This document shows positions 1 through 64,000 of a stretch of DNA of 64,000 nt, piece by piece. Every line of letters begins with the position of its first letter. Positions within the stretch are counted from its first letter, which is position 1. Both the position numbers and the translations under genes were made by a program. The stretch covers positions 1 to 64,000 of the forward strand of contig CACHTV010000004.1 in the NCBI GenBank assembly GCA_902582875.1, read 5' to 3'. Source of the stretch: an uncultured Pelagibacteraceae bacterium. Its GTDB lineage: Bacteria > Pseudomonadota > Alphaproteobacteria > Pelagibacterales > Pelagibacteraceae. Under the pieces are notes generated by a model. It was given only the letters and a program-made list of their open reading frames with translations, searched no databases and was not told the DNA's origin.

Positions 1-516
1 AATAATTTGTGGTGGTTCTGGGTGGTTTGTTAAAGCAATAACCTCTCCCTTTGGAGTTTTCTTCTTACAATTTAATTTAATTTTTTGATTATTTTCAAGT
101 AAGAAAGAGTTATTTTTTTCAAAAGAATAAAAGATTCTATTTTTTTTTGGAACTCCAATAAGTCCAATAGCTGGAAGATTATCAATAATTAATCCAGCAT
201 TTAGAGTATATTCATCCTTTCCAGCAATATACTCTTTTGTTCCATCTATTGGATCAATAAGCCAAAATGTGTTTAGTGTGTTCTTTTTTTTTAGGTCTAC
301 AGTTTCTTCTGAAATTACAGGAATATTGGGTGTTAGTTGACTAATCTTTTCTGTAATAATTTCATTAACTCTAAGATCTCCGTTTGTTACAGGTGATCCG
401 TCTTCTTTAGTTTTTATTTTTACCCCTTCCTTTTCAATTTTAATTGACTCTTCACCTGCTTTTTGAAAAGTTTCTATTAATCTTTCTGCTATACTTTTTA
501 AATCTTTATTATTCAT
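1..516 (-). CDS. cysQ: CysQ-type 3'(2'),5'-bisphosphate nucleotidase (partial, C-terminus off window)
   Basis: I translated the minus strand from the ATG at 516; the frame stays open to base 1, so about 172 N-terminal residues are visible and the C-terminus is missing. It belongs to the inositol-monophosphatase/CysQ superfamily of metal-dependent phosphatases. The Glu-Glu of PVISEET (about residue 80) and the WLIDPIDGTKEY motif (about residue 105) supply the Mg ligands. CysQ removes the 3'-phosphate from PAP, a by-product of sulfate activation and of holo-ACP formation. The first codons overlap the end of the DUF3553 gene by 8 bases, so the two are probably translated together. A related inositol phosphatase is possible; the DPIDGTKEY form favours CysQ. 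Confidence 0.85.
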   Translation of the reverse strand, partial: MNNKDLKSIAERLIETFQKAGEESIKIEKEGVKIKTKEDGSPVTNGDLRVNEIITEKISQLTPNIPVISEETVDLKKKNTLNTFWLIDPIDGTKEYIAGKDEYTLNAGLIIDNLPAIGLIGVPKKNRIFYSFEKNNSFLLENNQKIKLNCKKKTPKGEVIALTNHPEPPQII

Positions 517-682
517 TATCAAATTTTTCTAGTTTAATTATCTCAATATTTATTACTTGTTTTCCAAAGTTTTCAAAATTAACAGTAACCTTATTTCCTA
601 TGATAGACTGAATTTGTCCAATACCCCAACTCTTATTTGAAGGATTTAGAACATAATCGCCTGGTTCAAAATCAATATGCAT
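509..682 (-). CDS. DUF3553 small protein
   Basis: A 57-codon ORF read from the ATG at 682. The product begins MHIDFEPGDYVLNPSNKSWG and continues with a G-x-V-T-V-N-F-E-x-x-G-K pattern. That is the usual layout of DUF3553, a short all-beta domain that occurs alone or at the end of UvrD-type helicases in alphaproteobacteria. No function is established. Its stop lies inside the start of cysQ (8-base overlap), and it is divergent from mnmA with only about 40 bases between starts, so the two promoters must share that gap. Confidence 0.75.
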   Translation of the reverse strand: MHIDFEPGDYVLNPSNKSWGIGQIQSIIGNKVTVNFENFGKQVINIEIIKLEKFDNE

Positions 683-721
683 TATGGAAAATAACTTATA
701 TTTATATTATACCTTTTTATA

Positions 722-1849
722 ATGAATTCTATAGGAATTAGTAAACCTAAAAAAGATACAAAAGTAGTAGTAGCTATGTCTGGAGGCGTAGACTCTTCTG
801 TGGTGGCTGCATTAATGAAAGAAGAAGGGTATAATGTAACTGGCATAACACTTAAGTTGTATGATGATGCTAAGTCTTCAAAAGAAGGAAGACAATGCTG
901 CGCTGGACAAGATATTTTAGACGCCAAAAGAGTTTCAGAAAAACTAGACATAAAACATGAAATTTTATTTTATCAAAAAAAGTTCAAAACTGAAGTTGTA
1001 GATACTTTTATAGATAGTTATGTTGCGGGAGAAACTCCCATACCCTGTGTACAATGTAATCAAACAGTAAAATTTAGAGATTTATTTAAATACGCTAAAA
1101 AATTAAATGCTGATGCTTTAGTGACTGGCCATTATGTTACTAGAATTCAGAAGAATGGACATGCAAATTTATATAGAGCAAAAGATGAAAAACGTGATCA
1201 AAGTTACTTTTTATTTAGCACTTCTCAAGAGCAGCTTGACTATCTAAGGTTTCCATTGGGAGAACTTGATAAATCTGAAACTAGATCTATAGCACAAAAA
1301 TTAAAATTAAATGTTGCAGATAAACCCGATAGCCAAGATATATGTTTTGTACCAAACGGAGATTATAGCTCAGTTATAAAGAAATTTAGACCTGAGTCTT
1401 TTAAAGCTGGAAACATCTTAGATATTTCTGGAAATAGAATAGGCAAACATGAAGGTATAATTAACTATACGATTGGTCAAAGAAGAGGGATTAGGGTAGC
1501 TAATGAGAAACCTTTATATGTCATAAATATTGATGCTAAAGAGAATACTATAACAGTAGGAGAAAAAGAACTCCTGGAAATAAAAGAAGTTAAATTAAGA
1601 GATTTAAATATTTTAGGAGATAAAGAAGATTTTAACAATTTAATTAAAATCAAAGTAAGGTCTACAGGGAGACTTATTAATGCTAAAATAGCTATTTTAG
1701 ATAGTTCTGCAAAAGTCGAGATTCTAGATACTGAAACCGGAATTTCACCAGGGCAAGCATGTGTTTTTTACTTAAAAGATGATTATGGGGATAAAGTGCT
1801 TGGAGGAGGATGGATTCATAAAGCATATAATAAAAATTTATCCACATAG
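722..1849 (+). CDS. mnmA: tRNA-specific 2-thiouridylase MnmA
   Basis: MnmA uses ATP to adenylate U34 of tRNA-Lys, -Glu and -Gln and then inserts sulfur to give s2U. The PP-loop SGGVDS is at residues 20-25. The PCVQCN segment (108-113) holds the catalytic Cys112, and the second catalytic cysteine lies in DSQDICFVP near residue 207. The length of 375 residues is normal. A Cys-Cys pair near residue 59 resembles the alphaproteobacterial form. A short N-terminal leader of about 12 residues precedes the first beta strand, and a later start is not excluded. It is divergent from the DUF3553-cysQ pair. Confidence 0.95.
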
Positions 1850-1866
1850 TTAACATCTAATTTTAA

Positions 1867-1898
1867 ATCACGTAGAAGGTGATACCCCTTTTTTTTTA
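1867..1898 (+). terminator. possible weak intrinsic terminator after mnmA
   Basis: ATCAC (1867-1871) can pair with GTGAT (1879-1883). ACCCC and then a run of ten T (1889-1898) follow. The five-base gap before the T-run and the short stem make this a weak call, but its position just after mnmA and before the RNA candidate fits a terminator. Confidence 0.35.
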
Positions 1899-1918
1899 TT
1901 ATGATTTAATAAGTTTAA

Positions 1919-2088
1919 TTAAGAGGCAACTCTTAACTGGCCATTTAGGGAAAAACCGAGAGGTTCAAGCTTAAAGGGCAGAAAGGTGGACCTAGTAGCG
2001 CTAGAATAGTCCATCGGGAAGGCTTGGCGGTAGCGCCTACAACGACGAGCCAAAACTACTAAATTTCTGGGCGAAAGCCTAGAAATTT
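1919..2088 (+). ncRNA. structured RNA candidate with several GNRA-capped hairpins
   Basis: About 170 bases between mnmA and the next gene are much richer in G and C than the surroundings and fold into clear helices. TTAAGAG/CTCTTAA has a GCAA loop (1919-1936). AACC/GGTT has a GAGA loop (1954-1965). TGGAC-CTAG pairs with CTAG-(AATA)-GTCCA (1987-2013). GGCT/AGCC (2021-2051) may enclose GGCG/CGCC. A 12-bp helix is capped by GAAA (2061-2088). The GNRA loops are purine-type only on the plus strand, which sets the orientation. I do not see RNase P, tmRNA, SRP or 6S RNA signatures. The last two bases touch the stop codon of the opposing gene. Family unknown. Confidence 0.6.
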
Positions 2089-2788
2089 ACGTGGTTCTTT
2101 TCCAGAAAAATCTTGATAATAAATAAAATAAAACAACACCAACAAAATAATTCCATTCCAGAGCATGTTTAAAATGCGTGTTTCCTTTTGCAATTAAAAT
2201 AGGAAGGCTCAAAACTCCTACTAAAGCAAGAATACTTACTAAAATAATCTTTAAAGTTAAAATTTTCTTATTAATTAATTCTTTTAATTTAAGTTTAAGT
2301 TTATAAAGATGGTAAACTAAAATTCCCTGAGCGATTATTTCAAATATGATAAATAATAAAAGCACCACTCTTCTAAAGAGTTTATAAACTTGAATATCAA
2401 ATTTCACTCCAAGCAATATAGAGTGAATCACCAAGAAAATTGCTGATAAAATTCCAAATGTTTTAAATCTATAATTAAAATTTGATGAATTAAGATTATT
2501 TATAAGCTGATTATTATTTTTCCAATAAATATATAAAAATATAGCTGTTACAAACATTGCAGGTTTAAATATTAAATATTGGGGGAATGTCCTAGCAGCT
2601 CTACTTATTGATAAACTGCCATCAATATAAGGAATTGAAAAAGCAGATCTACCAATTTGGTCAACTGTAAAAATAGTATTTTCAAGGAATTCAGGATTTT
2701 GTGAAATTATTAAGCAGAAGTTTATTGCAAACAATGGAATAAAAAAAATCCATAAACTCAACTTTCGAATTTGAGCTATTTCTTTCAT
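2087..2788 (-). CDS. multi-pass membrane protein of unknown function
   Basis: 233 residues with about six hydrophobic segments: near residues 10-28, 75-90, 110-127, 138-160, 180-200 and 214-227. The loops are Lys- and Asn-rich. A late motif, THFKHALEWNYF, faintly recalls the His/Glu-Trp end of Frag1/DRAM/CWH43-type membrane proteins, but this is only a resemblance and I assign no function. It lies 14 bases downstream of a 27-residue basic peptide gene on the same strand, so the two probably form an operon. Its stop codon abuts the structured RNA candidate on the other strand. Confidence 0.7.
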   Translation of the reverse strand: MKEIAQIRKLSLWIFFIPLFAINFCLIISQNPEFLENTIFTVDQIGRSAFSIPYIDGSLSISRAARTFPQYLIFKPAMFVTAIFLYIYWKNNNQLINNLNSSNFNYRFKTFGILSAIFLVIHSILLGVKFDIQVYKLFRRVVLLLFIIFEIIAQGILVYHLYKLKLKLKELINKKILTLKIILVSILALVGVLSLPILIAKGNTHFKHALEWNYFVGVVLFYLLSRFFWKRTT

Positions 2789-2802
2789 AGTTACAAATAT
2801 GA

Positions 2803-2886
2803 TTATTTTCTCTTATTTCTTTTTCTAGCTCTTCTTTTTTTAGAGCCGATTTTCCTACGTCCTCTGTGTTTTTTGGGATAACCCAT
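2803..2886 (-). CDS. 27-residue very basic peptide, ribosomal-protein-like
   Basis: A small gene from the ATG at 2886. The product starts MGYPKKHRGRRKIGSKKRR and ends in more Arg/Lys; about 16 of 27 residues are Lys or Arg. A strong ribosome-binding site (AAAGGAGG about 7 bases before the ATG) supports real translation. Composition and size recall the tiny basic ribosomal proteins (bTHX, bS22 or the COX24/AURKAIP1 C-terminal type), but I cannot assign it to one of them. It is divergent from metC and precedes the membrane protein gene by 14 bases. Confidence 0.65.
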   Translation of the reverse strand: MGYPKKHRGRRKIGSKKRRARKRNKRK

Positions 2887-2951
2887 ATTTTTGCCTCCTT
2901 TTGTATATTTTGTTGTATAAAACTTATGTAAGTTCCAATTATACTTATTTT

Positions 2952-4142
2952 ATGAAAAAGTCTATAAGCACATTTTTAAAACATCCAACTAAAGATAGTG
3001 CTAATAGATCTGCAAATCCTCCAGTAACTCGAGCATCTACCATACTTTTTAACTCTATGCAGGAACTTTTAAAGCATGAAAAAAAGATCAAGGCTAATAA
3101 GAAAATTAGCTATTACAGCTATGGAAGATATGGAAGTTCTACAACTATAGAATTAGAAAATATACTTAAAGAACTAGAACAAGCCTACCATGTTTTTCTA
3201 ACAGGAACTGGTTTTGGTGGAGTTGCACTAGCCATCATGAGCTTATGTAGACCAGGAGATGAAATTGTAGTTTCTGACAATGTCTATGGGCCCACCAAAG
3301 AAATAGCGGCAGATCTTATTAAAGAATTTAATATAAATGCAAAATTTTATGATCCAGATAAGTTTGAAGATTTAAAAGATAAAATTACAAAAAAAACTAA
3401 AATGATAATAGTAGAAAATCCAGGAAGCAATACCTTTGAATTTCAAGATCTCTCAAAAATTATAAAACTAGCTAAAAGAAAAAATATTTTAACTTTTCTA
3501 GATAATACTTGGGGAACACCGTTGTATTTAAAGCCTCTTAAACTTGGATTTGATTTATCTTTCACCTCTGCAACAAAATATTTCTCTGGTCACTCAGATG
3601 CAATGGGTGGATCATTAGCTGTAAATAAAAAAGTTTTTAAAAAAGTAATGTTTTTTTATAAATTATCAGGTTACAGAATGTCTGCTGATGAAGCATATTT
3701 AATTATTAGAGGTTTAAGAACTTTAGATGTTAGACTTAATAAGCACTACGAAAATACAAAAGTAGTTATTAATTTTTTAAAGAGACAAAAAAAAATAAAA
3801 GAAATACTTTATCCACACAAGCCTTCCTCTAAAAGTTATAAGCTATGGAAGAAATATTATTCTGGTGCCAATGGTTTGTTTTCAATTGTTGTTAAAAGTA
3901 AAAAAAGATCTTCTGTGTTAAAATTTGTAAACTCTCTAGAATTATTTGGAATTGGATATAGTTGGGGTGGCTTTGAGAGTCTTGTGCTTTTACAAGATTT
4001 AAGAACCAACACAAAATATACTCAAACAAGACGATATTTTAGATTTGCTAAAGACGAATACATTATAAGATTGCATATAGGTCTTGAAGATCCTAAAGAT
4101 TTAGTTGCAGATTTAAAGAAGTCTTTAAGATATATTAAATAA
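2952..4142 (+). CDS. metC: cystathionine beta-lyase MetC (Cys/Met metabolism PLP enzyme)
   Basis: MetC cleaves cystathionine to homocysteine, pyruvate and ammonia in methionine synthesis. From the ATG at 2952 the protein has 396 residues, the usual length. It shows the family SYGRYGSSTT substrate loop (56-64), the TGTGFGGVALA cofactor-binding segment, the Asp of FLDNTWGTP (about 184) and the PLP lysine K209 in TSATKYFSGHSDAMGG. The frame is open upstream to 2901, but the extra 17 residues are not family-like and would run into the divergent promoter region, so I prefer the internal start. It overlaps the following MFS gene by one base. Confidence 0.9.
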   Translation: MKKSISTFLKHPTKDSANRSANPPVTRASTILFNSMQELLKHEKKIKANKKISYYSYGRYGSSTTIELENILKELEQAYHVFLTGTGFGGVALAIMSLCRPGDEIVVSDNVYGPTKEIAADLIKEFNINAKFYDPDKFEDLKDKITKKTKMIIVENPGSNTFEFQDLSKIIKLAKRKNILTFLDNTWGTPLYLKPLKLGFDLSFTSATKYFSGHSDAMGGSLAVNKKVFKKVMFFYKLSGYRMSADEAYLIIRGLRTLDVRLNKHYENTKVVINFLKRQKKIKEILYPHKPSSKSYKLWKKYYSGANGLFSIVVKSKKRSSVLKFVNSLELFGIGYSWGGFESLVLLQDLRTNTKYTQTRRYFRFAKDEYIIRLHIGLEDPKDLVADLKKSLRYIK

Positions 4143-5365
4143 TGTCAGAAAAATTTATTTCAAATAAATTAACAGTTATTGTTTTAGCCTCAGCTTGTAC
4201 TGTAATTCTTATTTCAATGGGATTAAGACAAACATTTGGTTTATTTTTTCAAGCTTTTGAAGATGGGCTGGGTGTTACTAGAACTGAATTTGGTTTAGCG
4301 ATTGGAATACAAATGATTTTTTGGGGATTCTTTGCTCCAATATTTGGATTATTAGCTGATAAGTTTGGAGGAAACAAAGCTGTTTTTATAGGCTTTATAA
4401 TTTTTGGACTGGGAATCTACATGATTTACTCAGGTCCAAATACAGGAATTTTTTTTCAGATTGGTCTAGGTGTTCTTATCGGCACAGCTTTAGGTGCTAC
4501 TGCATTAGCAGTACCTGTTTCTGAAGTTGGAAAACATTTCACAGATAAAAATAGAACGCTTGCTACTGGTATAGTGACAGCTGCTGCCTCAGTAGGATAT
4601 TTTCTAGCTCCTTTATTTACAAAATATAGCTTAGGAGAAGTAGGTTGGCAGGAAACCTTTGGATATTTTATGTACTTTGTATTTTTTGGAGCTATAGCTT
4701 CTTTGTTTCTTCTTCCTTCAAATAAAAATTCACCTAACATTAGCAGAATAAAAGAACAAACGTTTTTAGAATCAATGAAAGAAGCATTTTCTCATAAAGG
4801 TTATGTGTTATTACTTAGTGGCTTTTTTGTTTGCGGTTTTCAAATAACTTTAGTTGGAACACACATCCCAGGTTATATGCAAGATAGAGGGATGGATGGT
4901 TGGCCCGCAACTATTATTTTAGCTTTAATTGGTTTATTTAATATAGTGGGGACTCTAGGCATGGGTTATCTTGGAACTAAATATAGAAAAAAGATTTTGT
5001 TAAGCTTACTTTATGCGTCTAGAGCAGTAATCATATCCATTTTCATATTTTCTCCTCCATCGTTAGGAATGTCGATTTTCTTCGGGGTTACCTTTGGTAT
5101 GGTTTGGCTTTCAACAGTTCCTCCAACCAACGGAATTGTTGCTCAGATTTTTGGAACAAAATATTTAAGTACACTTTTTGGCATTGTATTTTTGAGCCAT
5201 CAAGTCGGTTCTTTTTTAGGAGCTTTTTTAGGAGGTTATTTTTACGATTTATATGGATCTTATGATTATGCATGGTATTTAGCTATTGCTTTATCAGCTT
5301 TCGCTGCATTAGTTCATCTTCCAATAGATGAAAGACCAATTGTAAGAGCAGCAACAACCCCTTAA
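4142..5365 (+). CDS. MFS transporter (monocarboxylate/OFA-like)
   Basis: 407 residues with about twelve membrane helices in two halves separated by a charged loop near residues 195-215. The N-terminal half has a RQTFGLFF segment in helix 1 and GLLADKFGG in the loop between helices 2 and 3, the MFS signature loop. This pattern is common in bacterial carriers of the oxalate:formate/monocarboxylate type; the substrate cannot be read from sequence. Its ATG uses the last base of the metC stop codon, so the two are co-translated. A link to methionine or cysteine metabolism is only inferred from this arrangement. Confidence 0.8.
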   Translation: MSEKFISNKLTVIVLASACTVILISMGLRQTFGLFFQAFEDGLGVTRTEFGLAIGIQMIFWGFFAPIFGLLADKFGGNKAVFIGFIIFGLGIYMIYSGPNTGIFFQIGLGVLIGTALGATALAVPVSEVGKHFTDKNRTLATGIVTAAASVGYFLAPLFTKYSLGEVGWQETFGYFMYFVFFGAIASLFLLPSNKNSPNISRIKEQTFLESMKEAFSHKGYVLLLSGFFVCGFQITLVGTHIPGYMQDRGMDGWPATIILALIGLFNIVGTLGMGYLGTKYRKKILLSLLYASRAVIISIFIFSPPSLGMSIFFGVTFGMVWLSTVPPTNGIVAQIFGTKYLSTLFGIVFLSHQVGSFLGAFLGGYFYDLYGSYDYAWYLAIALSAFAALVHLPIDERPIVRAATTP

Positions 5366-5407
5366 TTAATCACAGCACAATTTAAAGTTGCAGAATGAGT
5401 CTGAAGA

Positions 5408-5429
5408 TGAATCAAAAGTGAATCAAAAG
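5408..5429 (+). repeat. tandem 11-base direct repeat upstream of the CADD-like gene
   Basis: TGAATCAAAAG occurs twice head to tail (5408-5418 and 5419-5429) and is followed by a partial third copy (GTGAAC). It lies just upstream of a TTGACT hexamer at 5438. It could be a regulator-binding array or chance slippage in AT-rich DNA. Confidence 0.5.
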
Positions 5430-5539
5430 GTGAACATTTGACTTAACCTTTATAGTGGCTGTGGATAATTTTGTTTTTTTTTGTTTTAACAAAACAAGTT
5501 ATTTTAATATTGTCCAACAATATTAACAAAGGAGCAAAA

Positions 5540-6211
5540 ATGTTTTCAAAAGAATTAGGCGATAAGTTAGATCAATATCATTTATTAAAACATCCATTTT
5601 ACAAAGTTTATTGGAATGAAGGCAAACTAACGAGAGACATCATTAAAGACTACGCTGAACAGTATTATCAACATGTAAAAGCTTTTCCAAGATACATAAG
5701 CGCAACGCATTCTATATGTGAGGATATTGAAAAAAGAAAAATTCTTTTAGAAAATTTACAAGACGAAGAGAATAAAGATGGAGATCATCCTAAGTTATGG
5801 AAAAATTTTGCAAAAGCTATGGGTGCAGATGAAAATAGCATTGAAGATGTAAAACCTGAAACTTTTACTAAAGAAATGATATCTAATTTTTTTACTCAAG
5901 CAAGATCATCCTATGCTGAAGGACTAGCTTCTTTATACACTTATGAGAGACAAATTCCGGAAATCGCAGAGACAAAAATTCAAGGACTTAAAAAATTTTA
6001 TGGAGTGAGCTCAAAAGAAGGACTTGAGTTTTTTGAGGCTCATAAATCTGCAGATGTGGTTCATAGAGCTGAGTGTGAGAAGCTCTTAGACGGATTGACT
6101 AAAGAAGAACAAGAAAAAGCAGAAAAAGCTTCTTTGCTGACTGCAAAATTTCTTTGGAACTTTTTAAGCGGAATGACATCTAAGCACAAACTTGACCAAG
6201 TTGCAGCTTAA
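5540..6211 (+). CDS. CADD-like di-iron protein (PqqC/TenA fold), candidate p-aminobenzoate synthase
   Basis: The start at 5540 has AAAGGAG 5 bases upstream, giving 223 residues; longer frame-open starts lack a site. The fold family is PqqC/TenA. Chlamydial CADD, from memory, binds two irons through Glu81, His88, Glu142, His174, Asp178 and His181. This protein has the same spacing at E76, H83, E136, H168, D172 and H175. Y21 in HPFYKVYW and K146 sit where CADD has its sacrificial Tyr27 and its important Lys152. CADD makes p-aminobenzoate for folate by consuming its own side chains. The gene heads the apr region, 22 bases before a nucleotidyltransferase gene. A PqqC role is unlikely, since no other pqq gene is visible. 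Confidence 0.75.
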   Translation: MFSKELGDKLDQYHLLKHPFYKVYWNEGKLTRDIIKDYAEQYYQHVKAFPRYISATHSICEDIEKRKILLENLQDEENKDGDHPKLWKNFAKAMGADENSIEDVKPETFTKEMISNFFTQARSSYAEGLASLYTYERQIPEIAETKIQGLKKFYGVSSKEGLEFFEAHKSADVVHRAECEKLLDGLTKEEQEKAEKASLLTAKFLWNFLSGMTSKHKLDQVAA

Positions 6212-6233
6212 AGTTATTTTATAGTAGCAAATC

Positions 6234-6614
6234 ATGAAGAACGATAATCACGTTTGGGATAATAAACTCCCAACCGCACAAATGCTTGGTCGTTGGCAAC
6301 CCTGGCATGCAGGTCATCAAAAGCTTTTTGAAGAAATACTAAAAAAAACGGGCCAAGTTAATATAATGGTAAGAGATGTAAAAGGTGTTGATGATAACCC
6401 TTTTGATTTTGAAACTATTAAAAAGAATATATTAGAGGCTTTAAAAGATTATAAAAATAGAATTCAAATTACTTTAGTTCCAAACATTACTAACATTTGT
6501 TATGGGAGAGGCGTGGGTTATAAAATAGAAGAAATAGTTCTTGATGAAAAAACACAGCAAATATCTGCAACCAAGATAAGAGAACAGATGAGAAAAGACG
6601 GAAAACTCAAATAG
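6234..6614 (+). CDS. HIGH-superfamily nucleotidyltransferase (cytidylyltransferase-like)
   Basis: A small 126-residue protein with the two signatures of the superfamily: GRWQPWHAGH near residues 19-28 (the HxGH nucleotide-binding motif) and ISATKIREQMR near residues 110-120 (ISSTxxR type). Members transfer AMP or CMP and release pyrophosphate; ATP sulfurylase belongs to the same superfamily. It lies between the CADD-like gene and aprMBA, which raises the possibility that it handles adenylyl sulfate, since no ordinary ATP sulfurylase is in the window. That is inference: pantetheine-phosphate or nicotinamide-nucleotide adenylyltransferase-like activity is equally possible on sequence alone. Confidence 0.75.
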   Translation: MKNDNHVWDNKLPTAQMLGRWQPWHAGHQKLFEEILKKTGQVNIMVRDVKGVDDNPFDFETIKKNILEALKDYKNRIQITLVPNITNICYGRGVGYKIEEIVLDEKTQQISATKIREQMRKDGKLK

Positions 6615-6631
6615 ATGCGAGTTGTTCTCAC

Positions 6632-6660
6632 TTGACCTGCTATTAAGCGAAATATATAAA
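6632..6660 (+). promoter_or_regulatory. sigma70-type promoter for aprMBA
   Basis: TTGACC (6632-6637) and TATAAA (6655-6660) are separated by exactly 17 bases, so transcription would start near 6667, about 23 bases before the aprM ATG. It sits in the 75-base gap after the nucleotidyltransferase gene, suggesting that the apr genes can be transcribed separately. Confidence 0.65.
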
Positions 6661-6689
6661 ATACCATTCGAGAAGGGATAATTACATTA

Positions 6690-7490
6690 ATGATTTATAA
6701 CAATCCATTTTTAGGATTATCAGGTTTTGTATCACCCATTGCTATGCAAGTATTTGTTATTGCTATGGTAGCTTTGGTTGTTATAGGAACTTTGTTAGAC
6801 ATAATTCATAAAAAAAATGTAAAGTACTTTTTTAATAACGCAAAGAAAGCAAAAAAAAATGCAAAAATTAAACTTACAACAAGTCAAAAAACTTCTGTAA
6901 TATTAAGAACAGTTGCCTCTGATATTGCTACAACATCAGAATTAGGAAGAGGCAAAAGAAGAGTTGCTCACCTTTTAGGGATGTATGGAACAATTTTATT
7001 TTGGATAGGATCTGTAGTAATGATTTTTTGTTATTCAAACCCATCATCAGAAACACCATCCTTTTGGCCAATTATTTGGCATGTAGGAGCATTAATGACA
7101 GTTATAGGCGGAGGCTGGTTTTGGTTTTTTTTAAGAGTAGACGTTTATTCTGAAGCTCAACCCTGGTACAGAATTATCAAAGCTGATTTGTTTGTCCTAG
7201 CGCTTGTCGCATCATCTTTAACAGGTTTAATTTGGTCATATCTTGAATTTTTAAACTTAAATGATAGATGGGATGATAAAGTATTTTTAGTATTATTTAT
7301 AATTTCAAATTTAGTCTTATTTGGTGGAGTGTATTGGTCAAAATTTGCTCATATGTTTTATAAACCAGGTGCTGCTATTCAAAAAAATTTAGCTGAAGCA
7401 GATGGTTCTAGAGACAATTTGCCACCTCCAGCAGATGCTCCAGAGCAGTTTGGTTTAGGTATAAAAAGAGAAGAACCAAAGCATTATTAA
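6690..7490 (+). CDS. aprM: AprM, membrane partner of APS reductase
   Basis: 266 residues with about five membrane helices: near residues 15-35, 92-112, 124-146, 165-190 and 200-220. It resembles the cytochrome-b-type subunits of the QmoC/NarI kind. His residues inside or beside helices (AHLLGMYG, WHVGALM, KFAHMFYK) are candidate heme ligands. In SAR11 and several sulfur oxidisers an aprM gene precedes aprBA, and its product is thought to pass electrons from AprBA to the quinone pool. The C-terminal 45 residues are hydrophilic and Pro-rich. Gene order and family agree, so the call is firm although the mechanism is inferred. Confidence 0.85.
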   Translation: MIYNNPFLGLSGFVSPIAMQVFVIAMVALVVIGTLLDIIHKKNVKYFFNNAKKAKKNAKIKLTTSQKTSVILRTVASDIATTSELGRGKRRVAHLLGMYGTILFWIGSVVMIFCYSNPSSETPSFWPIIWHVGALMTVIGGGWFWFFLRVDVYSEAQPWYRIIKADLFVLALVASSLTGLIWSYLEFLNLNDRWDDKVFLVLFIISNLVLFGGVYWSKFAHMFYKPGAAIQKNLAEADGSRDNLPPPADAPEQFGLGIKREEPKHY

Positions 7491-7530
7491 AAAAATTATG
7501 ATAAAAAATTTAAGGGAAAAAAAATAAAAT

Positions 7531-8001
7531 ATGTCAACTTTTGTATATATGACACGATGTGATGGATGTGGACATTGTGTAGATATTTGTCCATCTGACA
7601 TCATGCATATTGATGAAACTATTCGAAGAGCAAAAAATATAGAACCTAATTTTTGCTGGGAATGTTATTCTTGTGTAAAGGCTTGTCCTAATCACGCTAT
7701 TGATGTCCGAGGTTATGCAGATTTTGCTCCTATGGGACATAGTGTAAGAGTTAGAAGAGAAGAAGAAAAAGGAACAATATCTTGGAAAATCAAATTTAGA
7801 AATGGCACTGAAAAAGATTTTGTTTCTCCAATAACTACAAAACCTTGGGGAAAGTTTATTCCAAAACTTTCAGAAGGTGACACGCCTAACCAAGGAGAAA
7901 TTAAGTCTCAAATCTTATATAGAGAACCTGAAAATTTAAATACAAAAAAAGAACTTCCTACAGTCAGCAAAGATTCTTTTAAAAAGGGAGTTTATTATTA
8001 A
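7531..8001 (+). CDS. aprB: adenylylsulfate reductase beta subunit AprB
   Basis: A 156-residue iron-sulfur protein. Two ferredoxin-type clusters are clear: CDGCGHCVDICP at residues 10-21 and CWECYSCVKACP at about 44-55, which is eight cysteines for two [4Fe-4S] centres. The C-terminal tail is the segment that wraps around AprA in this family. AprBA interconverts sulfite plus AMP with adenylyl sulfate; with sulfonate-degrading genes around it, the oxidative direction is likely. Its stop codon shares one base with the aprA start. Confidence 0.93.
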   Translation: MSTFVYMTRCDGCGHCVDICPSDIMHIDETIRRAKNIEPNFCWECYSCVKACPNHAIDVRGYADFAPMGHSVRVRREEEKGTISWKIKFRNGTEKDFVSPITTKPWGKFIPKLSEGDTPNQGEIKSQILYREPENLNTKKELPTVSKDSFKKGVYY

Positions 8002-9860
8002 TGGGTAAAATAAAAACTCATATAGTAGAAAGTGATATTCTTATTGTTGGCGGAGGTATGGCAGGAACTGGTGCTACTTTTGAAGCTAGACACTGGGGTA
8101 GAAATTTAAAAATAGTTTGTGTTGAAAAGGCTAATATAGATCGAAGCGGCGCAGTAGCCCAAGGACTTTATGCAATCAATTGTTATATGGGAATGCAATG
8201 GGACGAAAACCAACCTGAAGATCATGTGCGTTATGCTAGAAATGATTTAATGGGAATGGTGAGAGAAGATTTAGGGTATGACATGGCTCGGCATGTTGAC
8301 TCCACAGTACATATGTTTGACGAGTGGGGTTTACCGATGATGAAGAACGAAAAAACTGGAAGATATTTAAGAGAAGGTAAATGGCAAATAATGATTCATG
8401 GCGAGAGTTATAAGCCTATAGTTGCAGAAGCTGCCAGAAAATCCGCTGACAAGATTTATAATCGAATAATGATAACTCATTTGCTAATGGATAATGAAAA
8501 AGAAAATAGAATTGGTGGTGCAGTAGGATTTAATATGAGAACAGGAGATTACTACGTTTTTAAAGCCAAGACAGTAATAGTGGCGGCTGGAGGCGCTTCA
8601 CATATTTTTAAACCTAGAGCAGTTGGTGAAGGAATGGGAAGAACTTGGTATGCACCTTGGAGCAATGGTTCTGCCTATGCACTTCCTATAGCAGTTGGTG
8701 CAAAAATGACTCAAATGGAAAACAGAATAGTTTTATGTAGGTTTAAAGATGGTTATGGTCCAGTTGGAGCTTATTTTTTACATCTAAAAACTTACACTCA
8801 AAATGCTAACGGTGAAAATTATGAGAAGAAATGGTACGACCATACAAAGAAAATGGTTGGTGAATATATAGATCATCATCCTACTCCAACTTGTTTGCGT
8901 AATCATGCATTTATACAAGAAGTAATGGCAGGAGGCGGACCGATTCATATGGTTACAAAAGAAGCTTTTCAAGATCCACATTTAGAAACTGTAGGTTGGG
9001 AAAATTTTTTAGGCATGACAGTAGGTCAAGCTGTGGTTTGGGCCTCACAAAATATAGATCCAAAATATACAAATCCAGAATTAACTACATCTGAACCATA
9101 TGTAATGGGTTCTCATGCAACTTGTTCAGGAGCTTGGGTAAGCGGTCCAGAAGATCTTTCTCCACCAGAATATTTTTGGGGCTACAATAGAATGTTAACT
9201 GTTGAAGGTCTTTTTGGCGCAGGCGATACTGTAGGTGGAAGTGCTCATAAATTTTCATCAGGCTCATTCACAGAAGGACGTTTAGCTGCCAAAGCTGCCG
9301 TTAAATATATTGAAGATAAAAAAGCTGAAGGTATTAAAGTAAATCCAAAGCAGTATGAAGACCTTAAAGAAATAATCTATAAACCTTTGGAAAATTACAC
9401 AGTTGGTAGAAATGAAATAACGGGTGGAACAGTTTCACCAAGTTATATTTTACCTATACAAGGCCTACAAAGACTTCAAAGAATAATGGATGAGTATGTT
9501 GGCGGAATAGCTACAAACTATATGACTAATGAAAATATGCTTAATAAAGGTCTAGAATTATTAAAATGGTTAGAAGAAGATCTAGAAAATGTTGCTGCTG
9601 AAGATTATCATCAATTAATGAGAGCATGGGAATTAAAACATAGAGCACTTACTTCTCAATGTGTTACAGAACATACTAAATTTAGAACAGAAACAAGATG
9701 GCCAGGATATTATTACAGAGGAGACCATCTAAAACTTGATGATGAAAACTGGCACTGTTTAACAGTTTCAAGAAGAGATCCTAAAACAGGCGAATTTACA
9801 ATGGAAAAAGTTCCTGTTTACCATATCGTTGATGATAAAAAGGATAAGAAAGCTTCATAA
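8001..9860 (+). CDS. aprA: adenylylsulfate reductase alpha subunit AprA
   Basis: The 619-residue FAD subunit. The dinucleotide-binding motif GGGMAGTGATFEARHWG lies at about residues 17-33. The fumarate-reductase-type core continues through RSGAVAQGLYAINCYMG, the active-site-type segment, and GLFGAGDTVGGSAHKFSSGSF near residue 410. The C-terminal helical part ends in a YHIVDD segment. The length is typical of the family. It oxidises sulfite with AMP to adenylyl sulfate in the cytoplasm. It starts on the last base of aprB and is followed after 6 bases by a small conserved-looking gene. Confidence 0.95.
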   Translation: MGKIKTHIVESDILIVGGGMAGTGATFEARHWGRNLKIVCVEKANIDRSGAVAQGLYAINCYMGMQWDENQPEDHVRYARNDLMGMVREDLGYDMARHVDSTVHMFDEWGLPMMKNEKTGRYLREGKWQIMIHGESYKPIVAEAARKSADKIYNRIMITHLLMDNEKENRIGGAVGFNMRTGDYYVFKAKTVIVAAGGASHIFKPRAVGEGMGRTWYAPWSNGSAYALPIAVGAKMTQMENRIVLCRFKDGYGPVGAYFLHLKTYTQNANGENYEKKWYDHTKKMVGEYIDHHPTPTCLRNHAFIQEVMAGGGPIHMVTKEAFQDPHLETVGWENFLGMTVGQAVVWASQNIDPKYTNPELTTSEPYVMGSHATCSGAWVSGPEDLSPPEYFWGYNRMLTVEGLFGAGDTVGGSAHKFSSGSFTEGRLAAKAAVKYIEDKKAEGIKVNPKQYEDLKEIIYKPLENYTVGRNEITGGTVSPSYILPIQGLQRLQRIMDEYVGGIATNYMTNENMLNKGLELLKWLEEDLENVAAEDYHQLMRAWELKHRALTSQCVTEHTKFRTETRWPGYYYRGDHLKLDDENWHCLTVSRRDPKTGEFTMEKVPVYHIVDDKKDKKAS

Positions 9861-9866
9861 ACTTCA

Positions 9867-10217
9867 ATGAAGTTTCTTGAAAAATCCGATAAAGAAATTC
9901 AAAAAATAGCTCAACCTATTTGGGACAATCTAGTAAAAACATCTAATATTAAAGATTACGGTGGTTTTACAAAAGATTTTTCATCACAAATGTTATATGG
10001 AGCGAACGAAGTAGAGCTAGGAAAACAATGGGCTAATAATAAACTATTAACCAGTTTGTCAGAAAGACAAGAATTTTTAGGATGCATTAGACGAGCTCAA
10101 TTCATTACAGTTCTTTACAAACAGACTAGCAATACGATCCAAGGAGAATTTCTTGGTCGATTAGTACTTGGTGTTGAAGACGGACAAGTCAAAGTCTTTG
10201 GAGCAACCATCTATTAG
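9867..10217 (+). CDS. small soluble protein after aprA, function unknown
   Basis: 116 residues with no signal peptide or membrane helix. The N-terminal half looks helical (KSDKEIQKIAQPIWDNLVK). The middle holds a Cys-Ile-Arg-Arg segment, and the end is beta-like (FLGRLVLGVEDGQVKVFGA). I do not recognise a family. It starts 6 bases after aprA and is followed by a hairpin, so it is the last gene of the aprMBA operon. A role in maturation or regulation of APS reductase is a guess from position only. Confidence 0.7.
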   Translation: MKFLEKSDKEIQKIAQPIWDNLVKTSNIKDYGGFTKDFSSQMLYGANEVELGKQWANNKLLTSLSERQEFLGCIRRAQFITVLYKQTSNTIQGEFLGRLVLGVEDGQVKVFGATIY

Positions 10218-10234
10218 GTGCGTCAAGTTGTCAA

Positions 10235-10260
10235 AATATAATTTTTTGAAAAATTATATT
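10235..10260 (+). terminator. AT-rich hairpin after the apr operon
   Basis: A palindromic stem of about eleven AT pairs (10235-10245 with 10250-10260, loop TTGA) follows the stop of the 116-residue gene by 18 bases. There is no long T-run beyond the T-rich arm itself, so it may end or stabilise the apr transcript rather than be a classical terminator. Confidence 0.4.
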
Positions 10261-10279
10261 CCTATGTTACACCAAATTA

Positions 10280-10414
10280 ATGTTCGCTATTAATTTAAAT
10301 CAAAAATTTAAAACAAAACTATCTAATTTCTTCAATATAAAATTATTTCTTCAAATCGGCTTATCTGCATTCTGGGCAGTGATTCTTACAGGCACTTTTA
10401 TTAAGTTTTTTTAA
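10280..10414 (+). CDS. possible 44-residue single-pass membrane protein
   Basis: An ORF in the 276-base gap between the apr operon and the TauE-like gene. The first 21 residues are polar and Lys-rich, and the rest forms one hydrophobic helix (LFLQIGLSAFWAVILTGTFI) ending in KFF. No ribosome-binding site is visible, and I do not recognise it. Small one-helix proteins of this form are common in streamlined marine genomes. The topology and the coding-like third positions are the only support. Confidence 0.4.
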   Translation: MFAINLNQKFKTKLSNFFNIKLFLQIGLSAFWAVILTGTFIKFF

Positions 10415-10459
10415 TTAAATCTTTTCATAAAAACCAAACTTTTAAGGCTTATCTATTCA

Positions 10460-10488
10460 TTGACATAGTTATATTTGAGGCATACTTA
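10460..10488 (+). promoter_or_regulatory. promoter just before the TauE-like gene
   Basis: TTGACA (10460-10465) and TACTTA (10483-10488) have a 17-base spacer. The predicted start point falls almost on the ATG at 10494, which would give a leaderless or nearly leaderless message. The -35 hexamer is a perfect consensus; the -10 is weaker. Confidence 0.5.
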
Positions 10489-10493
10489 GGAGT

Positions 10494-11627
10494 ATGCTTG
10501 AAATTTATCTGCCAATAGCGCAAGTAAACGTAGATATTTTCTTACTTCTTTTTTTAAGTCTTTCAGTAGGAGTATTATCCGGGCTATTTGGAGTTGGAGG
10601 AGGTTTCTTGATGACTCCTTTTCTTATATTTATGGGAATCCCTCCTGTTTATGCAGTGCCAAATGAAGTAAACAACATTTTAGCTACCTCGGTATCTGGA
10701 TCCCTTACTCATTGGTATAAAAATACCTTAGATTATAAAATGGGATTATTAATTGTATGCGGTGGTATTGCAGGAACAATTCTGGGAATTACTACGTTTA
10801 CCTATTTCTCAGAAATTGGAAAAATAAGCTTAATAATATCTTTACTATATATGTATTTGTTAGCGATCGTTGGAACTTTGATGATCATTGAAGGTGTTAA
10901 AGAAGTAGATCAAGCCAGAAAAAAGATAATTATAAAGAAAAAATTACATGAACATAATTGGTTTCAAGGACTTCCATTTAGAACTCGATTTCCTAAATCT
11001 AAACTCTATGAAAGTGCATTAACTCCAATTTTACTAGGATTAATAGTTGGATTTGTTGCTGCGATGATGGGTATTGGAGGAGCGTTTCTTATGGTTCCAG
11101 CTATGATTTATATAGTTGGCATGCCAGTTAAATTAATACCTGGAACATCTTTGTTTGTAACAATTTTTATTAGTGCAATTGTAACTATACTTCATGCATT
11201 TAATTATGGTTCAATCGATTTAACTCTTGTAGTTCCGTTAATACTTGGTTCAATTTTAGGTGTTCAGTTAGGACAAAAATTGGGCCAATACTTAGATAGC
11301 TCCCATTTAAAAACGTTGTTCGCTTTATTGCTTTGTACAGTAGCGATTGCCATTGCCTACGATTCATTTTTTAGGGACAAAACCAATGAAACTATTAATA
11401 ATCAAGCAGTAAATACTGATTTAAATTTCTTTTCAGAATTTACTTTAAATTTTTCTAACGAGTCTCCTTTATTATATGGAGCATTTGCTATACTTTTAGC
11501 AATAGCTTTAGGTGCCTTAGCAGCTTGGATGAGAAAATTCATGAGTCCAGTAATAAAAAGATTATTAAGTGATTTTAAAAACAAAGATCAAACAAAAAAA
11601 GAAGAAGTAAAATTTCCTGAAAAATAA
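10494..11627 (+). CDS. TauE/SafE-family (DUF81) sulfite/sulfonate permease
   Basis: 377 residues with eight or nine membrane helices in two repeats. Each half opens with the family glycine motif: GLFGVGGGFLMTPFLIF near residue 30 and MMGIGGAFLMVPAMIY near residue 190. TauE/SafE permeases are thought to export sulfite or sulfoacetate. Here it sits between the sulfite-oxidising apr genes and the sulfite-producing suyAB/xsc genes, so sulfite export is the natural inference. An extra C-terminal helix and a Lys-rich tail follow residue 320. It is convergent with suyB, with only 4 bases between stops. Confidence 0.85.
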   Translation: MLEIYLPIAQVNVDIFLLLFLSLSVGVLSGLFGVGGGFLMTPFLIFMGIPPVYAVPNEVNNILATSVSGSLTHWYKNTLDYKMGLLIVCGGIAGTILGITTFTYFSEIGKISLIISLLYMYLLAIVGTLMIIEGVKEVDQARKKIIIKKKLHEHNWFQGLPFRTRFPKSKLYESALTPILLGLIVGFVAAMMGIGGAFLMVPAMIYIVGMPVKLIPGTSLFVTIFISAIVTILHAFNYGSIDLTLVVPLILGSILGVQLGQKLGQYLDSSHLKTLFALLLCTVAIAIAYDSFFRDKTNETINNQAVNTDLNFFSEFTLNFSNESPLLYGAFAILLAIALGALAAWMRKFMSPVIKRLLSDFKNKDQTKKEEVKFPEK

Positions 11628-11631
11628 TTCT

Positions 11632-12798
11632 TTAAGCACTTCTATATAGCTTAGTCATCACAAACTCTCTATGACCTAAAGCTTCCGCGCAGGTAAGTCT
11701 ACCATTAGCTACTCTTAACATTGTCTTAATCAATTCATCACCTGCTTGTGATAAATTCATTTCTCTTGATAAGATTTTTGATACATCGCAATCTACGTGT
11801 TCTTTCATTAATTTTGCAGTTAGAGGGTTGGCAGTAAGTTTAACTACTGGCTCAATTGGGTTTCCAATAATATTACCTTGACCAGTTGGAAATAAATGAA
11901 TATTGAATCCTCCAGCAGCTTGTAAAGTTACACATTCTGCTGCAGCCGATGACGTATCCATAAAGTATAAACCTTTACCTTTTTTAGGTTCTTCTGCTGG
12001 TTCTAAGACATCAATAAATTTCAAGTTTCCAATTTTTTGAAAATTTCCAAAAGCTTTTTCTTCTATTGTAGTCAAACCTCCAGCAATATTTCCAGCTGTT
12101 GGTTGACTTTCAGAAAGATCATCAGTTGCTTCTTTCAAAATAAAATCATTATAAGCATTCCATGTTTTCATAAACTTATCTTTTGCTTCTGGAGTTGCAC
12201 CTCTAGCAGCACAAACTGTTTCGGCACCAGTTAATTCAGAAGTTTCTCCAAAACATAAATGAACTCCAGATGGTTCAAGTTTTTCCATTAAATTACCTAC
12301 AGTGGGATTTGATGCTAATCCAGATGTAGTATCAGATTCTCCACATTTGACTGATATCCATAAATCACTTAGCGGACATTCTTCTCTTTGTTTTTCAGAA
12401 GCCCATTGAGAAAATTCTTGAGCTTTTTTTGACGCCTTCATTATTGTTCCAATATCTCCAGTTCTTTCGATATGAAACCCTTCAACTGGTTTTCCCGTTT
12501 TGGCTATTTCGTCTACAATTCTTTTTGTCCATTTAGGCTCTATTCCAATAACTATTACAGCTGCAACGTTTGGATTTTTTCCTGTTCCTATCATTGTTCT
12601 GAAATGTAACTCAAGATCTGCTCCAAATTGTAATCTTCCATATGAGTGTGGTAGTGCGATAGTACCTTTAATATTATTTGCAACTGCCTCTGCGCAGGCA
12701 TTAGAAATATCATCTACAGGAAGAATAATTACGTGATTTCTAGTTCCAGCTCTTCCATTTTCTCTTTTATAACCTAAAAAACTTTTTGGAATTTCCAT
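11632..12798 (-). CDS. suyB: (2R)-sulfolactate sulfo-lyase beta subunit SuyB
   Basis: 388 residues of the UxaA/altronate-dehydratase C-terminal family. The ends are characteristic: it opens with [17 protein letters not shown] and contains [20 protein letters not shown] (about residues 168-187) and the glycine-rich [15 protein letters not shown] near residue 320. SuyAB is an iron-dependent lyase splitting 3-sulfolactate to pyruvate and sulfite. It follows suyA by 4 bases on the same strand. A sugar-acid dehydratase is the alternative for the family, but the split SuyA/SuyB form next to xsc and apr argues for sulfolactate. Confidence 0.88.
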
Positions 12799-12802
12799 TC
12801 AA

Positions 12803-13090
12803 TTACCATTTCTTTGTTTTTACATTATGAACATGAACATGTTCGCCTTTTTTAATTGACTTAACTACTTTACCTATATCGTGACCATATTTTAGTATTG
12901 TGTCACCTTCTTTGAGATCCTTTAAAGCAATTTTATGACCTAAGGGAACTGCGTTTGTAGAATTAATATTAATTGTTTTATCATTTTCCATAATCCAAGC
13001 GTTGCATTCTTGGCCTTTTTTTGTTGTTTCTATAACGACAACACCAACGTTGTCTTTTTCATCGTGTATTATGAGGTCAGGCTGTGACAT
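12803..13090 (-). CDS. suyA: (2R)-sulfolactate sulfo-lyase alpha subunit SuyA
   Basis: A 95-residue SAF-domain protein corresponding to the N-terminal part of altronate dehydratase. It shows DNVGVVVIETTKKGQE, the VPLGHKIALKDLKEGDTILKYG core (about residues 48-69) and ends with EHVHVHNVKTKKW. With SuyB it forms the sulfolactate sulfo-lyase. It is the first gene of a two-gene operon divergent from xsc across 72 bases, so both sulfite-releasing enzymes may answer to the same regulatory region. Confidence 0.88.
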   Translation of the reverse strand: MSQPDLIIHDEKDNVGVVVIETTKKGQECNAWIMENDKTININSTNAVPLGHKIALKDLKEGDTILKYGHDIGKVVKSIKKGEHVHVHNVKTKKW

Positions 13091-13162
13091 AAAATATTTA
13101 ATGGATATAGACTAAATTTTGATATATTTAAAGTAAGTTTTAAATTTTTTTTAAGGATTTCT

Positions 13163-14944
13163 ATGGCAAAAATGACAACTGAAGAAGCTTTTGTAAAAGT
13201 TTTACAAATGCATGGTATCGAACATGCTTTTGGAATAATCGGGTCAGCTTTCATGCCTATCTCGGACATTTTTCCTGACGCAGGAATCACTTTTTGGGAT
13301 GTCGCCCACGAAACAAATGGAGGATTAATTGCAGACGGCTATACTAGAGCGACAGGAAAAATATCTATGGTTATTGCCCAAAATGGTCCAGGGATTACCG
13401 GTTTAGTTACACCAATCAAAACTGCTTATTGGAATCACACTCCATTACTTTTAGTAACCCCTCAAGCAGCAAATAAAACAATGGGACAAGGTGGTTTTCA
13501 AGAAGTAGAACAAATGAATTTATTTAAAGATATGGTTTGTTATCAAGAAGAGGTAAGAGATCCATCCAGAATGGCTGAAGTATTAAATCGAGTTATAGAA
13601 AAAGCAATTAGAGGTTCAGCTCCAGCGCAAATTAATGTACCAAGAGATTATTGGACTCAAGTGATTGATATAGATTTACCTCCTATTGTTAGATTAGAAA
13701 GGCAAGCAGGAGGAGCAGAGGCTATCAATCAAGCAGCAAAATTATTGTCTGATGCAAAATTCCCAGTTATTTTATCTGGAGCTGGGGTAGTTATTGGGGG
13801 AGCAATAGATGATTGTGTTAAATTAGCTGAGAAATTAGACTCACCTGTATGTTCAGGCTATCAACATAATGATAGTTTTCCAGGAAGTCATCCTTTAGCA
13901 GTCGGACCTTTAGGATACAATGGTTCTAAAGCTGGTATGGAATTAATAGCAAAAGCAGATGTGGTTTTAGCTCTTGGAACTAGATTAAATCCTTTCTCTA
14001 CTTTACCTGGATATGGAATTGATTATTGGCCTAAGAATGCAAAAATAATTCAAGTTGATATTAACTCTGATAGAATTGGCTTAACAAAAAAAGTAACAGT
14101 TGGTATTTGTGGAGATGCTAAACTAGTAGCCCAACAATTATTAAACAAACTCTCTCCTAAGGCAGGAGATTCCGATAGAAAAAAAAGAAAAGAATTGATC
14201 CATCAAACTAAATCTGCATGGTTACAAAAATTATCAAGTTTAGACCACGAAGACGACGATCCAGGCACAGTATGGAATAAAGAAGCAAGAGAAAGAGACA
14301 AAGACAGAATGTCACCAAGGCAAGCTTGGAGAGCTATACAAGCAGGAATGCCTAATGATGTGATTATATCAAGTGATATTGGAAATAATTGTGCAATAGG
14401 TAATGCGTATCCAACTTTTGAAAAAGGAAGAAAATATCTTGCACCAGGTTTATTTGGCCCTTGTGGTTATGGATTTCCATCTATACTTGGAGCAAAAATT
14501 GGTTGCCCAGATACTCCTGTTATAGGTTTTGCAGGTGATGGAGCTTTTGGAATTAGCATGAATGAAATGAGCTCATGTGCTCGAAAAGAATGGCCAGCTA
14601 TCTCAATGGTAATTTTTAGGAATTATCAATGGGGAGCAGAAAAAAGAAATTCTATATTATGGTTTGATGATAATTTCGTTGGAACAGAATTAGATCCAGA
14701 ATTAAGTTATTCAAAAGTGGCTAACGCGTGTGGTTTAAAAGGTGTAACAGTAAAAACAATGGAAGAAACTACAAAAGCAATAAAACAATCTTGTGAAGAT
14801 CAAAAAAAAGGAATTACAACTTTTATTGAAGTAATTTTAAATCAAGAATTAGGAGAACCTTTTAGACGAGATGCAATGAAAAAACCAGTTAGAGTAGCTG
14901 GTATAAAAAAAACTGATATGAAGTCTCAAAAAGGGTTAAACTAG
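13163..14944 (+). CDS. xsc: sulfoacetaldehyde acetyltransferase Xsc
   Basis: Xsc is a thiamine-diphosphate enzyme turning sulfoacetaldehyde and phosphate into acetyl phosphate and sulfite. The 593 residues match the family length. The N-terminal domain has HAFGIIGSAFMPISDIFP, the catalytic-type Glu in AHETNGG near residue 51 and QNGPGITGLVTPIKTAYW. The C-terminal cofactor site is GFAGDGAFGISMNEM (about 454-468) followed by NYQWGAEKRN. These are Xsc-specific rather than acetolactate-synthase-like. It has its own promoter region shared with suyA. Its stop overlaps the stop of the convergent peptidase gene within the palindrome CTAG. Confidence 0.93.
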   Translation: MAKMTTEEAFVKVLQMHGIEHAFGIIGSAFMPISDIFPDAGITFWDVAHETNGGLIADGYTRATGKISMVIAQNGPGITGLVTPIKTAYWNHTPLLLVTPQAANKTMGQGGFQEVEQMNLFKDMVCYQEEVRDPSRMAEVLNRVIEKAIRGSAPAQINVPRDYWTQVIDIDLPPIVRLERQAGGAEAINQAAKLLSDAKFPVILSGAGVVIGGAIDDCVKLAEKLDSPVCSGYQHNDSFPGSHPLAVGPLGYNGSKAGMELIAKADVVLALGTRLNPFSTLPGYGIDYWPKNAKIIQVDINSDRIGLTKKVTVGICGDAKLVAQQLLNKLSPKAGDSDRKKRKELIHQTKSAWLQKLSSLDHEDDDPGTVWNKEARERDKDRMSPRQAWRAIQAGMPNDVIISSDIGNNCAIGNAYPTFEKGRKYLAPGLFGPCGYGFPSILGAKIGCPDTPVIGFAGDGAFGISMNEMSSCARKEWPAISMVIFRNYQWGAEKRNSILWFDDNFVGTELDPELSYSKVANACGLKGVTVKTMEETTKAIKQSCEDQKKGITTFIEVILNQELGEPFRRDAMKKPVRVAGIKKTDMKSQKGLN

Positions 14945-15762
14945 TTTAAATCCAAAACAGTCGCAGGATCCAATCTTACTCCAAACCAATTCAGTCTAAC
15001 ATCTAAATGCGGTCCCGTTGATCTTCCAGTAGATCCCACAGTGCCTATAATTTCTCCTTGTTTAACTTTTTGTCCTTTTTTTACATGAATATCTTTTAGG
15101 TGCATGTACAAAGTAGAAATTCCATGTCCGTGATCGAATATTAAAGTACCACCTGTATAAAATAAATCAGGTTCAACCATAGTTGCTGTTCCATCCAACA
15201 TAGCTTTAATTTTAGTCCCTTCTTTTGCAGCAAAGTCTATTCCATAATGAGGCCATTTTGGTTTTCCATTTAATATTCTTTGACTCCCATAAACGCCAGT
15301 AACTATTGCTTTATCAAGTGGATTAATGAATTTTTTGGTAAAAAAAGTTAAGTCACTTTCTATTTCTCTAGCCTCTACAATTATTTTATTTTCTCTTTTT
15401 ATTCTTTCATATACTTCTTTAGGAGGAGTGACTTTTTTTTCTGGAAGACCATCTATTCTTTGTATCTTGTATTTTCTTTTAAAGATTTTTTTTACAATTA
15501 CATCTAATTTTTGATCTTTTATTATTCGAATAGTGATATCATTTTTTCTATCTCTTCCTATGCCAAATACAAAATAACCGTCTTTAGTGACCAAAACATC
15601 TTTATTATCTATCTTAACTTTTGCTCCAGGACTTGTTTTTCCTAAAATAAAAGATCCTTGATTGAATTTTCCTGTAAATTCTACTGCATATAAATTTTTA
15701 CTTGAAAAAATTATTAGTAAAAATAAAACTAAGATTTTATTGAGCTGTCCAACCACCATCAA
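14941..15762 (-). CDS. M23-family (LytM-type) metallopeptidase, exported
   Basis: 273 residues with an N-terminal hydrophobic signal segment (residues 8-25). The C-terminal M23 domain has its zinc ligands in YGIDFAAKEGT (ligand His just before, in PHYGID; Asp), STLYMHL (HxH type) and GPHLDVRL. The active residues are intact, so it is probably a true peptidoglycan endopeptidase rather than an inactive EnvC-type activator. The N-terminal 130 residues hold beta-rich repeats, probably a substrate-binding region. It overlaps the end of the upstream SDR gene by 26 bases, so a slightly later start (residue 2 or beyond) is also possible. Confidence 0.85.
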   Translation of the reverse strand: MMVVGQLNKILVLFLLIIFSSKNLYAVEFTGKFNQGSFILGKTSPGAKVKIDNKDVLVTKDGYFVFGIGRDRKNDITIRIIKDQKLDVIVKKIFKRKYKIQRIDGLPEKKVTPPKEVYERIKRENKIIVEAREIESDLTFFTKKFINPLDKAIVTGVYGSQRILNGKPKWPHYGIDFAAKEGTKIKAMLDGTATMVEPDLFYTGGTLIFDHGHGISTLYMHLKDIHVKKGQKVKQGEIIGTVGSTGRSTGPHLDVRLNWFGVRLDPATVLDLN

Positions 15763-16501
15763 CCACCAAAGATGTTCCAGTAATCATAGAAGAACTATCT
15801 GCTGCCAAAAATGCAACTGCAGTAGCAACATCACTAACCTCAGCAACTCTTCCTAAAGGTATGTTTCTTATCATTTCTTTTTTAAACTTTGTGTTTTTAA
15901 AAAAACTTTTAACCATAGGGGTTAATACAAAAGTAGGACAAACAGTATTTACTCTAATGTTATCTTTTGCTAAATCAATCGCCATTCCTCTAGTTAATCC
16001 CTCTAAACCAAACTTAGTCATATTATAAACACTTCTAATAGGACCTCCAACTTTCCCCATTTGAGAGGACATATTAATTATTGATCCACCTATTTTTTTT
16101 CTATTTTTTGCAATTAACATTTTTTTGGTACATATTTGAGCAATATTGAAACAAGCTTTTAAATTTAAATTAACTAAATAATCCATATTTTCTTTTTTAA
16201 CTTTTGTAAAATGTTCAGGGCGATTACTACCTGCATTGTTTACCAATATGTCTAATCTTTTTAAACCATTAACTATTGTATTGAATTTAGATATATGAGT
16301 AACGTCACATACAAATGATTGACTAGATCCTTTAGTTTTTTTGATTATTTTACTTACCTTATCCAAATCACTTTTTGTACGACTTACAATTATTACTTTT
16401 GCTCCTGCTTGAGCCAAAGCTATAGCACATGCTTTTCCAATACCTTTTCCAGCTCCTGTTACTAGCGCTACTTTATTTTTTAAATTTATTTGTTTAAGCA
16501 T
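15737..16501 (-). CDS. short-chain dehydrogenase/reductase (SDR), possible sulfonate alcohol dehydrogenase
   Basis: 254 residues of the classical SDR type: cofactor motif TGAGKGIG (16-23), NNAGS near 88, catalytic Ser in INMSSQMG and the YNMTK pair near 160, and VVDGGW at the C-terminus. It resembles FabG-like polyol or sugar-alcohol dehydrogenases. In known DHPS degraders an SDR and a zinc dehydrogenase act at C2 of DHPS to interconvert enantiomers, and this gene is 6 kb from an HpsN-like gene, so such a role is possible but not shown. It overlaps the TerC gene by 8 bases and the peptidase by 26. Confidence 0.8.
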   Translation of the reverse strand: MLKQINLKNKVALVTGAGKGIGKACAIALAQAGAKVIIVSRTKSDLDKVSKIIKKTKGSSQSFVCDVTHISKFNTIVNGLKRLDILVNNAGSNRPEHFTKVKKENMDYLVNLNLKACFNIAQICTKKMLIAKNRKKIGGSIINMSSQMGKVGGPIRSVYNMTKFGLEGLTRGMAIDLAKDNIRVNTVCPTFVLTPMVKSFFKNTKFKKEMIRNIPLGRVAEVSDVATAVAFLAADSSSMITGTSLVVDGGWTAQ

Positions 16502-17075
16502 AAAATAATATTTTTATATCAGTATAAATTAAATCTATCGCCACTAATAATATAGCTAATAAACCAACCCAAGCAATCCACTTATATTCTTTAATCCATT
16601 TTGAAATTAAATTAGCTGCTACAGCCATCAAAATAATTGATAAAACTAATCCAAAAATTAATAAATGATAATGGTGCCCAGCAGCTCCTGCTACTCCCAA
16701 AACATTGTCTAGGCTCATAGTAAAGTCAGCTAATAATATAGTCCAGATAGCTTTTATTAAGTTCGATTTTTCCACTTTAATATCTTTATCATTAGTTTCT
16801 TTGTCTCTAATAACATCTGTATAAAGTTTATAAATTACGTAAAGTAAAAGTATCCCTCCGATTAATCTTAATCCAGTAATTTGCAAAAGGTAGGCCGTAA
16901 GTAAAGTAAGAATAATTCTTAAAATTACAGCACCTCCAATACCCCAAAAGATAACTTTTTTTCTTTGAGCAGGTGGAAATTTTGATGCAACCATTCCAAT
17001 TATGATTGCATTATCTCCTGCTAAAACTAGATCTATAAAAACTATTTGAGAAAATATAATTACTTGTTCTGACAT
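16494..17075 (-). CDS. TerC/YjbE-family integral membrane protein
   Basis: 193 residues with about six membrane helices. The family signatures are two acidic motifs in helices: DLVLAGDNAIIIGM near residue 15 and ADFTMSLDNVLGVAG near residue 115, each with an Asp-Asn pair. TerC relatives are linked to tellurite resistance and to manganese or other metal export; this shorter YjbE-type lacks CBS domains. It is in an operon with the GMC flavoprotein gene upstream (2-base gap) and the SDR downstream (8-base overlap). Confidence 0.85.
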   Translation of the reverse strand: MSEQVIIFSQIVFIDLVLAGDNAIIIGMVASKFPPAQRKKVIFWGIGGAVILRIILTLLTAYLLQITGLRLIGGILLLYVIYKLYTDVIRDKETNDKDIKVEKSNLIKAIWTILLADFTMSLDNVLGVAGAAGHHYHLLIFGLVLSIILMAVAANLISKWIKEYKWIAWVGLLAILLVAIDLIYTDIKILFYA

Positions 17076-17077
17076 AT

Positions 17078-18685
17078 TTATTGACTCAATATCATGTCTG
17101 CTGCCTTTTCAGCAATCATAATAGTAGGTGCATTTGTATTGCCTGAAGTGATATTAGGCATGATTGATGCATCTACGACCCTTAAATTTTCTATTCCTCT
17201 AACTTTTAGTTTTTCATCAACAACTGAGTCGTCTCCACTTCCCATCTTACATGTTCCAACAGGATGAAAGATTGTCTGCGTATGTTCGCTACCTGCCTGA
17301 ACTAATTCTTCATTGTCAGTAATGTGTATTCCTGGTCTATATTCTTCTGGTTCATATTTTTTGAATGCCTCTGTTTCTAGCATTATCTTTCTTACAATTT
17401 TTAAACTTTTTGCAGCAACATCTCGGTCATCCTGAGTAGATAAATAATTCATTTTAATCTTAGGATTATCTCTACTATCATTGCTGGTAATATTTATTTC
17501 ACCTCTGCTAGTTGGTCTAATATTTGCAATTGTAGGAGTGATACCATCAAAGTCATGCATTTTAGTAGCACCTAAAATATCTGTACTAATCGGTTGAACA
17601 TGAAACTGTAAATTGGGAGTAGCTCGAGATGGGTCGCTTTTAAGAAAACCACAAACTTGGCTAGCACCCATTGTCATCGGTCCGCTTTGATTAAATATAT
17701 ATTCTAAACCTATTAGTAAATTTCCGAATAAACTATTTATTTTACCGTTTAAAGACTTTAAATTTTTTACTTTGTACACTGGTCTAAACATTAAATGATC
17801 TTGCAAGTTCTTTCCTACGCCTCTTAGTTCTTGAATAATTGATATTCCATGATTTTTTAATTTTTGCGAGTCTCCTAAACCAGATACTTGAAGAATGTGA
17901 GGTGACCCAATAGATCCTGCAGAAAGTAATATTTCTTTATTCGCTTTTATAGTTTTTAATTTTTCATTGTTATAAAAACTTACGCTTGTAGCTTTTTTTC
18001 CTTCAAAGTTTATCTTTTGAACATGGGCATTAACTATTATCTTTAAATTAGATCTTTTTTTTATTGGATTCAGGTATCCTTTGGCAGCACTACATCGTAA
18101 TTTTAATAATCTTTGACGAGTTGTAGTGAATTGAAAGTAGCCTACTCCAAAGTTATCACCTCTATTAAAATCATTTGTTCTAGGAATACCAAATTCTTCA
18201 GCTGCATTTTGAAACTCTTCTAACATTTTTAAATTAATCTTTTTATTAGTAACAGCTATTGGTCCTTCATCATTATGAAATTCATTTTTTCCTAATTCAT
18301 TATTTTCTGATTTTAAAAAGTATGGGAGAACATCTTCCCAACCCCAACCTGTATTTCCTTGTTGTCTCCAGTTATCATAATCATTGCTTTGACCTCTAAT
18401 CCAAAGAAGACCGTTAATAGAAGAACTACCTCCTAAAGTTTTACCTCTAGGATAGCGAATGGATCTATTATTCATTGTTTCATCTTTTTCTGTATGGAAA
18501 CACCAATCTACTTTTGGGTTGTGCATCGTTTTATAATAACCTACTGGAATATGTATCCATGGATAAGTATCTTTACCTCCAGCTTCTAATAAAAGAACTT
18601 TATTCTTTTGGTTAGCAGTCAATCGATTGGCAAGCACACATCCTGCTGAACCTGCTCCAATTATTATGTAATCAAATTCTTCCAT
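17078..18685 (-). CDS. GMC-family flavoprotein dehydrogenase (choline dehydrogenase-like; candidate isethionate dehydrogenase)
   Basis: 535 residues with the FAD motif GAGSAGCVLANRL (9-21), the GMC signature RGKTLGGSSSINGLLWIRG (about 79-97), the second signature GSIGSPHILQVSGLG near residue 255, and HPVGTCKMG with the active-site His near 470. The family oxidises alcohols such as choline to aldehydes at the membrane. In sulfonate degraders the isethionate dehydrogenase IseJ is a GMC protein that yields sulfoacetaldehyde, the substrate of Xsc. Its position between xsc and a TRAP operon makes this plausible; choline or another alcohol is the alternative. It is divergent from dctP. Confidence 0.85.
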   Translation of the reverse strand: MEEFDYIIIGAGSAGCVLANRLTANQKNKVLLLEAGGKDTYPWIHIPVGYYKTMHNPKVDWCFHTEKDETMNNRSIRYPRGKTLGGSSSINGLLWIRGQSNDYDNWRQQGNTGWGWEDVLPYFLKSENNELGKNEFHNDEGPIAVTNKKINLKMLEEFQNAAEEFGIPRTNDFNRGDNFGVGYFQFTTTRQRLLKLRCSAAKGYLNPIKKRSNLKIIVNAHVQKINFEGKKATSVSFYNNEKLKTIKANKEILLSAGSIGSPHILQVSGLGDSQKLKNHGISIIQELRGVGKNLQDHLMFRPVYKVKNLKSLNGKINSLFGNLLIGLEYIFNQSGPMTMGASQVCGFLKSDPSRATPNLQFHVQPISTDILGATKMHDFDGITPTIANIRPTSRGEINITSNDSRDNPKIKMNYLSTQDDRDVAAKSLKIVRKIMLETEAFKKYEPEEYRPGIHITDNEELVQAGSEHTQTIFHPVGTCKMGSGDDSVVDEKLKVRGIENLRVVDASIMPNITSGNTNAPTIMIAEKAADMILSQ

Positions 18686-18762
18686 AGATAAATTATACTT
18701 ATAGGAGGAAAATTCTTGATTGCCAATGCGTGAAATTCAACCTAGGGTTTTAATACTATTAT

Positions 18763-18791
18763 TTGACTCTGAAATTTGAAAGAGGTTTAAT
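18763..18791 (+). promoter_or_regulatory. sigma70-type promoter for the TRAP/hps operon
   Basis: TTGACT (18763-18768) and TTTAAT (18786-18791) with a 17-base spacer. Transcription would begin near 18798. A GGGGG ribosome-binding site precedes the dctP ATG at 18824. Confidence 0.6.
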
Positions 18792-18823
18792 TCCGCAATT
18801 AATAATAATCAAACGGGGGAATA

Positions 18824-19918
18824 ATGAAAAAATTATTAACTGTTGTTTTAAGTTTGGCAGTATTTGTTGGTTTTTCAATGACTACTGCAAACGCTAAAAC
18901 ATTAAAATGTCAGACCGTTCTTAACACTAAAGCTGATGAAGTGAAGATGTTAAAGGACTTTACTGATACTGTAACAGAGTTAACTGATGGTTCATTAAAA
19001 TTTGAAATTTTACCAGCAGGTGCTGTTGTAGGAGTTAAAGAAACTTTAGATGCAGTCGACAAAGGATTGATTGACTGCGGATTTGCTTGGACACACTATT
19101 GGTCAGGCGATCACCCAGCTGCCATGTTATTTGGTTCGCCAGTAGCAGGTGGTGGAGTTGGTATAGATAATTTAGCATTCCTATCATGGTTTCAGTACGG
19201 TGGTGGAAAACAATTATATGACCAATTATGGAAAGAAATGGGAAGAGACATAAAAGGATTTATGCTTCAACCTGTAGGTCCAGAAGCTTTAGGTTGGTTT
19301 CCAAAACCAATTAAGAATATGGCTGACTTTAGAAAATATAAGTTCAGAACACCTCCAGGAATTCCTGGTCAAACATATAAAGATATCGGTATTGCATCTG
19401 TAGCTATGGGTGGTGGAGATATTCTACCAGCTTTACAAGCAGGTACTATCGATGCAGCAGAATGGTGTTGTCCGAAACCAGATTTAACTTTTGGTTTCCA
19501 AAAAGTTTTAAAACACTATTACCTACAAGGTTTACACCAAGTAGTAGTAAATGCTGACTTTTATATTACTGGAAAAACTTATAAAAAAATGACTGCTCAT
19601 GAGAAAAAATCTCTTGAAGTAGCTGCAAACGCTTCATTAATTAAATCTTTAAGCTATAGAATCTATGAAAATGGAAAAGCTTTAAGAGAATTAACTACTA
19701 AGCATGGAGTAATTTTAGAGGACACTCCTACAGACTACTTTAAAGAATATATGGCGGCAGCTAAGAAAACATTGAATAAAAACGCAGCAGAAAATAAATT
19801 TTTTGCAAAAGTTTACGACTCAATGAAAGACTTTGCTGATATTGCTGTTCCATTCTGGAGTGGTGCTCAAATGTCTAATGCTAAGCTAGGAATGGCTCAC
19901 GCAGCGACATTAAAATAG
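18824..19918 (+). CDS. dctP: TRAP transporter solute-binding protein (DctP family)
   Basis: 364 residues with a clear signal peptide ending TTANA-K near residue 24. The DctP fold is shown by YKFRTPPGIPG (about residues 172-182), which carries the conserved Arg that binds a carboxylate or sulfonate, and by ALQAGTIDAAEW (about residues 203-214), the family recognition segment. It is of the TakP/mannitol-chloroaromatic subgroup. In the periplasm it would hand the ligand to DctQM. Neighbouring hpsN and GMC genes make DHPS or isethionate the likely substrates; 2-oxo acids are the family alternative. A strong terminator directly follows the gene. Confidence 0.9.
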   Translation: MKKLLTVVLSLAVFVGFSMTTANAKTLKCQTVLNTKADEVKMLKDFTDTVTELTDGSLKFEILPAGAVVGVKETLDAVDKGLIDCGFAWTHYWSGDHPAAMLFGSPVAGGGVGIDNLAFLSWFQYGGGKQLYDQLWKEMGRDIKGFMLQPVGPEALGWFPKPIKNMADFRKYKFRTPPGIPGQTYKDIGIASVAMGGGDILPALQAGTIDAAEWCCPKPDLTFGFQKVLKHYYLQGLHQVVVNADFYITGKTYKKMTAHEKKSLEVAANASLIKSLSYRIYENGKALRELTTKHGVILEDTPTDYFKEYMAAAKKTLNKNAAENKFFAKVYDSMKDFADIAVPFWSGAQMSNAKLGMAHAATLK

Positions 19919-19936
19919 TCATTAAGTAAAGATTAT

Positions 19937-19975
19937 AATAAAGCGGATCATTTAATTGATCCGCTTTATTTTTTT
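19937..19975 (+). terminator. intrinsic terminator between dctP and dctQ
   Basis: A 14-bp stem with AAAGCGGATCA (19940-19950) and TGATCCGCTTT (19957-19967) at its core and a 6-base loop, followed by seven T (19969-19975). It lies inside the operon, so most transcripts should end after the binding-protein gene and only some continue into dctQM. Confidence 0.9.
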
Positions 19976-19992
19976 AAAATAAAAAGGAGCCA

Positions 19993-20604
19993 ATGCCTTT
20001 AAGAACAAAATTAGATAAATCAGATGAAATGATCGCTGAAAGACGCGGTGGTTCAGACAAGATGCCTGATGATATGCCACTATGGATGGCGAACACTATT
20101 ACATCGATAGATAAATTTAGTAAGAGAGTGGGTAGCGTCGTTTGTTGGATTTTAATGCCTTTAATTTTCGCCATGACTTATGAAGTCATAATGAGAAAAT
20201 TATTTTTAGCACCTACAATTTGGGCTTACGATATTAGTAGATTTTTATATGGAGCATTATTTATGTTAGGAGCGGGTTATGCTCTTTCTAAAGGTGTTCA
20301 CATCAGAGCAGACTTTTTATACCGAAATTTTAAAACTAAAAATCAAGGACTTGTAGATTTTTGGTTATATATTTTATTTTATTTTCCAGGCTTACTAGTC
20401 TTTCTTTACATGACAATTGGTTATGTAGGTGAGTCAATACAAAGAGGAGAAAGAGGGATGGACACAACATGGATGCCATATATGTGGCCAATAAAAACAT
20501 GTTTACTTGTTGGAATTATATTTCTTCTAATCCAAGGTATTTCAGAATTATTAAAAAGTTATTGGGCAGCAAAAAAAGGTGAATGGCCAGGAGAGAGTAA
20601 ATGA
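19993..20604 (+). CDS. dctQ: TRAP transporter small membrane subunit (DctQ)
   Basis: 203 residues. After a hydrophilic N-terminus of about 45 residues come four membrane helices, near 50-70, 85-105, 120-145 and 165-187. WAYDISRFLYGALFMLGAGYAL is the typical DctQ segment, followed by VHIRADFLY. AAAGGAG stands 4 bases before the ATG. It forms the membrane complex with DctM and ends with a 4-base overlap into dctM. Confidence 0.9.
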   Translation: MPLRTKLDKSDEMIAERRGGSDKMPDDMPLWMANTITSIDKFSKRVGSVVCWILMPLIFAMTYEVIMRKLFLAPTIWAYDISRFLYGALFMLGAGYALSKGVHIRADFLYRNFKTKNQGLVDFWLYILFYFPGLLVFLYMTIGYVGESIQRGERGMDTTWMPYMWPIKTCLLVGIIFLLIQGISELLKSYWAAKKGEWPGESK

Positions 20605-21935
20605 TTGCTGAATTGATAGATCCAGCAGTTCTTGGTTTTATTCTTGTAGGAGTAATGCTTTTCGCAATATTTGTTGGATTTCCTATTTCGTTTACATTGA
20701 TATTTTTAGGCTTCGTGTTTGGTTATTTAGGATTTGGAAAACTCGTCTTTTACTTAATGACCTTACAGTTTTCTATGGTCATGACTGAACAAACTCTCGC
20801 TGCCGTCCCGCTCTTTGTCTTTATGGGAATAATGATGGAACAAGCTGGTCTTATGGAAAGACTGTTTTCGGCATTTCAGTTAATGTTAGCTAGAGTAAGA
20901 GGATCATTATATTACGCTGTTTTATTTGTTTCGGTAATATTTGCAGCAGCAACAGGGATTGTAGGAGCGTCAGTAACAATTTTAGGAATTATGGCGGCTA
21001 AATCAATGAATAGATCAGGTTATGATGTAAGGTTAGCTGCAGGAACAATTACTGCTGGAGGAACTTTAGGTATTTTGATTCCACCAAGCATCATGCTTGT
21101 AGTTATGGGGCCAATAATGGAAATTCCTGTAATTGATTTATTTGCTGCAGCTATATTTCCTGGAATATTATTAGCTACATTGTACGCAGCCTACACAACA
21201 GTCAGATGTATGTTGAATCCAAAACTTGGACCTCCTTTACCTGCAGAAATGAGAGCAACAAGCATGACAAAAGTTTGGATTGAATTCTTTTTAGGACTAG
21301 TCCCACCAGCTGCTTTAGTTTTCGCGGCACTTGGAAGTATTTTATTTGGTTTTGCTACACCTACAGAAGCAGCAGGATGCGGAGCTATGGGTGCTCTGCT
21401 TTTATCTCTTGCGTATAAAAAATTAACATTACCAAAGTTACAAGAAGCATTGGTTAAAACTTTAGAAATAACTGCTTTGATAATGGTTTTAGTAGCAGCG
21501 TCTAATTTTTTTGGAGCAGTTTTTGCAAGATTAGGTACACCTACATTACTTACTGAATTTTTATTAGGTTTAGAAATGAATAAGTATCTTATTTTAGCAA
21601 TGATTATGGTCATGATATTCTTGCTAGGATGGCCTTTAGAGTGGGTGCCAATAGTAATGATTATTATTCCAATAATTTTACCTTTAGTTGAGGCACTTGG
21701 GTTCAATTTAACCTGGTTTGCTATACTAGTTGCCGTCAACCTCCAAACCGCCTGGCTATCTCCACCAGTTGCACTTTCAGCCTATTTTTTAAAAGGTGTT
21801 GTACCTGAATGGGATTTAAAAGATATTTATTTCGGAATGATGCAATTTATGGTCTTGCAAATTATTGGATTAGTATTAATAGTATTATTTCCACAAATTG
21901 CTTTGTGGTTACCAACATTACTTTATGGCAGTTAA
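20601..21935 (+). CDS. dctM: TRAP transporter large permease subunit (DctM)
   Basis: 444 residues with about twelve hydrophobic segments and the DctM hallmarks: VGFPISFTLI near the N-terminus, the re-entrant ATGIVGASVTILGIMAAKSM region (about residues 115-134), and GTLGILIPPSIMLVVMGPI (about 150-168). It drives sodium-coupled import of the ligand delivered by DctP. It overlaps dctQ by 4 bases and the hpsN-like gene by 11, so transport and first oxidation step are translationally linked. Confidence 0.92.
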   Translation: MIAELIDPAVLGFILVGVMLFAIFVGFPISFTLIFLGFVFGYLGFGKLVFYLMTLQFSMVMTEQTLAAVPLFVFMGIMMEQAGLMERLFSAFQLMLARVRGSLYYAVLFVSVIFAAATGIVGASVTILGIMAAKSMNRSGYDVRLAAGTITAGGTLGILIPPSIMLVVMGPIMEIPVIDLFAAAIFPGILLATLYAAYTTVRCMLNPKLGPPLPAEMRATSMTKVWIEFFLGLVPPAALVFAALGSILFGFATPTEAAGCGAMGALLLSLAYKKLTLPKLQEALVKTLEITALIMVLVAASNFFGAVFARLGTPTLLTEFLLGLEMNKYLILAMIMVMIFLLGWPLEWVPIVMIIIPIILPLVEALGFNLTWFAILVAVNLQTAWLSPPVALSAYFLKGVVPEWDLKDIYFGMMQFMVLQIIGLVLIVLFPQIALWLPTLLYGS

Positions 21936-23211
21936 ATATATAAAAAAAGCAGTTAAAACTCCGGAGACGGATGATCATAAAACACAGGCAGCTGTTCAAA
22001 GTATCCTTAACGATATTGCTAAAAGAAAAGAAGAAGCACTAAAAGATCTCAATAAGAAGTTCGATAAGTATGAAGGTGAAGTTATTGTTTCCAAAGAAAA
22101 AATTGAAGAAGCCATAAAAAAAGTTGACCAGAAGACTAAAGATGATGTGAAATTTGCTCACGATAGAATTAAAAAGTTTGCAGAACACCAATTGAAAAGC
22201 ATGAATAATGATTTTGAGGTTGAATTATCCAAAGGATTATTTGCAGGCCAAAGGCTAATCCCAGTTGATACAGCTGGATGTTATATCCCTGGAGGAAGAT
22301 ATGCGCATATTTCTTCTGCCGTAATGGCTATTACACCTGCTAAAGTTGCTGGTGTTAAAACTGTTATATGTGCTAGTCCTCCAAAAGATAAAGACGGAGC
22401 AAATCCTGGAATAATTTTTGCAGCTAACCATTGTGGCGCTGATGTAATAATGAATTTAGGTGGAGTAGCAGCTATAGGATCTATGACTCATGGTTGCTTT
22501 AACAATCCTCCAGTTGATTTTTTAGTTGGAGCAGGTAATCAATACGTAGCTGAAGCTAAAAGAATTGTTTACGGAAAAGTTGGTATCGATCAATTTGCTG
22601 GCCCAACAGAAATAGCAATCATCGCCGATAAATCTGCGGACAAAGAAATTGTGGCTGTAGATCTTGTTGGCCAATTGGAACATGGTTACAATTCTCCTGG
22701 TTGGTTATTTACAACGGATAAAGCTTTAGCTGATTTCACAATGAAAAGAGTGCCCGAATTAATAAATGAACTACCAGAATTAGCAAAAGTTAATGCTACA
22801 GCTGCTTGGAAAGATTACGGTGAAGTAATTTTATGCGATAATAATGAAGAAATGGCAGAGGTAAGTGATAAGTATGCATCTGAACATTTGGAAGTTCATG
22901 CTGAAAACTTAGATTGGTGGTTAAAAAGATTAAGAAACTATGGATCTTTGTTTTTAGGAGAAGAAACAACAGTTGCTTATGGCGACAAATGTTCTGGTAC
23001 AAATCATATTTTACCAACCAAAGGTGGCGGAAGATATACAGGCGGCCTATTTGTAGGAAAATTTATAAAAACCCTTACTTTCCAAAGAATGACAAAGGAA
23101 GCTACAGAAGTGGTTGGAGCAACAGCAGCACGATTGGGAAGAGCCGAAGGAATGGAAGCCCACGCTAGAACTGCTGATGTAAGACTTAGAAAATACGGCT
23201 TTTCGAATTAA
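21925..23211 (+). CDS. hpsN: HpsN-like sulfopropanediol 3-dehydrogenase (HisD family)
   Basis: From the ATG at 21925 the protein has 428 residues of the histidinol dehydrogenase family. It keeps the zinc ligands: Gln and His of VGQLEHG, the Asp of YGDKCSGTNH and the His of GMEAHARTADVRL, together with the catalytic EHLE. The GTNHILPTKGGGRYTGGLFVGKF segment is of the HpsN kind rather than the histidine-pathway HisD. HpsN oxidises (R)-DHPS twice with NAD to (R)-sulfolactate. It is the fourth gene of the TRAP operon and overlaps dctM by 11 bases, and suyAB for the next step lies 9 kb away. A longer start at 21898 would lie wholly inside dctM and is less likely. Confidence 0.82.
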   Translation: MAVKYIKKAVKTPETDDHKTQAAVQSILNDIAKRKEEALKDLNKKFDKYEGEVIVSKEKIEEAIKKVDQKTKDDVKFAHDRIKKFAEHQLKSMNNDFEVELSKGLFAGQRLIPVDTAGCYIPGGRYAHISSAVMAITPAKVAGVKTVICASPPKDKDGANPGIIFAANHCGADVIMNLGGVAAIGSMTHGCFNNPPVDFLVGAGNQYVAEAKRIVYGKVGIDQFAGPTEIAIIADKSADKEIVAVDLVGQLEHGYNSPGWLFTTDKALADFTMKRVPELINELPELAKVNATAAWKDYGEVILCDNNEEMAEVSDKYASEHLEVHAENLDWWLKRLRNYGSLFLGEETTVAYGDKCSGTNHILPTKGGGRYTGGLFVGKFIKTLTFQRMTKEATEVVGATAARLGRAEGMEAHARTADVRLRKYGFSN

Positions 23212-24215
23212 TGCATGCATTAGTTTATACTGGTACTAATAAAATAGATTTTAGAGAAGAAAAAGACCCAACTCCCAAACCAGGTGAATCATTAATTAAA
23301 GTCAAAGCTTCCGGAATTTGTGGTTCTGATATGCATGCCTACCATGGCAATGATGAAAGAAGAATACCTCCTTTAATATTAGGCCATGAAGTGAGCGGAA
23401 CTAGTCTAGACGGTAAATACAAAAATAAAGATGTTGTTATAAATCCTTTAATAAGTTGTGAGAAATGTGACTTTTGTAAAAATGAGAGAGAGCATCTATG
23501 TCCAGAAAGGACAATGATAGGTATGAGTACACCAGTAAAAAGAGAAGGTGGTTTGGCGGAATTAGTATCAGTACCAGAAAAAAATATTTTTGAGGTTCCA
23601 AAAAAATTAAGCATCAAAGAAGCTGCTTTAGCCGAACCCGCTGCAGTAGCATTACATGCAGTTTTATTAGCAGAACAAAATTTAAAAAAAACTTTATCTG
23701 AGTGTAAGATATTAATTCAAGGAGCTGGCGCAATAGGTTTATTATGTGGATTAGTTTTAAATAGAGAAAAAAAGGCTACAAATATAATAATGTCTGATCC
23801 AAATAAAAAAAGATTAGACGAATGTGCTAAATATCTAAAAGCAAATTTTGTATCTCCAAATGACAAATCAATTAAAGAAAATAACTTTGACTTAATTTTA
23901 GAGTCTGTTGGTTTAGAGGTTACTCGTCATCAGGCGATCAAGTCTATCAGACCTGGCGGCACAATTGTCCATATAGGTTTAACACAACCTTCTGGGACTT
24001 TTAATTTTAAGAAACTAACAATTCAAGAAATTACTTTAGTCGGAACTTATTGTTATACGAATAAAGATTTTCAAAAGACACTAGAAATTCTAACAGAAAA
24101 GAAGTTAGGTGATTTAGGTTGGATAGAATATAGAGATCTAAAAAAGGGTTCAGAAGCTTTCAATGAGATACATAACGGTACTTGTGTAGCCCCAAAAATA
24201 ATTCTTATACCTTAA
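23211..24215 (+). CDS. zinc-dependent alcohol dehydrogenase (MDR family), probable DHPS or sulfonate dehydrogenase
   Basis: 334 residues. The catalytic-zinc residues are in GICGSDMHAYHG (Cys near 37) and GHEVSG (His near 59). The structural-zinc cysteines are in CEKCDFCKNEREHLC (about 83-97). The Rossmann motif is GAGAIGLLCG near residue 172. It resembles threonine/sorbitol dehydrogenase types. It starts on the last base of hpsN. In DHPS degraders such dehydrogenases act at C2, converting the unused enantiomer; that role is inferred from position. Its end overlaps the convergent GT17 gene by 4 bases. Confidence 0.83.
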   Translation: MHALVYTGTNKIDFREEKDPTPKPGESLIKVKASGICGSDMHAYHGNDERRIPPLILGHEVSGTSLDGKYKNKDVVINPLISCEKCDFCKNEREHLCPERTMIGMSTPVKREGGLAELVSVPEKNIFEVPKKLSIKEAALAEPAAVALHAVLLAEQNLKKTLSECKILIQGAGAIGLLCGLVLNREKKATNIIMSDPNKKRLDECAKYLKANFVSPNDKSIKENNFDLILESVGLEVTRHQAIKSIRPGGTIVHIGLTQPSGTFNFKKLTIQEITLVGTYCYTNKDFQKTLEILTEKKLGDLGWIEYRDLKKGSEAFNEIHNGTCVAPKIILIP

Positions 24216-25090
24216 TTATCAATCCATTCTTTATAAATATTTTGATTATCAACAATGTGTTTAGGCAAAAGGTTTAAATCATATTTCTTTAATTTATAGT
24301 TACTCATCCATTTACTAGTTGAACTTTGATCTGCAAAGTGATCATAAAACATTTCTTTATTTTTTATTTTTTCTCTTATTTTTTCTACAGTTAAACCACT
24401 AAGTCTGAATTCATCATGATGACCGAAATTCATAAATTTTTCATACATTTCTTCTGCAGTTTTTAAATTAGTAAAATGCCATCCACCATCTTCTATTATA
24501 TCTAGGTTAATTTGTTTTGTTTCTGAAAAAAGAGTATCTAATCTCCAAAAAGGATACTTTTTTAACTTTATATTTCTAAGCCAAGACAATGACTTTAATT
24601 TTTTCTTTTTACATGCTTTAGTTCCAAACCAAAACATTTTGTCGTAAAGTAAATTAAATTTAAAATAAAAAAATAGTTGTTTAAATAAAATTATATTTTT
24701 TTTACTTTTATTAAATTGATTTGAATTTAAGTTTGGAATTTCATCATTATCGCTTAACATTATTAAATCTTCATCTGAAAAATCTTTAATAGTTTTTAAA
24801 CTTTCATCGTAAGAAAGAGCAATTCTTTTTAAGCTATTAGATCTTTGTAATGATGGATCATTGTTTTCAGCAACAATCCCATCTGGTTCTCTGTCTATCA
24901 CAACATGAATAATCCTATTTTTAAATTTAGGATAATTATTTATATCAAAATTTAATTTTTTCTTTTTACCACTATGAGAATAAGTGGATTCAGTAACTAT
25001 AAATTTGTCTACCTTATCTTTTAAGATATTTAGTCTTACCTCATACATCATGTGTTCAGAGTAGAATGAGGTACAATCAACAATTTTCAT
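24212..25090 (-). CDS. family 17 glycosyltransferase (copy A)
   Basis: 292 residues resembling GT17, the family of animal beta-1,4-mannosyl-glycoprotein GlcNAc transferase (MGAT3). It begins MKIVDCTSFYSEHMMYEVRL, has VDKFIVTESTYSHSGKKKK and the acidic DLIMLSDNDEIPNL motif (about residues 104-117), then GGWHFTNLKTAEE near 211. In marine bacteria such genes are usually tied to surface glycans. A close paralog lies at 30030-30911; both sit among sulfonate genes beside small exported proteins. The donor and acceptor are unknown. Confidence 0.75.
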   Translation of the reverse strand: MKIVDCTSFYSEHMMYEVRLNILKDKVDKFIVTESTYSHSGKKKKLNFDINNYPKFKNRIIHVVIDREPDGIVAENNDPSLQRSNSLKRIALSYDESLKTIKDFSDEDLIMLSDNDEIPNLNSNQFNKSKKNIILFKQLFFYFKFNLLYDKMFWFGTKACKKKKLKSLSWLRNIKLKKYPFWRLDTLFSETKQINLDIIEDGGWHFTNLKTAEEMYEKFMNFGHHDEFRLSGLTVEKIREKIKNKEMFYDHFADQSSTSKWMSNYKLKKYDLNLLPKHIVDNQNIYKEWIDN

Positions 25091-25184
25091 ATCATGCTAA
25101 CCTGTGGTTGTAGACATTATGCATACCTGCAATCTACTTTTAACACAATTAAAATTATTCATAATTTGCGAGAATATTACAATT

Positions 25185-25565
25185 ATGAAAAAGTATTTTT
25201 TAATTATTACAGTTTTTTTATATTTTGGTTCAGCTATTGCTGGCGGACATTTAAGTGATAAAGACAAAAAAGCTACTTTAGAATGCACTGGACTTTATTA
25301 TGCCAACAGCATGATACCTCAAGGTACTTTAGAACTAGAAAAGATCGTTTATTCTATTTCTGCTAAGAAATTTTTAACATCATATTTAATTAAAGAGGGT
25401 GTCAAAGAAGATTTTATTAATGCAGAACTTAACAAATCTATCGACGAACTTTACGGAAAACCATATGATGAAAAAAAAACCAGTAATTGTGATAAATATA
25501 TTTATAAACTAATACCTGAAGCTAAAGTGGAAATCGATAAACTGGTAAAATCTGGAATTTATTAA
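25185..25565 (+). CDS. small exported protein with two cysteines, unknown function
   Basis: From the ATG at 25185, 126 residues with a signal peptide (KKYFLIITVFLYFGSAIAGG, cleavage near residue 19-20). The mature part is helical and charged, with one Cys in LECTGLYYANSM near 32 and another in TSNCDKYIY near 104, probably a disulfide in the periplasm. The frame is open upstream to 25104, but the signal sequence fixes the internal start. It leads a five-gene run of short genes with good ribosome-binding sites, and lies beside a GT17 gene. I do not recognise a family. Confidence 0.7.
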   Translation: MKKYFLIITVFLYFGSAIAGGHLSDKDKKATLECTGLYYANSMIPQGTLELEKIVYSISAKKFLTSYLIKEGVKEDFINAELNKSIDELYGKPYDEKKTSNCDKYIYKLIPEAKVEIDKLVKSGIY

Positions 25566-25582
25566 ACTAACAGGAGTAAAAC

Positions 25583-25873
25583 ATGATAGTAAAAATAGAA
25601 AGTCCAATTGCAACTTTTGCAAAGTGGAAAGCGATGGTTCAAAGCAATTCAGAAAAGATTAAAAAATACGGTATGACATTTCTTTATGCTGGAACAGAAA
25701 AAGACAATGACTCAAAAATCACTACCATTATTAGATTTGATACAATGGATGGTCTTAAAGCTTTTAAGGCTGATGAGGAACTTCATAAAGAAAGAGCAGC
25801 AGCTGGAGTAGTTTTAGAGAAATCCGTTACAACTTTAATGAGTGAAGATCTGTTAGAACAATATAAAGGATAA
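25583..25873 (+). CDS. small dimeric alpha-beta-barrel-type protein, unknown function
   Basis: 96 residues, soluble. The pattern strand (MIVKIESP), helix (FAKWKAMVQSNSEKIKKYG), strand (MTFLYAGTE), strand (KITTIIRFD), helix (TMDGLKAFKAD) and strand (GVVLEKSVTTLM) fits the ferredoxin-like dimeric barrel found in antibiotic-biosynthesis monooxygenase (ABM) and related domains. No cofactor residue is obvious. CAGGAG lies 7 bases before the ATG, 17 bases after the previous stop. Second gene of the five-gene run. Confidence 0.65.
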   Translation: MIVKIESPIATFAKWKAMVQSNSEKIKKYGMTFLYAGTEKDNDSKITTIIRFDTMDGLKAFKADEELHKERAAAGVVLEKSVTTLMSEDLLEQYKG

Positions 25874-25887
25874 CTAAAAGGATAAAT

Positions 25888-26304
25888 ATGATAGATAAAT
25901 TTGGAAACGCATTTTATTTAATAATTTACTTAGCTCATTTCATTATAGTTGGAAGTTACGCGTACCAACTAGTGTTTGATACTAAAAAATTTCTTAAAGG
26001 TAGAGGAGTAGATAAGACAGCTACTTTAATCACTAGATTCGCTGGTTCATTTATGGTTGCAATAGTTTTAATGGCGATCTATGTAGCCTTTGTAAGACCG
26101 GGTGGTTTAGATGCTACTTGGGCGTTCTTTAATTTAGTTTTTATAATTAATGTTTCAATATTAGCTGTAAATTTTTATACGTTGAAAATTGATAAGACGG
26201 GTTTAACTAAAAAAACAAGAAACGATGGGATATACGCGCCACTTGTTCTTGTAATTATTAGTGCAGTTCTTTGTTACGGTTTAGCAGATAAAATCTACGT
26301 TTAA
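25888..26304 (+). CDS. four-helix membrane protein, unknown function
   Basis: 138 residues with four membrane helices near 7-27, 48-68, 75-97 and 113-132. Polar residues in or near the helices include HFIIVGSYAYQ and TRFAGSF. The short DTKKFLKGRGVDK loop is basic. AAAGGAT precedes the ATG. It lies between two soluble barrel-type genes in the same run, so it may anchor them or move a small molecule that they bind or modify. No family recognised. Confidence 0.65.
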   Translation: MIDKFGNAFYLIIYLAHFIIVGSYAYQLVFDTKKFLKGRGVDKTATLITRFAGSFMVAIVLMAIYVAFVRPGGLDATWAFFNLVFIINVSILAVNFYTLKIDKTGLTKKTRNDGIYAPLVLVIISAVLCYGLADKIYV

Positions 26305-26317
26305 AAAAGGAGGAGTT

Positions 26318-26611
26318 ATGCCAAAGTTTATGAATATTGTTAGGTGTAAAGTTAAATCCTCTAAAAGAGACGAGTATCTAAAAATAATTGATGAGATGCC
26401 AAAGTTCGATGGGCAAATTTCAGCAAAGTATGTTGAAACAAAACCAAATGAATTTTTTATGATTGGCGAATGGAATTCTGAAGATGACATTGCTAAAGCA
26501 AGACCAAAAATGATTGAATTTTTGGACAAAGCCAGGCATACTTTAGAAGAATTGTCCTCAGAGTTAGGAGTTACTGATCCTCACTCTGGAACAGTTATAG
26601 TTGAAAAATAA
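26318..26611 (+). CDS. ABM-like (antibiotic biosynthesis monooxygenase) domain protein
   Basis: 97 residues: FMNIVRCKVKSSKRDEYLKII at the N-terminus, then GQISAKYVETKPNEFFMIGEW and a helical RPKMIEFLDKARHTLEEL, ending GVTDPHSGTVIVE. This is the alpha-beta-barrel ABM layout of small cofactor-less oxygenases or stress proteins. The ribosome-binding site AGGAGG is very strong. It sits 13 bases after the membrane protein gene and 13 bases before the GYD-domain gene. Confidence 0.7.
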   Translation: MPKFMNIVRCKVKSSKRDEYLKIIDEMPKFDGQISAKYVETKPNEFFMIGEWNSEDDIAKARPKMIEFLDKARHTLEELSSELGVTDPHSGTVIVEK

Positions 26612-26624
26612 GAAAGGGGGAGTA

Positions 26625-26948
26625 ATGGCAAAATTTATAACTCTAGGAAAGTATACTGCTAAAGGTCTTGGAGGATTTGTAAGCAATCCATCTACAGACA
26701 GAAAAGCAGCAACTTCTGCACTAGCTGCATCTGTTGGTGCTAAGGTTACTAGATATGCTGGCTTGAGAGGCAAGTATGATTTTATGGCAGAAATAGAGGG
26801 TACTTTTGAACAAGCCGCCGCAGCCTCAATGGTTGCAACATCTAGTGGTGCAGTATCCGATTTTACTATTTTAGAAGATGTAGATCTTAACGAAATAGCT
26901 AAGACTGCTCAAAAGATGGCTTCTACGTACAAAGAACCAGGAAAATAA
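26625..26948 (+). CDS. GYD-domain protein
   Basis: From the ATG at 26625 (AAGGGGGAG 4 bases upstream), 107 residues. It matches the GYD domain: KYTAKGLGGFVSNPSTDRKAA at the N-terminus, the LRGKYDFMAEIEG core holding the Gly-x-Tyr-Asp signature near residue 50, and a C-terminal helical part. GYD proteins are small alpha-beta-barrel proteins without an established reaction. A TTG start at 26601 is also open but has a poorer context. Last gene of the five-gene run; it meets the convergent methyltransferase gene with no gap. Confidence 0.78.
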   Translation: MAKFITLGKYTAKGLGGFVSNPSTDRKAATSALAASVGAKVTRYAGLRGKYDFMAEIEGTFEQAAAASMVATSSGAVSDFTILEDVDLNEIAKTAQKMASTYKEPGK

Positions 26949-27659
26949 TTATCTTCTATAGTTGATACAAATTAAGGTGTCGGTGAATTTTATTTGATTT
27001 TTAAAGTCAGATTTAACTTCTTCGACACCTCTTTTTATTTCTTTTCTAGAAAAATTTAATAAACAAGAGATATATTTATTTTTTATCATTTTTATATATT
27101 TTGATTTCGATATAGACACTTTAAAATTAAAATGACTAACTTGGTATTTGTTGAATTTTTTCTTTATTCTTTTTATTAAATTTTCATCTTTCTTTAGACT
27201 TTCAATTAATTTAGTTTTCATTTTTTTAAAACTTGGTATTTTATTATTTTTAGTTTTAAGTAAAAAAATTAATATTTGTCCTTTTTGATTAAGTCTTTTT
27301 TTAGCAAGATTTAATAATGTATCTATTCTATTTTTGGAAAAAAAATGAATAGTTTGCTTAATTAAGATCAAATCAAATAATTGATCTGTTTTTTTTAAAT
27401 ATTTTATCGCATCAATTTTTTTGAAAATGATATTCTTTTTTGTATTTTTACTTTTTATTATGTCTATACCTATAGGTTTGTTTTGAAATTTATACTTTTT
27501 TTGAAGAAAACTAATGATATTTGCTCTTCCACAACCAATATCAAGAACTTTAATATTATTATTTAATCTTACTTTTGATTTTATGAATTTGTGAAAACTA
27601 AAGATATATTTTTTAGACGAAATCCAAGTTTTATTGTCCCAATTTTTCAGAACCATCAT
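26949..27659 (-). CDS. class I SAM-dependent methyltransferase
   Basis: 236 residues. Motif I is VLDIGCGRANIISFL (about residues 39-53) and the acidic motif II residue lies in IGIDIIKS. A post-motif segment LILIKQTIHFFSK replaces the usual substrate loop. The protein is very Lys- and Ile-rich. The substrate is unknown; small-molecule or protein methylation are both possible. It overlaps the phosphotransacetylase gene by one base, so it is the last gene of that operon. Confidence 0.75.
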   Translation of the reverse strand: MMVLKNWDNKTWISSKKYIFSFHKFIKSKVRLNNNIKVLDIGCGRANIISFLQKKYKFQNKPIGIDIIKSKNTKKNIIFKKIDAIKYLKKTDQLFDLILIKQTIHFFSKNRIDTLLNLAKKRLNQKGQILIFLLKTKNNKIPSFKKMKTKLIESLKKDENLIKRIKKKFNKYQVSHFNFKVSISKSKYIKMIKNKYISCLLNFSRKEIKRGVEEVKSDFKNQIKFTDTLICINYRR

Positions 27660-28567
27660 TAAAGCGCTACTACGGCTGCAGCTATAGAGGCTAATCTAGC
27701 CTCAACATCATCTGCTCTACTAGTAATCACTACAGGTACCTTTCCTCCTACAACTACACCAGCTGCACAAGCACCCATAAAAAAAATCATCATTTTTACT
27801 AAACCGTTACCCGACTCTACATTAGGAACAAGCAATATATCGGTTTTTCCAGCTACATTATTGCTTATTCCTTTTATTTGTGCAGCTTTTTCAGAAACTG
27901 AATTATCAAAAGCCATTGGACCAAAAACATCAGCATCAATACCTTCTTCTTTCGCTCTTTTAGTTAATTCTTTAGCGTCAATTGAACTTGGCATGCTATC
28001 TAAAACTTCTTCTGTAGCTGACAACACAGATACTTTTGGCTTTGATATACCAATACGTTTTGCAAAATCAATTGAATTTTTAAGTATGTGCATTTTAGTT
28101 TCTAATTTAGGTAAAACATTTAATGCTCCATCAGTAATTATGAATGGTTTATCATTTTTTTCTAAAGTCATATGCCATATGTGGCTTAATCTTTTTTTAC
28201 CTATCAAATTTAAATCTCTTTTTAAAACCGCTTTCATCAATACATCGGTGTGGATATGTCCTTTAACAATAATTTTTACCTTTTCCTCGCTGGCTAATTT
28301 AGCAGCTATTGGAGCAGTGTTATTTTCAATTGCTTCATGAATTACTTCGTATTTGGAGATGTCCCAATTAATCTCTTTAGCAATTTTATTTATTATTGTT
28401 TTATCTCCCACAAGTACTGGAATTATTAAATTTACCTCTACAGCTTGTTTTGCAGACTCAAGAGCAACTTTTTTTCCAGCATTTACTATTACTGCTTTCA
28501 CAGGCCCCTTCTTTTTAGCAATTTCTAATAGATTGTTCGGACAGATAATTTTTTTTTTAGACAGCAT
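27659..28567 (-). CDS. pta: phosphate acetyl/butyryltransferase (Pta)
   Basis: 302 residues, the short catalytic form without the N-terminal regulatory domain. Family motifs are KGHIHTDVLMKAVLKRD (about residues 106-122), ITDGALNVLPKLE (about 145-157) and the C-terminal GKTDILLVPNVESGNGLVK and GGKVPVVITSRADD. It moves the acyl group between phosphate and CoA. Because Xsc makes acetyl phosphate, this gene can complete taurine and isethionate degradation by forming acetyl-CoA. A phosphate butyryltransferase is the family alternative. It overlaps the dehydrogenase gene upstream by 11 bases. Confidence 0.85.
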   Translation of the reverse strand: MLSKKKIICPNNLLEIAKKKGPVKAVIVNAGKKVALESAKQAVEVNLIIPVLVGDKTIINKIAKEINWDISKYEVIHEAIENNTAPIAAKLASEEKVKIIVKGHIHTDVLMKAVLKRDLNLIGKKRLSHIWHMTLEKNDKPFIITDGALNVLPKLETKMHILKNSIDFAKRIGISKPKVSVLSATEEVLDSMPSSIDAKELTKRAKEEGIDADVFGPMAFDNSVSEKAAQIKGISNNVAGKTDILLVPNVESGNGLVKMMIFFMGACAAGVVVGGKVPVVITSRADDVEARLASIAAAVVAL

Positions 28568-29564
28568 TTAAATTACTCATTTCATTTAAAATCTTTTGTG
28601 GAATAGATATATCTTTTTTTGAATTCTTTTTATACAGGTTATTTTTTCTTTCACCAGGATAAAGAATTGAACTAAATCCTTTAGCCTTAGGAAGTTTCTT
28701 TACTAAATTAATATTTTTATTTATTTCTTTAATAAATCTTTTGCCAATGAATATTTTTGGGTTTATAGTAATGAATAAATGTCCTACATTTTGAGGGCCA
28801 CTAAAATCATCGAAGGGATCTTTAGTTTTTCCTCCATGGCTGCTTCCTGTTATTACTCCACTTAAAATATCAACCATCCATGCTAAGCCAGAGCCTTTAA
28901 ATCCAGCAATAGGTAATTGAGTACCTTCCAAAGCTTTTTTGGGATCAGTTGTAATTTTCCCAAATTTATCCAAAGCTACTCCAAAAGGAATTTTTTCTCC
29001 AAATTTATTAGCTCGTCTTATTTTTCCTCGATTTATTATAGAAGTAGATGTATCTAAAATAAATGGCACTTTACCTGTAGGAACACCAAAACAAATAGGG
29101 TTTGTTCCAAATAAAGATTTTTTTGCTCCATATGGAGCTAATGCAGGTGGTGCGTTTGTAAAGCAAAGTACGATTAAATTTTTTTTTACTGCTTGTTCAG
29201 CATAAAAACTTGAAAGTCCAAAATGTCCACTTCTTTTTATCCCAACAAGACCTATTCCTGTTTTTTTTGCATTTTTTATAGCTTGAGAGATTCCAATATC
29301 AGCTGACACAAAACCTATACTATTATCTGCATCGATATGAGAAACTGATGAATTAATTTTTCTAATTTTAATTTTAGGCTTCGGGTTAATTAAATTTTTT
29401 TTAATTCTATCACAATACATTTTCAATCTTGTTAGACCATGAGATTTAGCTGCTAAAAGTTCTGCTTTGATTAGGTAATCTGCACATATCGCTGAATGTT
29501 TTTTTGAAAGCCTATGTTTTTTGAAAATTTGAATTAATTTTGAACGTAAAACACTTTTTTTCAC
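28557..29564 (-). CDS. LDH2/malate dehydrogenase-family oxidoreductase (ComC-like sulfolactate dehydrogenase candidate)
   Basis: 335 residues of the LDH2/MDH2 family: AAKSHGLTRLKMYCDRI near residue 38, the catalytic His in GIKRSGHFGLSSFYAEQA (about 112), APYGAKKSLFGTNPICFGVP and GFKGSGLAWMVDILSG near 218. The family covers malate, lactate, ureidoglycolate and (R)-sulfolactate dehydrogenase (ComC). In bifurcated sulfolactate degradation ComC works with a second dehydrogenase to invert the stereocentre before SuyAB. The neighbours suggest the ComC role; malate or a similar hydroxyacid cannot be ruled out. Confidence 0.8.
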   Translation of the reverse strand: MKKSVLRSKLIQIFKKHRLSKKHSAICADYLIKAELLAAKSHGLTRLKMYCDRIKKNLINPKPKIKIRKINSSVSHIDADNSIGFVSADIGISQAIKNAKKTGIGLVGIKRSGHFGLSSFYAEQAVKKNLIVLCFTNAPPALAPYGAKKSLFGTNPICFGVPTGKVPFILDTSTSIINRGKIRRANKFGEKIPFGVALDKFGKITTDPKKALEGTQLPIAGFKGSGLAWMVDILSGVITGSSHGGKTKDPFDDFSGPQNVGHLFITINPKIFIGKRFIKEINKNINLVKKLPKAKGFSSILYPGERKNNLYKKNSKKDISIPQKILNEMSNLNAV

Positions 29565-30019
29565 TTAATTATCTTTTTTCCTTTATTTTCCCAGTAATTG
29601 GTTCTTTGCTTAGGGTTTTCTACTAGATCTTTACAAACAAGTCCGTATTTTTTGGTAAGAGAAGCAAAATCATTATTAGCTAGTTTAACAAATTCATTCA
29701 CTTTGTCTTTTGTCATTTGGGCCATTACCTCGGGATTCAAGCCCATTATTTCACCTAGGTCATAATTATATTTTAAAGAAACATCTGCACTTTTTTCTAA
29801 GCCCTCAATGATCTGCGTATCTTTATTTGCTTTCTTAAAACTTTCTGCTGCTACTTTGTAAAAGCTATAACAATTTACATAGTCTCTTTGAATATTTTCC
29901 ATTACATATCTTGCAATTTTTTGTTCCTTAGCTACGTCAGAAGCATATAGAAAGATTGGAAATGAAGAAATAATTAATATTAAAAAGACAAATTTTATTA
30001 GTAAATTAAAATTTTTCAT
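29561..30019 (-). CDS. small exported protein with two cysteines, unknown function
   Basis: 152 residues with a signal peptide (FLILIISSFPIFLYA, cleavage near 26). The mature protein is all-helical and charged and has two cysteines, in YVNCYSFYKVAAES (about 50) and LVCKDLVEN (about 134). The Cys followed by a Tyr pair resembles the exported protein at 25185, and both lie beside a GT17 gene. It overlaps the ComC-like gene by 4 bases and is 10 bases after the GT17 gene. No family recognised. Confidence 0.65.
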   Translation of the reverse strand: MKNFNLLIKFVFLILIISSFPIFLYASDVAKEQKIARYVMENIQRDYVNCYSFYKVAAESFKKANKDTQIIEGLEKSADVSLKYNYDLGEIMGLNPEVMAQMTKDKVNEFVKLANNDFASLTKKYGLVCKDLVENPKQRTNYWENKGKKIIK

Positions 30020-30029
30020 AAAATTAAAT

Positions 30030-30911
30030 TTAGTCGATCCATTCAGAAAATTGATTAATATTTTTAGACATATAATCAGGTAAACTATTTAAGTCTAGTC
30101 TTTTTAATTTGCCAAAGTTAGCCTGTTTTATACCCTTGCTATCAGCAGAATAGTCATAAATAATCTTTTTATCTCGAATACTATTTTGTATATCTTGGAC
30201 ACCCATTCCGCTTTCTTCGTACTCTAAATGATGTAAAAAATTTCTCATTTTAAAATCTATTTGTTGAGCACTTTTAATATTTGTAAAGTGCCAGCCTCCG
30301 TTTTCAATAAATCCAATGTCAGAGTATTTTTTATTTGAAAATAAAGAATCTAATCTAAAAATAGAATATTTTTTTGACTTAACATTTCTTAACCACTGAG
30401 GACTTATTAAATTTTTTTTCTTACAAATTTTACTTCCTATCCATGTAAAGTTCGGATAATAGAGATTAAATTTATAATAAAAAATTTTTTGTTTAAAAAC
30501 AGTTATTTTATTTTTATATTTAAATTCTTTAAGGTTAGGTATTTCATCAAGATCATTAATTAATATTAGATCATCATCAGAAAATTCTTTTAAATTATCC
30601 GACACATGATTTCGCTGAAAGTTTTCTCTGATTACTGCATTATCCAAAATTTTAGAATTTTTTGTCTCTAAATCATCGGATGAATTTATAATTCTTATAT
30701 TTTTAGGTTCTTTATCTAAAACAATATAGATAATTTTATCTTCAAATTTTTTGAAATTTTTAATATCAAAATTTAATTTTTTCTTTAAACCTTTATGTGT
30801 AAATGTTGCCTCACAAATGATAAATTTAGAAACATAATCATTTAAAGTATTAAGACGAATGTCTAACAGCATGTCCTCATCAAAATATTGTAAACAATCT
30901 ATAATTTTCAT
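30030..30911 (-). CDS. family 17 glycosyltransferase (copy B)
   Basis: 293 residues, collinear with the GT17 protein at 24212-25090 from the first residue (MKIIDCLQYFDEDM). It keeps the acidic DLILINDLDEIPNL motif, KLNFDI, WLRN, GGWHFTNIK and a final EW. The two are clearly paralogs of equal length but have diverged along their whole length. It overlaps the racemase gene by 4 bases and precedes the exported two-Cys protein gene. Substrates unknown. Confidence 0.75.
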   Translation of the reverse strand: MKIIDCLQYFDEDMLLDIRLNTLNDYVSKFIICEATFTHKGLKKKLNFDIKNFKKFEDKIIYIVLDKEPKNIRIINSSDDLETKNSKILDNAVIRENFQRNHVSDNLKEFSDDDLILINDLDEIPNLKEFKYKNKITVFKQKIFYYKFNLYYPNFTWIGSKICKKKNLISPQWLRNVKSKKYSIFRLDSLFSNKKYSDIGFIENGGWHFTNIKSAQQIDFKMRNFLHHLEYEESGMGVQDIQNSIRDKKIIYDYSADSKGIKQANFGKLKRLDLNSLPDYMSKNINQFSEWID

Positions 30912-31600
30912 TTATATTTTTTTATAGATGCTTCTGCCAAGATTAGGTTAGGGTCCATAAATACTTTTGATAACTTTGCTTTTTTAAATGATTTATATGC
31001 AAAAATAGCTATAGGCAACTCTGTGCAACCTAAAATGATTTTTTTACACTTCATTTTGAGTAAATAGTTAACAGCAGGTTTTATAGCCTTTTCAGCCTCT
31101 TTAGTTTTTCCCATTTTTATTAATTTAATTGATCTATTTACACTATGAATTTGGAATTTTTTTATCGGTGAAACTAAATCATATTTTTTAATAAAAAACT
31201 TATTATAAATTCCAGTTTTTATAGTTGCTTCAGTGGCCAATAGACCTATTTTCGATCCTTGTTTACAATTTTTCAAAGTATTTTCATAAACAATTTTTGG
31301 CATATTTAATATAGGTATCTTAATTCTTTTCCTTAAATCGTCATACCAGTAATGTGCAGTATTACATGGGATAGATATAAACTTACATTTACTTTTCTGT
31401 AAAAATTTACAACCAATAATTAGAGATTTTAAAACGTTTGAATACTTTTTTAAATTTTTTTTCCTATCAGGTATATTAGACTTGTTATATAATAAAAAAA
31501 TAGGATAATTCTGATCAGACTTACCTCTGTTTAATTTGGCAAGCTTATTACAGAAATCTAATCCAGCTTGTGTGCCCATACCACCAAGTATTCCAATCAT
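30908..31600 (-). CDS. aspartate/glutamate racemase family protein
   Basis: From the ATG at 31600, 230 residues starting MIGILGGMGTQAGLDFCNKL. Both catalytic cysteines of the family are present, in SIPCNTAHYWYDDLR (about residue 80) and IILGCTELPIA (about 183), so it should be active on an acidic amino acid or similar substrate. The frame is open 12 codons further upstream into the TauC gene, but the glycine-rich start motif fixes the internal ATG. It follows tauC by 17 bases. Why a racemase should follow a taurine importer is not clear. Confidence 0.82.
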   Translation of the reverse strand: MIGILGGMGTQAGLDFCNKLAKLNRGKSDQNYPIFLLYNKSNIPDRKKNLKKYSNVLKSLIIGCKFLQKSKCKFISIPCNTAHYWYDDLRKRIKIPILNMPKIVYENTLKNCKQGSKIGLLATEATIKTGIYNKFFIKKYDLVSPIKKFQIHSVNRSIKLIKMGKTKEAEKAIKPAVNYLLKMKCKKIILGCTELPIAIFAYKSFKKAKLSKVFMDPNLILAEASIKKYK

Positions 31601-31617
31601 AAAAATAATTAATTTAG

Positions 31618-33528
31618 TTAACCTTTGCCACGCCAAGGAATGGTCTTGTCAATTATCTTTCTTATTGTGATATCAAAGATTAATCCAAGCATTCCCATAA
31701 TAAATATTGTTATCCAGATTACTTCATATTGAAAGTATTTTTTAGCGACATTTTCGACAAAACCTACACCAGTCGTACCTGCTAAAAATTCTGCAGCTAC
31801 TAAAGTTCCCCAACACATTCCAGTAGCTACCCTTATTCCTGTTAAAATTTCTGGAAGAGAGTTTGGAAAAATTACATGTCTTAGAATTTGCCATTTAGAG
31901 GCACCAAGAGAATGAGCAGCATGAATTTTCGAAAGTTGAGTTCCTGATGCTCCTGCTCTAGCTGAAATAATCATGATAGACAAGGAAACCATAAATAATA
32001 AAAATACTTTACCAAGATTATCTATACCTAATACAGATATCACTAGAGGCGCCCAAGCTAAAGGAGGTACGGGTCTATATAATTCAATTAGTGGATCGAA
32101 GAATCCTTTAGCAAATCTATTTAGACCCATAAACAATCCCAAAGGCACACCAACTATTATTCCAGCAACTAATCCTAGAAAAACTCTTAAAAAAGAATCC
32201 CAAATATGACCAGTTGGAATCGGTATTTTAAATAATTCAAAATCTCCAGTTACAAAACTTAAAACTTTGCTTTTAAAGTTAGGTTTGATTTCCCCTTTTT
32301 CATTATGAACAGGATATTTTCCAGGCAAAGCATCAGCAATCCAATCTGGAAGAAGAAAACCAATTATTTTACTTACATCCATCATTTCATACCAAATTAA
32401 TGGGATTTGTTTAAATCCTACATTCGGGTTTAGCATTAAAGCAAATTTGTTAACTGTGTCAGAAGGTTTTGGAAGCCACCTACCAGATCCTTGTTCTGAA
32501 CAATTAGGCCCGCTAGAAATAATTGTCCCAGATGGAAATAAAAGTATATCGACCCATCTCAAACCACCTTGTTCTTTTTTTTGAACTTTATCGAAGTTGA
32601 CTATAGATGCTTGCATATCTTTTAATGTACTAGGTGGAAATATACTTGCGTATTCTATTCTTCTTGCAATTTTAAGTATATCTTTTGCAAAAGATGAAGA
32701 TATTTCATCAGAAGAACTTAATCTAGATCTGTAATCTTTAATTTCATTTTTTAAATTTTCAAGTACAGTCGTATATTGTTCATTATGATTTCTAAGTTCA
32801 AAAAATTCATCGCTGATTAAATTTAATTCTACTGCAGCTGCTTGAAACTTTAATCCTCTTTTTGTTTTTGGAATAGAGGGAATCTCAATAGTATTTTCTA
32901 TTGAAGTACTTGACGCACTCCAAGAGCCTTCTTCTTTTGAAGCTTTTAATCTTTTAATCTTATCTTCTGGACTTTCATTTGGATAATCAATACTTCCAAA
33001 ATCTTCGGCTAATATATTAATCTTTTCTGTTATTACCCTAATTTGCTCTTTTGTTTGATCATTTAAAAGTTTTTCGTTAGTTAGTAAAGGTATAGTGCTT
33101 TTTGTTTGTGCAACAAAATTTAATAATCTTTCTTTATCTTGGTTATTTACTTTATCAGATTTGTTAATCTCTAAAATTGTATTATCTAAATTTTCAGTCT
33201 CAGTTTCAATAACAGATGTGCTTTTAAGTTGTCGTTCATGGATTGGAAAAAGATATTTAAGTGATAACAAGGACTCATTTACTTTTCCGACTTGACAAAG
33301 TTCATTTGCAGATTTTGGAAAGAATGATTTAGCTATATCCCATGAATAATATAGCCAAACTAGCAGCAAAAAACTGCTACCCACAATCACCCAGTGCACT
33401 CCACCTTTTGATCTTTCCGGATTTCCAAAAACAGCGTCTACTTTTTCTGTTTTTATTAACCTTCTTCCATATAAAATAGATCCCACGATAGCGAAGAAAA
33501 ATAAAAATGTCAGAAATCCTGTAATCAT
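31618..33528 (-). CDS. tauC: TauC-type ABC permease with a ~430-residue N-terminal extension
   Basis: 636 residues, against about 250-280 for ordinary TauC. The last ~200 residues form the permease domain: IWDSFLRVFLGLVAGIIVGVP, PVPPLAWAPLVI, and the ATPase-contact EAA loop AAHSLGASKWQILRHVIFP. The N-terminal part has helices at about 2-20 and 47-67, then a long soluble, probably periplasmic region (about 70-385) with coiled-coil-like Glu/Lys-rich helices, and another hydrophobic stretch before the permease. TauABC imports taurine and similar sulfonates. It is the gene after tauB, one base apart. No frameshift or internal start suggests two genes. Confidence 0.87.
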   Translation of the reverse strand: MITGFLTFLFFFAIVGSILYGRRLIKTEKVDAVFGNPERSKGGVHWVIVGSSFLLLVWLYYSWDIAKSFFPKSANELCQVGKVNESLLSLKYLFPIHERQLKSTSVIETETENLDNTILEINKSDKVNNQDKERLLNFVAQTKSTIPLLTNEKLLNDQTKEQIRVITEKINILAEDFGSIDYPNESPEDKIKRLKASKEEGSWSASSTSIENTIEIPSIPKTKRGLKFQAAAVELNLISDEFFELRNHNEQYTTVLENLKNEIKDYRSRLSSSDEISSSFAKDILKIARRIEYASIFPPSTLKDMQASIVNFDKVQKKEQGGLRWVDILLFPSGTIISSGPNCSEQGSGRWLPKPSDTVNKFALMLNPNVGFKQIPLIWYEMMDVSKIIGFLLPDWIADALPGKYPVHNEKGEIKPNFKSKVLSFVTGDFELFKIPIPTGHIWDSFLRVFLGLVAGIIVGVPLGLFMGLNRFAKGFFDPLIELYRPVPPLAWAPLVISVLGIDNLGKVFLLFMVSLSIMIISARAGASGTQLSKIHAAHSLGASKWQILRHVIFPNSLPEILTGIRVATGMCWGTLVAAEFLAGTTGVGFVENVAKKYFQYEVIWITIFIMGMLGLIFDITIRKIIDKTIPWRGKG

Positions 33529-34326
33529 TTAAATTTCTTTACCCATAATTTCTTCTTCCATATTCCAAATCATTGAAAGTATTTCTTCTCTTTTAGATAC
33601 AAATTCGCTGTTATTTTTGATTTTCCGTAAATCTTCTTTAAGTCCCATGGCTGCAAAAGGTAATTGATACTCTTTATGGATCCTTCCAGGTCTAGGAGCC
33701 ATTACATAAACTTTTTCTCCAAGCAACAATGCCTCTTCAACCGAGTGAGTTATAAGTATTATTGTTTTACCAGTTTCTTTCCAAATTTTAAGAACCAAAG
33801 ACTGCATTTTTTCTCTAGTTAAAGCGTCAAGTGCACCTAAAGGTTCATCCATTAATATTAAATCAGGATCATTTATTAAACATCTCGCAAGCGCAACTCT
33901 TTGCTGCATGCCTCCAGATAATTGATATGTAGGTGTATTTCCAAAACCTTGTAATCCAACTATATCTAACCATTCCTCTACTTTTTTTTGAGTTTCAATC
34001 GGGTCTTTATCTTTCATTCTTAATCCAAAATTTACATTCTCAGCAACAGTTAGCCATTCAAATAAAGCTCCTTGCTGAAACACCATTCCTCTATCAACTC
34101 CAGGACCATTAATTTCTTTATCTCCAAGAATAATTGTTCCAGAGGTGGGTCGAATAAATCCAGCTGTAATATTTAACAAAGTTGTCTTTCCACAACCTGA
34201 AGGACCTAACACTGTAAGCAGTTGTCCTTTTTTGATTTTAAAGTTTAAATCTTTTAGAGCGTGTACCGTTTCTCCTTTGGGAGTTTTAAAAATCATATTT
34301 AGATTTTTTGAAATTAGATCGCTCAT
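33529..34326 (-). CDS. tauB: ABC transporter ATPase TauB
   Basis: 265 residues of the nitrate/sulfonate/taurine ATPase family. Walker A is GPSGCGKTTLL (about 39-49), the signature is LSGGMQQRVALARCL (about 136-150), Walker B is LILMDEPLGALDALT (about 156-170) and the switch His is in ITHSVEEAL. It powers TauC in the inner membrane. It lies after the terminator that follows tauA and one base before tauC. Confidence 0.92.
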   Translation of the reverse strand: MSDLISKNLNMIFKTPKGETVHALKDLNFKIKKGQLLTVLGPSGCGKTTLLNITAGFIRPTSGTIILGDKEINGPGVDRGMVFQQGALFEWLTVAENVNFGLRMKDKDPIETQKKVEEWLDIVGLQGFGNTPTYQLSGGMQQRVALARCLINDPDLILMDEPLGALDALTREKMQSLVLKIWKETGKTIILITHSVEEALLLGEKVYVMAPRPGRIHKEYQLPFAAMGLKEDLRKIKNNSEFVSKREEILSMIWNMEEEIMGKEI

Positions 34327-34352
34327 AAAATAACTATATTTTATCCCTAATT

Positions 34353-34388
34353 AAAAAAATAGGCACCAATTAAGATAATTGGCGCCTA
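34353..34388 (-). terminator. intrinsic terminator between tauA and tauB
   Basis: Read on the minus strand, TAGGCGCCAATT pairs with AATTGGTGCCTA around a short loop and is followed by seven T. It lies between tauA and tauB and so should limit readthrough into the ATPase and permease genes. Confidence 0.88.
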
Positions 34389-34406
34389 TAATTTTATTAT
34401 CAAGAA

Positions 34407-35345
34407 CTACGGTAAAAACTTAGTAGTTACTGTACCTCTTGGAGTATCAAATCCTTTCAAAAATTTAGAAAGATTTCCACTCTTCATAGATTTTTTAGTC
34501 TCTTTTGGTGTTAAGAATTTAAAACCACTTAATGTATCATTCATGTCAGCAACTTTCATTTCTGACTCTTTTGACATAGCTTTTAAATCACTTTTACCAG
34601 CTCTAAATCTAGCATTAGCTTCGTGTGTTAACTCTACAAAAGATTTAACCATACCTGGGTTTTCTTTCATAAATTTATTTGTAACAGAAACGATATCTAT
34701 ACCCATGATACCACCTGCACGAGCTTCATCTACAGTCAAAAGTCTAGATCCTACAGATGTAGCTGATTTAATAGAGTTACCTCCAAATAAACAAGCCATT
34801 ACAACATCGCCACTAACTAAAGCAGCTGCACCTTCCTCAGGATCCATTGCAATAATGTTCATTTTTTTTCTGTCAGCTCCAACAATCTTCATACTTTCTG
34901 TAAATACATATTCAGCCATAGTTCCTAGTGGAACTGCAACTTTTTTACCTTCAAGTTCAGATGCATTAGCTTTAGTGATACCAGATTTTTTAGAAGTAAC
35001 ACATGTTGTTCCTCCCATACCGTATTCCATAGCAACATCTACTAAACTTATAGGCGCTTTAGCTTTAACAGCATTAATGTAAGGCATTAAACCCTGTGAG
35101 TAAGAGATGTCTATATCTCCTGCTAACATAGCGTCTGTCATAGCAACACCATTAGTAAAATTAGTCCATTTAACTGGTACACCAAGTGCTTTAGCGTATG
35201 CCTTTTTATTCATGTCCTCAAGATTTGGAGATGGCCACTCCAGAAAGTACGCTACTCTTACTTCTTTAGCTGCTGCATTAGCAACAGAAGCATTTAGAGT
35301 AAACGCAAATAAAATCCCAAGAACTGTGCTTATTATTTTTTTCAT
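34407..35345 (-). CDS. tauA: taurine-binding periplasmic protein TauA
   Basis: 312 residues with a signal peptide (STVLGILFAFTLNASVANA, cleavage near 25). The mature protein follows the SsuA/TauA layout: VRVAYFLEWPSPNLEDM, GDIDISYSQGLMPYINAV, EGKKVAVPLGTMAEYVFTES and a late NPGMVKSFVELTHEANARF segment. The nearby tpa, ald and xsc support taurine as the ligand. It has its own promoter region shared divergently with tpa and is followed by a terminator. Confidence 0.88.
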   Translation of the reverse strand: MKKIISTVLGILFAFTLNASVANAAAKEVRVAYFLEWPSPNLEDMNKKAYAKALGVPVKWTNFTNGVAMTDAMLAGDIDISYSQGLMPYINAVKAKAPISLVDVAMEYGMGGTTCVTSKKSGITKANASELEGKKVAVPLGTMAEYVFTESMKIVGADRKKMNIIAMDPEEGAAALVSGDVVMACLFGGNSIKSATSVGSRLLTVDEARAGGIMGIDIVSVTNKFMKENPGMVKSFVELTHEANARFRAGKSDLKAMSKESEMKVADMNDTLSGFKFLTPKETKKSMKSGNLSKFLKGFDTPRGTVTTKFLP

Positions 35346-35438
35346 AGTTCTCCCATATGGTTTGTTAATTAATAAGATTTAAAATGAATTTTAATGATAA
35401 GTAAACACCTAGAAACTTTAAATTGGGTCTTGCTTTAA

Positions 35439-35462
35439 ATACAACTTGAAATTGTATACAAT
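35439..35462. promoter_or_regulatory. palindromic operator candidate between tauA and tpa
   Basis: ATTGTATACAAT (35451-35462) is a perfect 12-base palindrome. Overlapping it, ATACAA (35439-35444) and TTGTAT (35452-35457) form an inverted repeat with a 7-base spacer. It is central in the 158-base gap between the divergent tauA and tpa genes. GTATAC-centred palindromes are common for GntR-type regulators, but no regulator gene is in the window. Confidence 0.5.
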
Positions 35463-35503
35463 AATTCTTGATTTAATTTAGCAATTGTCTACTACTTTAA
35501 AGA

Positions 35504-36847
35504 ATGAGCTCATCTAATAGAACTAATATTCCTAATTCTTTAAACGAGCACTGGATGCCGTTTACTGACAACAAGAGTTTTAAAAAAAATCCTAGATTAA
35601 TTACTGATGCAAAAGGTGTTTACCTTACCAATCATGAAGGCAAAAAAATGATTGATGCAAGTTCTGGTTTATTTTGTAACCCTTTAGGACATGGGAGAAG
35701 AGAAATTACTGAGGCTGTATCAAAACAGTTGGAAAAATTGGACTATTGTCAGCCTTTCAACCAGGGTTATGGAGGATCCTTTGAACTAGCAACAAGAATT
35801 GCGAAAAAAACTCCAGAGGGAATAAATAGAATATTTTACACAATTTGTGGTTCTACTGCAGTAGAAACAGCAATCAAAATAGCTATTGCTTATCATCGCT
35901 CAAAAGGAGACTCAAAAAGATTTAGATTTGTAGGAAGAGAGAGGGGCTATCATGGAATGAATATTGGTGCCACTACAGTAGGCGGAATGATTAATAACGT
36001 AAAAACTTTTGCAAGCGTTTTAATGCCAGGTGTTCAACACATGAGACACACCCATTTACCAGAACATAAATTTGTTAAAGGCCAACCTGAAACTGGAGTA
36101 GAAATGGCTGAAGATTTAGAAAGAATAGCAATGAATTTTGGTGGAGAGAATATTGCTGCTTGTATAGTTGAGCCTATCGCTGGATCAACAGGAACTTTAG
36201 TTCCACCAAAAGGATATCTAAAAAGATTGAGAGAAATTTGTGATAAACATGGAATATTATTGATTTTTGATGAAGTCATTACTGGTTGGGGAAGAACTGG
36301 TTCTGCATTTGCTGCTCAAGAATGGAATGTTACTCCAGATATTATGACTATGGCTAAAGCTACTACTAATGGCGTTGTACCAATGGGCGTTGTAGCGGTT
36401 AAAGAAGAAATATATGATTCAGTATTAGACGCATCATCTGCACCTGAAGGAACGCCAGAATTATTTCATGGTTATACATATTCAGGTATCCCTGTTGCTG
36501 TTGCAGCCGCTTTAGCTGTGCAAGACATATTTGAAAAAGAGGATATTTTTAAAAGAGCTAAAGAAATGTCTCCCTATTTTCAAGAAGGACTTCATTCGCT
36601 TAAAGATTTAAAAGAGATAGTAAGTATTAGAGGTTATGGAATGATGGGAGGAGTTGAAATGAAAATGGTAGAAAAGCCGGGAAAAGCAGGATTTCAGACA
36701 TTTAAACATTGTTATGATGCTGGTGTAAATTTTAAGAATACTGGAGACACTTTAATTATTGCTCCTCAGTTTATTTGTGAAAAAAAACATATTGATGAAA
36801 TAATTGATAAATTAAGAACAGGTATTTCAAACTATACTAAATCATAA
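35504..36847 (+). CDS. tpa: taurine:pyruvate aminotransferase (class III)
   Basis: 447 residues. Class III aminotransferase marks: YLTNHEGKKMIDASSGLFCNPLGHG near the start, TICGSTAVETAIKIA (about 109-123), FRFVGRERGYHGMN, the PLP-phosphate Asp in LLIFDEVITGWGRTG (about 252-266) and the PLP Lys in MTMAKATTNG (about 284). Tpa transfers the amino group of taurine to pyruvate, giving sulfoacetaldehyde and alanine. The immediate neighbours tauA (divergent) and alanine dehydrogenase (2-base gap) strongly support taurine as substrate; other omega-amino acids are the family alternative. Confidence 0.88.
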   Translation: MSSSNRTNIPNSLNEHWMPFTDNKSFKKNPRLITDAKGVYLTNHEGKKMIDASSGLFCNPLGHGRREITEAVSKQLEKLDYCQPFNQGYGGSFELATRIAKKTPEGINRIFYTICGSTAVETAIKIAIAYHRSKGDSKRFRFVGRERGYHGMNIGATTVGGMINNVKTFASVLMPGVQHMRHTHLPEHKFVKGQPETGVEMAEDLERIAMNFGGENIAACIVEPIAGSTGTLVPPKGYLKRLREICDKHGILLIFDEVITGWGRTGSAFAAQEWNVTPDIMTMAKATTNGVVPMGVVAVKEEIYDSVLDASSAPEGTPELFHGYTYSGIPVAVAAALAVQDIFEKEDIFKRAKEMSPYFQEGLHSLKDLKEIVSIRGYGMMGGVEMKMVEKPGKAGFQTFKHCYDAGVNFKNTGDTLIIAPQFICEKKHIDEIIDKLRTGISNYTKS

Positions 36848-36849
36848 AA

Positions 36850-37968
36850 ATGATAATTGGGGTTCCAAAAGAGATCAAGCTTCAAGAGCATAGAATTGGT
36901 CTAACTCCTGAAAGTGTTAAAACATTGACTGATAAAGGTCATGAGGTTTTAATTCAGCATGATGGTGGTTTTGAAGCAGGTTTTAATGACAAAGACTATA
37001 GAAATGCTGGTGCAAAAATAGTTGAAAAACCAGAAGAAATTTTTAAAAAATCTGAAATAATAGTTAAAGTAAAAGAACCACTAGAAAAAGAAGTAAAAAT
37101 GATCAGAGAAAACCAAATTATTTATACTTATTTACATTTAGCCGCTGCAAAAGAACTTACAGAGGGTTTAATTAAGTCTAAATCAATTTGTATAGCCTAT
37201 GAAACCGTTACAGATGATGACGGTCGACTTCCCTTGCTTGCACCAATGAGTGCAGTAGCTGGAAGAATGTCAATTCAAGCTGGAGCTCATTCTCTTGAGA
37301 AGAATCAAAAAGGAAGAGGTTTATTACTAGGTGGAGCCCCCGGTGTTGAGCCAGCAAACATTGTTATTTTAGGAGGAGGAGTTGTTGGAGAAAATGCTGC
37401 TATCATAGCTACTGGTATGAGAGGAAAAGTTTATGTAGTAGATAAGTCTAAAGCAAGGTTGAAAGAGTTACATGAAATGTTTGGTGATAAAATTATACCA
37501 ACTGAAAGTGAAAAAGCTGATCTTAAAAAGTTAGTTTCTGATTGCGATCTTTTAGTAGGAGGTGTTTTAATTCCTGGCGCAGAAGCTCCAAAATTAGTTA
37601 CCAGAGAAATGGTAAAAAATATGAAAAGGGGATCAGTTGTTGTAGATGTTGCAATTGATCAAGGAGGCTGTGTTGAAACAAGCAAACCCACTACCCATGC
37701 AAACCCAACTTATTTAGTTAATGATGTAGTTCATTATTGTGTAGCTAATATGCCAGGCGGTGTACCAAGAACCTCTACTATGGCTTTAAACAAAGCAACC
37801 TTGCCAATGTTAATTAAATTAGCTGATCAAGGTTATAAAAAAACTTTACAAGAAAATAAAAATTATTTGGCTGGTTTAAACGTTTATAAAGGTAAAATTA
37901 CATTTAAAGGAGTAGCAGACGCTTTCAATTTAAATTACACCCCAGCCGAGAAAGCCTTGTTGGAATAA
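36850..37968 (+). CDS. ald: alanine dehydrogenase
   Basis: 372 residues, normal length. It has MIIGVPKEIKLQEHRIGLTPE at the N-terminus, KVKEPLEKE, the catalytic His in YTYLHLAAAKELT (about 96), the NAD motif VILGGGVVGENAA (about 175-187) and NMPGGVPRTSTMALNKATLP. It oxidises alanine to pyruvate with NAD and releases ammonium. Being 2 bases downstream of tpa, it regenerates the pyruvate used in taurine transamination. Confidence 0.93.
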   Translation: MIIGVPKEIKLQEHRIGLTPESVKTLTDKGHEVLIQHDGGFEAGFNDKDYRNAGAKIVEKPEEIFKKSEIIVKVKEPLEKEVKMIRENQIIYTYLHLAAAKELTEGLIKSKSICIAYETVTDDDGRLPLLAPMSAVAGRMSIQAGAHSLEKNQKGRGLLLGGAPGVEPANIVILGGGVVGENAAIIATGMRGKVYVVDKSKARLKELHEMFGDKIIPTESEKADLKKLVSDCDLLVGGVLIPGAEAPKLVTREMVKNMKRGSVVVDVAIDQGGCVETSKPTTHANPTYLVNDVVHYCVANMPGGVPRTSTMALNKATLPMLIKLADQGYKKTLQENKNYLAGLNVYKGKITFKGVADAFNLNYTPAEKALLE

Positions 37969-38068
37969 AGAAACAACCCTTATTTTAAGCTTTTTATAAA
38001 TATTAGACCCAATCTGTACTCAATCAACGTATTAAAAAAACTGTTAATATGTTGGAATATCAATAATT

Positions 38069-38257
38069 ATGAGTTCAGAGGTTAAATTTAAAGAGCATAG
38101 CGTTCCAATGGAAAATCTTGAAAAAAGAAAAGTTAATGTAACAAATTTAGTAAGCAGGCTAAATCAAGAAAAAAAGAAAGAGAGAAATAGCAATATAGCT
38201 CTTTCAGTTGCTGCTGTTTCAGCAGTCACAGTATTTGGAATCATACTTAGTTTATAA
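38069..38257 (+). CDS. small single-pass membrane protein
   Basis: 62 residues. The N-terminal 40 are charged (KRKVNVTNLVSRLNQEKKKER), and a single helix follows (IALSVAAVSAVTVFGIILSL) that ends the protein, as in tail-anchored proteins. No family is recognised. It stands alone between ald and the polysaccharide island with its own upstream gap of 100 bases. Confidence 0.6.
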   Translation: MSSEVKFKEHSVPMENLEKRKVNVTNLVSRLNQEKKKERNSNIALSVAAVSAVTVFGIILSL

Positions 38258-38361
38258 AATTTCATTTTAATTATTACATCATAGGTTTTTAATCCAGCAC
38301 CACTAACTATCTAAAGATGGTTGTATAAATTGATTAATTTAAGTATTTTGAGTCTCAAAGT

Positions 38362-39465
38362 ATGAATATTGCTTTTTATATTGATGAGATGAATTTTAGA
38401 GGTATTGCAAATTCGATTTATCAATATTCATATTACAATGAAAAAATATTAAAAAATAAATCTATAATCTTCTACAATAAAAAAAACAAATCTAATAAAA
38501 AAGAAGTAATATTAAAATTTAAAAAAAGGTTTCAGGTTATAGGAGTTAATTATTTTAAAGATATAGATAATTTCCATAAAAAATTTAAAATTAATTTTAT
38601 ATACACTCAAAAAGGAGGGGAAAGAGATAATTGGAAGTCCGAAAAAATCAAAACATTAATTCATTCTGTTTATCCCCAGAAACTAAAAGAAATGCATGGA
38701 TATAAGTATGCTTTTATTTCTGAATGGTTAAGTAAAAAGTTTTCAAATAAAAAAATCCCTTTCGTTCCATATATTGTTCAGATCAACAATTCAAAAGAAA
38801 ATTTAAAAAAAAAATTAAAAATTAAAAAAAACCAAATAGTTTTTGGATATCATGGAGGTGAAAGTAGTTTTAATCTTGAATTTGCACATCAAGCCTTAAT
38901 TGATGTTGTTAAAAAAAGAAAAGATATAGTTTTTTTGTTTTTAAATATTAATAAATTTTGTTCACATCCAAGAATAATATTTTTAAAAGGATCATCTGAT
39001 GAAGTTTATAAAAAAAAGTTTCTTAACACTTGTCATGCAATGATATACGGAAGAAGTTTAGGAGAATCTTTCGGTTTATCCTGCGCTGAGTTTTCAGTTC
39101 AAGGAAAAGAAATTATTTCATACAAATTTAATAGACATAAGTCTCATCTGTATAATTCATCAAAAAATAATTTTAAAGAGTATTCCACTAGAGCAGATCT
39201 TTTCAATTTGCTAGATAATTTTGATAAAAAAAAATCAACTAGATTAAATAAAAATAATAAATACTTAGACTATTCTCCTAAAAAAGTAATGAAAGTATTT
39301 AATAAAGTTTTTTTAAAAAAAACTCCTGATATACAATTATCTTTATTTGACTATTTAGTAAATTTTATGAGTCTTATTGAGATGCATTTTCAATATATAA
39401 AACATAAAATTTATAATCACTATTATCGTTTTTTTGAGTCAAAGTTTATTTACTATAAAGATTGA
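38362..39465 (+). CDS. GT-B-type glycosyltransferase-like protein
   Basis: 367 residues, extremely Lys-, Asn- and Ile-rich. The C-terminal half has GT4-type elements: VFGYHGGESSFNLEFAHQAL near residue 162, a strand/loop IIFLKGSSDEVYKKKFLNTCHAMIYGRSLGESFGLSCAE (about 213-250), where the Glu-Ser-Phe-Gly-Leu pattern parallels the donor-sugar-binding E-x7-E motif. It is the first gene of the polysaccharide island, upstream of the tRNA on the same strand. Substrate unknown. Confidence 0.65.
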   Translation: MNIAFYIDEMNFRGIANSIYQYSYYNEKILKNKSIIFYNKKNKSNKKEVILKFKKRFQVIGVNYFKDIDNFHKKFKINFIYTQKGGERDNWKSEKIKTLIHSVYPQKLKEMHGYKYAFISEWLSKKFSNKKIPFVPYIVQINNSKENLKKKLKIKKNQIVFGYHGGESSFNLEFAHQALIDVVKKRKDIVFLFLNINKFCSHPRIIFLKGSSDEVYKKKFLNTCHAMIYGRSLGESFGLSCAEFSVQGKEIISYKFNRHKSHLYNSSKNNFKEYSTRADLFNLLDNFDKKKSTRLNKNNKYLDYSPKKVMKVFNKVFLKKTPDIQLSLFDYLVNFMSLIEMHFQYIKHKIYNHYYRFFESKFIYYKD

Positions 39466-39500
39466 AAATTTCAAAAAAAACAAATACAAAGTCTTTTAGA

Positions 39501-39577
39501 GGCGAGGTAGCTCAGTTGGTTAGAGCACAGGACTCATAAGCCTGGGGTCGGCGGTTCGAATCCGCCCCTCGCTACCA
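39501..39577 (+). tRNA. elongator tRNA-Met (anticodon CAT)
   Basis: A 77-base cloverleaf with the CCA end encoded. The acceptor stem is GGCGAGG with CCTCGCT, the D-loop AGCTCAGTTGGTTAGAGC, the anticodon loop CTCATAA and the T-arm GGCGGTTCGAATCCGCC. It lacks the initiator features and matches the elongator Met layout. The pair next to the anticodon loop is A-G, a mild oddity. A lysidine-modified Ile tRNA also reads CAT, but the overall pattern favours Met. Confidence 0.9.
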
Positions 39578-39586
39578 AAAAATATT

Positions 39587-40711
39587 TTAAATCTTTTTTA
39601 AAATTTTTTTTAATGAAAAGCAGACTTTATTTATCTCTTTTTTTTTAAGCTCAGGATATAAAGGTAAACAAAAAATACCTCTCGATTTTTTTTCAGAGTT
39701 TTTTAAATTTTTTTTATTTTTAATAATTTTTGAATATGCTTTCATCTTGTGTATAGGGTATGGGTAAATTGTTCTAGTATGAATTTTAAGTTTATCTAAA
39801 TTTCTTTTAATAATATTTGCTTTAGGATGGTATACAGTAAACAAGTGGTAAACATGATTATTATTCATATTTTCTAAAGGCAATTTCAGGTTAGTTGAAG
39901 ATAACTTAGAAATATAATCTTTAGCTATTTGTTTTCTTCTTCGAATAAAATCGTCAATTTTTTTTAATTTAAAATTTAAGATGGAAGATTGAATTTCATC
40001 TAATCTTGAATTAAGCCCATTTTCATTTGCATAATACTTATTTTTGAATTTAGTTTTTTCTACTGTTTCAATTCCATAAAACCTTATTCTTTTAATTTTT
40101 TTAAATGAGTTAAAATCATTTGTTAATATAAATCCTCCATCACTATATCCTCCTAAAATTTTAGTAGGATAAAATGAAAAGCAACCAAATTTTCCAAATG
40201 TGCCTGAAAACTTGTTTTTAAATTTAGCACCTTGTGATTGTGCACAATCTTCAATGATGACAATCTTATTTTTTTTAGCAATCTTTTGTATCGAATCCAT
40301 ATCACACATCTGACCATAAAGGTGGACAGGTATGATAGCTTTAGTTTTTTTTGTGATAGCTTTCTTTATTTTTGTTACATCGATTAAATAATCTTCTCTA
40401 ATATCTACAAGCTTTGGTTTGCCCCCAGCATTAATTATAGCTGATATAGTTGGAATTGCTGTATTCGCAGCAGTTATCACCTCATCACCAGGTTTAAGAT
40501 TAAGAGTTTTAAGTGAAATTAATAATGCGTCTGTTCCGCTTCCTACAGCAATACCATATTTAGCTTTATATTTTTTAATAAAATTTTTTTCAAAATTTCT
40601 AATTTGGTCTCCAAAAAAAATATTTCCTCTATTAATAGTTTTATCAATATTTTTAAGAATAATTTTTTTGTATTTTTTATATTCTCTGTCGTATGACCAA
40701 AATTTAATCAT
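39587..40711 (-). CDS. DegT/DnrJ/EryC1 sugar aminotransferase
   Basis: 374 residues. Family segments are GVAVGSGTDALLISLKTLN(L) near residue 55, AANTAIPTISAIINAGGKP, VIIEDCAQSQGAKFKNK near 160 and the PLP Lys in FSFYPTKILGGYSDGG (about 187). It would transaminate a dTDP-keto-hexose; with the FdtA-like isomerase 3 kb away, FdtB/QdtB-type synthesis of a 3-amino-3,6-dideoxyhexose is likely. It overlaps the reductase gene upstream by 8 bases and ends 9 bases from the tRNA, convergent with it. Confidence 0.85.
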   Translation of the reverse strand: MIKFWSYDREYKKYKKIILKNIDKTINRGNIFFGDQIRNFEKNFIKKYKAKYGIAVGSGTDALLISLKTLNLKPGDEVITAANTAIPTISAIINAGGKPKLVDIREDYLIDVTKIKKAITKKTKAIIPVHLYGQMCDMDSIQKIAKKNKIVIIEDCAQSQGAKFKNKFSGTFGKFGCFSFYPTKILGGYSDGGFILTNDFNSFKKIKRIRFYGIETVEKTKFKNKYYANENGLNSRLDEIQSSILNFKLKKIDDFIRRRKQIAKDYISKLSSTNLKLPLENMNNNHVYHLFTVYHPKANIIKRNLDKLKIHTRTIYPYPIHKMKAYSKIIKNKKNLKNSEKKSRGIFCLPLYPELKKKEINKVCFSLKKILKKI

Positions 40712-41432
40712 TTAGTAATTTTCTAAACTTTTTTATATTCATTGAAACATTTAAAGCTGTTTTTTTCCCTAAGATTTTCTTAGCTGATATTTTTTTAATT
40801 TTTTGATTATACGTCTTTACAAAATTGTAAACAGACTGGGACTTACCTCCTATATTTATTATCCCTTTTTTATTAATTATTTTTAAAATACTTAACACTA
40901 AATCTTCATGAAAAATAAAATTAGTTTTAAAATCATAAAAAGCAACTTTATGAACAAAAGGTTTTTCTGTAACAGAAGTTCTTAGTATCAGAGAATTTTT
41001 ATATAGCATAACAGCACACTCACCACCTAATTTAGACCAAGCATACTTGTTTATAGGGTTTAAAGGAGAATTTTCTGAATAATTACCTTTTATACCTGGG
41101 TAAACATAACAAGTTGAAATATAAATTAATTTTATTTTCAACAGAGAGCATACTTTTGTAATATTAGAAGTACCGATTATATTCTTATCTATACTCTGAC
41201 AAATATCTTTATCATGAATGCTCATAGGTCTTGATAGACCGGCTAAATGCATCAAGTATTGTGGTTTTTTCTTTTTTAGATATTTTGTTATTGATTTTAC
41301 ATTTAAAATATTTAATTGAGTTTTTTTAGGAAAGAAAAAATTAAATTTTGTAAACTTTTCTTTTAATTTAAATGCTTTAGCAAATCTACCACTACCACCT
41401 GTAAATACAATTCTATTTTTATAATTCAACAT
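40704..41432 (-). CDS. NAD-dependent sugar reductase/epimerase (SDR extended, RmlD-like)
   Basis: From the ATG at 41432, 242 residues. The Rossmann motif is FTGGSGRFAKAF near residue 10. MHLAGLSRP follows, and the catalytic STCYVYPG and YAWSKLGGE (Tyr-x3-Lys) give an active SDR. It is shorter than UDP-glucose epimerases and close to RmlD-type 4-reductases. The frame is open 22 codons further up but only within the methyltransferase gene; the chosen start overlaps that gene by 14 bases. It probably reduces a dTDP-4-keto sugar after C-methylation. Confidence 0.75.
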   Translation of the reverse strand: MLNYKNRIVFTGGSGRFAKAFKLKEKFTKFNFFFPKKTQLNILNVKSITKYLKKKKPQYLMHLAGLSRPMSIHDKDICQSIDKNIIGTSNITKVCSLLKIKLIYISTCYVYPGIKGNYSENSPLNPINKYAWSKLGGECAVMLYKNSLILRTSVTEKPFVHKVAFYDFKTNFIFHEDLVLSILKIINKKGIINIGGKSQSVYNFVKTYNQKIKKISAKKILGKKTALNVSMNIKKFRKLLND

Positions 41433-42603
41433 GTGAGAACCATTCTCCTTTAAAACTTTTTTCTTTATTAAAAATTTCATCTTTATGATTCCATGCAAAT
41501 AAATAGACGCAATCTCTCATATTATTATGAAAAAAATTCATATCTTTGATAGGAATATGCATACCAGGACTAAATTTTCCAATTTTTTCTTTGGTAGTGT
41601 CACAAATATAATCAATATAGTTAGTACCGATTTTACAATAATTTAAAATCGTAGTACTTTTGGATGTAGCAGCGTAACCACATATTGATTTGCCATTTTC
41701 TTTAAAAAATTTTATCTTTTCAACAATTTTTTCTTTCGAAATTTCACAATTTTTTTTGAAATTTATACATGAGTCAAGTTTATTTAGTTTTTTGTTTTTT
41801 TCATAATCAAAGATTTTCTTAAGATCTTTTCCACTTTCATTCTTTTTTCTTTTGAGCACATATCTCATTGAGCCACCATGCGTGACTTGTGGAATAGAGT
41901 CAATTAAATGAAAATTATATCTTTGAAATATTTTTGATACAGATGAAGCAGAAAACATAAAAATATGTTCATCATAAATTTGATCATATGAAATCTTTTC
42001 AAACATAGAACCTAAGTAAGGTTCTTCAAAAATGAATGTGCCTTCTTTACTTAATAGGAGATCCACTGACTCAATTAAATTATTTAAATCTGGTACATGA
42101 CAAATTACATTAGAGGCACAAATTAAATCAGTATTTCCAAGAAATTCATTAAGGGTTTTTATATTAGATGTGTTAAAAAAATTATTTAAAGTTGGAATAT
42201 TATTTTTAATAGCCACGTCGGCAACACTTTTAGAAGGTTCTATCCCTAAAATTTTATTTTCAGCATCAAGAAAATTTTTGAGAAACGTTCCGTCGTTAGA
42301 TCCAATTTCAATAATTTTTGAATTAGTTTTCAAATATTTCTTTGTAAAATTTGCATAATTTTTAAAATGATTTTTCATATATTCTGAACTCCCAGTAAAA
42401 AAAGGATAATCTTTATTAAACATTTCCTCTGGCTTAGGATGATCATTTAATTGAAACAATGATAATTCCTCATTGAAACCAACCTCCATATTAAAAAAAA
42501 ATTCTTTAGAAAAGTTTTTTTCATCGATAAATCCATTTGCGATTGGCATTTTTCCAAAACTCATAAAAGGTTCGAGTGGAGTATTTGTTATTTTACATTT
42601 CAT
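41419..42603 (-). CDS. sugar C-methyltransferase (NovU/TylC3-like)
   Basis: 394 residues with the three parts of this family: a short N-terminal domain (SFGKMPIANGFID; only one of the usual zinc-binding cysteine pairs is visible), a SAM-binding core with IIEIGSNDGTFLKNFL (about 96-111) and the His-rich catalytic segment SYDQIYDEHIFMFS (about 204-217), and a C-terminal nucleotide-binding-like domain with GYAATSKSTTILNY and WNHKDEI. It would add a methyl branch to a dTDP-4-keto-6-deoxy sugar. It starts 4 bases inside the upstream epimerase gene. Confidence 0.82.
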   Translation of the reverse strand: MKCKITNTPLEPFMSFGKMPIANGFIDEKNFSKEFFFNMEVGFNEELSLFQLNDHPKPEEMFNKDYPFFTGSSEYMKNHFKNYANFTKKYLKTNSKIIEIGSNDGTFLKNFLDAENKILGIEPSKSVADVAIKNNIPTLNNFFNTSNIKTLNEFLGNTDLICASNVICHVPDLNNLIESVDLLLSKEGTFIFEEPYLGSMFEKISYDQIYDEHIFMFSASSVSKIFQRYNFHLIDSIPQVTHGGSMRYVLKRKKNESGKDLKKIFDYEKNKKLNKLDSCINFKKNCEISKEKIVEKIKFFKENGKSICGYAATSKSTTILNYCKIGTNYIDYICDTTKEKIGKFSPGMHIPIKDMNFFHNNMRDCVYLFAWNHKDEIFNKEKSFKGEWFSHVEL

Positions 42604-43526
42604 TTGTAATTTAGATTTTTTAATAAACTTAATGTCTCTTTGATGTCTTTATTTATTGAAGATCTTAATTTGAAACCAATCTTTTCTAATTTTTTATTTT
42701 CAACTTGATAGCTGAGTTGATTCATTATTTTAGATTTAACAAATTTAATTTTAATATTTGTTTTATATTTTTTAATCATTTTGATTATTTGATTTACTGT
42801 ATAATTTCCACTCAAGACATTATAAATTTCATTATTAAAAATATTTTTATTAATAAAAAATTTAAAGGCTTTAAATGCATCATCTAATGAAAGATAAGGC
42901 CTGTATTGATTGAATGCAGTCTTATATACTTGTATCTTTTGATTTAGTGAAGCATTTAGACAAAATTTATTTATTGCAGTGTGAAATCTCATTCCTTTTG
43001 AAACACCAGCTATTGTTCCAAATCTCAAGGTAATATATTTCATCTTTTTATTATTTTGTTTTAATAATTTTTCTTCAATTAATTTAATTTCTGCATAAGG
43101 TGATTGAGGTTTCAATAAACTTTCATCATCTTCATTTACAATGTTTACTTGTTTACCATACACACTAGTTGAAGAAATATGTATTAGTTTGGCTCTATTT
43201 TTTTTACAATAATTTACTATATTTTTCATACAAGCTAAATTATTTCTAAACATTTCTTTTTTAACCGAGAAACTTCCTTGAGCATTTGTGTGAGATGCGC
43301 AATGAATTACGTAATCAGTTTTAACAAAGTTATTTAAGGTGTTTTTGCTCAGATCTATTTCAAAAAAACTAATTCTTACTTTCTTATTCAAATTAAAAAG
43401 CGTGTGATATCTGTGTGCATTAAAATTATCTATAAGATAAACCTGTTTTATTTTTTTAATTTTATGAATATTATCAATTAAGTAAGAACCTATATGTCCA
43501 CATGCACCTGTGATAAGTAGTTTCAT
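42600..43526 (-). CDS. NAD-dependent nucleotide-sugar epimerase/dehydratase (extended SDR)
   Basis: 308 residues: LLITGACGHIGSYLID at the N-terminus, DYVIHCASHTNAQGSF, catalytic SSTSVYGKQ near 118 and YAEIKLIEEK near 145 (Tyr-x3-Lys), then LRFGTIAGVSKGMRFH. The GTIAGVSKGMRF part is frequent in surface-sugar epimerases near wxcM-type genes. The exact sugar is unknown. It is 3 bases after the FdtA-like gene and overlaps the methyltransferase by 4. Confidence 0.78.
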   Translation of the reverse strand: MKLLITGACGHIGSYLIDNIHKIKKIKQVYLIDNFNAHRYHTLFNLNKKVRISFFEIDLSKNTLNNFVKTDYVIHCASHTNAQGSFSVKKEMFRNNLACMKNIVNYCKKNRAKLIHISSTSVYGKQVNIVNEDDESLLKPQSPYAEIKLIEEKLLKQNNKKMKYITLRFGTIAGVSKGMRFHTAINKFCLNASLNQKIQVYKTAFNQYRPYLSLDDAFKAFKFFINKNIFNNEIYNVLSGNYTVNQIIKMIKKYKTNIKIKFVKSKIMNQLSYQVENKKLEKIGFKLRSSINKDIKETLSLLKNLNYK

Positions 43527-43529
43527 TAG

Positions 43530-43928
43530 TTATTTCTTTTTTTTAATTATTTTTAAAAAGTCAGTGTATTTTTCAATATAGTCGCTAAATTCATATTCCA
43601 TATCGCAGGCCACCAATAATATAGCATTTTGAGTTAAAAATTTTATTTTACACCAGGTTAAAGGTTTTAAAAGACACCCCTCTCTTTTAAAGTGATCCAA
43701 AATAATTGATCCTTTTTTATTTTTAGACACATATTCAATTTTAATTCTACCCAGAACCGGAAATAAAAATTGAGAACATCTTTTATGGGCATGGTCTCCT
43801 CTTATAAAGTTTTTTTTCCCATTAATAATGAAAATTCTTTTCACTTTAAATGGAAAGCTTTTTTTTAATGAAAATGCAACCAACGTCCCACTCTTTTTTT
43901 TGAATCCTTTAAATTTGATTTTGTTCAT
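43530..43928 (-). CDS. fdtA: FdtA/WxcM-like dTDP-4-keto-6-deoxyhexose 3,4-ketoisomerase
   Basis: 132 residues of a cupin fold: FKVKRIFIINGKK, the conserved RGDHAHKRCSQFLFPVLG (about 43-60) with the catalytic His residues, and LLKPLTWCKI near 86. FdtA moves the keto group from C4 to C3 of dTDP-4-keto-6-deoxyglucose, giving the substrate for the DegT-type aminotransferase also in this island. A QdtA-type stereochemistry is possible. It overlaps the upstream glycosyltransferase gene by 20 bases. Confidence 0.82.
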   Translation of the reverse strand: MNKIKFKGFKKKSGTLVAFSLKKSFPFKVKRIFIINGKKNFIRGDHAHKRCSQFLFPVLGRIKIEYVSKNKKGSIILDHFKREGCLLKPLTWCKIKFLTQNAILLVACDMEYEFSDYIEKYTDFLKIIKKKK

Positions 43929-44727
43929 AATTTTTATTTATATCACAATAAACAACTGGCCACTCCAATGTCTTGGTATACTTTTTAAACCAATAAGGAA
44001 GAAACCTTTCAGCTAAAAAAGTATACATTCTAATCTTATTATATCCTGTTAGATTAAATCCAAAAATAGACTCACACTTTTTTAACCACTCAAAAACTTC
44101 TGAAAAATAGGAATTAATTATAGTAGATGATTTGCTGATAAACATATTGCCTTGATTAAATTCAAAATTATTTCTAACGTAATTACTAAAATCTTCTTTA
44201 TCTTTTTTAGGCAATAGGTTTATGGCCTTATCCAAATTTCCATTTCCATGATACATGTCAAATTGAAATCTTATACTAAATCTGGATTTAAAAATTTCTT
44301 TATAATTTCTTAACATTGCAATTTTTCCATCTTTTAAAAGTTTTACCCATTTGGGTCTATCTAGTGATATTGGTTCACCTATTATAGCTTCATATTGATC
44401 CCACTCTTTAGGTAAATATTTTAATAGTGATTTTATAGAGCCCCTATCTTTTATTTTTTTATGTTCACCCCATAACTCTCTATATGAGCAAAAACCGATC
44501 CACTCTTCTTGCTTTTTTTTTATAAGTAAATTTTTCCAATACCAATAATAAAATGTATATTCGCCATAGTAAGGATTTTTTTCAGAGATATTTTCCAATG
44601 TATTATCAAGCAGCCAATCTTTGGAAAAATTTTTGTTTTTTAAACCAACAGGAATATAATTTAGTTTTCTTACAGCATCTAAATAACTATTCTCCAAACA
44701 CATACAATACATCTTCAGGTTATTCAT
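43909..44727 (-). CDS. DUF4422-like glycosyltransferase
   Basis: 272 residues. The pattern resembles DUF4422 putative glycosyltransferases: NPYYGEYTFYYWYWKN near residue 50, EEWIGFCSYRELWG near 75, then FNQGNMFISKSS near 193 and YTFLAERFLPYWFK near 245. No DxD motif is obvious. It would act in polysaccharide assembly in the cytoplasm. The start overlaps rfbC by 8 bases and the end overlaps fdtA by 20. Confidence 0.65.
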   Translation of the reverse strand: MNNLKMYCMCLENSYLDAVRKLNYIPVGLKNKNFSKDWLLDNTLENISEKNPYYGEYTFYYWYWKNLLIKKKQEEWIGFCSYRELWGEHKKIKDRGSIKSLLKYLPKEWDQYEAIIGEPISLDRPKWVKLLKDGKIAMLRNYKEIFKSRFSIRFQFDMYHGNGNLDKAINLLPKKDKEDFSNYVRNNFEFNQGNMFISKSSTIINSYFSEVFEWLKKCESIFGFNLTGYNKIRMYTFLAERFLPYWFKKYTKTLEWPVVYCDINKNYEQNQI

Positions 44728-45250
44728 AGCTTTTTAAATAATCTTTAAAACTTATATTTTTTTTATCTTTTTGAGATAGCTTAGGTTTTTTAATCGGCCA
44801 TTTTATTTTTATATTTTTATCATTCCAAATTATCCCAAGTTCATGTTTTTTTGATCTGTAATTGGTGCAATGATAAGAAATTATATTTTCTTTTTTCAGA
44901 CCAACAAATCCATGGGCAAATCCAGGAGGAATATATAATGATTTTCCATTTTTATCGGATAGCCTTATACTGAAATATTTACCAAAATTCTTTGAACCTT
45001 TTCTTAGATCAACAGCAACGTCAAAAATTTCTCCCTTAAGGACACTCAAATATTTTCCTTGGGAAAATTTTGTTTGTAAATGCATACCCCTTAAAACGTT
45101 TTTTTTTGAAGATGACACACATGTAAAAACAAATTTTTTTCTTAAAAAAAAATTTTTTTTAAAAATTTCTCTAAAATGACCTCTTTTATCAATATGGACA
45201 GGAGAAGATATAATTTTAAGATCTTTAAATTTTGTTGATTTAATTTTCAT
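44720..45250 (-). CDS. rfbC: dTDP-4-dehydrorhamnose 3,5-epimerase-type enzyme (RfbC/RmlC)
   Basis: 176 residues. Typical elements are HIDKRGHFREIFKK, the catalytic His in VLRGMHLQ (about 56), FDVAVDLRKGSKNFGKY with the catalytic Asp, SLYIPPGFAHGFVG (about 105-118) and YHCTNYRSKKHELGIIWND. It epimerises C3 and C5 of dTDP-4-keto-6-deoxyglucose. Because no rfbD typical of rhamnose synthesis is next to it, the product may feed the C-methylated sugar instead. Two bases separate it from the upstream methyltransferase gene. Confidence 0.92.
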   Translation of the reverse strand: MKIKSTKFKDLKIISSPVHIDKRGHFREIFKKNFFLRKKFVFTCVSSSKKNVLRGMHLQTKFSQGKYLSVLKGEIFDVAVDLRKGSKNFGKYFSIRLSDKNGKSLYIPPGFAHGFVGLKKENIISYHCTNYRSKKHELGIIWNDKNIKIKWPIKKPKLSQKDKKNISFKDYLKSYE

Positions 45251-45252
45251 AT

Positions 45253-46050
45253 TTAATCTATTCTTTTAAAAAATAAATCTAAAAAACTTAGAAAAGAAAA
45301 ACTTTTGAAATTTTTAAAATTTAGATTTTTTATTAAATTATTTTTATTTTGTGAAATAAGCTGATAATTATTCTCTTTCATAAATTTTATAAAATTATTG
45401 TATTCAATTAAATAAGCATAATTTATAATAGGATGAATATTTACTTGTTTCATAACTATGTCCTTATCATTTTTATCTGATTTATAGAATGGAGTGTGAG
45501 AAAATATCAAAAATTTTGATTTTATCTTATTAATTTTTTGAATTATTTCTTTATAGTTATTGACATAGTGAATTGAACTTCCAAAAAAAACAAAATCAAT
45601 CTCGCTTTCTAGGCTAGATAAGTTTTTAATAACTTGAATGTTTTGCAATTGATTTTTTTTAATAACTTCTTCAATAAATTTATTGTATTCAGGAAGATCA
45701 TGATAAAAATATTTACAGTTTTTTAAATATCTGTTTAGATAAATGTAATTATCAATATTGTTTGCTCCGAAATCTAGAATTTTTATTTCTTTTTTTATAG
45801 ATCCATATAATGCAAGTAACTCAAGTAAATATAAGCATGTGCTAAATGGTTTATAAAACTTATCGTCTATATTTTTTAACATTAATGACTGATCAATATT
45901 TATTTTGGTTGGGTGATTGTTTATTGGTAACGATTTTAAATTTGTCTCTACAAAAAAAATTTTAAAAATTTTAAATATTTTGCGAGCTAGAAATCCTGGT
46001 AATTTATCAAAATATTTTGATCTATAGAAATTGTTTATAATTTTATACAT
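45253..46050 (-). CDS. putative methyltransferase (TIGR04325-like)
   Basis: 265 residues. A conserved-looking start (YRSKYFDKLPGF) is followed by a SAM-binding type segment IKILDFGANNIDNYIYLN (about 92-109), the acidic CKYFYHDLPEYNKFIEE, and IDFVFFGSSIHYVNNYKEI near 155. This arrangement is found in methyltransferase-like proteins of O-antigen loci (TIGR04325). The glycine motif is altered (FGANN), so activity is uncertain. It lies between rfbB and rfbC on the same strand. Confidence 0.65.
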   Translation of the reverse strand: MYKIINNFYRSKYFDKLPGFLARKIFKIFKIFFVETNLKSLPINNHPTKINIDQSLMLKNIDDKFYKPFSTCLYLLELLALYGSIKKEIKILDFGANNIDNYIYLNRYLKNCKYFYHDLPEYNKFIEEVIKKNQLQNIQVIKNLSSLESEIDFVFFGSSIHYVNNYKEIIQKINKIKSKFLIFSHTPFYKSDKNDKDIVMKQVNIHPIINYAYLIEYNNFIKFMKENNYQLISQNKNNLIKNLNFKNFKSFSFLSFLDLFFKRID

Positions 46051-46078
46051 TAAAACCAGTTTCTTTAATATTCATTTA

Positions 46079-47089
46079 TTACTTGCCTAATCTTTTTAAA
46101 AAAAGTTTTTTTGAAATATTTAAAAAATACCCTTGATTCTCTATGTACCAATTTATTGTTTTAGATATTCCTTGATTCAGGTTTGTTTTAGGTTTCCATT
46201 TTAATCTTTTTTTAATTTTATTGCTGTTAAGCGCATACCTAAAGTCATGCCCAGGTCTATCTTTAACAAACATTATTTTTACTTTGTTACCTATTTTTAT
46301 TTTTTTATCAGAAAATGTTCGTAGAATTTTTTTAACAAGAAAGGTATTGCTGCAATTTACACCTGAACCTACATTATATTTTTCTCCCGATTTTCCTTTA
46401 AAAAATAATTTTATTAGAGCATCACAGTGGTCATCTACATAAATCCATTCTCTTGAGTTCCTTCCTTTTGCATATATTGGAAGAGGCTTGTTATTTAAAA
46501 TATTGTAAATCATTTTGGGAATTAATTTTTCGGGAAATTGTCTCGGTCCGTAATTATTTGAGCAATTAGAAATAACAGCATCGATTTTATAAGTTCTAAC
46601 AAAAGCATTTACCAAATGATCGGAAGAAGCTTTTGAAGCGGAGTAAGGTGAACTAGGAATATATGGAAAATTCTCATTTGATTTTTTTGAGCCTGAAATA
46701 TCACCATAAACTTCATCAGTAGAGACATGAACTAACCTAATTTTTTTTTTATAATCCTTTATCGCCTCTAATAAATTATAAACACCAAGAATATTGTTTT
46801 TAATAAAATTAAAAGAGTCGTCGATTGATCGATCTACGTGAGTATCTGCAGCAAGATTAAAAATACCATGGGGTCTATATTTTTTCAAAATTTTTATAAC
46901 TTCTTTTTTATTGTTTATATCAACTTTTTTGAAAAAGTAGTTTTTACTTCTAATATTCTTTAAATTATATTTTTGAGCTGAGTATGATAATTTATCGATG
47001 TTAAGGACTTTAAATTTTTTTTCTAACAATAGCTTTACTAAGTTACTGCCAATAAAACCATATCCCCCTGTTACGATAAACCTTTTCAT
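46079..47089 (-). CDS. rfbB: dTDP-glucose 4,6-dehydratase (RfbB/RmlB)
   Basis: 336 residues. It has FIVTGGYGFIGSNLVKLL at the N-terminus, FNLAADTHVDRSID near 80, catalytic HVSTDEVYG (about 121-129) with the Asp-Glu pair, YSASKASSDHLV near 152 and the family's NCSNNYGPRQFPEKLIP and WIYVDDHC segments. It makes dTDP-4-keto-6-deoxyglucose, the common precursor for both sugar branches encoded downstream. It is the first gene of the minus-strand operon. No glucose-1-phosphate thymidylyltransferase gene is in the window. Confidence 0.95.
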   Translation of the reverse strand: MKRFIVTGGYGFIGSNLVKLLLEKKFKVLNIDKLSYSAQKYNLKNIRSKNYFFKKVDINNKKEVIKILKKYRPHGIFNLAADTHVDRSIDDSFNFIKNNILGVYNLLEAIKDYKKKIRLVHVSTDEVYGDISGSKKSNENFPYIPSSPYSASKASSDHLVNAFVRTYKIDAVISNCSNNYGPRQFPEKLIPKMIYNILNNKPLPIYAKGRNSREWIYVDDHCDALIKLFFKGKSGEKYNVGSGVNCSNTFLVKKILRTFSDKKIKIGNKVKIMFVKDRPGHDFRYALNSNKIKKRLKWKPKTNLNQGISKTINWYIENQGYFLNISKKLFLKRLGK

Positions 47090-47154
47090 TTGTTATTATT
47101 TATATTATTTATATTTGTAAGTATACTTTCTATCATAATGAAGGCATTTTTTAG

Positions 47155-48015
47155 ATGCAAATAACAAAACAAAATTTAACAATAATTATAGTTACAGTAA
47201 AAAGTCAAAATATTATTGATGATTGTCTAAAATCAATCGATCCAGATATCAAAAAGATTATTGTGGAAAATTCTTCTAACCATGAGTTTACAAAATATCT
47301 CAAAACAAAATACAAAAACATTGAATGTTATCTTACAGGTAAAAATTTAGGTATGGGAGCAGGTAATAATTTCGGGATAAAAAAATCAAACACAAGGTAT
47401 GTTATGGTTTTAAATCCAGACACAATTTTAAGAAATGATACTTTGAGTCAAATTTTTGAAATATCAAAAAATCTTGAATTTGCTATTTTAAGTCCATTAA
47501 GTGACAACAAAGATTATCCAAATTATAAAATTAATAATAAGAAAGAAAAGAAGGAGAGCGGTTTATTTGAAGTCAGTCAAGTTGATGGCTATGCCATGAT
47601 TTTAGACAAACAACAGTTTAATGATAGTTTTTTCGATGAAAAAATATTCATGTATTTGGAAAATGATGATCTTTGTTTGAGAGCAAAGAAAAATAATAAA
47701 AAAATCTTTATTTATAGCAATTCTTTAATTTCACACCTTGGAGCAAAAGCTGTTGATGAAAAATATTTTAAAGAATTAGAATTTTCAAGAAACTGGCATT
47801 GGAATTGGTCAAAATTTTATTTTAGAAAAAAACATTTTGGGTTTATAAAAGCTTTTCTTTCTGGATTTTTCACTTTTGTTAAATCAATTTTTAAAAGTAT
47901 ATATTTTTTAATAATTAATAATAAATTTAAAAGCAAATTGTATTATTTTAGAGCATCAGGTTTTATGAATGCATTATTAAATAAAAGCTCATGGTTTAGA
48001 CCAAGATTAGATTGA
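47155..48015 (+). CDS. family 2 glycosyltransferase (rhamnosyltransferase-like)
   Basis: 286 residues of the GT-A type: LTIIIVTVKSQNIIDDCLKS at the N-terminus, GKNLGMGAGNNFGIKKS near 62, the nucleotide-sugar Asp motif MVLNPDTILRND (about 83-94) and DEKIFMYLENDDLCLRAKK near 162 with the ED-type catalytic residues. Two helices near the C-terminus could touch the membrane. It would add a sugar to a lipid-linked glycan. It is divergent from rfbB. Confidence 0.82.
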   Translation: MQITKQNLTIIIVTVKSQNIIDDCLKSIDPDIKKIIVENSSNHEFTKYLKTKYKNIECYLTGKNLGMGAGNNFGIKKSNTRYVMVLNPDTILRNDTLSQIFEISKNLEFAILSPLSDNKDYPNYKINNKKEKKESGLFEVSQVDGYAMILDKQQFNDSFFDEKIFMYLENDDLCLRAKKNNKKIFIYSNSLISHLGAKAVDEKYFKELEFSRNWHWNWSKFYFRKKHFGFIKAFLSGFFTFVKSIFKSIYFLIINNKFKSKLYYFRASGFMNALLNKSSWFRPRLD

Positions 48016-48046
48016 TTTAATTTCTTCAACGATATATTTAGAGTTA

Positions 48047-48937
48047 ATGCGAAAAAATAGAAAAAATATTCTAGTAACTGGTGGCGCAGGTTTTGTTGGA
48101 ACAAATCTAATTAGTTATCTTTTAAAAAAAACAAAATTTAACATCATAAGTTTAGATAATTATTCTTCTGGAACTAAAAAAAATCATATTGGCAATCCTA
48201 GAGTTAAATATATAAAGGGACATACAAAAAATATTATTAGTTTAATTAAGAATCCTAAAAAAATTCATTCTATTTTTCATTTTGGTGAATTTGCAAGAAT
48301 TTATCAAAGTTTTCTTAAAATGAATCAATGTATTGACTCTAATTTTCTTGGTTCTCATGCAATTTTTAATTTTTGCTTAAGAAATAATATTAAACTTATC
48401 TATTCAGCTACTTCTGCATCATTAGGTAATAAAGGAAAGGATAAAAATTTATCTCCTTATGCTTTTACTAAAGCACAAAATCTTGAAATGTTAGAAAATT
48501 TTAAAAAATATTCCAAATTTAAATATGAGATTATATATTTTTATAATGTTTATGGTCCCTATCAAATATCTAAAGGCAGTATGTCAACTATAATAGGTAT
48601 TTTTGAAAATCAATATTTAAGGAAAAAACCTTTAACTGTTGTTAGACCAGGGACACAAACAAGGAGATTTACACATATAGATGATACAATTAAAACCTGT
48701 TATTTAGCATGGAAAAAGAAATTAAATAGACATTATATAATTGCAAATAAAAAATCTTATTCAATAATCGAAGTTGCGAAAATGTTTAAATCGAAAATTA
48801 GATATTTACCCAGAAGAAAAGGAGAAAGGTATGCTTCTTCACTAGTTAATGAAAATTTATCAAATAAAATTTATAAATATTACGGAAAAATAAGTTTAAA
48901 AGATTATATTAGAGATTTTATAAAAAAGCATTCTTAA
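48047..48937 (+). CDS. NAD-dependent nucleotide-sugar epimerase (UDP-glucose 4-epimerase-like)
   Basis: 296 residues: ILVTGGAGFVGTNLISYL, FHFGEFARIYQSF, a Ser-rich YSATSASLGN catalytic region near 121 and YAFTKAQNLEM near 139 (Tyr-x3-Lys), then YNVYGPYQISKGSM and TRRFTHIDDTI. The fold and motifs are those of GalE-type epimerases; the change from the usual SSSSVYG to SATSASLG and the slightly short length leave the exact sugar open. Last gene of the polysaccharide island; it overlaps the convergent apt gene by 4 bases. Confidence 0.78.
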   Translation: MRKNRKNILVTGGAGFVGTNLISYLLKKTKFNIISLDNYSSGTKKNHIGNPRVKYIKGHTKNIISLIKNPKKIHSIFHFGEFARIYQSFLKMNQCIDSNFLGSHAIFNFCLRNNIKLIYSATSASLGNKGKDKNLSPYAFTKAQNLEMLENFKKYSKFKYEIIYFYNVYGPYQISKGSMSTIIGIFENQYLRKKPLTVVRPGTQTRRFTHIDDTIKTCYLAWKKKLNRHYIIANKKSYSIIEVAKMFKSKIRYLPRRKGERYASSLVNENLSNKIYKYYGKISLKDYIRDFIKKHS

Positions 48938-49461
48938 TGGCCTGGAAATTCAATTAAACTTTCTACTTTGTAACCTTTTTTTTTTAAAAGGTTGTTTCCA
49001 GGTAGATCAAACAAGTTTATTACAAAAATAAAACCAGCAACTATTCCCCCTGATATTTCGATTAATTTTGCAGCTGCTTCAGCTGTTCCACCAGTAGCAA
49101 TTAGGTCATCTATTACAAGGATTTTTTCACCTTTAGAGATAGAGTCCTTGTGTACCTCAATAGTTGCTTCTCCATATTCAAGTGTAAAGTCAACAGAATG
49201 AGTTTCTGAAGGAAGTTTATTTTTCTTTCTGAGCAAAATAAAAGGTTTGTTTAAAAGGTAAGATACTGTGGACGCAAAAATAAATCCTCTAGACTCTATA
49301 GCTGAGACTTTATCAAAGTCTATTTTTTTTGATAATTCTACTATCTTATTATTTGTATATTTAAAGGCCTCAGGATCTTTAATTAAAGTAGTTATATCTC
49401 GAAATAAAATGCCTTTTTTAGGATAGTCTTGAATAGATCTTATATGTTTTTTTAAATCCAT
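48934..49461 (-). CDS. apt: adenine phosphoribosyltransferase
   Basis: From the ATG at 49461, 175 residues. It has the family start DLKKHIRSIQDYPKKGILFRDIT, ESRGFIFASTVSYLL near 62, and the PRPP-binding loop ILVIDDLIATGGTAEAAAKLIE (about 119-140). It salvages adenine to AMP. Adenine is the by-product of the divergent mtnP, so the two fit together. A TTG four codons upstream is also open but weaker. Confidence 0.93.
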   Translation of the reverse strand: MDLKKHIRSIQDYPKKGILFRDITTLIKDPEAFKYTNNKIVELSKKIDFDKVSAIESRGFIFASTVSYLLNKPFILLRKKNKLPSETHSVDFTLEYGEATIEVHKDSISKGEKILVIDDLIATGGTAEAAAKLIEISGGIVAGFIFVINLFDLPGNNLLKKKGYKVESLIEFPGH

Positions 49462-49501
49462 ATTTAGCTTCAAGTTCTAGCAAAAAAGCATTAATAATTA
49501 A

Positions 49502-50380
49502 ATGATGAAAAAAAGAAAACTAGGGATAATTGGAGGAAGTGGACTTTACAAAATGGAGGGTTTCGCAAAAACGAAATGGAGACAGATGAATACACCCTGG
49601 GGAAAACCATCTGATGAAATTTTAATTGCAAAACTTGATAAAGAGGAAATATGTTTTATCCCAAGACATTCTAGAGGTCACAAGATTAATCCGACAAATA
49701 TAAATTTTAGAGCAAATATCGATTCAATGAAACAGTTAGGTGTAACAGATATAATCTCAGTTTCTGCAGTTGGATCTCTTAAAGAAAATTTGGAGCCAGG
49801 AAAATTTGTTATCGTAGATCAATTTATAGATAGAACTTTTTCAAGATCAAAAACCTTTTTTGATGAAGAAATAGTTGCACATGTTTCTATGGCTAAACCA
49901 ACTAGCCCAGGCCTATCTAAATGTTGTGAAACTGCATTAAAAAAATTAGGAATAAGTTATCAGTTAGGCGGAACATATATAGTTATGGAGGGACCTCAAT
50001 TTTCTACTTTAGCAGAGTCAAATTTATACAGGTCGTGGGGAGCAGATGTAATTGGTATGACTAACATGCCCGAAGCTAAATTGGCGAGAGAGGCAGAAAT
50101 TAGATACAGCACAGTTGCAATGGTAACCGATTATGATTGTTGGCATCCTGATCATGATGAAGTTGATGTAGCTATGGTAATTCAAACACTACAGAAAAAT
50201 GCTTCAAATGCTCAAAATATGATTAAAGAAGTTATTAAAACTTTTAAAGATTTTTCAGTAGATAATGATCCAGCTAATAACTGTTTAGACACAGCAATAA
50301 TAACAGATCCAAAGTTAAGATCAAAAAAAACTTTAAAAAAATTAAAACATATTGCTGGTAGAGCTTTTAGTAAAAAGTAA
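49502..50380 (+). CDS. mtnP: S-methyl-5'-thioadenosine phosphorylase
   Basis: 292 residues. It has KLGIIGGSGLYKMEGF at the N-terminus, FIPRHSRGHKINPTNINFRANI near 57, SVSAVGSLKENLEPGKFVI (about 90) and the substrate loop YIVMEGPQFSTLAES near 163. TNMPEAKLAREAEI and the TDYDCWHPD segment mark MTA phosphorylase rather than other purine phosphorylases. It splits MTA into adenine and methylthioribose-1-phosphate. MTA comes from polyamine synthesis by the SpeD-SpeE fusion at the end of the same operon. It overlaps mtnA by one base. Confidence 0.93.
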   Translation: MMKKRKLGIIGGSGLYKMEGFAKTKWRQMNTPWGKPSDEILIAKLDKEEICFIPRHSRGHKINPTNINFRANIDSMKQLGVTDIISVSAVGSLKENLEPGKFVIVDQFIDRTFSRSKTFFDEEIVAHVSMAKPTSPGLSKCCETALKKLGISYQLGGTYIVMEGPQFSTLAESNLYRSWGADVIGMTNMPEAKLAREAEIRYSTVAMVTDYDCWHPDHDEVDVAMVIQTLQKNASNAQNMIKEVIKTFKDFSVDNDPANNCLDTAIITDPKLRSKKTLKKLKHIAGRAFSKK

Positions 50381-51450
50381 TGCAAATTAACGGTAAAGCT
50401 TATAGAACGATTTGGTTTGAAAATAATAGTGTTAAAATTATTGATCAAACAAAACTTCCTCATCAATTTATTATTAAAGATTTAAAAACTGTAAAAGACT
50501 CAATAAATGCAATAAAAACTATGGAGGTTAGGGGAGCACCTTTAATAGGAGCTACTGCCGCTTACGGTTTAGTTCTATCTATTATAGAAAAAAATGATTT
50601 ATCTCATCTAAAAAAATCAAGTGAAGAATTAATTGCTTCACGACCAACTGCAATAAATTTAAAATGGGCAGTTGACCGAATGATGAAAAAACTATCTGGA
50701 GTTAATGACAATGATATTTTAAGAATTGCATTAGAAGAAGTTAAAGCAATAGTAGAAGAGGATGTAAGTTTTTGTAAAAATATAGGCTTAAATGGTCTTA
50801 AAATAATCAAAGACTTGGCAGATAAGAAAAAAGATACTGTAAACATTTTAACTCATTGTAACGCAGGGTGGTTAGCAACGATTGATTGGGGCACAGCAAC
50901 ATCTCCAATTTATCATGCGCATCAAAAAGGAATTAAAGTACATGTATGGGTTGATGAGACTAGACCAAGGAATCAGGGAGCCAATTTGACTTCATATGAA
51001 CTAAATGAAGAAGGAATATCAAATACAATTATTACTGACAATGCAGGTGGAATTTTAATGCAAAGAGGACAGGTTGATATGTGTATCGTAGGAACTGATC
51101 GAACTTTATCAAATGGAGATGTTTGCAATAAAATAGGAACATATTTAAAAGCTTTATCTGCAAAAGATAATAATGTTCCGTTTTATGTTGCTTTACCTAG
51201 CTCAACCATTGACTGGAATATAAAAGACCTTAAACAAATTCCTATCGAAGAAAGAAATTCTGAGGAGCTATCTCACGTTGAGGGAGTTGATGAAAATAAT
51301 GAAATTAAAAAAGTAAGAATTTACCCACAAAAAAGTAAGTCTTTAAACCTAGCCTTTGACGTAACACCTGCTAAACTAGTTACTGGTTTAATTACAGAAA
51401 AAGGAGTTTGTGAAGCTTCAGAAAAAGGTTTGAAAGGGTTATTTAAATGA
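50380..51450 (+). CDS. mtnA: methylthioribose-1-phosphate isomerase
   Basis: 356 residues of the eIF2B-like isomerase family: MEVRGAPLIGATAAYGL (about 48-64), LTHCNAGWLATIDWGTATSP with the catalytic Cys (about 162), the Asp in MCIVGTDRTLSNGDVCNKIGTY (about 239-250) and the C-terminal FDVTPAKLVTGLITEKG. It isomerises methylthioribose-1-phosphate to methylthioribulose-1-phosphate. The start uses the last base of the mtnP stop; the stop overlaps a 34-codon ORF by 4 bases. Confidence 0.94.
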   Translation: MQINGKAYRTIWFENNSVKIIDQTKLPHQFIIKDLKTVKDSINAIKTMEVRGAPLIGATAAYGLVLSIIEKNDLSHLKKSSEELIASRPTAINLKWAVDRMMKKLSGVNDNDILRIALEEVKAIVEEDVSFCKNIGLNGLKIIKDLADKKKDTVNILTHCNAGWLATIDWGTATSPIYHAHQKGIKVHVWVDETRPRNQGANLTSYELNEEGISNTIITDNAGGILMQRGQVDMCIVGTDRTLSNGDVCNKIGTYLKALSAKDNNVPFYVALPSSTIDWNIKDLKQIPIEERNSEELSHVEGVDENNEIKKVRIYPQKSKSLNLAFDVTPAKLVTGLITEKGVCEASEKGLKGLFK

Positions 51451-51551
51451 AAAAAGAAAAATGTATTTCCAAAGGAGTTACTATAGGCGGAGATAATGCT
51501 GATGTTTACATGCCTCAATTTATCAATTTCTTTAAAGACAATCTGTTATAG
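51447..51551 (+). CDS. 34-residue ORF embedded between mtnA and the aldolase gene
   Basis: ATG at 51447 overlaps the mtnA stop as ATGA, and its TAG at 51549-51551 shares its last base with the GTG start of the aldolase. The product begins MKKEKCISKGVTIGGDNADV and ends INFFKDNLL. It has one Cys and no membrane helix. The exact fit at both ends resembles the coupling used by all the other genes here and supports a real small protein or at least a translational bridge. No family recognised. Confidence 0.5.
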   Translation: MKKEKCISKGVTIGGDNADVYMPQFINFFKDNLL

Positions 51552-52195
51552 TGAGCAAACTTAGAGCTGAAGTAATAAAATATTCTAAAAAATTAAATAT
51601 AACTAACCTATCAACTTTGAGGTCTGGAAATATTTCTGTTAGAGCAAAAGAACAAGGAATAGACGGATTTTATATAACACCATCTGGGAGAAAGTATTCT
51701 ACCTTAAAACCCAAAGATATTGTATTTGTTTCTTTAAAAGGCGTTTTCAATAAAAAAAAACAAAAACCTTCGTCTGAATGGAGATTTCACCAAGATATTT
51801 ATGTGAATAAAAAAGAGGCTAAAGCGATAGTTCATGCACATTCAACTTGTGCAACTGCGGTATCAACTCATCAAAAAGACGTTCCAGCCTTTCACTACAT
51901 GGTTGCAGTTGCTGGAGGAGAAGACATAAAATGTACTAAATATGCTACATTTGGAACTAAAAATTTGTCGAAGAATATTATTAACGCTCTTAAAAATAGG
52001 AAAGCTTGTTTAATTGCTAATCATGGTCAAGTCGCTTTTGGAAATAATTTGGAAGAAACTTTTGAGCTTGCTCAGGAGATAGAAAATATTTGCCATCAAT
52101 ATATAAATGCCCTAAGAATCGGTATACCTAAGATTCTTTCAAAAAAAGAAATGAAAGTAGTTCTAGGTAAGTTTAAAAATTATAAAAGAGGGTAA
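51551..52195 (+). CDS. class II aldolase (fuculose-phosphate aldolase family), candidate methylthioribulose-1-phosphate aldolase
   Basis: 214 residues. Class II aldolase/adducin marks are SGNISVRAKEQGIDGFYITPSG near residue 24, the Glu of PSSEWRFHQDIY (about 76), the zinc pair AIVHAHSTCATAV (about 95) and the third His in LIANHGQVAFG near 157. Following mtnP and mtnA, it could cleave 5-methylthioribulose-1-phosphate to DHAP and methylthioacetaldehyde, as in the oxygen-independent DHAP shunt of Rhodospirillum. It lacks the clear features of MtnB dehydratase, but that family is related and remains an alternative. It uses a GTG start. Confidence 0.75.
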   Translation: MSKLRAEVIKYSKKLNITNLSTLRSGNISVRAKEQGIDGFYITPSGRKYSTLKPKDIVFVSLKGVFNKKKQKPSSEWRFHQDIYVNKKEAKAIVHAHSTCATAVSTHQKDVPAFHYMVAVAGGEDIKCTKYATFGTKNLSKNIINALKNRKACLIANHGQVAFGNNLEETFELAQEIENICHQYINALRIGIPKILSKKEMKVVLGKFKNYKRG

Positions 52196-52201
52196 TTTTT
52201 A

Positions 52202-53242
52202 ATGATAAAAGTTGGCGAGCATATCACAATTGATTTTCTTGGTGTAAAGAAAGAATACCCTCCTTCTTTCTTTGAAAAAGTAATCTATAAAATTGCTAAA
52301 GCAGCTAAAGTAGAAATACTTAATGTTAGTTCTCATAAATTTGAACCCCAAGGCTTTACTTTAGTTGCACTACTTGCAGAAAGTCACTTTAGCTTTCATA
52401 CTTTTCCAGAAAGAGGTGTGGTTAGTTTTGATTTTTTTACATGTGGTAAAGTTCATCCGAAAATTGCTTTAAAAATATTAAAAAAAGAAATTCAACATGA
52501 AAGAGCTGTCACAAATAACTTTGATAGAAGTAGCGTAGGTCTTTACGATGATATTTATAGCACCCCTGGTCAGAGAAAATTTTATGTTGTGAATGATGTT
52601 CTTGAAACTTTTACATCAAAAGTAGGTCAGTTTGTTGAGATTATGAAACTTGAAGAATTTGGAAATGCTTTATTTATTGATCATGAAATTCAAGTAGCTG
52701 AAAAAGATGAAAAAATTTATAGTTCTAATTTTTTTAAATCTAGCTATGATTTAAGCAAAAAGAATTCAAACGTTGCTATTATAGGAGGAGGCGATGGTGG
52801 TGTAGCAAGAGAATGCTTGGAAAATAATGCAAACTATATAGACTGGTATGAATTGGATCCAGAGATTGTTGAGACTTGTTTTAAACATCTTCCAAAAGTT
52901 TGTTCTAAAGTTAAGAAAAGTAATAAAGTTAAAACTTTTTGGGGAGATGCTTTCGAGAGCATTAAATCAGTTGAAGACTCGAAATACGATAAAATTTTTG
53001 TAGATTTGAATGATGATCAATATTGTATTGATCTTGCAAAAAAAAACATGAAAGGTCTTAAAAGAATTCTTAAAAAAGGTGGAGTTATTACAGCCCAGGT
53101 AGGTAGTAAAGATAAAAAGCCAAAACAAGTAGAAAATTGGTGCAAGGTATTAGATAAAAGCTTTGGCAATGTAAAAGTCTCTGGTGTTCATATTCCAAGT
53201 TTTGACTGCAATTGGAACTTTGCATCTTCTGTGATGAAATAA
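52202..53242 (+). CDS. fused S-adenosylmethionine decarboxylase - spermidine synthase (SpeD-SpeE)
   Basis: 346 residues with two domains. Residues 1-120 are a class 1B AdoMet decarboxylase with the self-cleavage Glu60-Ser61 (future pyruvoyl), His66 and Cys81, matching Ser63/His68/Cys83 of the Thermotoga enzyme. Residues 125-346 are a spermidine-synthase domain with the GGGDGG motif at 195-200, the acidic YELDPEIV and the Asp of KIFVDLNDD. The one protein could make decarboxylated AdoMet and transfer its aminopropyl group, releasing MTA for the upstream mtnP. The segment after LFIDHEIQVAEKDE differs from ordinary SpeE and resembles animal spermine synthase. Seven bases after the aldolase gene. 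Confidence 0.88.
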   Translation: MIKVGEHITIDFLGVKKEYPPSFFEKVIYKIAKAAKVEILNVSSHKFEPQGFTLVALLAESHFSFHTFPERGVVSFDFFTCGKVHPKIALKILKKEIQHERAVTNNFDRSSVGLYDDIYSTPGQRKFYVVNDVLETFTSKVGQFVEIMKLEEFGNALFIDHEIQVAEKDEKIYSSNFFKSSYDLSKKNSNVAIIGGGDGGVARECLENNANYIDWYELDPEIVETCFKHLPKVCSKVKKSNKVKTFWGDAFESIKSVEDSKYDKIFVDLNDDQYCIDLAKKNMKGLKRILKKGGVITAQVGSKDKKPKQVENWCKVLDKSFGNVKVSGVHIPSFDCNWNFASSVMK

Positions 53243-53320
53243 CCTTAGATCTTGTTGACTAATTAATCTCTAGTAAATCTTTTCTTTTTATTTACAATAC
53301 TAAAAAAAAAAGGGGGATAC

Positions 53321-54175
53321 ATGAGTAAATTAAACAAAATATTTATCTCTTTTGTTACTATATTTTTTCTATTAGTTGGAAATGCGTATTCTGACAAAGT
53401 TAGAATTGGTACAGAAGGAGCTTACCCACCATGGAATGCAAAAGATTCTTCAGGTAATTTAATTGGATTTGAAGTAGATTTAGCTAAAGAGCTTTGTGCT
53501 ATTTTAAAGCATGAATGCATTATAGTGGAACAAGATTGGGATGGAATGATCCCAGCATTATTAATGAGGAAATTTGATTTAATTATGGCTGGAATGTCTA
53601 TCACTGAAGAAAGATTAAAAACAATTAATTTTTCACAGGGTTATGCTGACGAAGTAGCTTCTTTAGCAGTAATGAAAGGTTCTGATCTTGAAAATTTAAA
53701 AACAGTAGAATCTCTTAGTCTATCTAATAAGAGTTCAGCCAAAAAGACTCTAGATCAGCTAACTAAGGCTTTAGCAGGTAAAACTATTGGAGTTCAGACA
53801 GGAACAATTCACCAAAACTTTTTAGAGTCTGGTGATGTTGGAAAAGTGACTGTTAGAAAATACAAAACTCAGGATGAAGTAAATTTAGACTTAGCAGCAG
53901 GTAGAATTGATGCAGCTTTAGCTGCAGCAGTTGCTTTTACTGATTATGCAGCTAAATCTAAAAAACCTGTAGTTTTAGTTGGACCAACTTTTTCAGGAGG
54001 TGCTTTTGGTAACGGAGTTGGAATTGGAATAAGAAAAGGTGACGGTTCCAGTGCAGTTGGCAAAAGAGATACAAGACTATTGAATGAATTTAATAGAGCT
54101 ATAAACACTGCTAGAAAAAAAGGAATAATTAGCGAATTAGCTATTAAACATTTTGGCTTTGATGCCTCTATGTAG
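53321..54175 (+). CDS. polar amino-acid ABC transporter substrate-binding protein
   Basis: 284 residues with a signal peptide (IFISFVTIFFLLVGNAYS, cleavage near 24). The family-3 binding fold is clear: VRIGTEGAYPPWNAKDSSGN, LIGFEVDLAKELC, WDGMIPALLMRKFDLIMAGMSIT and the hinge GKTIGVQTGTIHQNF near 160, like the lysine/arginine/ornithine and histidine binders. The AGRIDAALAAAVA segment completes the second domain. An extra loop of about 20 residues lies near 115-140. AAAGGGGG precedes the ATG. A terminator follows directly. Confidence 0.88.
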   Translation: MSKLNKIFISFVTIFFLLVGNAYSDKVRIGTEGAYPPWNAKDSSGNLIGFEVDLAKELCAILKHECIIVEQDWDGMIPALLMRKFDLIMAGMSITEERLKTINFSQGYADEVASLAVMKGSDLENLKTVESLSLSNKSSAKKTLDQLTKALAGKTIGVQTGTIHQNFLESGDVGKVTVRKYKTQDEVNLDLAAGRIDAALAAAVAFTDYAAKSKKPVVLVGPTFSGGAFGNGVGIGIRKGDGSSAVGKRDTRLLNEFNRAINTARKKGIISELAIKHFGFDASM

Positions 54176-54190
54176 TTAATGTTTTGAAAT

Positions 54191-54219
54191 GGCGGTTATT
54201 TTATAACCGCCTTTTCTTT
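54191..54219 (+). terminator. intrinsic terminator between the binding-protein and permease genes
   Basis: GGCGGTTAT (54191-54199) pairs with ATAACCGCC (54203-54211) around a 3-base loop, followed by TTTTCTTT up to 54219. The T-run abuts the permease ATG at 54220, so there is no room for a ribosome-binding site outside the hairpin. Confidence 0.85.
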
Positions 54220-54912
54220 ATGGAACTTCTTTATTTTGGATCAAAAGGCTGGGGTGACGAATTATTTACAGCATTTTTAATGACAATAGCTGTTTCACTA
54301 ACAGCTATGTTTATTGGGATATTATTTTCAATAATTTTTACTCCAATGAAACTATCTAAAAATAAAATATTTAATTTTATCGCTAACTCTTACACTACAA
54401 TTATAAGAGGTGTTCCAGAATTATTAGTAATTTATTTATTTTTTTTTGGAGGTAGTGGAGCCGTAATGTTTGTTGCAAGTATATTCGGATACAATGAATA
54501 TATAGAAATTAATGCTTTTATCACTGGTTCTTTTGCAATCGGTATAATTTCTGGAGCTTATTCTACAGAAGTTTTTAGAGGAGCTATTCAGTCAATAGAT
54601 GTAGGACAGTTTGAAGCTAGTAAAGCTTTAGGATTTAAAAAATATATTTATTTTTTTAAAGTTATAATTCCTCAGATGTTAAGATTAGCTATACCAAATT
54701 TAAGTAATGTTTGGCAAATTACATTAAAAGACACTTCTCTTATTTCAGTTACAGGATTAGTTGAAATAATGAGACAGTCTTATATCGCAGCTGGATCTAC
54801 GAGAGATCCTTTATTTTTTTATTCTTTTGCAGCACTTTTATATTTAATCTTAACTTTTCTAAGTATGAAAATACTGAATAAATTAGAGAAAAATTATAGT
54901 AGAGGTTTTTAA
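54220..54912 (+). CDS. polar amino-acid ABC transporter permease (HisQ/ArtQ-like)
   Basis: From the ATG at 54220, 230 residues with about five helices. The permease signatures are YTTIIRGVPELLVIYLFFF near residue 60 and the EAA loop EASKALGFKKYIYFFKVIIPQML near 140. A TTG at 54184 is in frame, but its leader is made of the terminator hairpin, so it is rejected. It pairs with the next permease, whose ATG overlaps its stop by one base. Confidence 0.88.
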   Translation: MELLYFGSKGWGDELFTAFLMTIAVSLTAMFIGILFSIIFTPMKLSKNKIFNFIANSYTTIIRGVPELLVIYLFFFGGSGAVMFVASIFGYNEYIEINAFITGSFAIGIISGAYSTEVFRGAIQSIDVGQFEASKALGFKKYIYFFKVIIPQMLRLAIPNLSNVWQITLKDTSLISVTGLVEIMRQSYIAAGSTRDPLFFYSFAALLYLILTFLSMKILNKLEKNYSRGF

Positions 54913-55586
54913 TGGATCTAGATTTAATGATTAATAGTTTTCCAAAGTTATTGAATGCTACTTTTACAACTTTGAAACTTTTATCACTATCACTGATTTT
55001 TGGTTTAATAATTGGTTTAATTTTTGCTATTATGAGATTAAGCAATAATAAGTTAATAGGAAATTTTTCTTATGGTTTTTCTTATGTATTTAGAGGAACA
55101 CCTCTTTTAGTTCAAATATTTATTATTTATTTTGGATTAGGACAAATTGAATATCTAAGATCAACTTTCTTATGGACTATTTTAAAAGAACCATACTGGT
55201 GTGCTATTATAGCTTTTTCACTTAATACTGGAGCTTATACTTCTGAAATTTTAAGGTCAGCATTTCAAACAATTAAACCAGGGTTTATTGAAGCTGGAAA
55301 AAGCCTTGGAATTTCAAGTAAGGTAATATTTTATAAAATACAGATACCTATTGCTATAAAACAGTCTTTACCAGCTTATGGAAATGAAATTATTTTAATG
55401 TTAAAGGGAACTTCATTAGCTAGCACTGTTACTTTAATGGATTTAACAGGGGTAGCAAAATATATAATTTCTACCACTTTTAAGCCTATTGAGGTTTTTA
55501 TTGTTGCGGGCAGTATATATTTATTTTTGACTTTTCTTATACATAATTTTATTAAGTTTGCTGAAAAAAAAATGGGAACAAATTAA
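54912..55586 (+). CDS. polar amino-acid ABC transporter permease (HisM/ArtM-like)
   Basis: 224 residues with about five helices: a first helix near 20-42, YVFRGTPLLVQIFIIYFGLG near 57 and the EAA loop EAGKSLGISSKVIFYKIQIPIAI near 137. With the preceding permease it forms the membrane channel. The partner ATPase gene is not in this operon: the next gene, with no gap, encodes an amidase. A shared ATPase elsewhere in the genome is the likely explanation. Confidence 0.88.
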   Translation: MDLDLMINSFPKLLNATFTTLKLLSLSLIFGLIIGLIFAIMRLSNNKLIGNFSYGFSYVFRGTPLLVQIFIIYFGLGQIEYLRSTFLWTILKEPYWCAIIAFSLNTGAYTSEILRSAFQTIKPGFIEAGKSLGISSKVIFYKIQIPIAIKQSLPAYGNEIILMLKGTSLASTVTLMDLTGVAKYIISTTFKPIEVFIVAGSIYLFLTFLIHNFIKFAEKKMGTN

Positions 55587-56384
55587 ATGTTTAGAGTTTC
55601 GTGCATTCAATTAAAATCTAATAATAGCGTTCAAAGTAATTTTATTAAGACAGCAAGATTAATTAAAAAAGCTGTTAGTCAGAAAGCAGATTTTATATTA
55701 ACTCCTGAAGTTTCTTCTTTATTTTCACTAAATAAAAAACAGTTAATAAAAAAATGCACTACAATGAGTAAAGATGAATATCTAATAGGAGTTAAAAATC
55801 TAGCTAAAAAATATAAAAAATGGATATTAATAGGTTCATTAGTGATTAAAACTCCAAAGAAAAAATTAGTAAATAGATCCGTTTTAATTGACTCAAAAGG
55901 CAGAATTCATTCTTACTATGATAAAATTCATATGTTTGATGTCAATTTAAGTAAAAAAGAAAGTTATTTTGAATCTCGAACTTTTGTACCTGGGAAAAAA
56001 TATCAAATTTCTAAATTACCGTGGGGCAAATTAGGAATGTCTATTTGTTACGATTTAAGATTTCCAAACTTATATCGCCATCTAGCAAAAAAAGGTTCAT
56101 TATTTTTATCTATTCCTTCAGCATTTACAGAAACAACAGGTAGAAGGCATTGGCATTCTTTATTAAAAGCAAGAGCAATTGAAAATTTTTGTTATATTTT
56201 TGCCCCCGCACAAAGTGGAACGCATTACAATGGAAGAAAAACTTTTGGACATTCATTAATTGTATCACCTGATGGAAAAATTATTAAAGAATTGGGTAAA
56301 AAAGAAGGAGTCATAACTACTTCAATTGATCCTAAGTTAGCAGAAAAATTAAGATTAGTTATACCAAGTCTTAAATCAGATTAA
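55587..56384 (+). CDS. carbon-nitrogen hydrolase (nitrilase superfamily, Nit-like)
   Basis: 265 residues with the catalytic triad: Glu in FILTPEVSSLFS (about 43), Lys in YDKIHMFDVNL (about 113) and Cys in GMSICYDLRFPNLYR (about 155). ESRTFVPGK and KARAIENFCYIFAPAQSG are typical of the Nit1/Nit2 branch, which hydrolyses omega-amidated or deaminated glutathione and alpha-keto acid amides. It directly abuts the second permease gene, so it may process an imported amide, but repair of damaged metabolites is the better-known role. Confidence 0.87.
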   Translation: MFRVSCIQLKSNNSVQSNFIKTARLIKKAVSQKADFILTPEVSSLFSLNKKQLIKKCTTMSKDEYLIGVKNLAKKYKKWILIGSLVIKTPKKKLVNRSVLIDSKGRIHSYYDKIHMFDVNLSKKESYFESRTFVPGKKYQISKLPWGKLGMSICYDLRFPNLYRHLAKKGSLFLSIPSAFTETTGRRHWHSLLKARAIENFCYIFAPAQSGTHYNGRKTFGHSLIVSPDGKIIKELGKKEGVITTSIDPKLAEKLRLVIPSLKSD

Positions 56385-56780
56385 TTACTCGTATGATTTT
56401 ACTTCTTTAATATTTGATCCTAGAGAATTATTGATGGCTAGTTTAATTTTAGCTCTTTCATCATTAAACTTATAAACTTTTCTAGCAAGTTCAATAAATT
56501 CTTTTCCAAATTCGTTATTTTTTTCAGCAGATCTTTTAGCATCTTCAATATCCCAGAGCTTAAGATTGATATCTTTAAGACTATATTTAAATTTTAGAAT
56601 TTCAGTATTATCAGGGATAAATTTTTTTGACGTTTCTCTCAAAGATAACAGCTCTTTTTCTATCTCTATTAATTTATCTTTATTTGTTATTTTTACCTTT
56701 TTTATTTCTAAGATAGTTATTTTATCTATCAATTCACCTGCCGAGATTTCTGCCAATATTTTGCTTAATTTAGTATTCAT
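56385..56780 (-). CDS. DUF6165 protein
   Basis: 131 residues, soluble and helical with heptad-like Leu/Ile spacing. AEISAGELIDKITILEIKK near residue 10 and LKLWDIEDAKRSAEKN near 75 are the hallmarks of DUF6165, a family often found next to LPS-core glycosyltransferases and O-antigen genes; its function is unknown. Here it is divergent from a heptosyltransferase-like gene with 47 bases between starts. It is convergent with the amidase with no gap. Confidence 0.75.
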   Translation of the reverse strand: MNTKLSKILAEISAGELIDKITILEIKKVKITNKDKLIEIEKELLSLRETSKKFIPDNTEILKFKYSLKDINLKLWDIEDAKRSAEKNNEFGKEFIELARKVYKFNDERAKIKLAINNSLGSNIKEVKSYE

Positions 56781-56827
56781 ATTAATTTTTTTTGACTATA
56801 CTAGAATAAATATACGCAGATTTGATA

Positions 56828-57760
56828 ATGTCAAATATATTAATAATTAAACATGGTTCTCTTGGAGACTTGATACAAGCTAATGGTGCTATTAAAGATA
56901 TTAAAGAATTTTATCATAACAGAAAAGTTTTCTTATTAACTTCTGCTCCATATTCAATATTTATGTCAGAGTGCCCATATATTGATGGAGTGATTATTGA
57001 TAAACGATTACCTCGTTGGAATTTATTTTTTTTATATAAATTAAAAAAATTACTATCTAAATATAATTTCAGCAAAGTATTTGATCTTCAAAATTCTAGC
57101 AGAACAAGATTTTACAAAAATTTTATTTTTAAAAATTTAGAATGGTCTTCTTCATTAGACACATTAGAGTCTGGACAAAGTAAGAGAGATTTTGACAGCC
57201 ATCCTGTTTTAGACCGTATGGAGCTACAATTAAAAAAAAGCAATATACCAACAAAATATGTTAAAAATGTAGATTTAGGTTGGGCTAAAGAAGATCTTTC
57301 AAAACTTACTCAAAAATATACAAATAGAGATTATATTTTGGTTTTTCCTTTTTGTTCAAAAAAAAATCAAAATAAAAAATGGCCCTTCTTTAAAGATTTG
57401 ATATCAAGAATAAGACGAGAATATAAAAATAATTATTCTGTTCTAATTGCCCCAGGACCAGACGAAATTAAAGAAGCTAATGAATTAAACGCAAATGTTA
57501 TAACAGAAAATGGAAAATCCATTAATATCAAAATGTTAATCTCCTTAATAAGCGGAGCAAAATTTATTATCGCTAATGACACTGGCCCAGCTCATATAGC
57601 CTCCCATTTAAAAAAAAATGGATTAGTCCTTTTCGGTAGCCACACTTCTGCAAAAAAAGTTAGTATTGAAAATTCTTATTTCAAAGCACTAAGTGTTAAT
57701 AAATTAGCTGATTTAGATGTAGACACAGTCTTGAAAGAGGTAAAAGATAAATTAAATTAA
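56828..57760 (+). CDS. family 9 glycosyltransferase (heptosyltransferase-like)
   Basis: From the ATG at 56828, 310 residues. It begins SNILIIKHGSLGDLIQANG, the GT9 N-terminal motif, has FDLQNSSRTRFYKN near 86, a nucleotide-sugar region VFPFCSKKNQNKKWP near 180 and the late signature FIIANDTGPAHIASHL near 252. GT9 enzymes such as WaaC/WaaF/WaaQ build the LPS core; whether heptose is used here is unknown. A TTG two codons earlier is open but not needed. It converges with a GT4 gene (9-base overlap). Confidence 0.85.
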   Translation: MSNILIIKHGSLGDLIQANGAIKDIKEFYHNRKVFLLTSAPYSIFMSECPYIDGVIIDKRLPRWNLFFLYKLKKLLSKYNFSKVFDLQNSSRTRFYKNFIFKNLEWSSSLDTLESGQSKRDFDSHPVLDRMELQLKKSNIPTKYVKNVDLGWAKEDLSKLTQKYTNRDYILVFPFCSKKNQNKKWPFFKDLISRIRREYKNNYSVLIAPGPDEIKEANELNANVITENGKSINIKMLISLISGAKFIIANDTGPAHIASHLKKNGLVLFGSHTSAKKVSIENSYFKALSVNKLADLDVDTVLKEVKDKLN

Positions 57761-58843
57761 TTCTATATATTGTTTAACAATTTTATCCCAACTAAAATTT
57801 TTTGAAAATTCTAAAGCATTAGAACCTAATTCTTTATAATGATCATTATTAAAAGTTTTTAATAATGTTTCATAAAGAGCATTTAAGTCATTGCCATCAC
57901 ATAGATACCCAGTTTTTCCTTCGAGAACAGCATCAGATTCACCACCAAAAATTCCTGCGATTGAAGGTTTTCCGTAGGAGGCTGCTTCAATATAAGTGAT
58001 TCCAAAACCTTCTACTGATTTTTTATAAACTATTGAAGGCATTACAAAAATATTTGACTCTTCCAGTAAGCCTAACTTCTCTTGTTCCGTAGATTTATAA
58101 ATAAAACTTACCTCATTTATTAAACCTAGCTCTTTTTTTAGTTTTTCTAAGTTATTTTTTTCATCCCCATCTCCAATTGATACATATTTAAGTTTTGGAA
58201 ATTTAGGCAAAAGATTTTTTATAGTCATTAAAATATTTTTATGGCTCTTTCTTCCGTCTAGTCTTGAGATAGTAATCAATTTTGGAAAAGCATCTTTATA
58301 AATTGTTTTTGCAAATTTCTTTGATTCATTATTTACTTTAACGGGATAATTACAACCAGGATTTATAACTTTGATATTATTATCTTTGAAACCTAATTTA
58401 TTAACTAAATTTTTTGTAAACTTTGAATTTGCAATTACAAAATCTGCTTTATCTAGCGCTTTGAGCATTCTTTTATTTAAAACTGATCCAAAAGGATGAT
58501 TAATTTCTTTAGAATGTATTAAACAAAAAGTTTTTGTTTTTTTTAAAGTAGGATAGTCTATATTTTCTATACTTTTCCAGTGGTCAAAAAAAGCAGCTCT
58601 TAAATTATTATCATTTATAAATTCTTTAACAAGATTAGCTTTCCTATACTTTTTGAAAATCTTAAAACCAGAAATTCTTTGTATATTTAATTTAGAATCC
58701 TGATCGTAGACTTCTGAATTTTCAAAACTATCAGCAAAAACTTTTACTGGTCCATGGTTAAGTAGAGCAATTGACAAGCCTTCCATCAAGTTTTGAATTC
58801 CACCTATATCAGGAGGAAAGTTTCTAGTAGAAATTAAAAACAT
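57752..58843 (-). CDS. family 4 glycosyltransferase
   Basis: 363 residues of the GT-B fold: FPPDIGGIQNLMEGLSIAL at the N-terminus, ADFVIANSKFTKNLVNKLG near 134, ITISRLDGRKSHKNILMTI near 193 with the donor-binding Arg/Lys, and the E-x7-E region SVEGFGITYIEAASYGKPSIAG near 282. It transfers a nucleotide sugar to a lipid or glycan acceptor at the inner face of the membrane. Its last base touches the thioredoxin-like gene upstream (1-base overlap), and it is convergent with the GT9 gene. Confidence 0.87.
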   Translation of the reverse strand: MFLISTRNFPPDIGGIQNLMEGLSIALLNHGPVKVFADSFENSEVYDQDSKLNIQRISGFKIFKKYRKANLVKEFINDNNLRAAFFDHWKSIENIDYPTLKKTKTFCLIHSKEINHPFGSVLNKRMLKALDKADFVIANSKFTKNLVNKLGFKDNNIKVINPGCNYPVKVNNESKKFAKTIYKDAFPKLITISRLDGRKSHKNILMTIKNLLPKFPKLKYVSIGDGDEKNNLEKLKKELGLINEVSFIYKSTEQEKLGLLEESNIFVMPSIVYKKSVEGFGITYIEAASYGKPSIAGIFGGESDAVLEGKTGYLCDGNDLNALYETLLKTFNNDHYKELGSNALEFSKNFSWDKIVKQYIELI

Positions 58844-59400
58844 TAATTAAACCATTTAATATTACAGCCCATGCTTGGAATTTGTTCATCTGGACCTTTT
58901 TGGGTTTTTGCAATCTTCTTCATTGCAGTTTTTAAATCACTAACACCATCTCTTACAGGTTTTAAGTTTTTAAGCTCTCTAATTCTCCCTCTGTATTGAA
59001 GTTCTAAATTTCTGTTGTAGCCAAAAAAATCTGGCGTACATACCGCTCCATATTTTTTTGCAACTTCTTGAGTCTCATCAATTAGATAATCTAAATCACC
59101 AAATTGATTATTTTTTGCAAATTCGATCATTTTATCGAAAGAGTCCTCTGGATAATTCTTTGTATCATTTGACATAATAGCAACAGAATTTATTCCATCA
59201 TTTTTCAAATCTTTGCAATCTTCAATCAAATCTTTAATAATTGCTTTTACATAAGGGCAATGATTACAAATAAACATTATCAAGGTTCCGTTTTTGCCTT
59301 TGACCTCTTCTAAAGAGACAAATTTGTTATTTATAGACTGGAGCTTAAAATCTTCAGCTTTTTTACCGAAGTCACAGATTGGTGTTTTTGTTAAAGCCAT
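58843..59400 (-). CDS. thioredoxin-fold (AhpC/TSA-like redoxin) protein
   Basis: 185 residues, no signal peptide. The thioredoxin fold has the active-site region LIMFICNHCPYVKAI (about 40-54) with Cys-x2-Cys, and the cis-Pro segment GAVCTPDFFGYN near 118. This cytoplasmic redoxin group is widespread but its substrate is not defined; peroxiredoxin-like or thiol-disulfide roles are suggested. It is the first gene of an operon with the GT4 gene and is divergent from the gamma carbonic anhydrase gene. Confidence 0.82.
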   Translation of the reverse strand: MALTKTPICDFGKKAEDFKLQSINNKFVSLEEVKGKNGTLIMFICNHCPYVKAIIKDLIEDCKDLKNDGINSVAIMSNDTKNYPEDSFDKMIEFAKNNQFGDLDYLIDETQEVAKKYGAVCTPDFFGYNRNLELQYRGRIRELKNLKPVRDGVSDLKTAMKKIAKTQKGPDEQIPSMGCNIKWFN

Positions 59401-59441
59401 AATATATTATAAGAGTTATAAATTAATTATACAGCAATTTT

Positions 59442-59945
59442 ATGATTTATGATTTTGAAAAACACACACCTAAACTAGACCCTAATTGTTGGGTTGCTCC
59501 TAATGCAGTTGTTATTGGCAGGGTAGAATTAAAAAAAGATTCAAATATATGGTTTAACGTAACATTACGAGGTGACGTTGAGCCTATTATAGTAGGAGAG
59601 GGTTCAAACGTTCAAGATGGTAGCGTTATACACACCGATCCAGGCTGTCCAGCAACTATAGGAAAAAATGTAACCGTTGGTCATTTAGTAATGCTTCATG
59701 GATGTATTATCGAAGATGATTGTTTAATCGGAATTGGTAGTACAATATTAAATAAAGCTAAGATTGGAAAGAATTCAATCATTGGAGCAAATGCATTAGT
59801 TACAGAAAATAAAGTTATTCCTGAAAGATCTTTAGTTCTTGGAAGTCCTGGTAAAATTGTAAGACAAGTCACAGACGAAGAAATTAAAAGTATAAAAGAA
59901 AATGCTGAGCATTACGTAGCAAATTATAAGAAGTATAAGAAATAA
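59442..59945 (+). CDS. gamma-type carbonic anhydrase family protein
   Basis: 167 residues forming a left-handed beta helix with hexapeptide repeats (for example WFNVTLRGDVEPIIVGEGSN). The three zinc His residues are in SVIHTDPG (about 64), VTVGHLVML (about 81) and LHGCIIEDD (about 86). Active carbonic anhydrase or a YrdA/CaiE-type acetyltransferase-like protein are both possible; all metal ligands are kept. It has a single-gene position. Confidence 0.87.
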   Translation: MIYDFEKHTPKLDPNCWVAPNAVVIGRVELKKDSNIWFNVTLRGDVEPIIVGEGSNVQDGSVIHTDPGCPATIGKNVTVGHLVMLHGCIIEDDCLIGIGSTILNKAKIGKNSIIGANALVTENKVIPERSLVLGSPGKIVRQVTDEEIKSIKENAEHYVANYKKYKK

Positions 59946-59964
59946 TTTTATGAAAAAAATAAGT

Positions 59965-60564
59965 TTAAGGAACTAACCAATTATTCTTTTTATTTTCAAA
60001 ATCAAATATAGCTCTACGGTGACCTTTAGCAGCTAAGTATAGCCATTCAATAGATTTAATATTACATTTAATTACTGTAAAATTTTCATAACCTTTTTCA
60101 CTTTGCTCCATTGTATAATCAAAATCTTCTAATTTAGAAATCATGCCTGATGTAGGATTATCTGATATAGATCCAGGCCCGCTATCTGTAAGGTAGCAGC
60201 GCCTACTTATATGTTGAGTTTTTTTCCAGGATTCTTCAGTCACTGAATTTTTATTATTTATTTCACAAATGACTTTAATTCTTAATTGAATTTTCTCTGC
60301 TTTGTCATAAAACACCAAAGATGCATTCTTATTTTTCTTAAGAATATTTACTTTTGGAGACCTAAGGTCAGTATGAAATTGTAAGACATTTTTTTTTTTA
60401 TCTGATTTTCTTAAAACCACTATTCTTCCATCTATGTCATTTTGATCAGCACAGATGAAAACCGGTATTCTAAAAGGTGAACTTCTATTAATTACTGCAT
60501 CGTCCAACATGGACCATAACTTTTTTTGAATTTCTTCTAAATTTTCATAGTATGCTGGCTGCAT
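59965..60564 (-). CDS. pyridoxamine-phosphate-oxidase-like FMN protein
   Basis: 199 residues: VFICADQNDIDGRIVVLRKSD, FHTDLRSPKVNILKKNKNASLVFYD and ISRRCYLTDSGPGS fit the Alr4036/PNPOx-like split-barrel FMN-binding group rather than true PdxH, which would be longer and end in a substrate-binding WExW type motif. The SIEWLYLAAKGHRRAIFDF end is typical for the group. Function unknown, perhaps an oxidase or flavin reductase. It is 3 bases after the dehydrogenase gene at 60568. Confidence 0.75.
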   Translation of the reverse strand: MQPAYYENLEEIQKKLWSMLDDAVINRSSPFRIPVFICADQNDIDGRIVVLRKSDKKKNVLQFHTDLRSPKVNILKKNKNASLVFYDKAEKIQLRIKVICEINNKNSVTEESWKKTQHISRRCYLTDSGPGSISDNPTSGMISKLEDFDYTMEQSEKGYENFTVIKCNIKSIEWLYLAAKGHRRAIFDFENKKNNWLVP

Positions 60565-60567
60565 ACT

Positions 60568-61437
60568 TTACTTCCTAAATCTTTTAATTAAACTTGAGGT
60601 ATCCCATCTTTGACCACCCATCTTTTGCACTTCACCGTAATATTCATCTATTAATTTTGTAATAGGAAGCGGTGAATTATTTTTCTTTGCTTCATCCATT
60701 GCAATCTTTAAATCTTTTCTCATCCAGTCCACAGCAAACCCATAATCAAATTTATCCTCAATCATTGTTTTATGTCTATTGTCCATTTGCCATGATTGAG
60801 CTGCACCTTTAGAAATTACTTCAATCACATCATGCATATTTAAACCAGCGTTCATTCCAAAATTTATAGCTTCAGATAAACCTTGAACTAAACCAGCTAT
60901 ACAAATTTGGTTAACCATTTTTGTAAGTTGACCGCTACCGGAAGGTCCGAGTAATTTAATTTTTTTACTATAACAATCGATTACAGGCTCAGCTTTTTTA
61001 AATGGAGCTTCGTCTCCACCAACCATTACAGTTAAGGTTCCCCCCTCAGCGCCAGCTTGTCCACCTGATATGGGCGCGTCTAAAAATTCAAATCCTTTTG
61101 TTTTTGCTTCTTTATATAGTTCTCGAGCAATATTTGCTGAGGCAGTAGTATTATCAATATAGATTGCTCCTTTTTTGGCAGTTTTAAATAATCCTTTGTC
61201 ACCTAATGTTACTTCTCTTAAATCATTATCATTTCCAACACATGTAAAAATAAAGTCACAATCTTTAGCAGCGTCCATTGGCGTATTAGCTATTTTGCCT
61301 TTGTGCCCTTTAGCCCATTTTTCTGCTTTAGTTTTTGTACGATTATAAACAGTTACATCATGCCCACCTTTTGATATATAACCTGCCATAGGATAACCCA
61401 TGACACCCAAACCTATGAAAGCAACTTTACAACTCAT
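60568..61437 (-). CDS. 3-hydroxyisobutyrate/2-hydroxy-3-oxopropionate dehydrogenase family protein
   Basis: 289 residues of the beta-hydroxyacid dehydrogenase family. The N-terminal cofactor motif is FIGLGVMGYPMAGYISKGGH (7-26), NRTKTK follows with the NADP-type Arg, then FLDAPISGGQAGAEGGTLTVMVGG (about 115-138) and the catalytic Lys in GQLTKMVNQICIAG near 172. Tartronate-semialdehyde reductase (GlxR/GarR) and 3-hydroxyisobutyrate dehydrogenase cannot be told apart here. Its ATG lies only 2 bases from the ATG of the divergent MFS gene. Confidence 0.85.
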   Translation of the reverse strand: MSCKVAFIGLGVMGYPMAGYISKGGHDVTVYNRTKTKAEKWAKGHKGKIANTPMDAAKDCDFIFTCVGNDNDLREVTLGDKGLFKTAKKGAIYIDNTTASANIARELYKEAKTKGFEFLDAPISGGQAGAEGGTLTVMVGGDEAPFKKAEPVIDCYSKKIKLLGPSGSGQLTKMVNQICIAGLVQGLSEAINFGMNAGLNMHDVIEVISKGAAQSWQMDNRHKTMIEDKFDYGFAVDWMRKDLKIAMDEAKKNNSPLPITKLIDEYYGEVQKMGGQRWDTSSLIKRFRK

Positions 61438-61439
61438 AA

Positions 61440-62654
61440 ATGATTAACCTTCCTTTAAACAAAAAAGTAATTATATTTGGATTTATATTTACATTTTTTT
61501 CTAGTTTTGGACAGAGCTTTTTTTTGGGATTGTTTAACGCACCAATTAGAAATGAATTAGATATCACCCATGGTCAATTTGGAAATATTTATGCAACTGC
61601 AACAATTTTTTCTAGCCTTTTATTAATTTGGATCGGTAAGAAAATAGATGAATATCAAATAATTTATTATTCTTTTTTTGTTATTTTATTATTATTTTTA
61701 TCATCTTTATTCTTTTCCTTTATAAACAGTATTTATTTTTTGGCAGCTGGAATATTTTTAATGAGATTTTCTGGGCAAGGCTTAATGAGTCATGCTGCTA
61801 CAACTACAATTTCAAGATTTTTTGAAAAATCAAGAGGAAAAGCTCTTAGCACAATTTGGCTTGGTTTATCGTCAGCAGAATTTATTTTACCTGTTTTAGC
61901 AACTTATTTATTTGTCATTTATTCTTGGAGGATAGTTTGGCAAGGAATTGCGTTATTAATAATTTTACTTTTACCCTTAATAATTTTAAATACAATTAGA
62001 AACATTAAGTTAGACTCTAGAGAAAATGATCAAAACTCTAATGAAAAAGTTAAAATAAAGAGTTGGAAAAGAAAAGAAGTAATTAAAGATTATAGATTTT
62101 ATATTATTTCATTAAATATGCTGGCAATGCCTTGGATAGCTACAGGAGTGTTTGTATATCAATCATTTATTTCTGACTCAAAAACGTGGAACATCTACAC
62201 TATACCTAAAGCTTTCATGGTGTATTCTATAGCTTCAATTATAACTTTATTTTTTTCTGGTTTTTTAGTTGATAAATTTACAAGTAGAAAATTAATTCCA
62301 TTAATGAATATTCCATTGCTTTTAGCAATGTTTGTATTATTTTATTATCAACACGAAATTTCTGCTTATATTTTTCTTGGTTTAATAGGTGTTTCTAATG
62401 GACTTGCAAACATTCTTGGCTCTTCTACTTGGGCTGAAATTTACGGGGTAAAATTTATTGGATCTATTAAAGCTTTAACTACTGCTTTTATGGTTTTCTC
62501 CACAGCGTTTGGAACAGCTGTTTTTGGGCTATTAATTGATAATGGTTTTGCTATTGAGAATATTGCTTTTATTTCGGGAGCATATATCGTTATTTCGTTA
62601 ATTCTTTTAATGATAATAAGAAAAACTTTAGAACCAATTAAGCTTAGAAAATAA
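61440..62654 (+). CDS. MFS transporter
   Basis: 404 residues with about twelve helices: SFGQSFFLGLFNAPIRNEL in helix 1 and loop, GKKIDEYQI in place of the usual signature loop, RFSGQGLMSHAATTTISRFFEK near 105 and a central charged loop (about 190-215). The substrate is unknown; similar carriers are often annotated as nitrate/nitrite or oxalate type without evidence. Its start codon stands 2 bases from the divergent dehydrogenase start, so its promoter must lie within that gene. Confidence 0.82.
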   Translation: MINLPLNKKVIIFGFIFTFFSSFGQSFFLGLFNAPIRNELDITHGQFGNIYATATIFSSLLLIWIGKKIDEYQIIYYSFFVILLLFLSSLFFSFINSIYFLAAGIFLMRFSGQGLMSHAATTTISRFFEKSRGKALSTIWLGLSSAEFILPVLATYLFVIYSWRIVWQGIALLIILLLPLIILNTIRNIKLDSRENDQNSNEKVKIKSWKRKEVIKDYRFYIISLNMLAMPWIATGVFVYQSFISDSKTWNIYTIPKAFMVYSIASIITLFFSGFLVDKFTSRKLIPLMNIPLLLAMFVLFYYQHEISAYIFLGLIGVSNGLANILGSSTWAEIYGVKFIGSIKALTTAFMVFSTAFGTAVFGLLIDNGFAIENIAFISGAYIVISLILLMIIRKTLEPIKLRK

Positions 62655-62692
62655 TTGATTTATTTAGATTATTTGAATATATACTCAGCATC

Positions 62693-63190
62693 ATGGCAAG
62701 AATTACCGTTGAAGATTGTTTAGAAAAAATTGATAACCAGTACGATTTAGTTTTATTAGCTAAAGAGAGAACGTCTCAATTAAACGCTGGTGCCCCGATG
62801 TTAGTCGAAGAAGATAATGACAAAAGAACTATTATTTCATTAAGAGAGATAGGTGATGGAAAAATTTCTGTAAAAGAATTAGAAGAAAGTGCAATTAAAA
62901 GATTGCGAAAAGAACCAGATGAGGTTGAACAACAAGAGGAAATCGAAGAAGAAACTAATGATGATTTTGAAAATTTATATAAAGGTCAAATTTCAAAAAG
63001 TGGAGTAGCGATTTTACCTTCAAAAAGAACACGTAGAATACCTGAAGTTAAAAAACCTAGTCTGGCAGATGAAGCTTTATCAGAATTAAAATCTGAACAA
63101 CCAGAAATTAAAGAAGAAAATCTAGAAACCGAAGAAGCACCTCTTGAATTAAATGAAGAGGTTCCATCAGAAGAAGACAAACCAGAATAA
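62693..63190 (+). CDS. rpoZ: RNA polymerase omega subunit with a long acidic C-terminus
   Basis: 165 residues. The first 65 are the normal omega fold: ARITVEDCLEKIDNQYDLVLLAKERTSQL, then KRTIISLREIGDGKISVKEL and a helix ending AIKRL. The rest is a low-complexity acidic tail rich in Glu and Pro, with a short basic island near 108-117 (PSKRTRRIPE). Alphaproteobacterial omegas are often extended, but this is longer than usual. It stabilises the beta' subunit. It precedes the dihydrouridine synthase gene by 3 bases. Confidence 0.92.
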   Translation: MARITVEDCLEKIDNQYDLVLLAKERTSQLNAGAPMLVEEDNDKRTIISLREIGDGKISVKELEESAIKRLRKEPDEVEQQEEIEEETNDDFENLYKGQISKSGVAILPSKRTRRIPEVKKPSLADEALSELKSEQPEIKEENLETEEAPLELNEEVPSEEDKPE

Positions 63191-63193
63191 ATT

Positions 63194-64000
63194 ATGATTA
63201 AGACTGTTTCAGTTGCACCTATGATGGATTGCACTGACAAGCATGAAATATATTTTTTAAGTTTAATTAGTAAAAATATTCATTTTTATACAGAAATGAT
63301 TGTTTCAAACGCAATCATCAAAGGAGATAGAAATAAACTCCTATCTTTTAAAAAAATATCTAATCCAGTTACATTGCAAGTAGGAGGTTCAAATCCAAAA
63401 GAATTGGCGGAAGCTTGTAAAATTTCAGAAGATTATGGTTATAAAGAAATTAATTTAAATTTAGGCTGTCCGAGTAAAAAAGTTCAAAAAAATAAATTTG
63501 GAGCATGTCTTATGCAAGAACCAAGTCTTGTTGGAAGATGCATAGAGGCAATGTCAAATTCTACAAAACTTCCTATTACTATAAAAACAAGAATTGGATA
63601 TAATGAAGTAGAAGATTTTGAATTTTTAAAGAAATTTATTCAAACAACAAAAGATGCAGGATCTAAAAAGTTTATTATTCATGCTAGAAGAGCAATATTA
63701 AAAAAATTAACTCCAAAAGAAAATTTAAACATACCACCTTTAAAATATGATTTTGTTTATAGATTAAAAGAATTTTTTAAGAAAGATGAAATAATTATTA
63801 ATGGAGGAATCAAGACCATTCAAGATATCAAGAGTCATTTAGAAAAAGTCGACGGAACAATGATTGGGAGAGCTATATATCATTCTCCATATTTTTTAGC
63901 AGAAATAGAAAAAAAAATTTTTAAAAATTATGATGTGCCTAGCAGATCTGAAGTTATGGAAAACTTAATTCCATATATACAAGAACAAACTTCTAAGGGA
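63194..64000 (+). CDS. dusA: tRNA-dihydrouridine synthase (DusA-like), partial
   Basis: From the ATG at 63194 the frame is open to the end of the window (269 codons), so the C-terminus is missing. It starts VSVAPMMDCTDKH, the FMN-binding start of Dus enzymes, and has LQVGGSNPKELAEA, INLNLGCPSKKVQKNKFGACLM with the catalytic Cys (about 101), ITIKTRIGYN, FIIHARRAIL and IIINGGIKTIQD. It reduces uridines in the tRNA D-loop. The HARRA type segment favours the DusA branch. It is 3 bases downstream of rpoZ. Confidence 0.9.
   Translation, partial: MIKTVSVAPMMDCTDKHEIYFLSLISKNIHFYTEMIVSNAIIKGDRNKLLSFKKISNPVTLQVGGSNPKELAEACKISEDYGYKEINLNLGCPSKKVQKNKFGACLMQEPSLVGRCIEAMSNSTKLPITIKTRIGYNEVEDFEFLKKFIQTTKDAGSKKFIIHARRAILKKLTPKENLNIPPLKYDFVYRLKEFFKKDEIIINGGIKTIQDIKSHLEKVDGTMIGRAIYHSPYFLAEIEKKIFKNYDVPSRSEVMENLIPYIQEQTSKG

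Follow-up and report, generated by a model that had tools for sequence, protein, structure and literature searches.

The locus was identified, with practical certainty, as IMES-2, an already-known Rfam family without known function, and its host here is a SAR11 bacterium of the family Pelagibacteraceae. An Rfam 15 scan (cmscan) of the window, by which we mean the whole stretch of 64,000 nucleotides analysed, matched RF02035 (IMES-2) at 1912-2053 on the plus strand with 154.7 bits (E = 1.5e-40), where the curated gathering cut-off is 54.7 bits. This match was full-length (model 1-141 of 141) and was the sole non-tRNA Rfam match in the window. The first-pass annotation of this DNA had proposed an undescribed structured RNA at 1919-2088, a novelty that the match to IMES-2 removes. 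It had also set RNase P RNA, tmRNA, SRP RNA, 6S RNA and the riboswitch classes aside, and indeed none of the classical RNAs lies at the locus; the window scan, which followed 6S (RF00013) up to E = 1, gave no 6S, tmRNA or SRP RNA model match there. Its boundaries were nearly right, as the stretch consists of IMES-2 minus its first few bases plus a 3' terminator-like hairpin (2060-2089); the Rfam match begins at 1912, and the last hairpin ends at 2089. Judging from the sequence, the gene probably yields an RNA of approximately 140-170 nt, transcription of which would start near 1917. All features are collected in Table 1.

IMES-2 was reportedly first described by Weinberg and co-workers in 2009, and the original metatranscriptome work of that year is said to have found the IMES RNAs abundant in marine transcriptomes. 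To our knowledge, IMES-2 has been an orphan of unknown function since then. A squid genome paper names it as likely environmental contamination (PMC6962438). It is missing from the RNAs surveyed in P. ubique HTCC1062 (PMC2704228), which is expected because part of the group has no IMES-2.

Table 1. Features at and around the IMES-2 locus (positions in the window)
Feature	Position	Strand	Evidence or remark
mnmA, neighbouring gene outside the RNA	722-1849	+	Pfam PF03054, PF20259, PF20258
Two head-to-tail DnaA-box-like 9-mers (candidate)	1838-1855	+	TTATCCACA 1838-1846 exact; TAGTTAACA 1847-1855 degenerate
Conserved upstream element CACGTAGAAGGTGATAC	1869-1885	+	Family consensus CAAC-N4-AAGTGATAC; core in 62/64 diverged copies, different neighbourhoods
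Probable extended -10, TGA TTTAAT	1902-1910	+	TGnTA-like block before the RNA in most lineages; tentative
IMES-2 RNA body	1912-2053	+	Rfam RF02035
Hairpin 1, loop GCAA	1919-1936	+	100% of cells paired; two-sided changes in 4/7 pairs
Hairpin 2, inner loop GAAA/CAAG, GNRA end loop GAGA	1937-1981	+	Two-sided changes in 12/15 pairs of its two stems
Hairpin 3, loop carries GCGCU(A) 1998-2003	1985-2015	+	Two-sided changes in 8/8 pairs
Kissing helix, GCGCU 1998-2002 with AGCGC 2032-2036	1998-2036	+	Covariation; links loop 3 to loop 4
Hairpin 4, loop carries (U)AGCGC 2031-2036	2021-2051	+	Two-sided changes in 5/9 pairs
3' hairpin, probable intrinsic terminator	2060-2089	+	-17.2 kcal/mol, z -6.0; terminator scan match
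Convergent gene, 233-aa protein, looks membrane-bound	2087-2788	-	No Pfam match

Fold of IMES-2 and the helix between loops 3 and 4

The GC-richer character first noticed in this AT-rich DNA was confirmed: 1919-2088 has a GC content of 47.1% against 30.1% for the window, and is the extreme of the window, since a value that high occurred in 0.05% of 6,383 sliding 170-base windows, which overlap the locus itself. The predicted folding energy of the plus strand was -63.2 kcal/mol, whereas its shuffled versions averaged -42.5 (z = -5.4, none of 200 shuffles as good); the minus-strand fold was ordinary (z = -1.3). Five hairpins were predicted on the plus strand, which agrees with the at least five helices first proposed. 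The three GNRA loops were likewise located on this strand, namely GCAA (1926-1929), GAGA (1958-1961) and GAAA in the 3' hairpin. A GNRA loop was kept at the first position in 62 of 64 diverged copies and at the second in 61 of 64, with letters varying among copies (GCAA and GCGA in the first; GAGA, GCAA, GCGA and GAAA in the second). The GAAA loop sits in the terminator hairpin, where other lineages have a different sequence.

A structural alignment of the 64 diverged copies was used to evaluate these helices. For the Rfam helices together with a loop-loop helix, 94.6% of cells were paired and 32 of 45 pairs exhibited two-sided changes; none of 500 shuffles was as good as the whole helix set, nor was any slid register. 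All four body helices covary, and hairpin 4 contains a conserved G-A/A-G mismatch pair in which G-A is exchanged for A-G among copies. Compensatory changes among homologs were hence found, and the structure is upheld.

The loop-loop helix is a kissing interaction in which the loop of hairpin 3 pairs with that of hairpin 4, and most copies add a sixth pair (2003-2031). It is paired in 97.5% of cells of the 64 copies, and its states comprise GCGCU/AGCGC, GUACU/AGUAC, GCACU/AGUGC, GUGCU/AGCAC, UCGCU/AGCGA and GAACU/AGUUC, plus 4-pair variants. Support for this helix is fairly judged by counting events rather than sequences. When the kissing-helix columns were left out of the tree, the two central varying pairs of the helix showed 4 and 3 changes, giving 7 independent events, always on both sides and with no broken state. 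When every pair of columns was scanned blindly, these two ranked 8th and 14th by corrected mutual information, among ordinary helix pairs. In the shuffle control for the 5-pair kissing helix alone, two measures did not discriminate clearly: 32 of 500 shuffles were as good for pairs changed and 182 of 500 for pair types. The simplest reading is that loops 3 and 4 pair within one molecule, though the pairing may also join two IMES-2 molecules. A homodimer through the palindromic loop UAGCGCUA was rejected, as four copies (L195, L214, L219 and L222) have lost the palindrome yet retain the pairing of loop 3 with loop 4. The GNRA loops and the covarying loop-loop helix make the compact tertiary fold hinted at by the first reading likely. 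The kissing helix is absent from the Rfam structure line of RF02035, and the terminator hairpin and the upstream elements also lie outside that line or the model span.

Control region, gene neighbourhoods and distribution

An element of the form CAAC-N4-AAGTGATAC is common to nearly all lineages, about 32-50 bases before the RNA. It may be an activator site or an unusual -35, the distance of approximately 20 nt from the -10 being unusual spacing for a -35. A sigma-70 consensus scan found no promoter at the locus, and no promoter in common with tmRNA or SRP RNA was seen. The two 9-mers farther upstream, the first of which overlaps the last codons of mnmA, resemble the DnaA box TTATNCACA, and the tandem is kept at -74 to -88 from IMES-2 in all four neighbourhoods described below. 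Tandems with at most 4 mismatches of 16 were found in 180 of 204 copies versus 0.5% of background windows, a comparison that overstates independence because the copies are related; tandems with at most 2 mismatches occurred only twice in 859 kb sampled. DnaA is encoded in 26 of 27 SAR11 genomes. DnaA may bind these candidate repeats, although we consider this step less likely than not. At the other end, the 3' hairpin overlaps the stop codon of the convergent gene, and the U tract after it is weak in the window. In four copies from other clades (L209, L215, L217 and L222) the hairpin is kept with its sequence replaced, and a clear U tract follows.

IMES-2 occurs in four unrelated neighbourhoods, which differ between clades. 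The first, that of the window genus and others, consists of mnmA, IMES-2 and the convergent gene for the 233-aa protein. In the second, a tyrosine recombinase (PF00589) and a glycosyltransferase-rich region lie on one side and an O6-methylguanine methyltransferase (PF01035) on the other. The third contains SNase and SRAP, and the fourth contains SelO and RmuC; SelO and the glycosyltransferases were named by eye. IMES-2-less genomes of the same group retain the recombinase and the methyltransferase, with the IMES-2 cassette missing between them, and some Pelagibacter genomes lack exactly the cassette of RNA and control region, a case of clean presence or absence. As the four neighbourhoods are unrelated, we regard IMES-2 as a free-standing, trans-acting gene and not as an mnmA element or a riboswitch. 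A constant 5' UTR position on the same strand as related genes, typical of riboswitches, was not found among these loci. Two observations concern the neighbours themselves. The gene for the membrane-like 233-aa protein is conserved after mnmA in several SAR11 genera, again without a Pfam match. A tyrosine recombinase bordering a glycosyltransferase-rich region (L212 201-1151 and its relatives L283-L299) is present in nearly all family genomes examined, whether or not IMES-2 lies beside it.

Among named genomes, a pattern scan returned almost only Pelagibacteraceae single cells and MAGs, and the one acidobacterium match did not fit the IMES-2 profile. Within the genus, 133 of 169 genomes carried IMES-2, single copy in all 133, as did 11 of the 14 more complete ones. 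Sampling across the order gave 200 of 397 genomes and 6 of 13 genera, all listed matches falling in one family; diverged copies of 62-94 bits were found in other genera. Several complete Pelagibacter-like genomes gave no IMES-2 even with permissive filters, and the weak matches at E 0.02-5 in IMES-2-less genomes were discarded as chance, as controls give them too. Genus names are given here as we interpret them. This distribution in marine SAR11 Pelagibacteraceae, together with the free-standing gene in four neighbourhoods, agrees with membership in the IMES-2 family. The phage collection contained no IMES-2 copy. Carriage by phages was considered and rejected, as the only viral contig with part of IMES-2 looks like a chimera: in this 2.1 kb viral-class contig (L193 2040-2149), a phage-like DNA methylase gene passes into IMES-2 at a 28-base palindrome, a join that is probably an assembly or amplification chimera. 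A separate GC-rich stretch, the recA-protease spacer of P. ubique HTCC1062 (626974-627168), has 1168 database hits and no assigned RNA (PMC2704228, Table 1), and it could hold another orphan RNA.

Possible role of IMES-2 and alternative explanations

IMES-2 is best explained as a standalone gene that carries a promoter and a terminator of its own, and in which the kissing loops and GNRA loops would fold the RNA into a compact body. Such a body would bind a protein or RNP in trans instead of base-pairing to mRNAs. Through the two DnaA-box-like repeats, DnaA would link transcription of the RNA to chromosome replication or growth. This mechanism as a whole, a compact trans-acting protein-binding RNA that is perhaps DnaA-tuned, is quite possible, if short of probable; we infer both the protein partner and the DnaA control. 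The loop letters covary mutually and there is no other long conserved unpaired run, which argues for a structural or protein-binding role. Hfq was detected in none of 27 SAR11 genomes, with controls positive, and the only long conserved loops pair together; a compact protein-binding RNA is therefore favoured. The window's own genome is 73% complete, and complete relatives agree on Hfq. SAR11 has few known regulators, and an RNA kept in such streamlined genomes likely does something useful. Some points count against this proposal. Many Pelagibacter genomes have no IMES-2, so that the partner would either be restricted to certain clades or function in the absence of the RNA. Degenerate as they are, the 9-mers might be sites of a different regulator, and some other bacteria do have antisense RNAs that act without Hfq. 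It is unlikely, at this stage, that this DnaA-controlled, kissing-loop-held, protein-binding RNA represents a novel kind of riboregulator, linked to replication or growth, which bacteria among the commonest of the ocean have as a removable cassette.

The best-surviving alternative, itself rather unlikely, is an antisense sRNA that controls mRNAs in trans, e.g., those of cell-cycle genes, like EcpR1 and CcnA. IMES-2 is short and free-standing with a promoter and terminator of its own, as such an sRNA would be, and ncRNAs tied to the cell cycle exist in Alphaproteobacteria (PMC4414408, PMC8959179). However, loops that covary mutually are not fixed by a target, and neither a further long conserved unpaired run nor Hfq was found in the copies and genomes mentioned above.

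A regulator of RNA polymerase in place of 6S RNA is very unlikely. The SAR11 genomes among 150 relatives gave no 6S match while other Alphaproteobacteria in that search were positive, and an abundant stable RNA would fit such a role; the fold, however, comprises four short hairpins and a kissing helix in place of a single long hairpin with a promoter-like bubble, and in many SAR11 genomes neither 6S nor IMES-2 is present. Replacement of a missing tmRNA or SRP RNA was rejected, since genuine genes for both lie elsewhere in the genome (tmRNA in 27 of 27 SAR11 genomes, SRP RNA in 25 of 27). It may be recorded separately that neither Hfq (27 SAR11 genomes) nor 6S RNA (SAR11 among the 150 relatives) was detected, whereas other Alphaproteobacteria covered by those searches or controls do possess them.

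It is similarly improbable that the RNA is incidental and the DNA serves as a replication or recombination element, such as a DnaA titration site, part of an origin or an attachment site. The DnaA-box-like repeats, the adjoining tyrosine recombinase in one clade and the cassette-like absence would suit this view, but covariation at the RNA level in all body helices and the kissing helix does not, and genomes without the cassette still have the recombinase. A replication origin was rejected, as the GC skew of one genome (G228; by eye, 20 samples) switches near 150 kb, well away from its IMES-2 at 303 kb; a second genome (G235) exhibited no clear switch. A new ribozyme, to which the compact fold, kissing helix and GNRA loops would be suited, is highly improbable, as we recognised neither a catalytic core nor a processing site shared by the copies, and every copy comes with promoter-like and terminator-like elements of its own. 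The least probable reading by our estimate, a cis-regulatory element (riboswitch or 3' UTR) of mnmA or the downstream gene, draws on the more than 110 loci where IMES-2 follows mnmA, but the downstream gene is convergent here and other clades place the same RNA, with its own control region and terminator, in three other neighbourhoods. Because the neighbourhoods differ and the recombinase and methyltransferase are kept without the cassette, a cis role for a neighbour is very unlikely; the position after mnmA mentioned by the first-pass annotation is one of four, and a functional tie to that gene is equally hard to credit.

Comparison with known systems

IMES-1 (RF02034), likewise an orphan RNA from the sea, bears a name of the same series but forms a separate family; it gave no match in the genomes of 21 relatives, and controls gave none either. 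6S RNA (RF00013) is also a small, free-standing, stable RNA of Proteobacteria, but its fold is different. CcnA of Caulobacter, another alphaproteobacterial ncRNA gene, lies beside DnaA boxes within the replication origin and works in trans on the ctrA and gcrA mRNAs (PMC8959179). Unlike CcnA, IMES-2 changes its neighbourhood, is distant from the likely origin of G228 and has no free antisense loop. IMES-2 is now placed in named SAR11 lineages with a 5' control region, a terminator and a testable tertiary contact, and pairs of presence and absence at the same locus make the function of this orphan motif easier to test. The RNA body described here is no different from the family RF02035, and the kissing helix and the control region are features beyond the Rfam model as printed.
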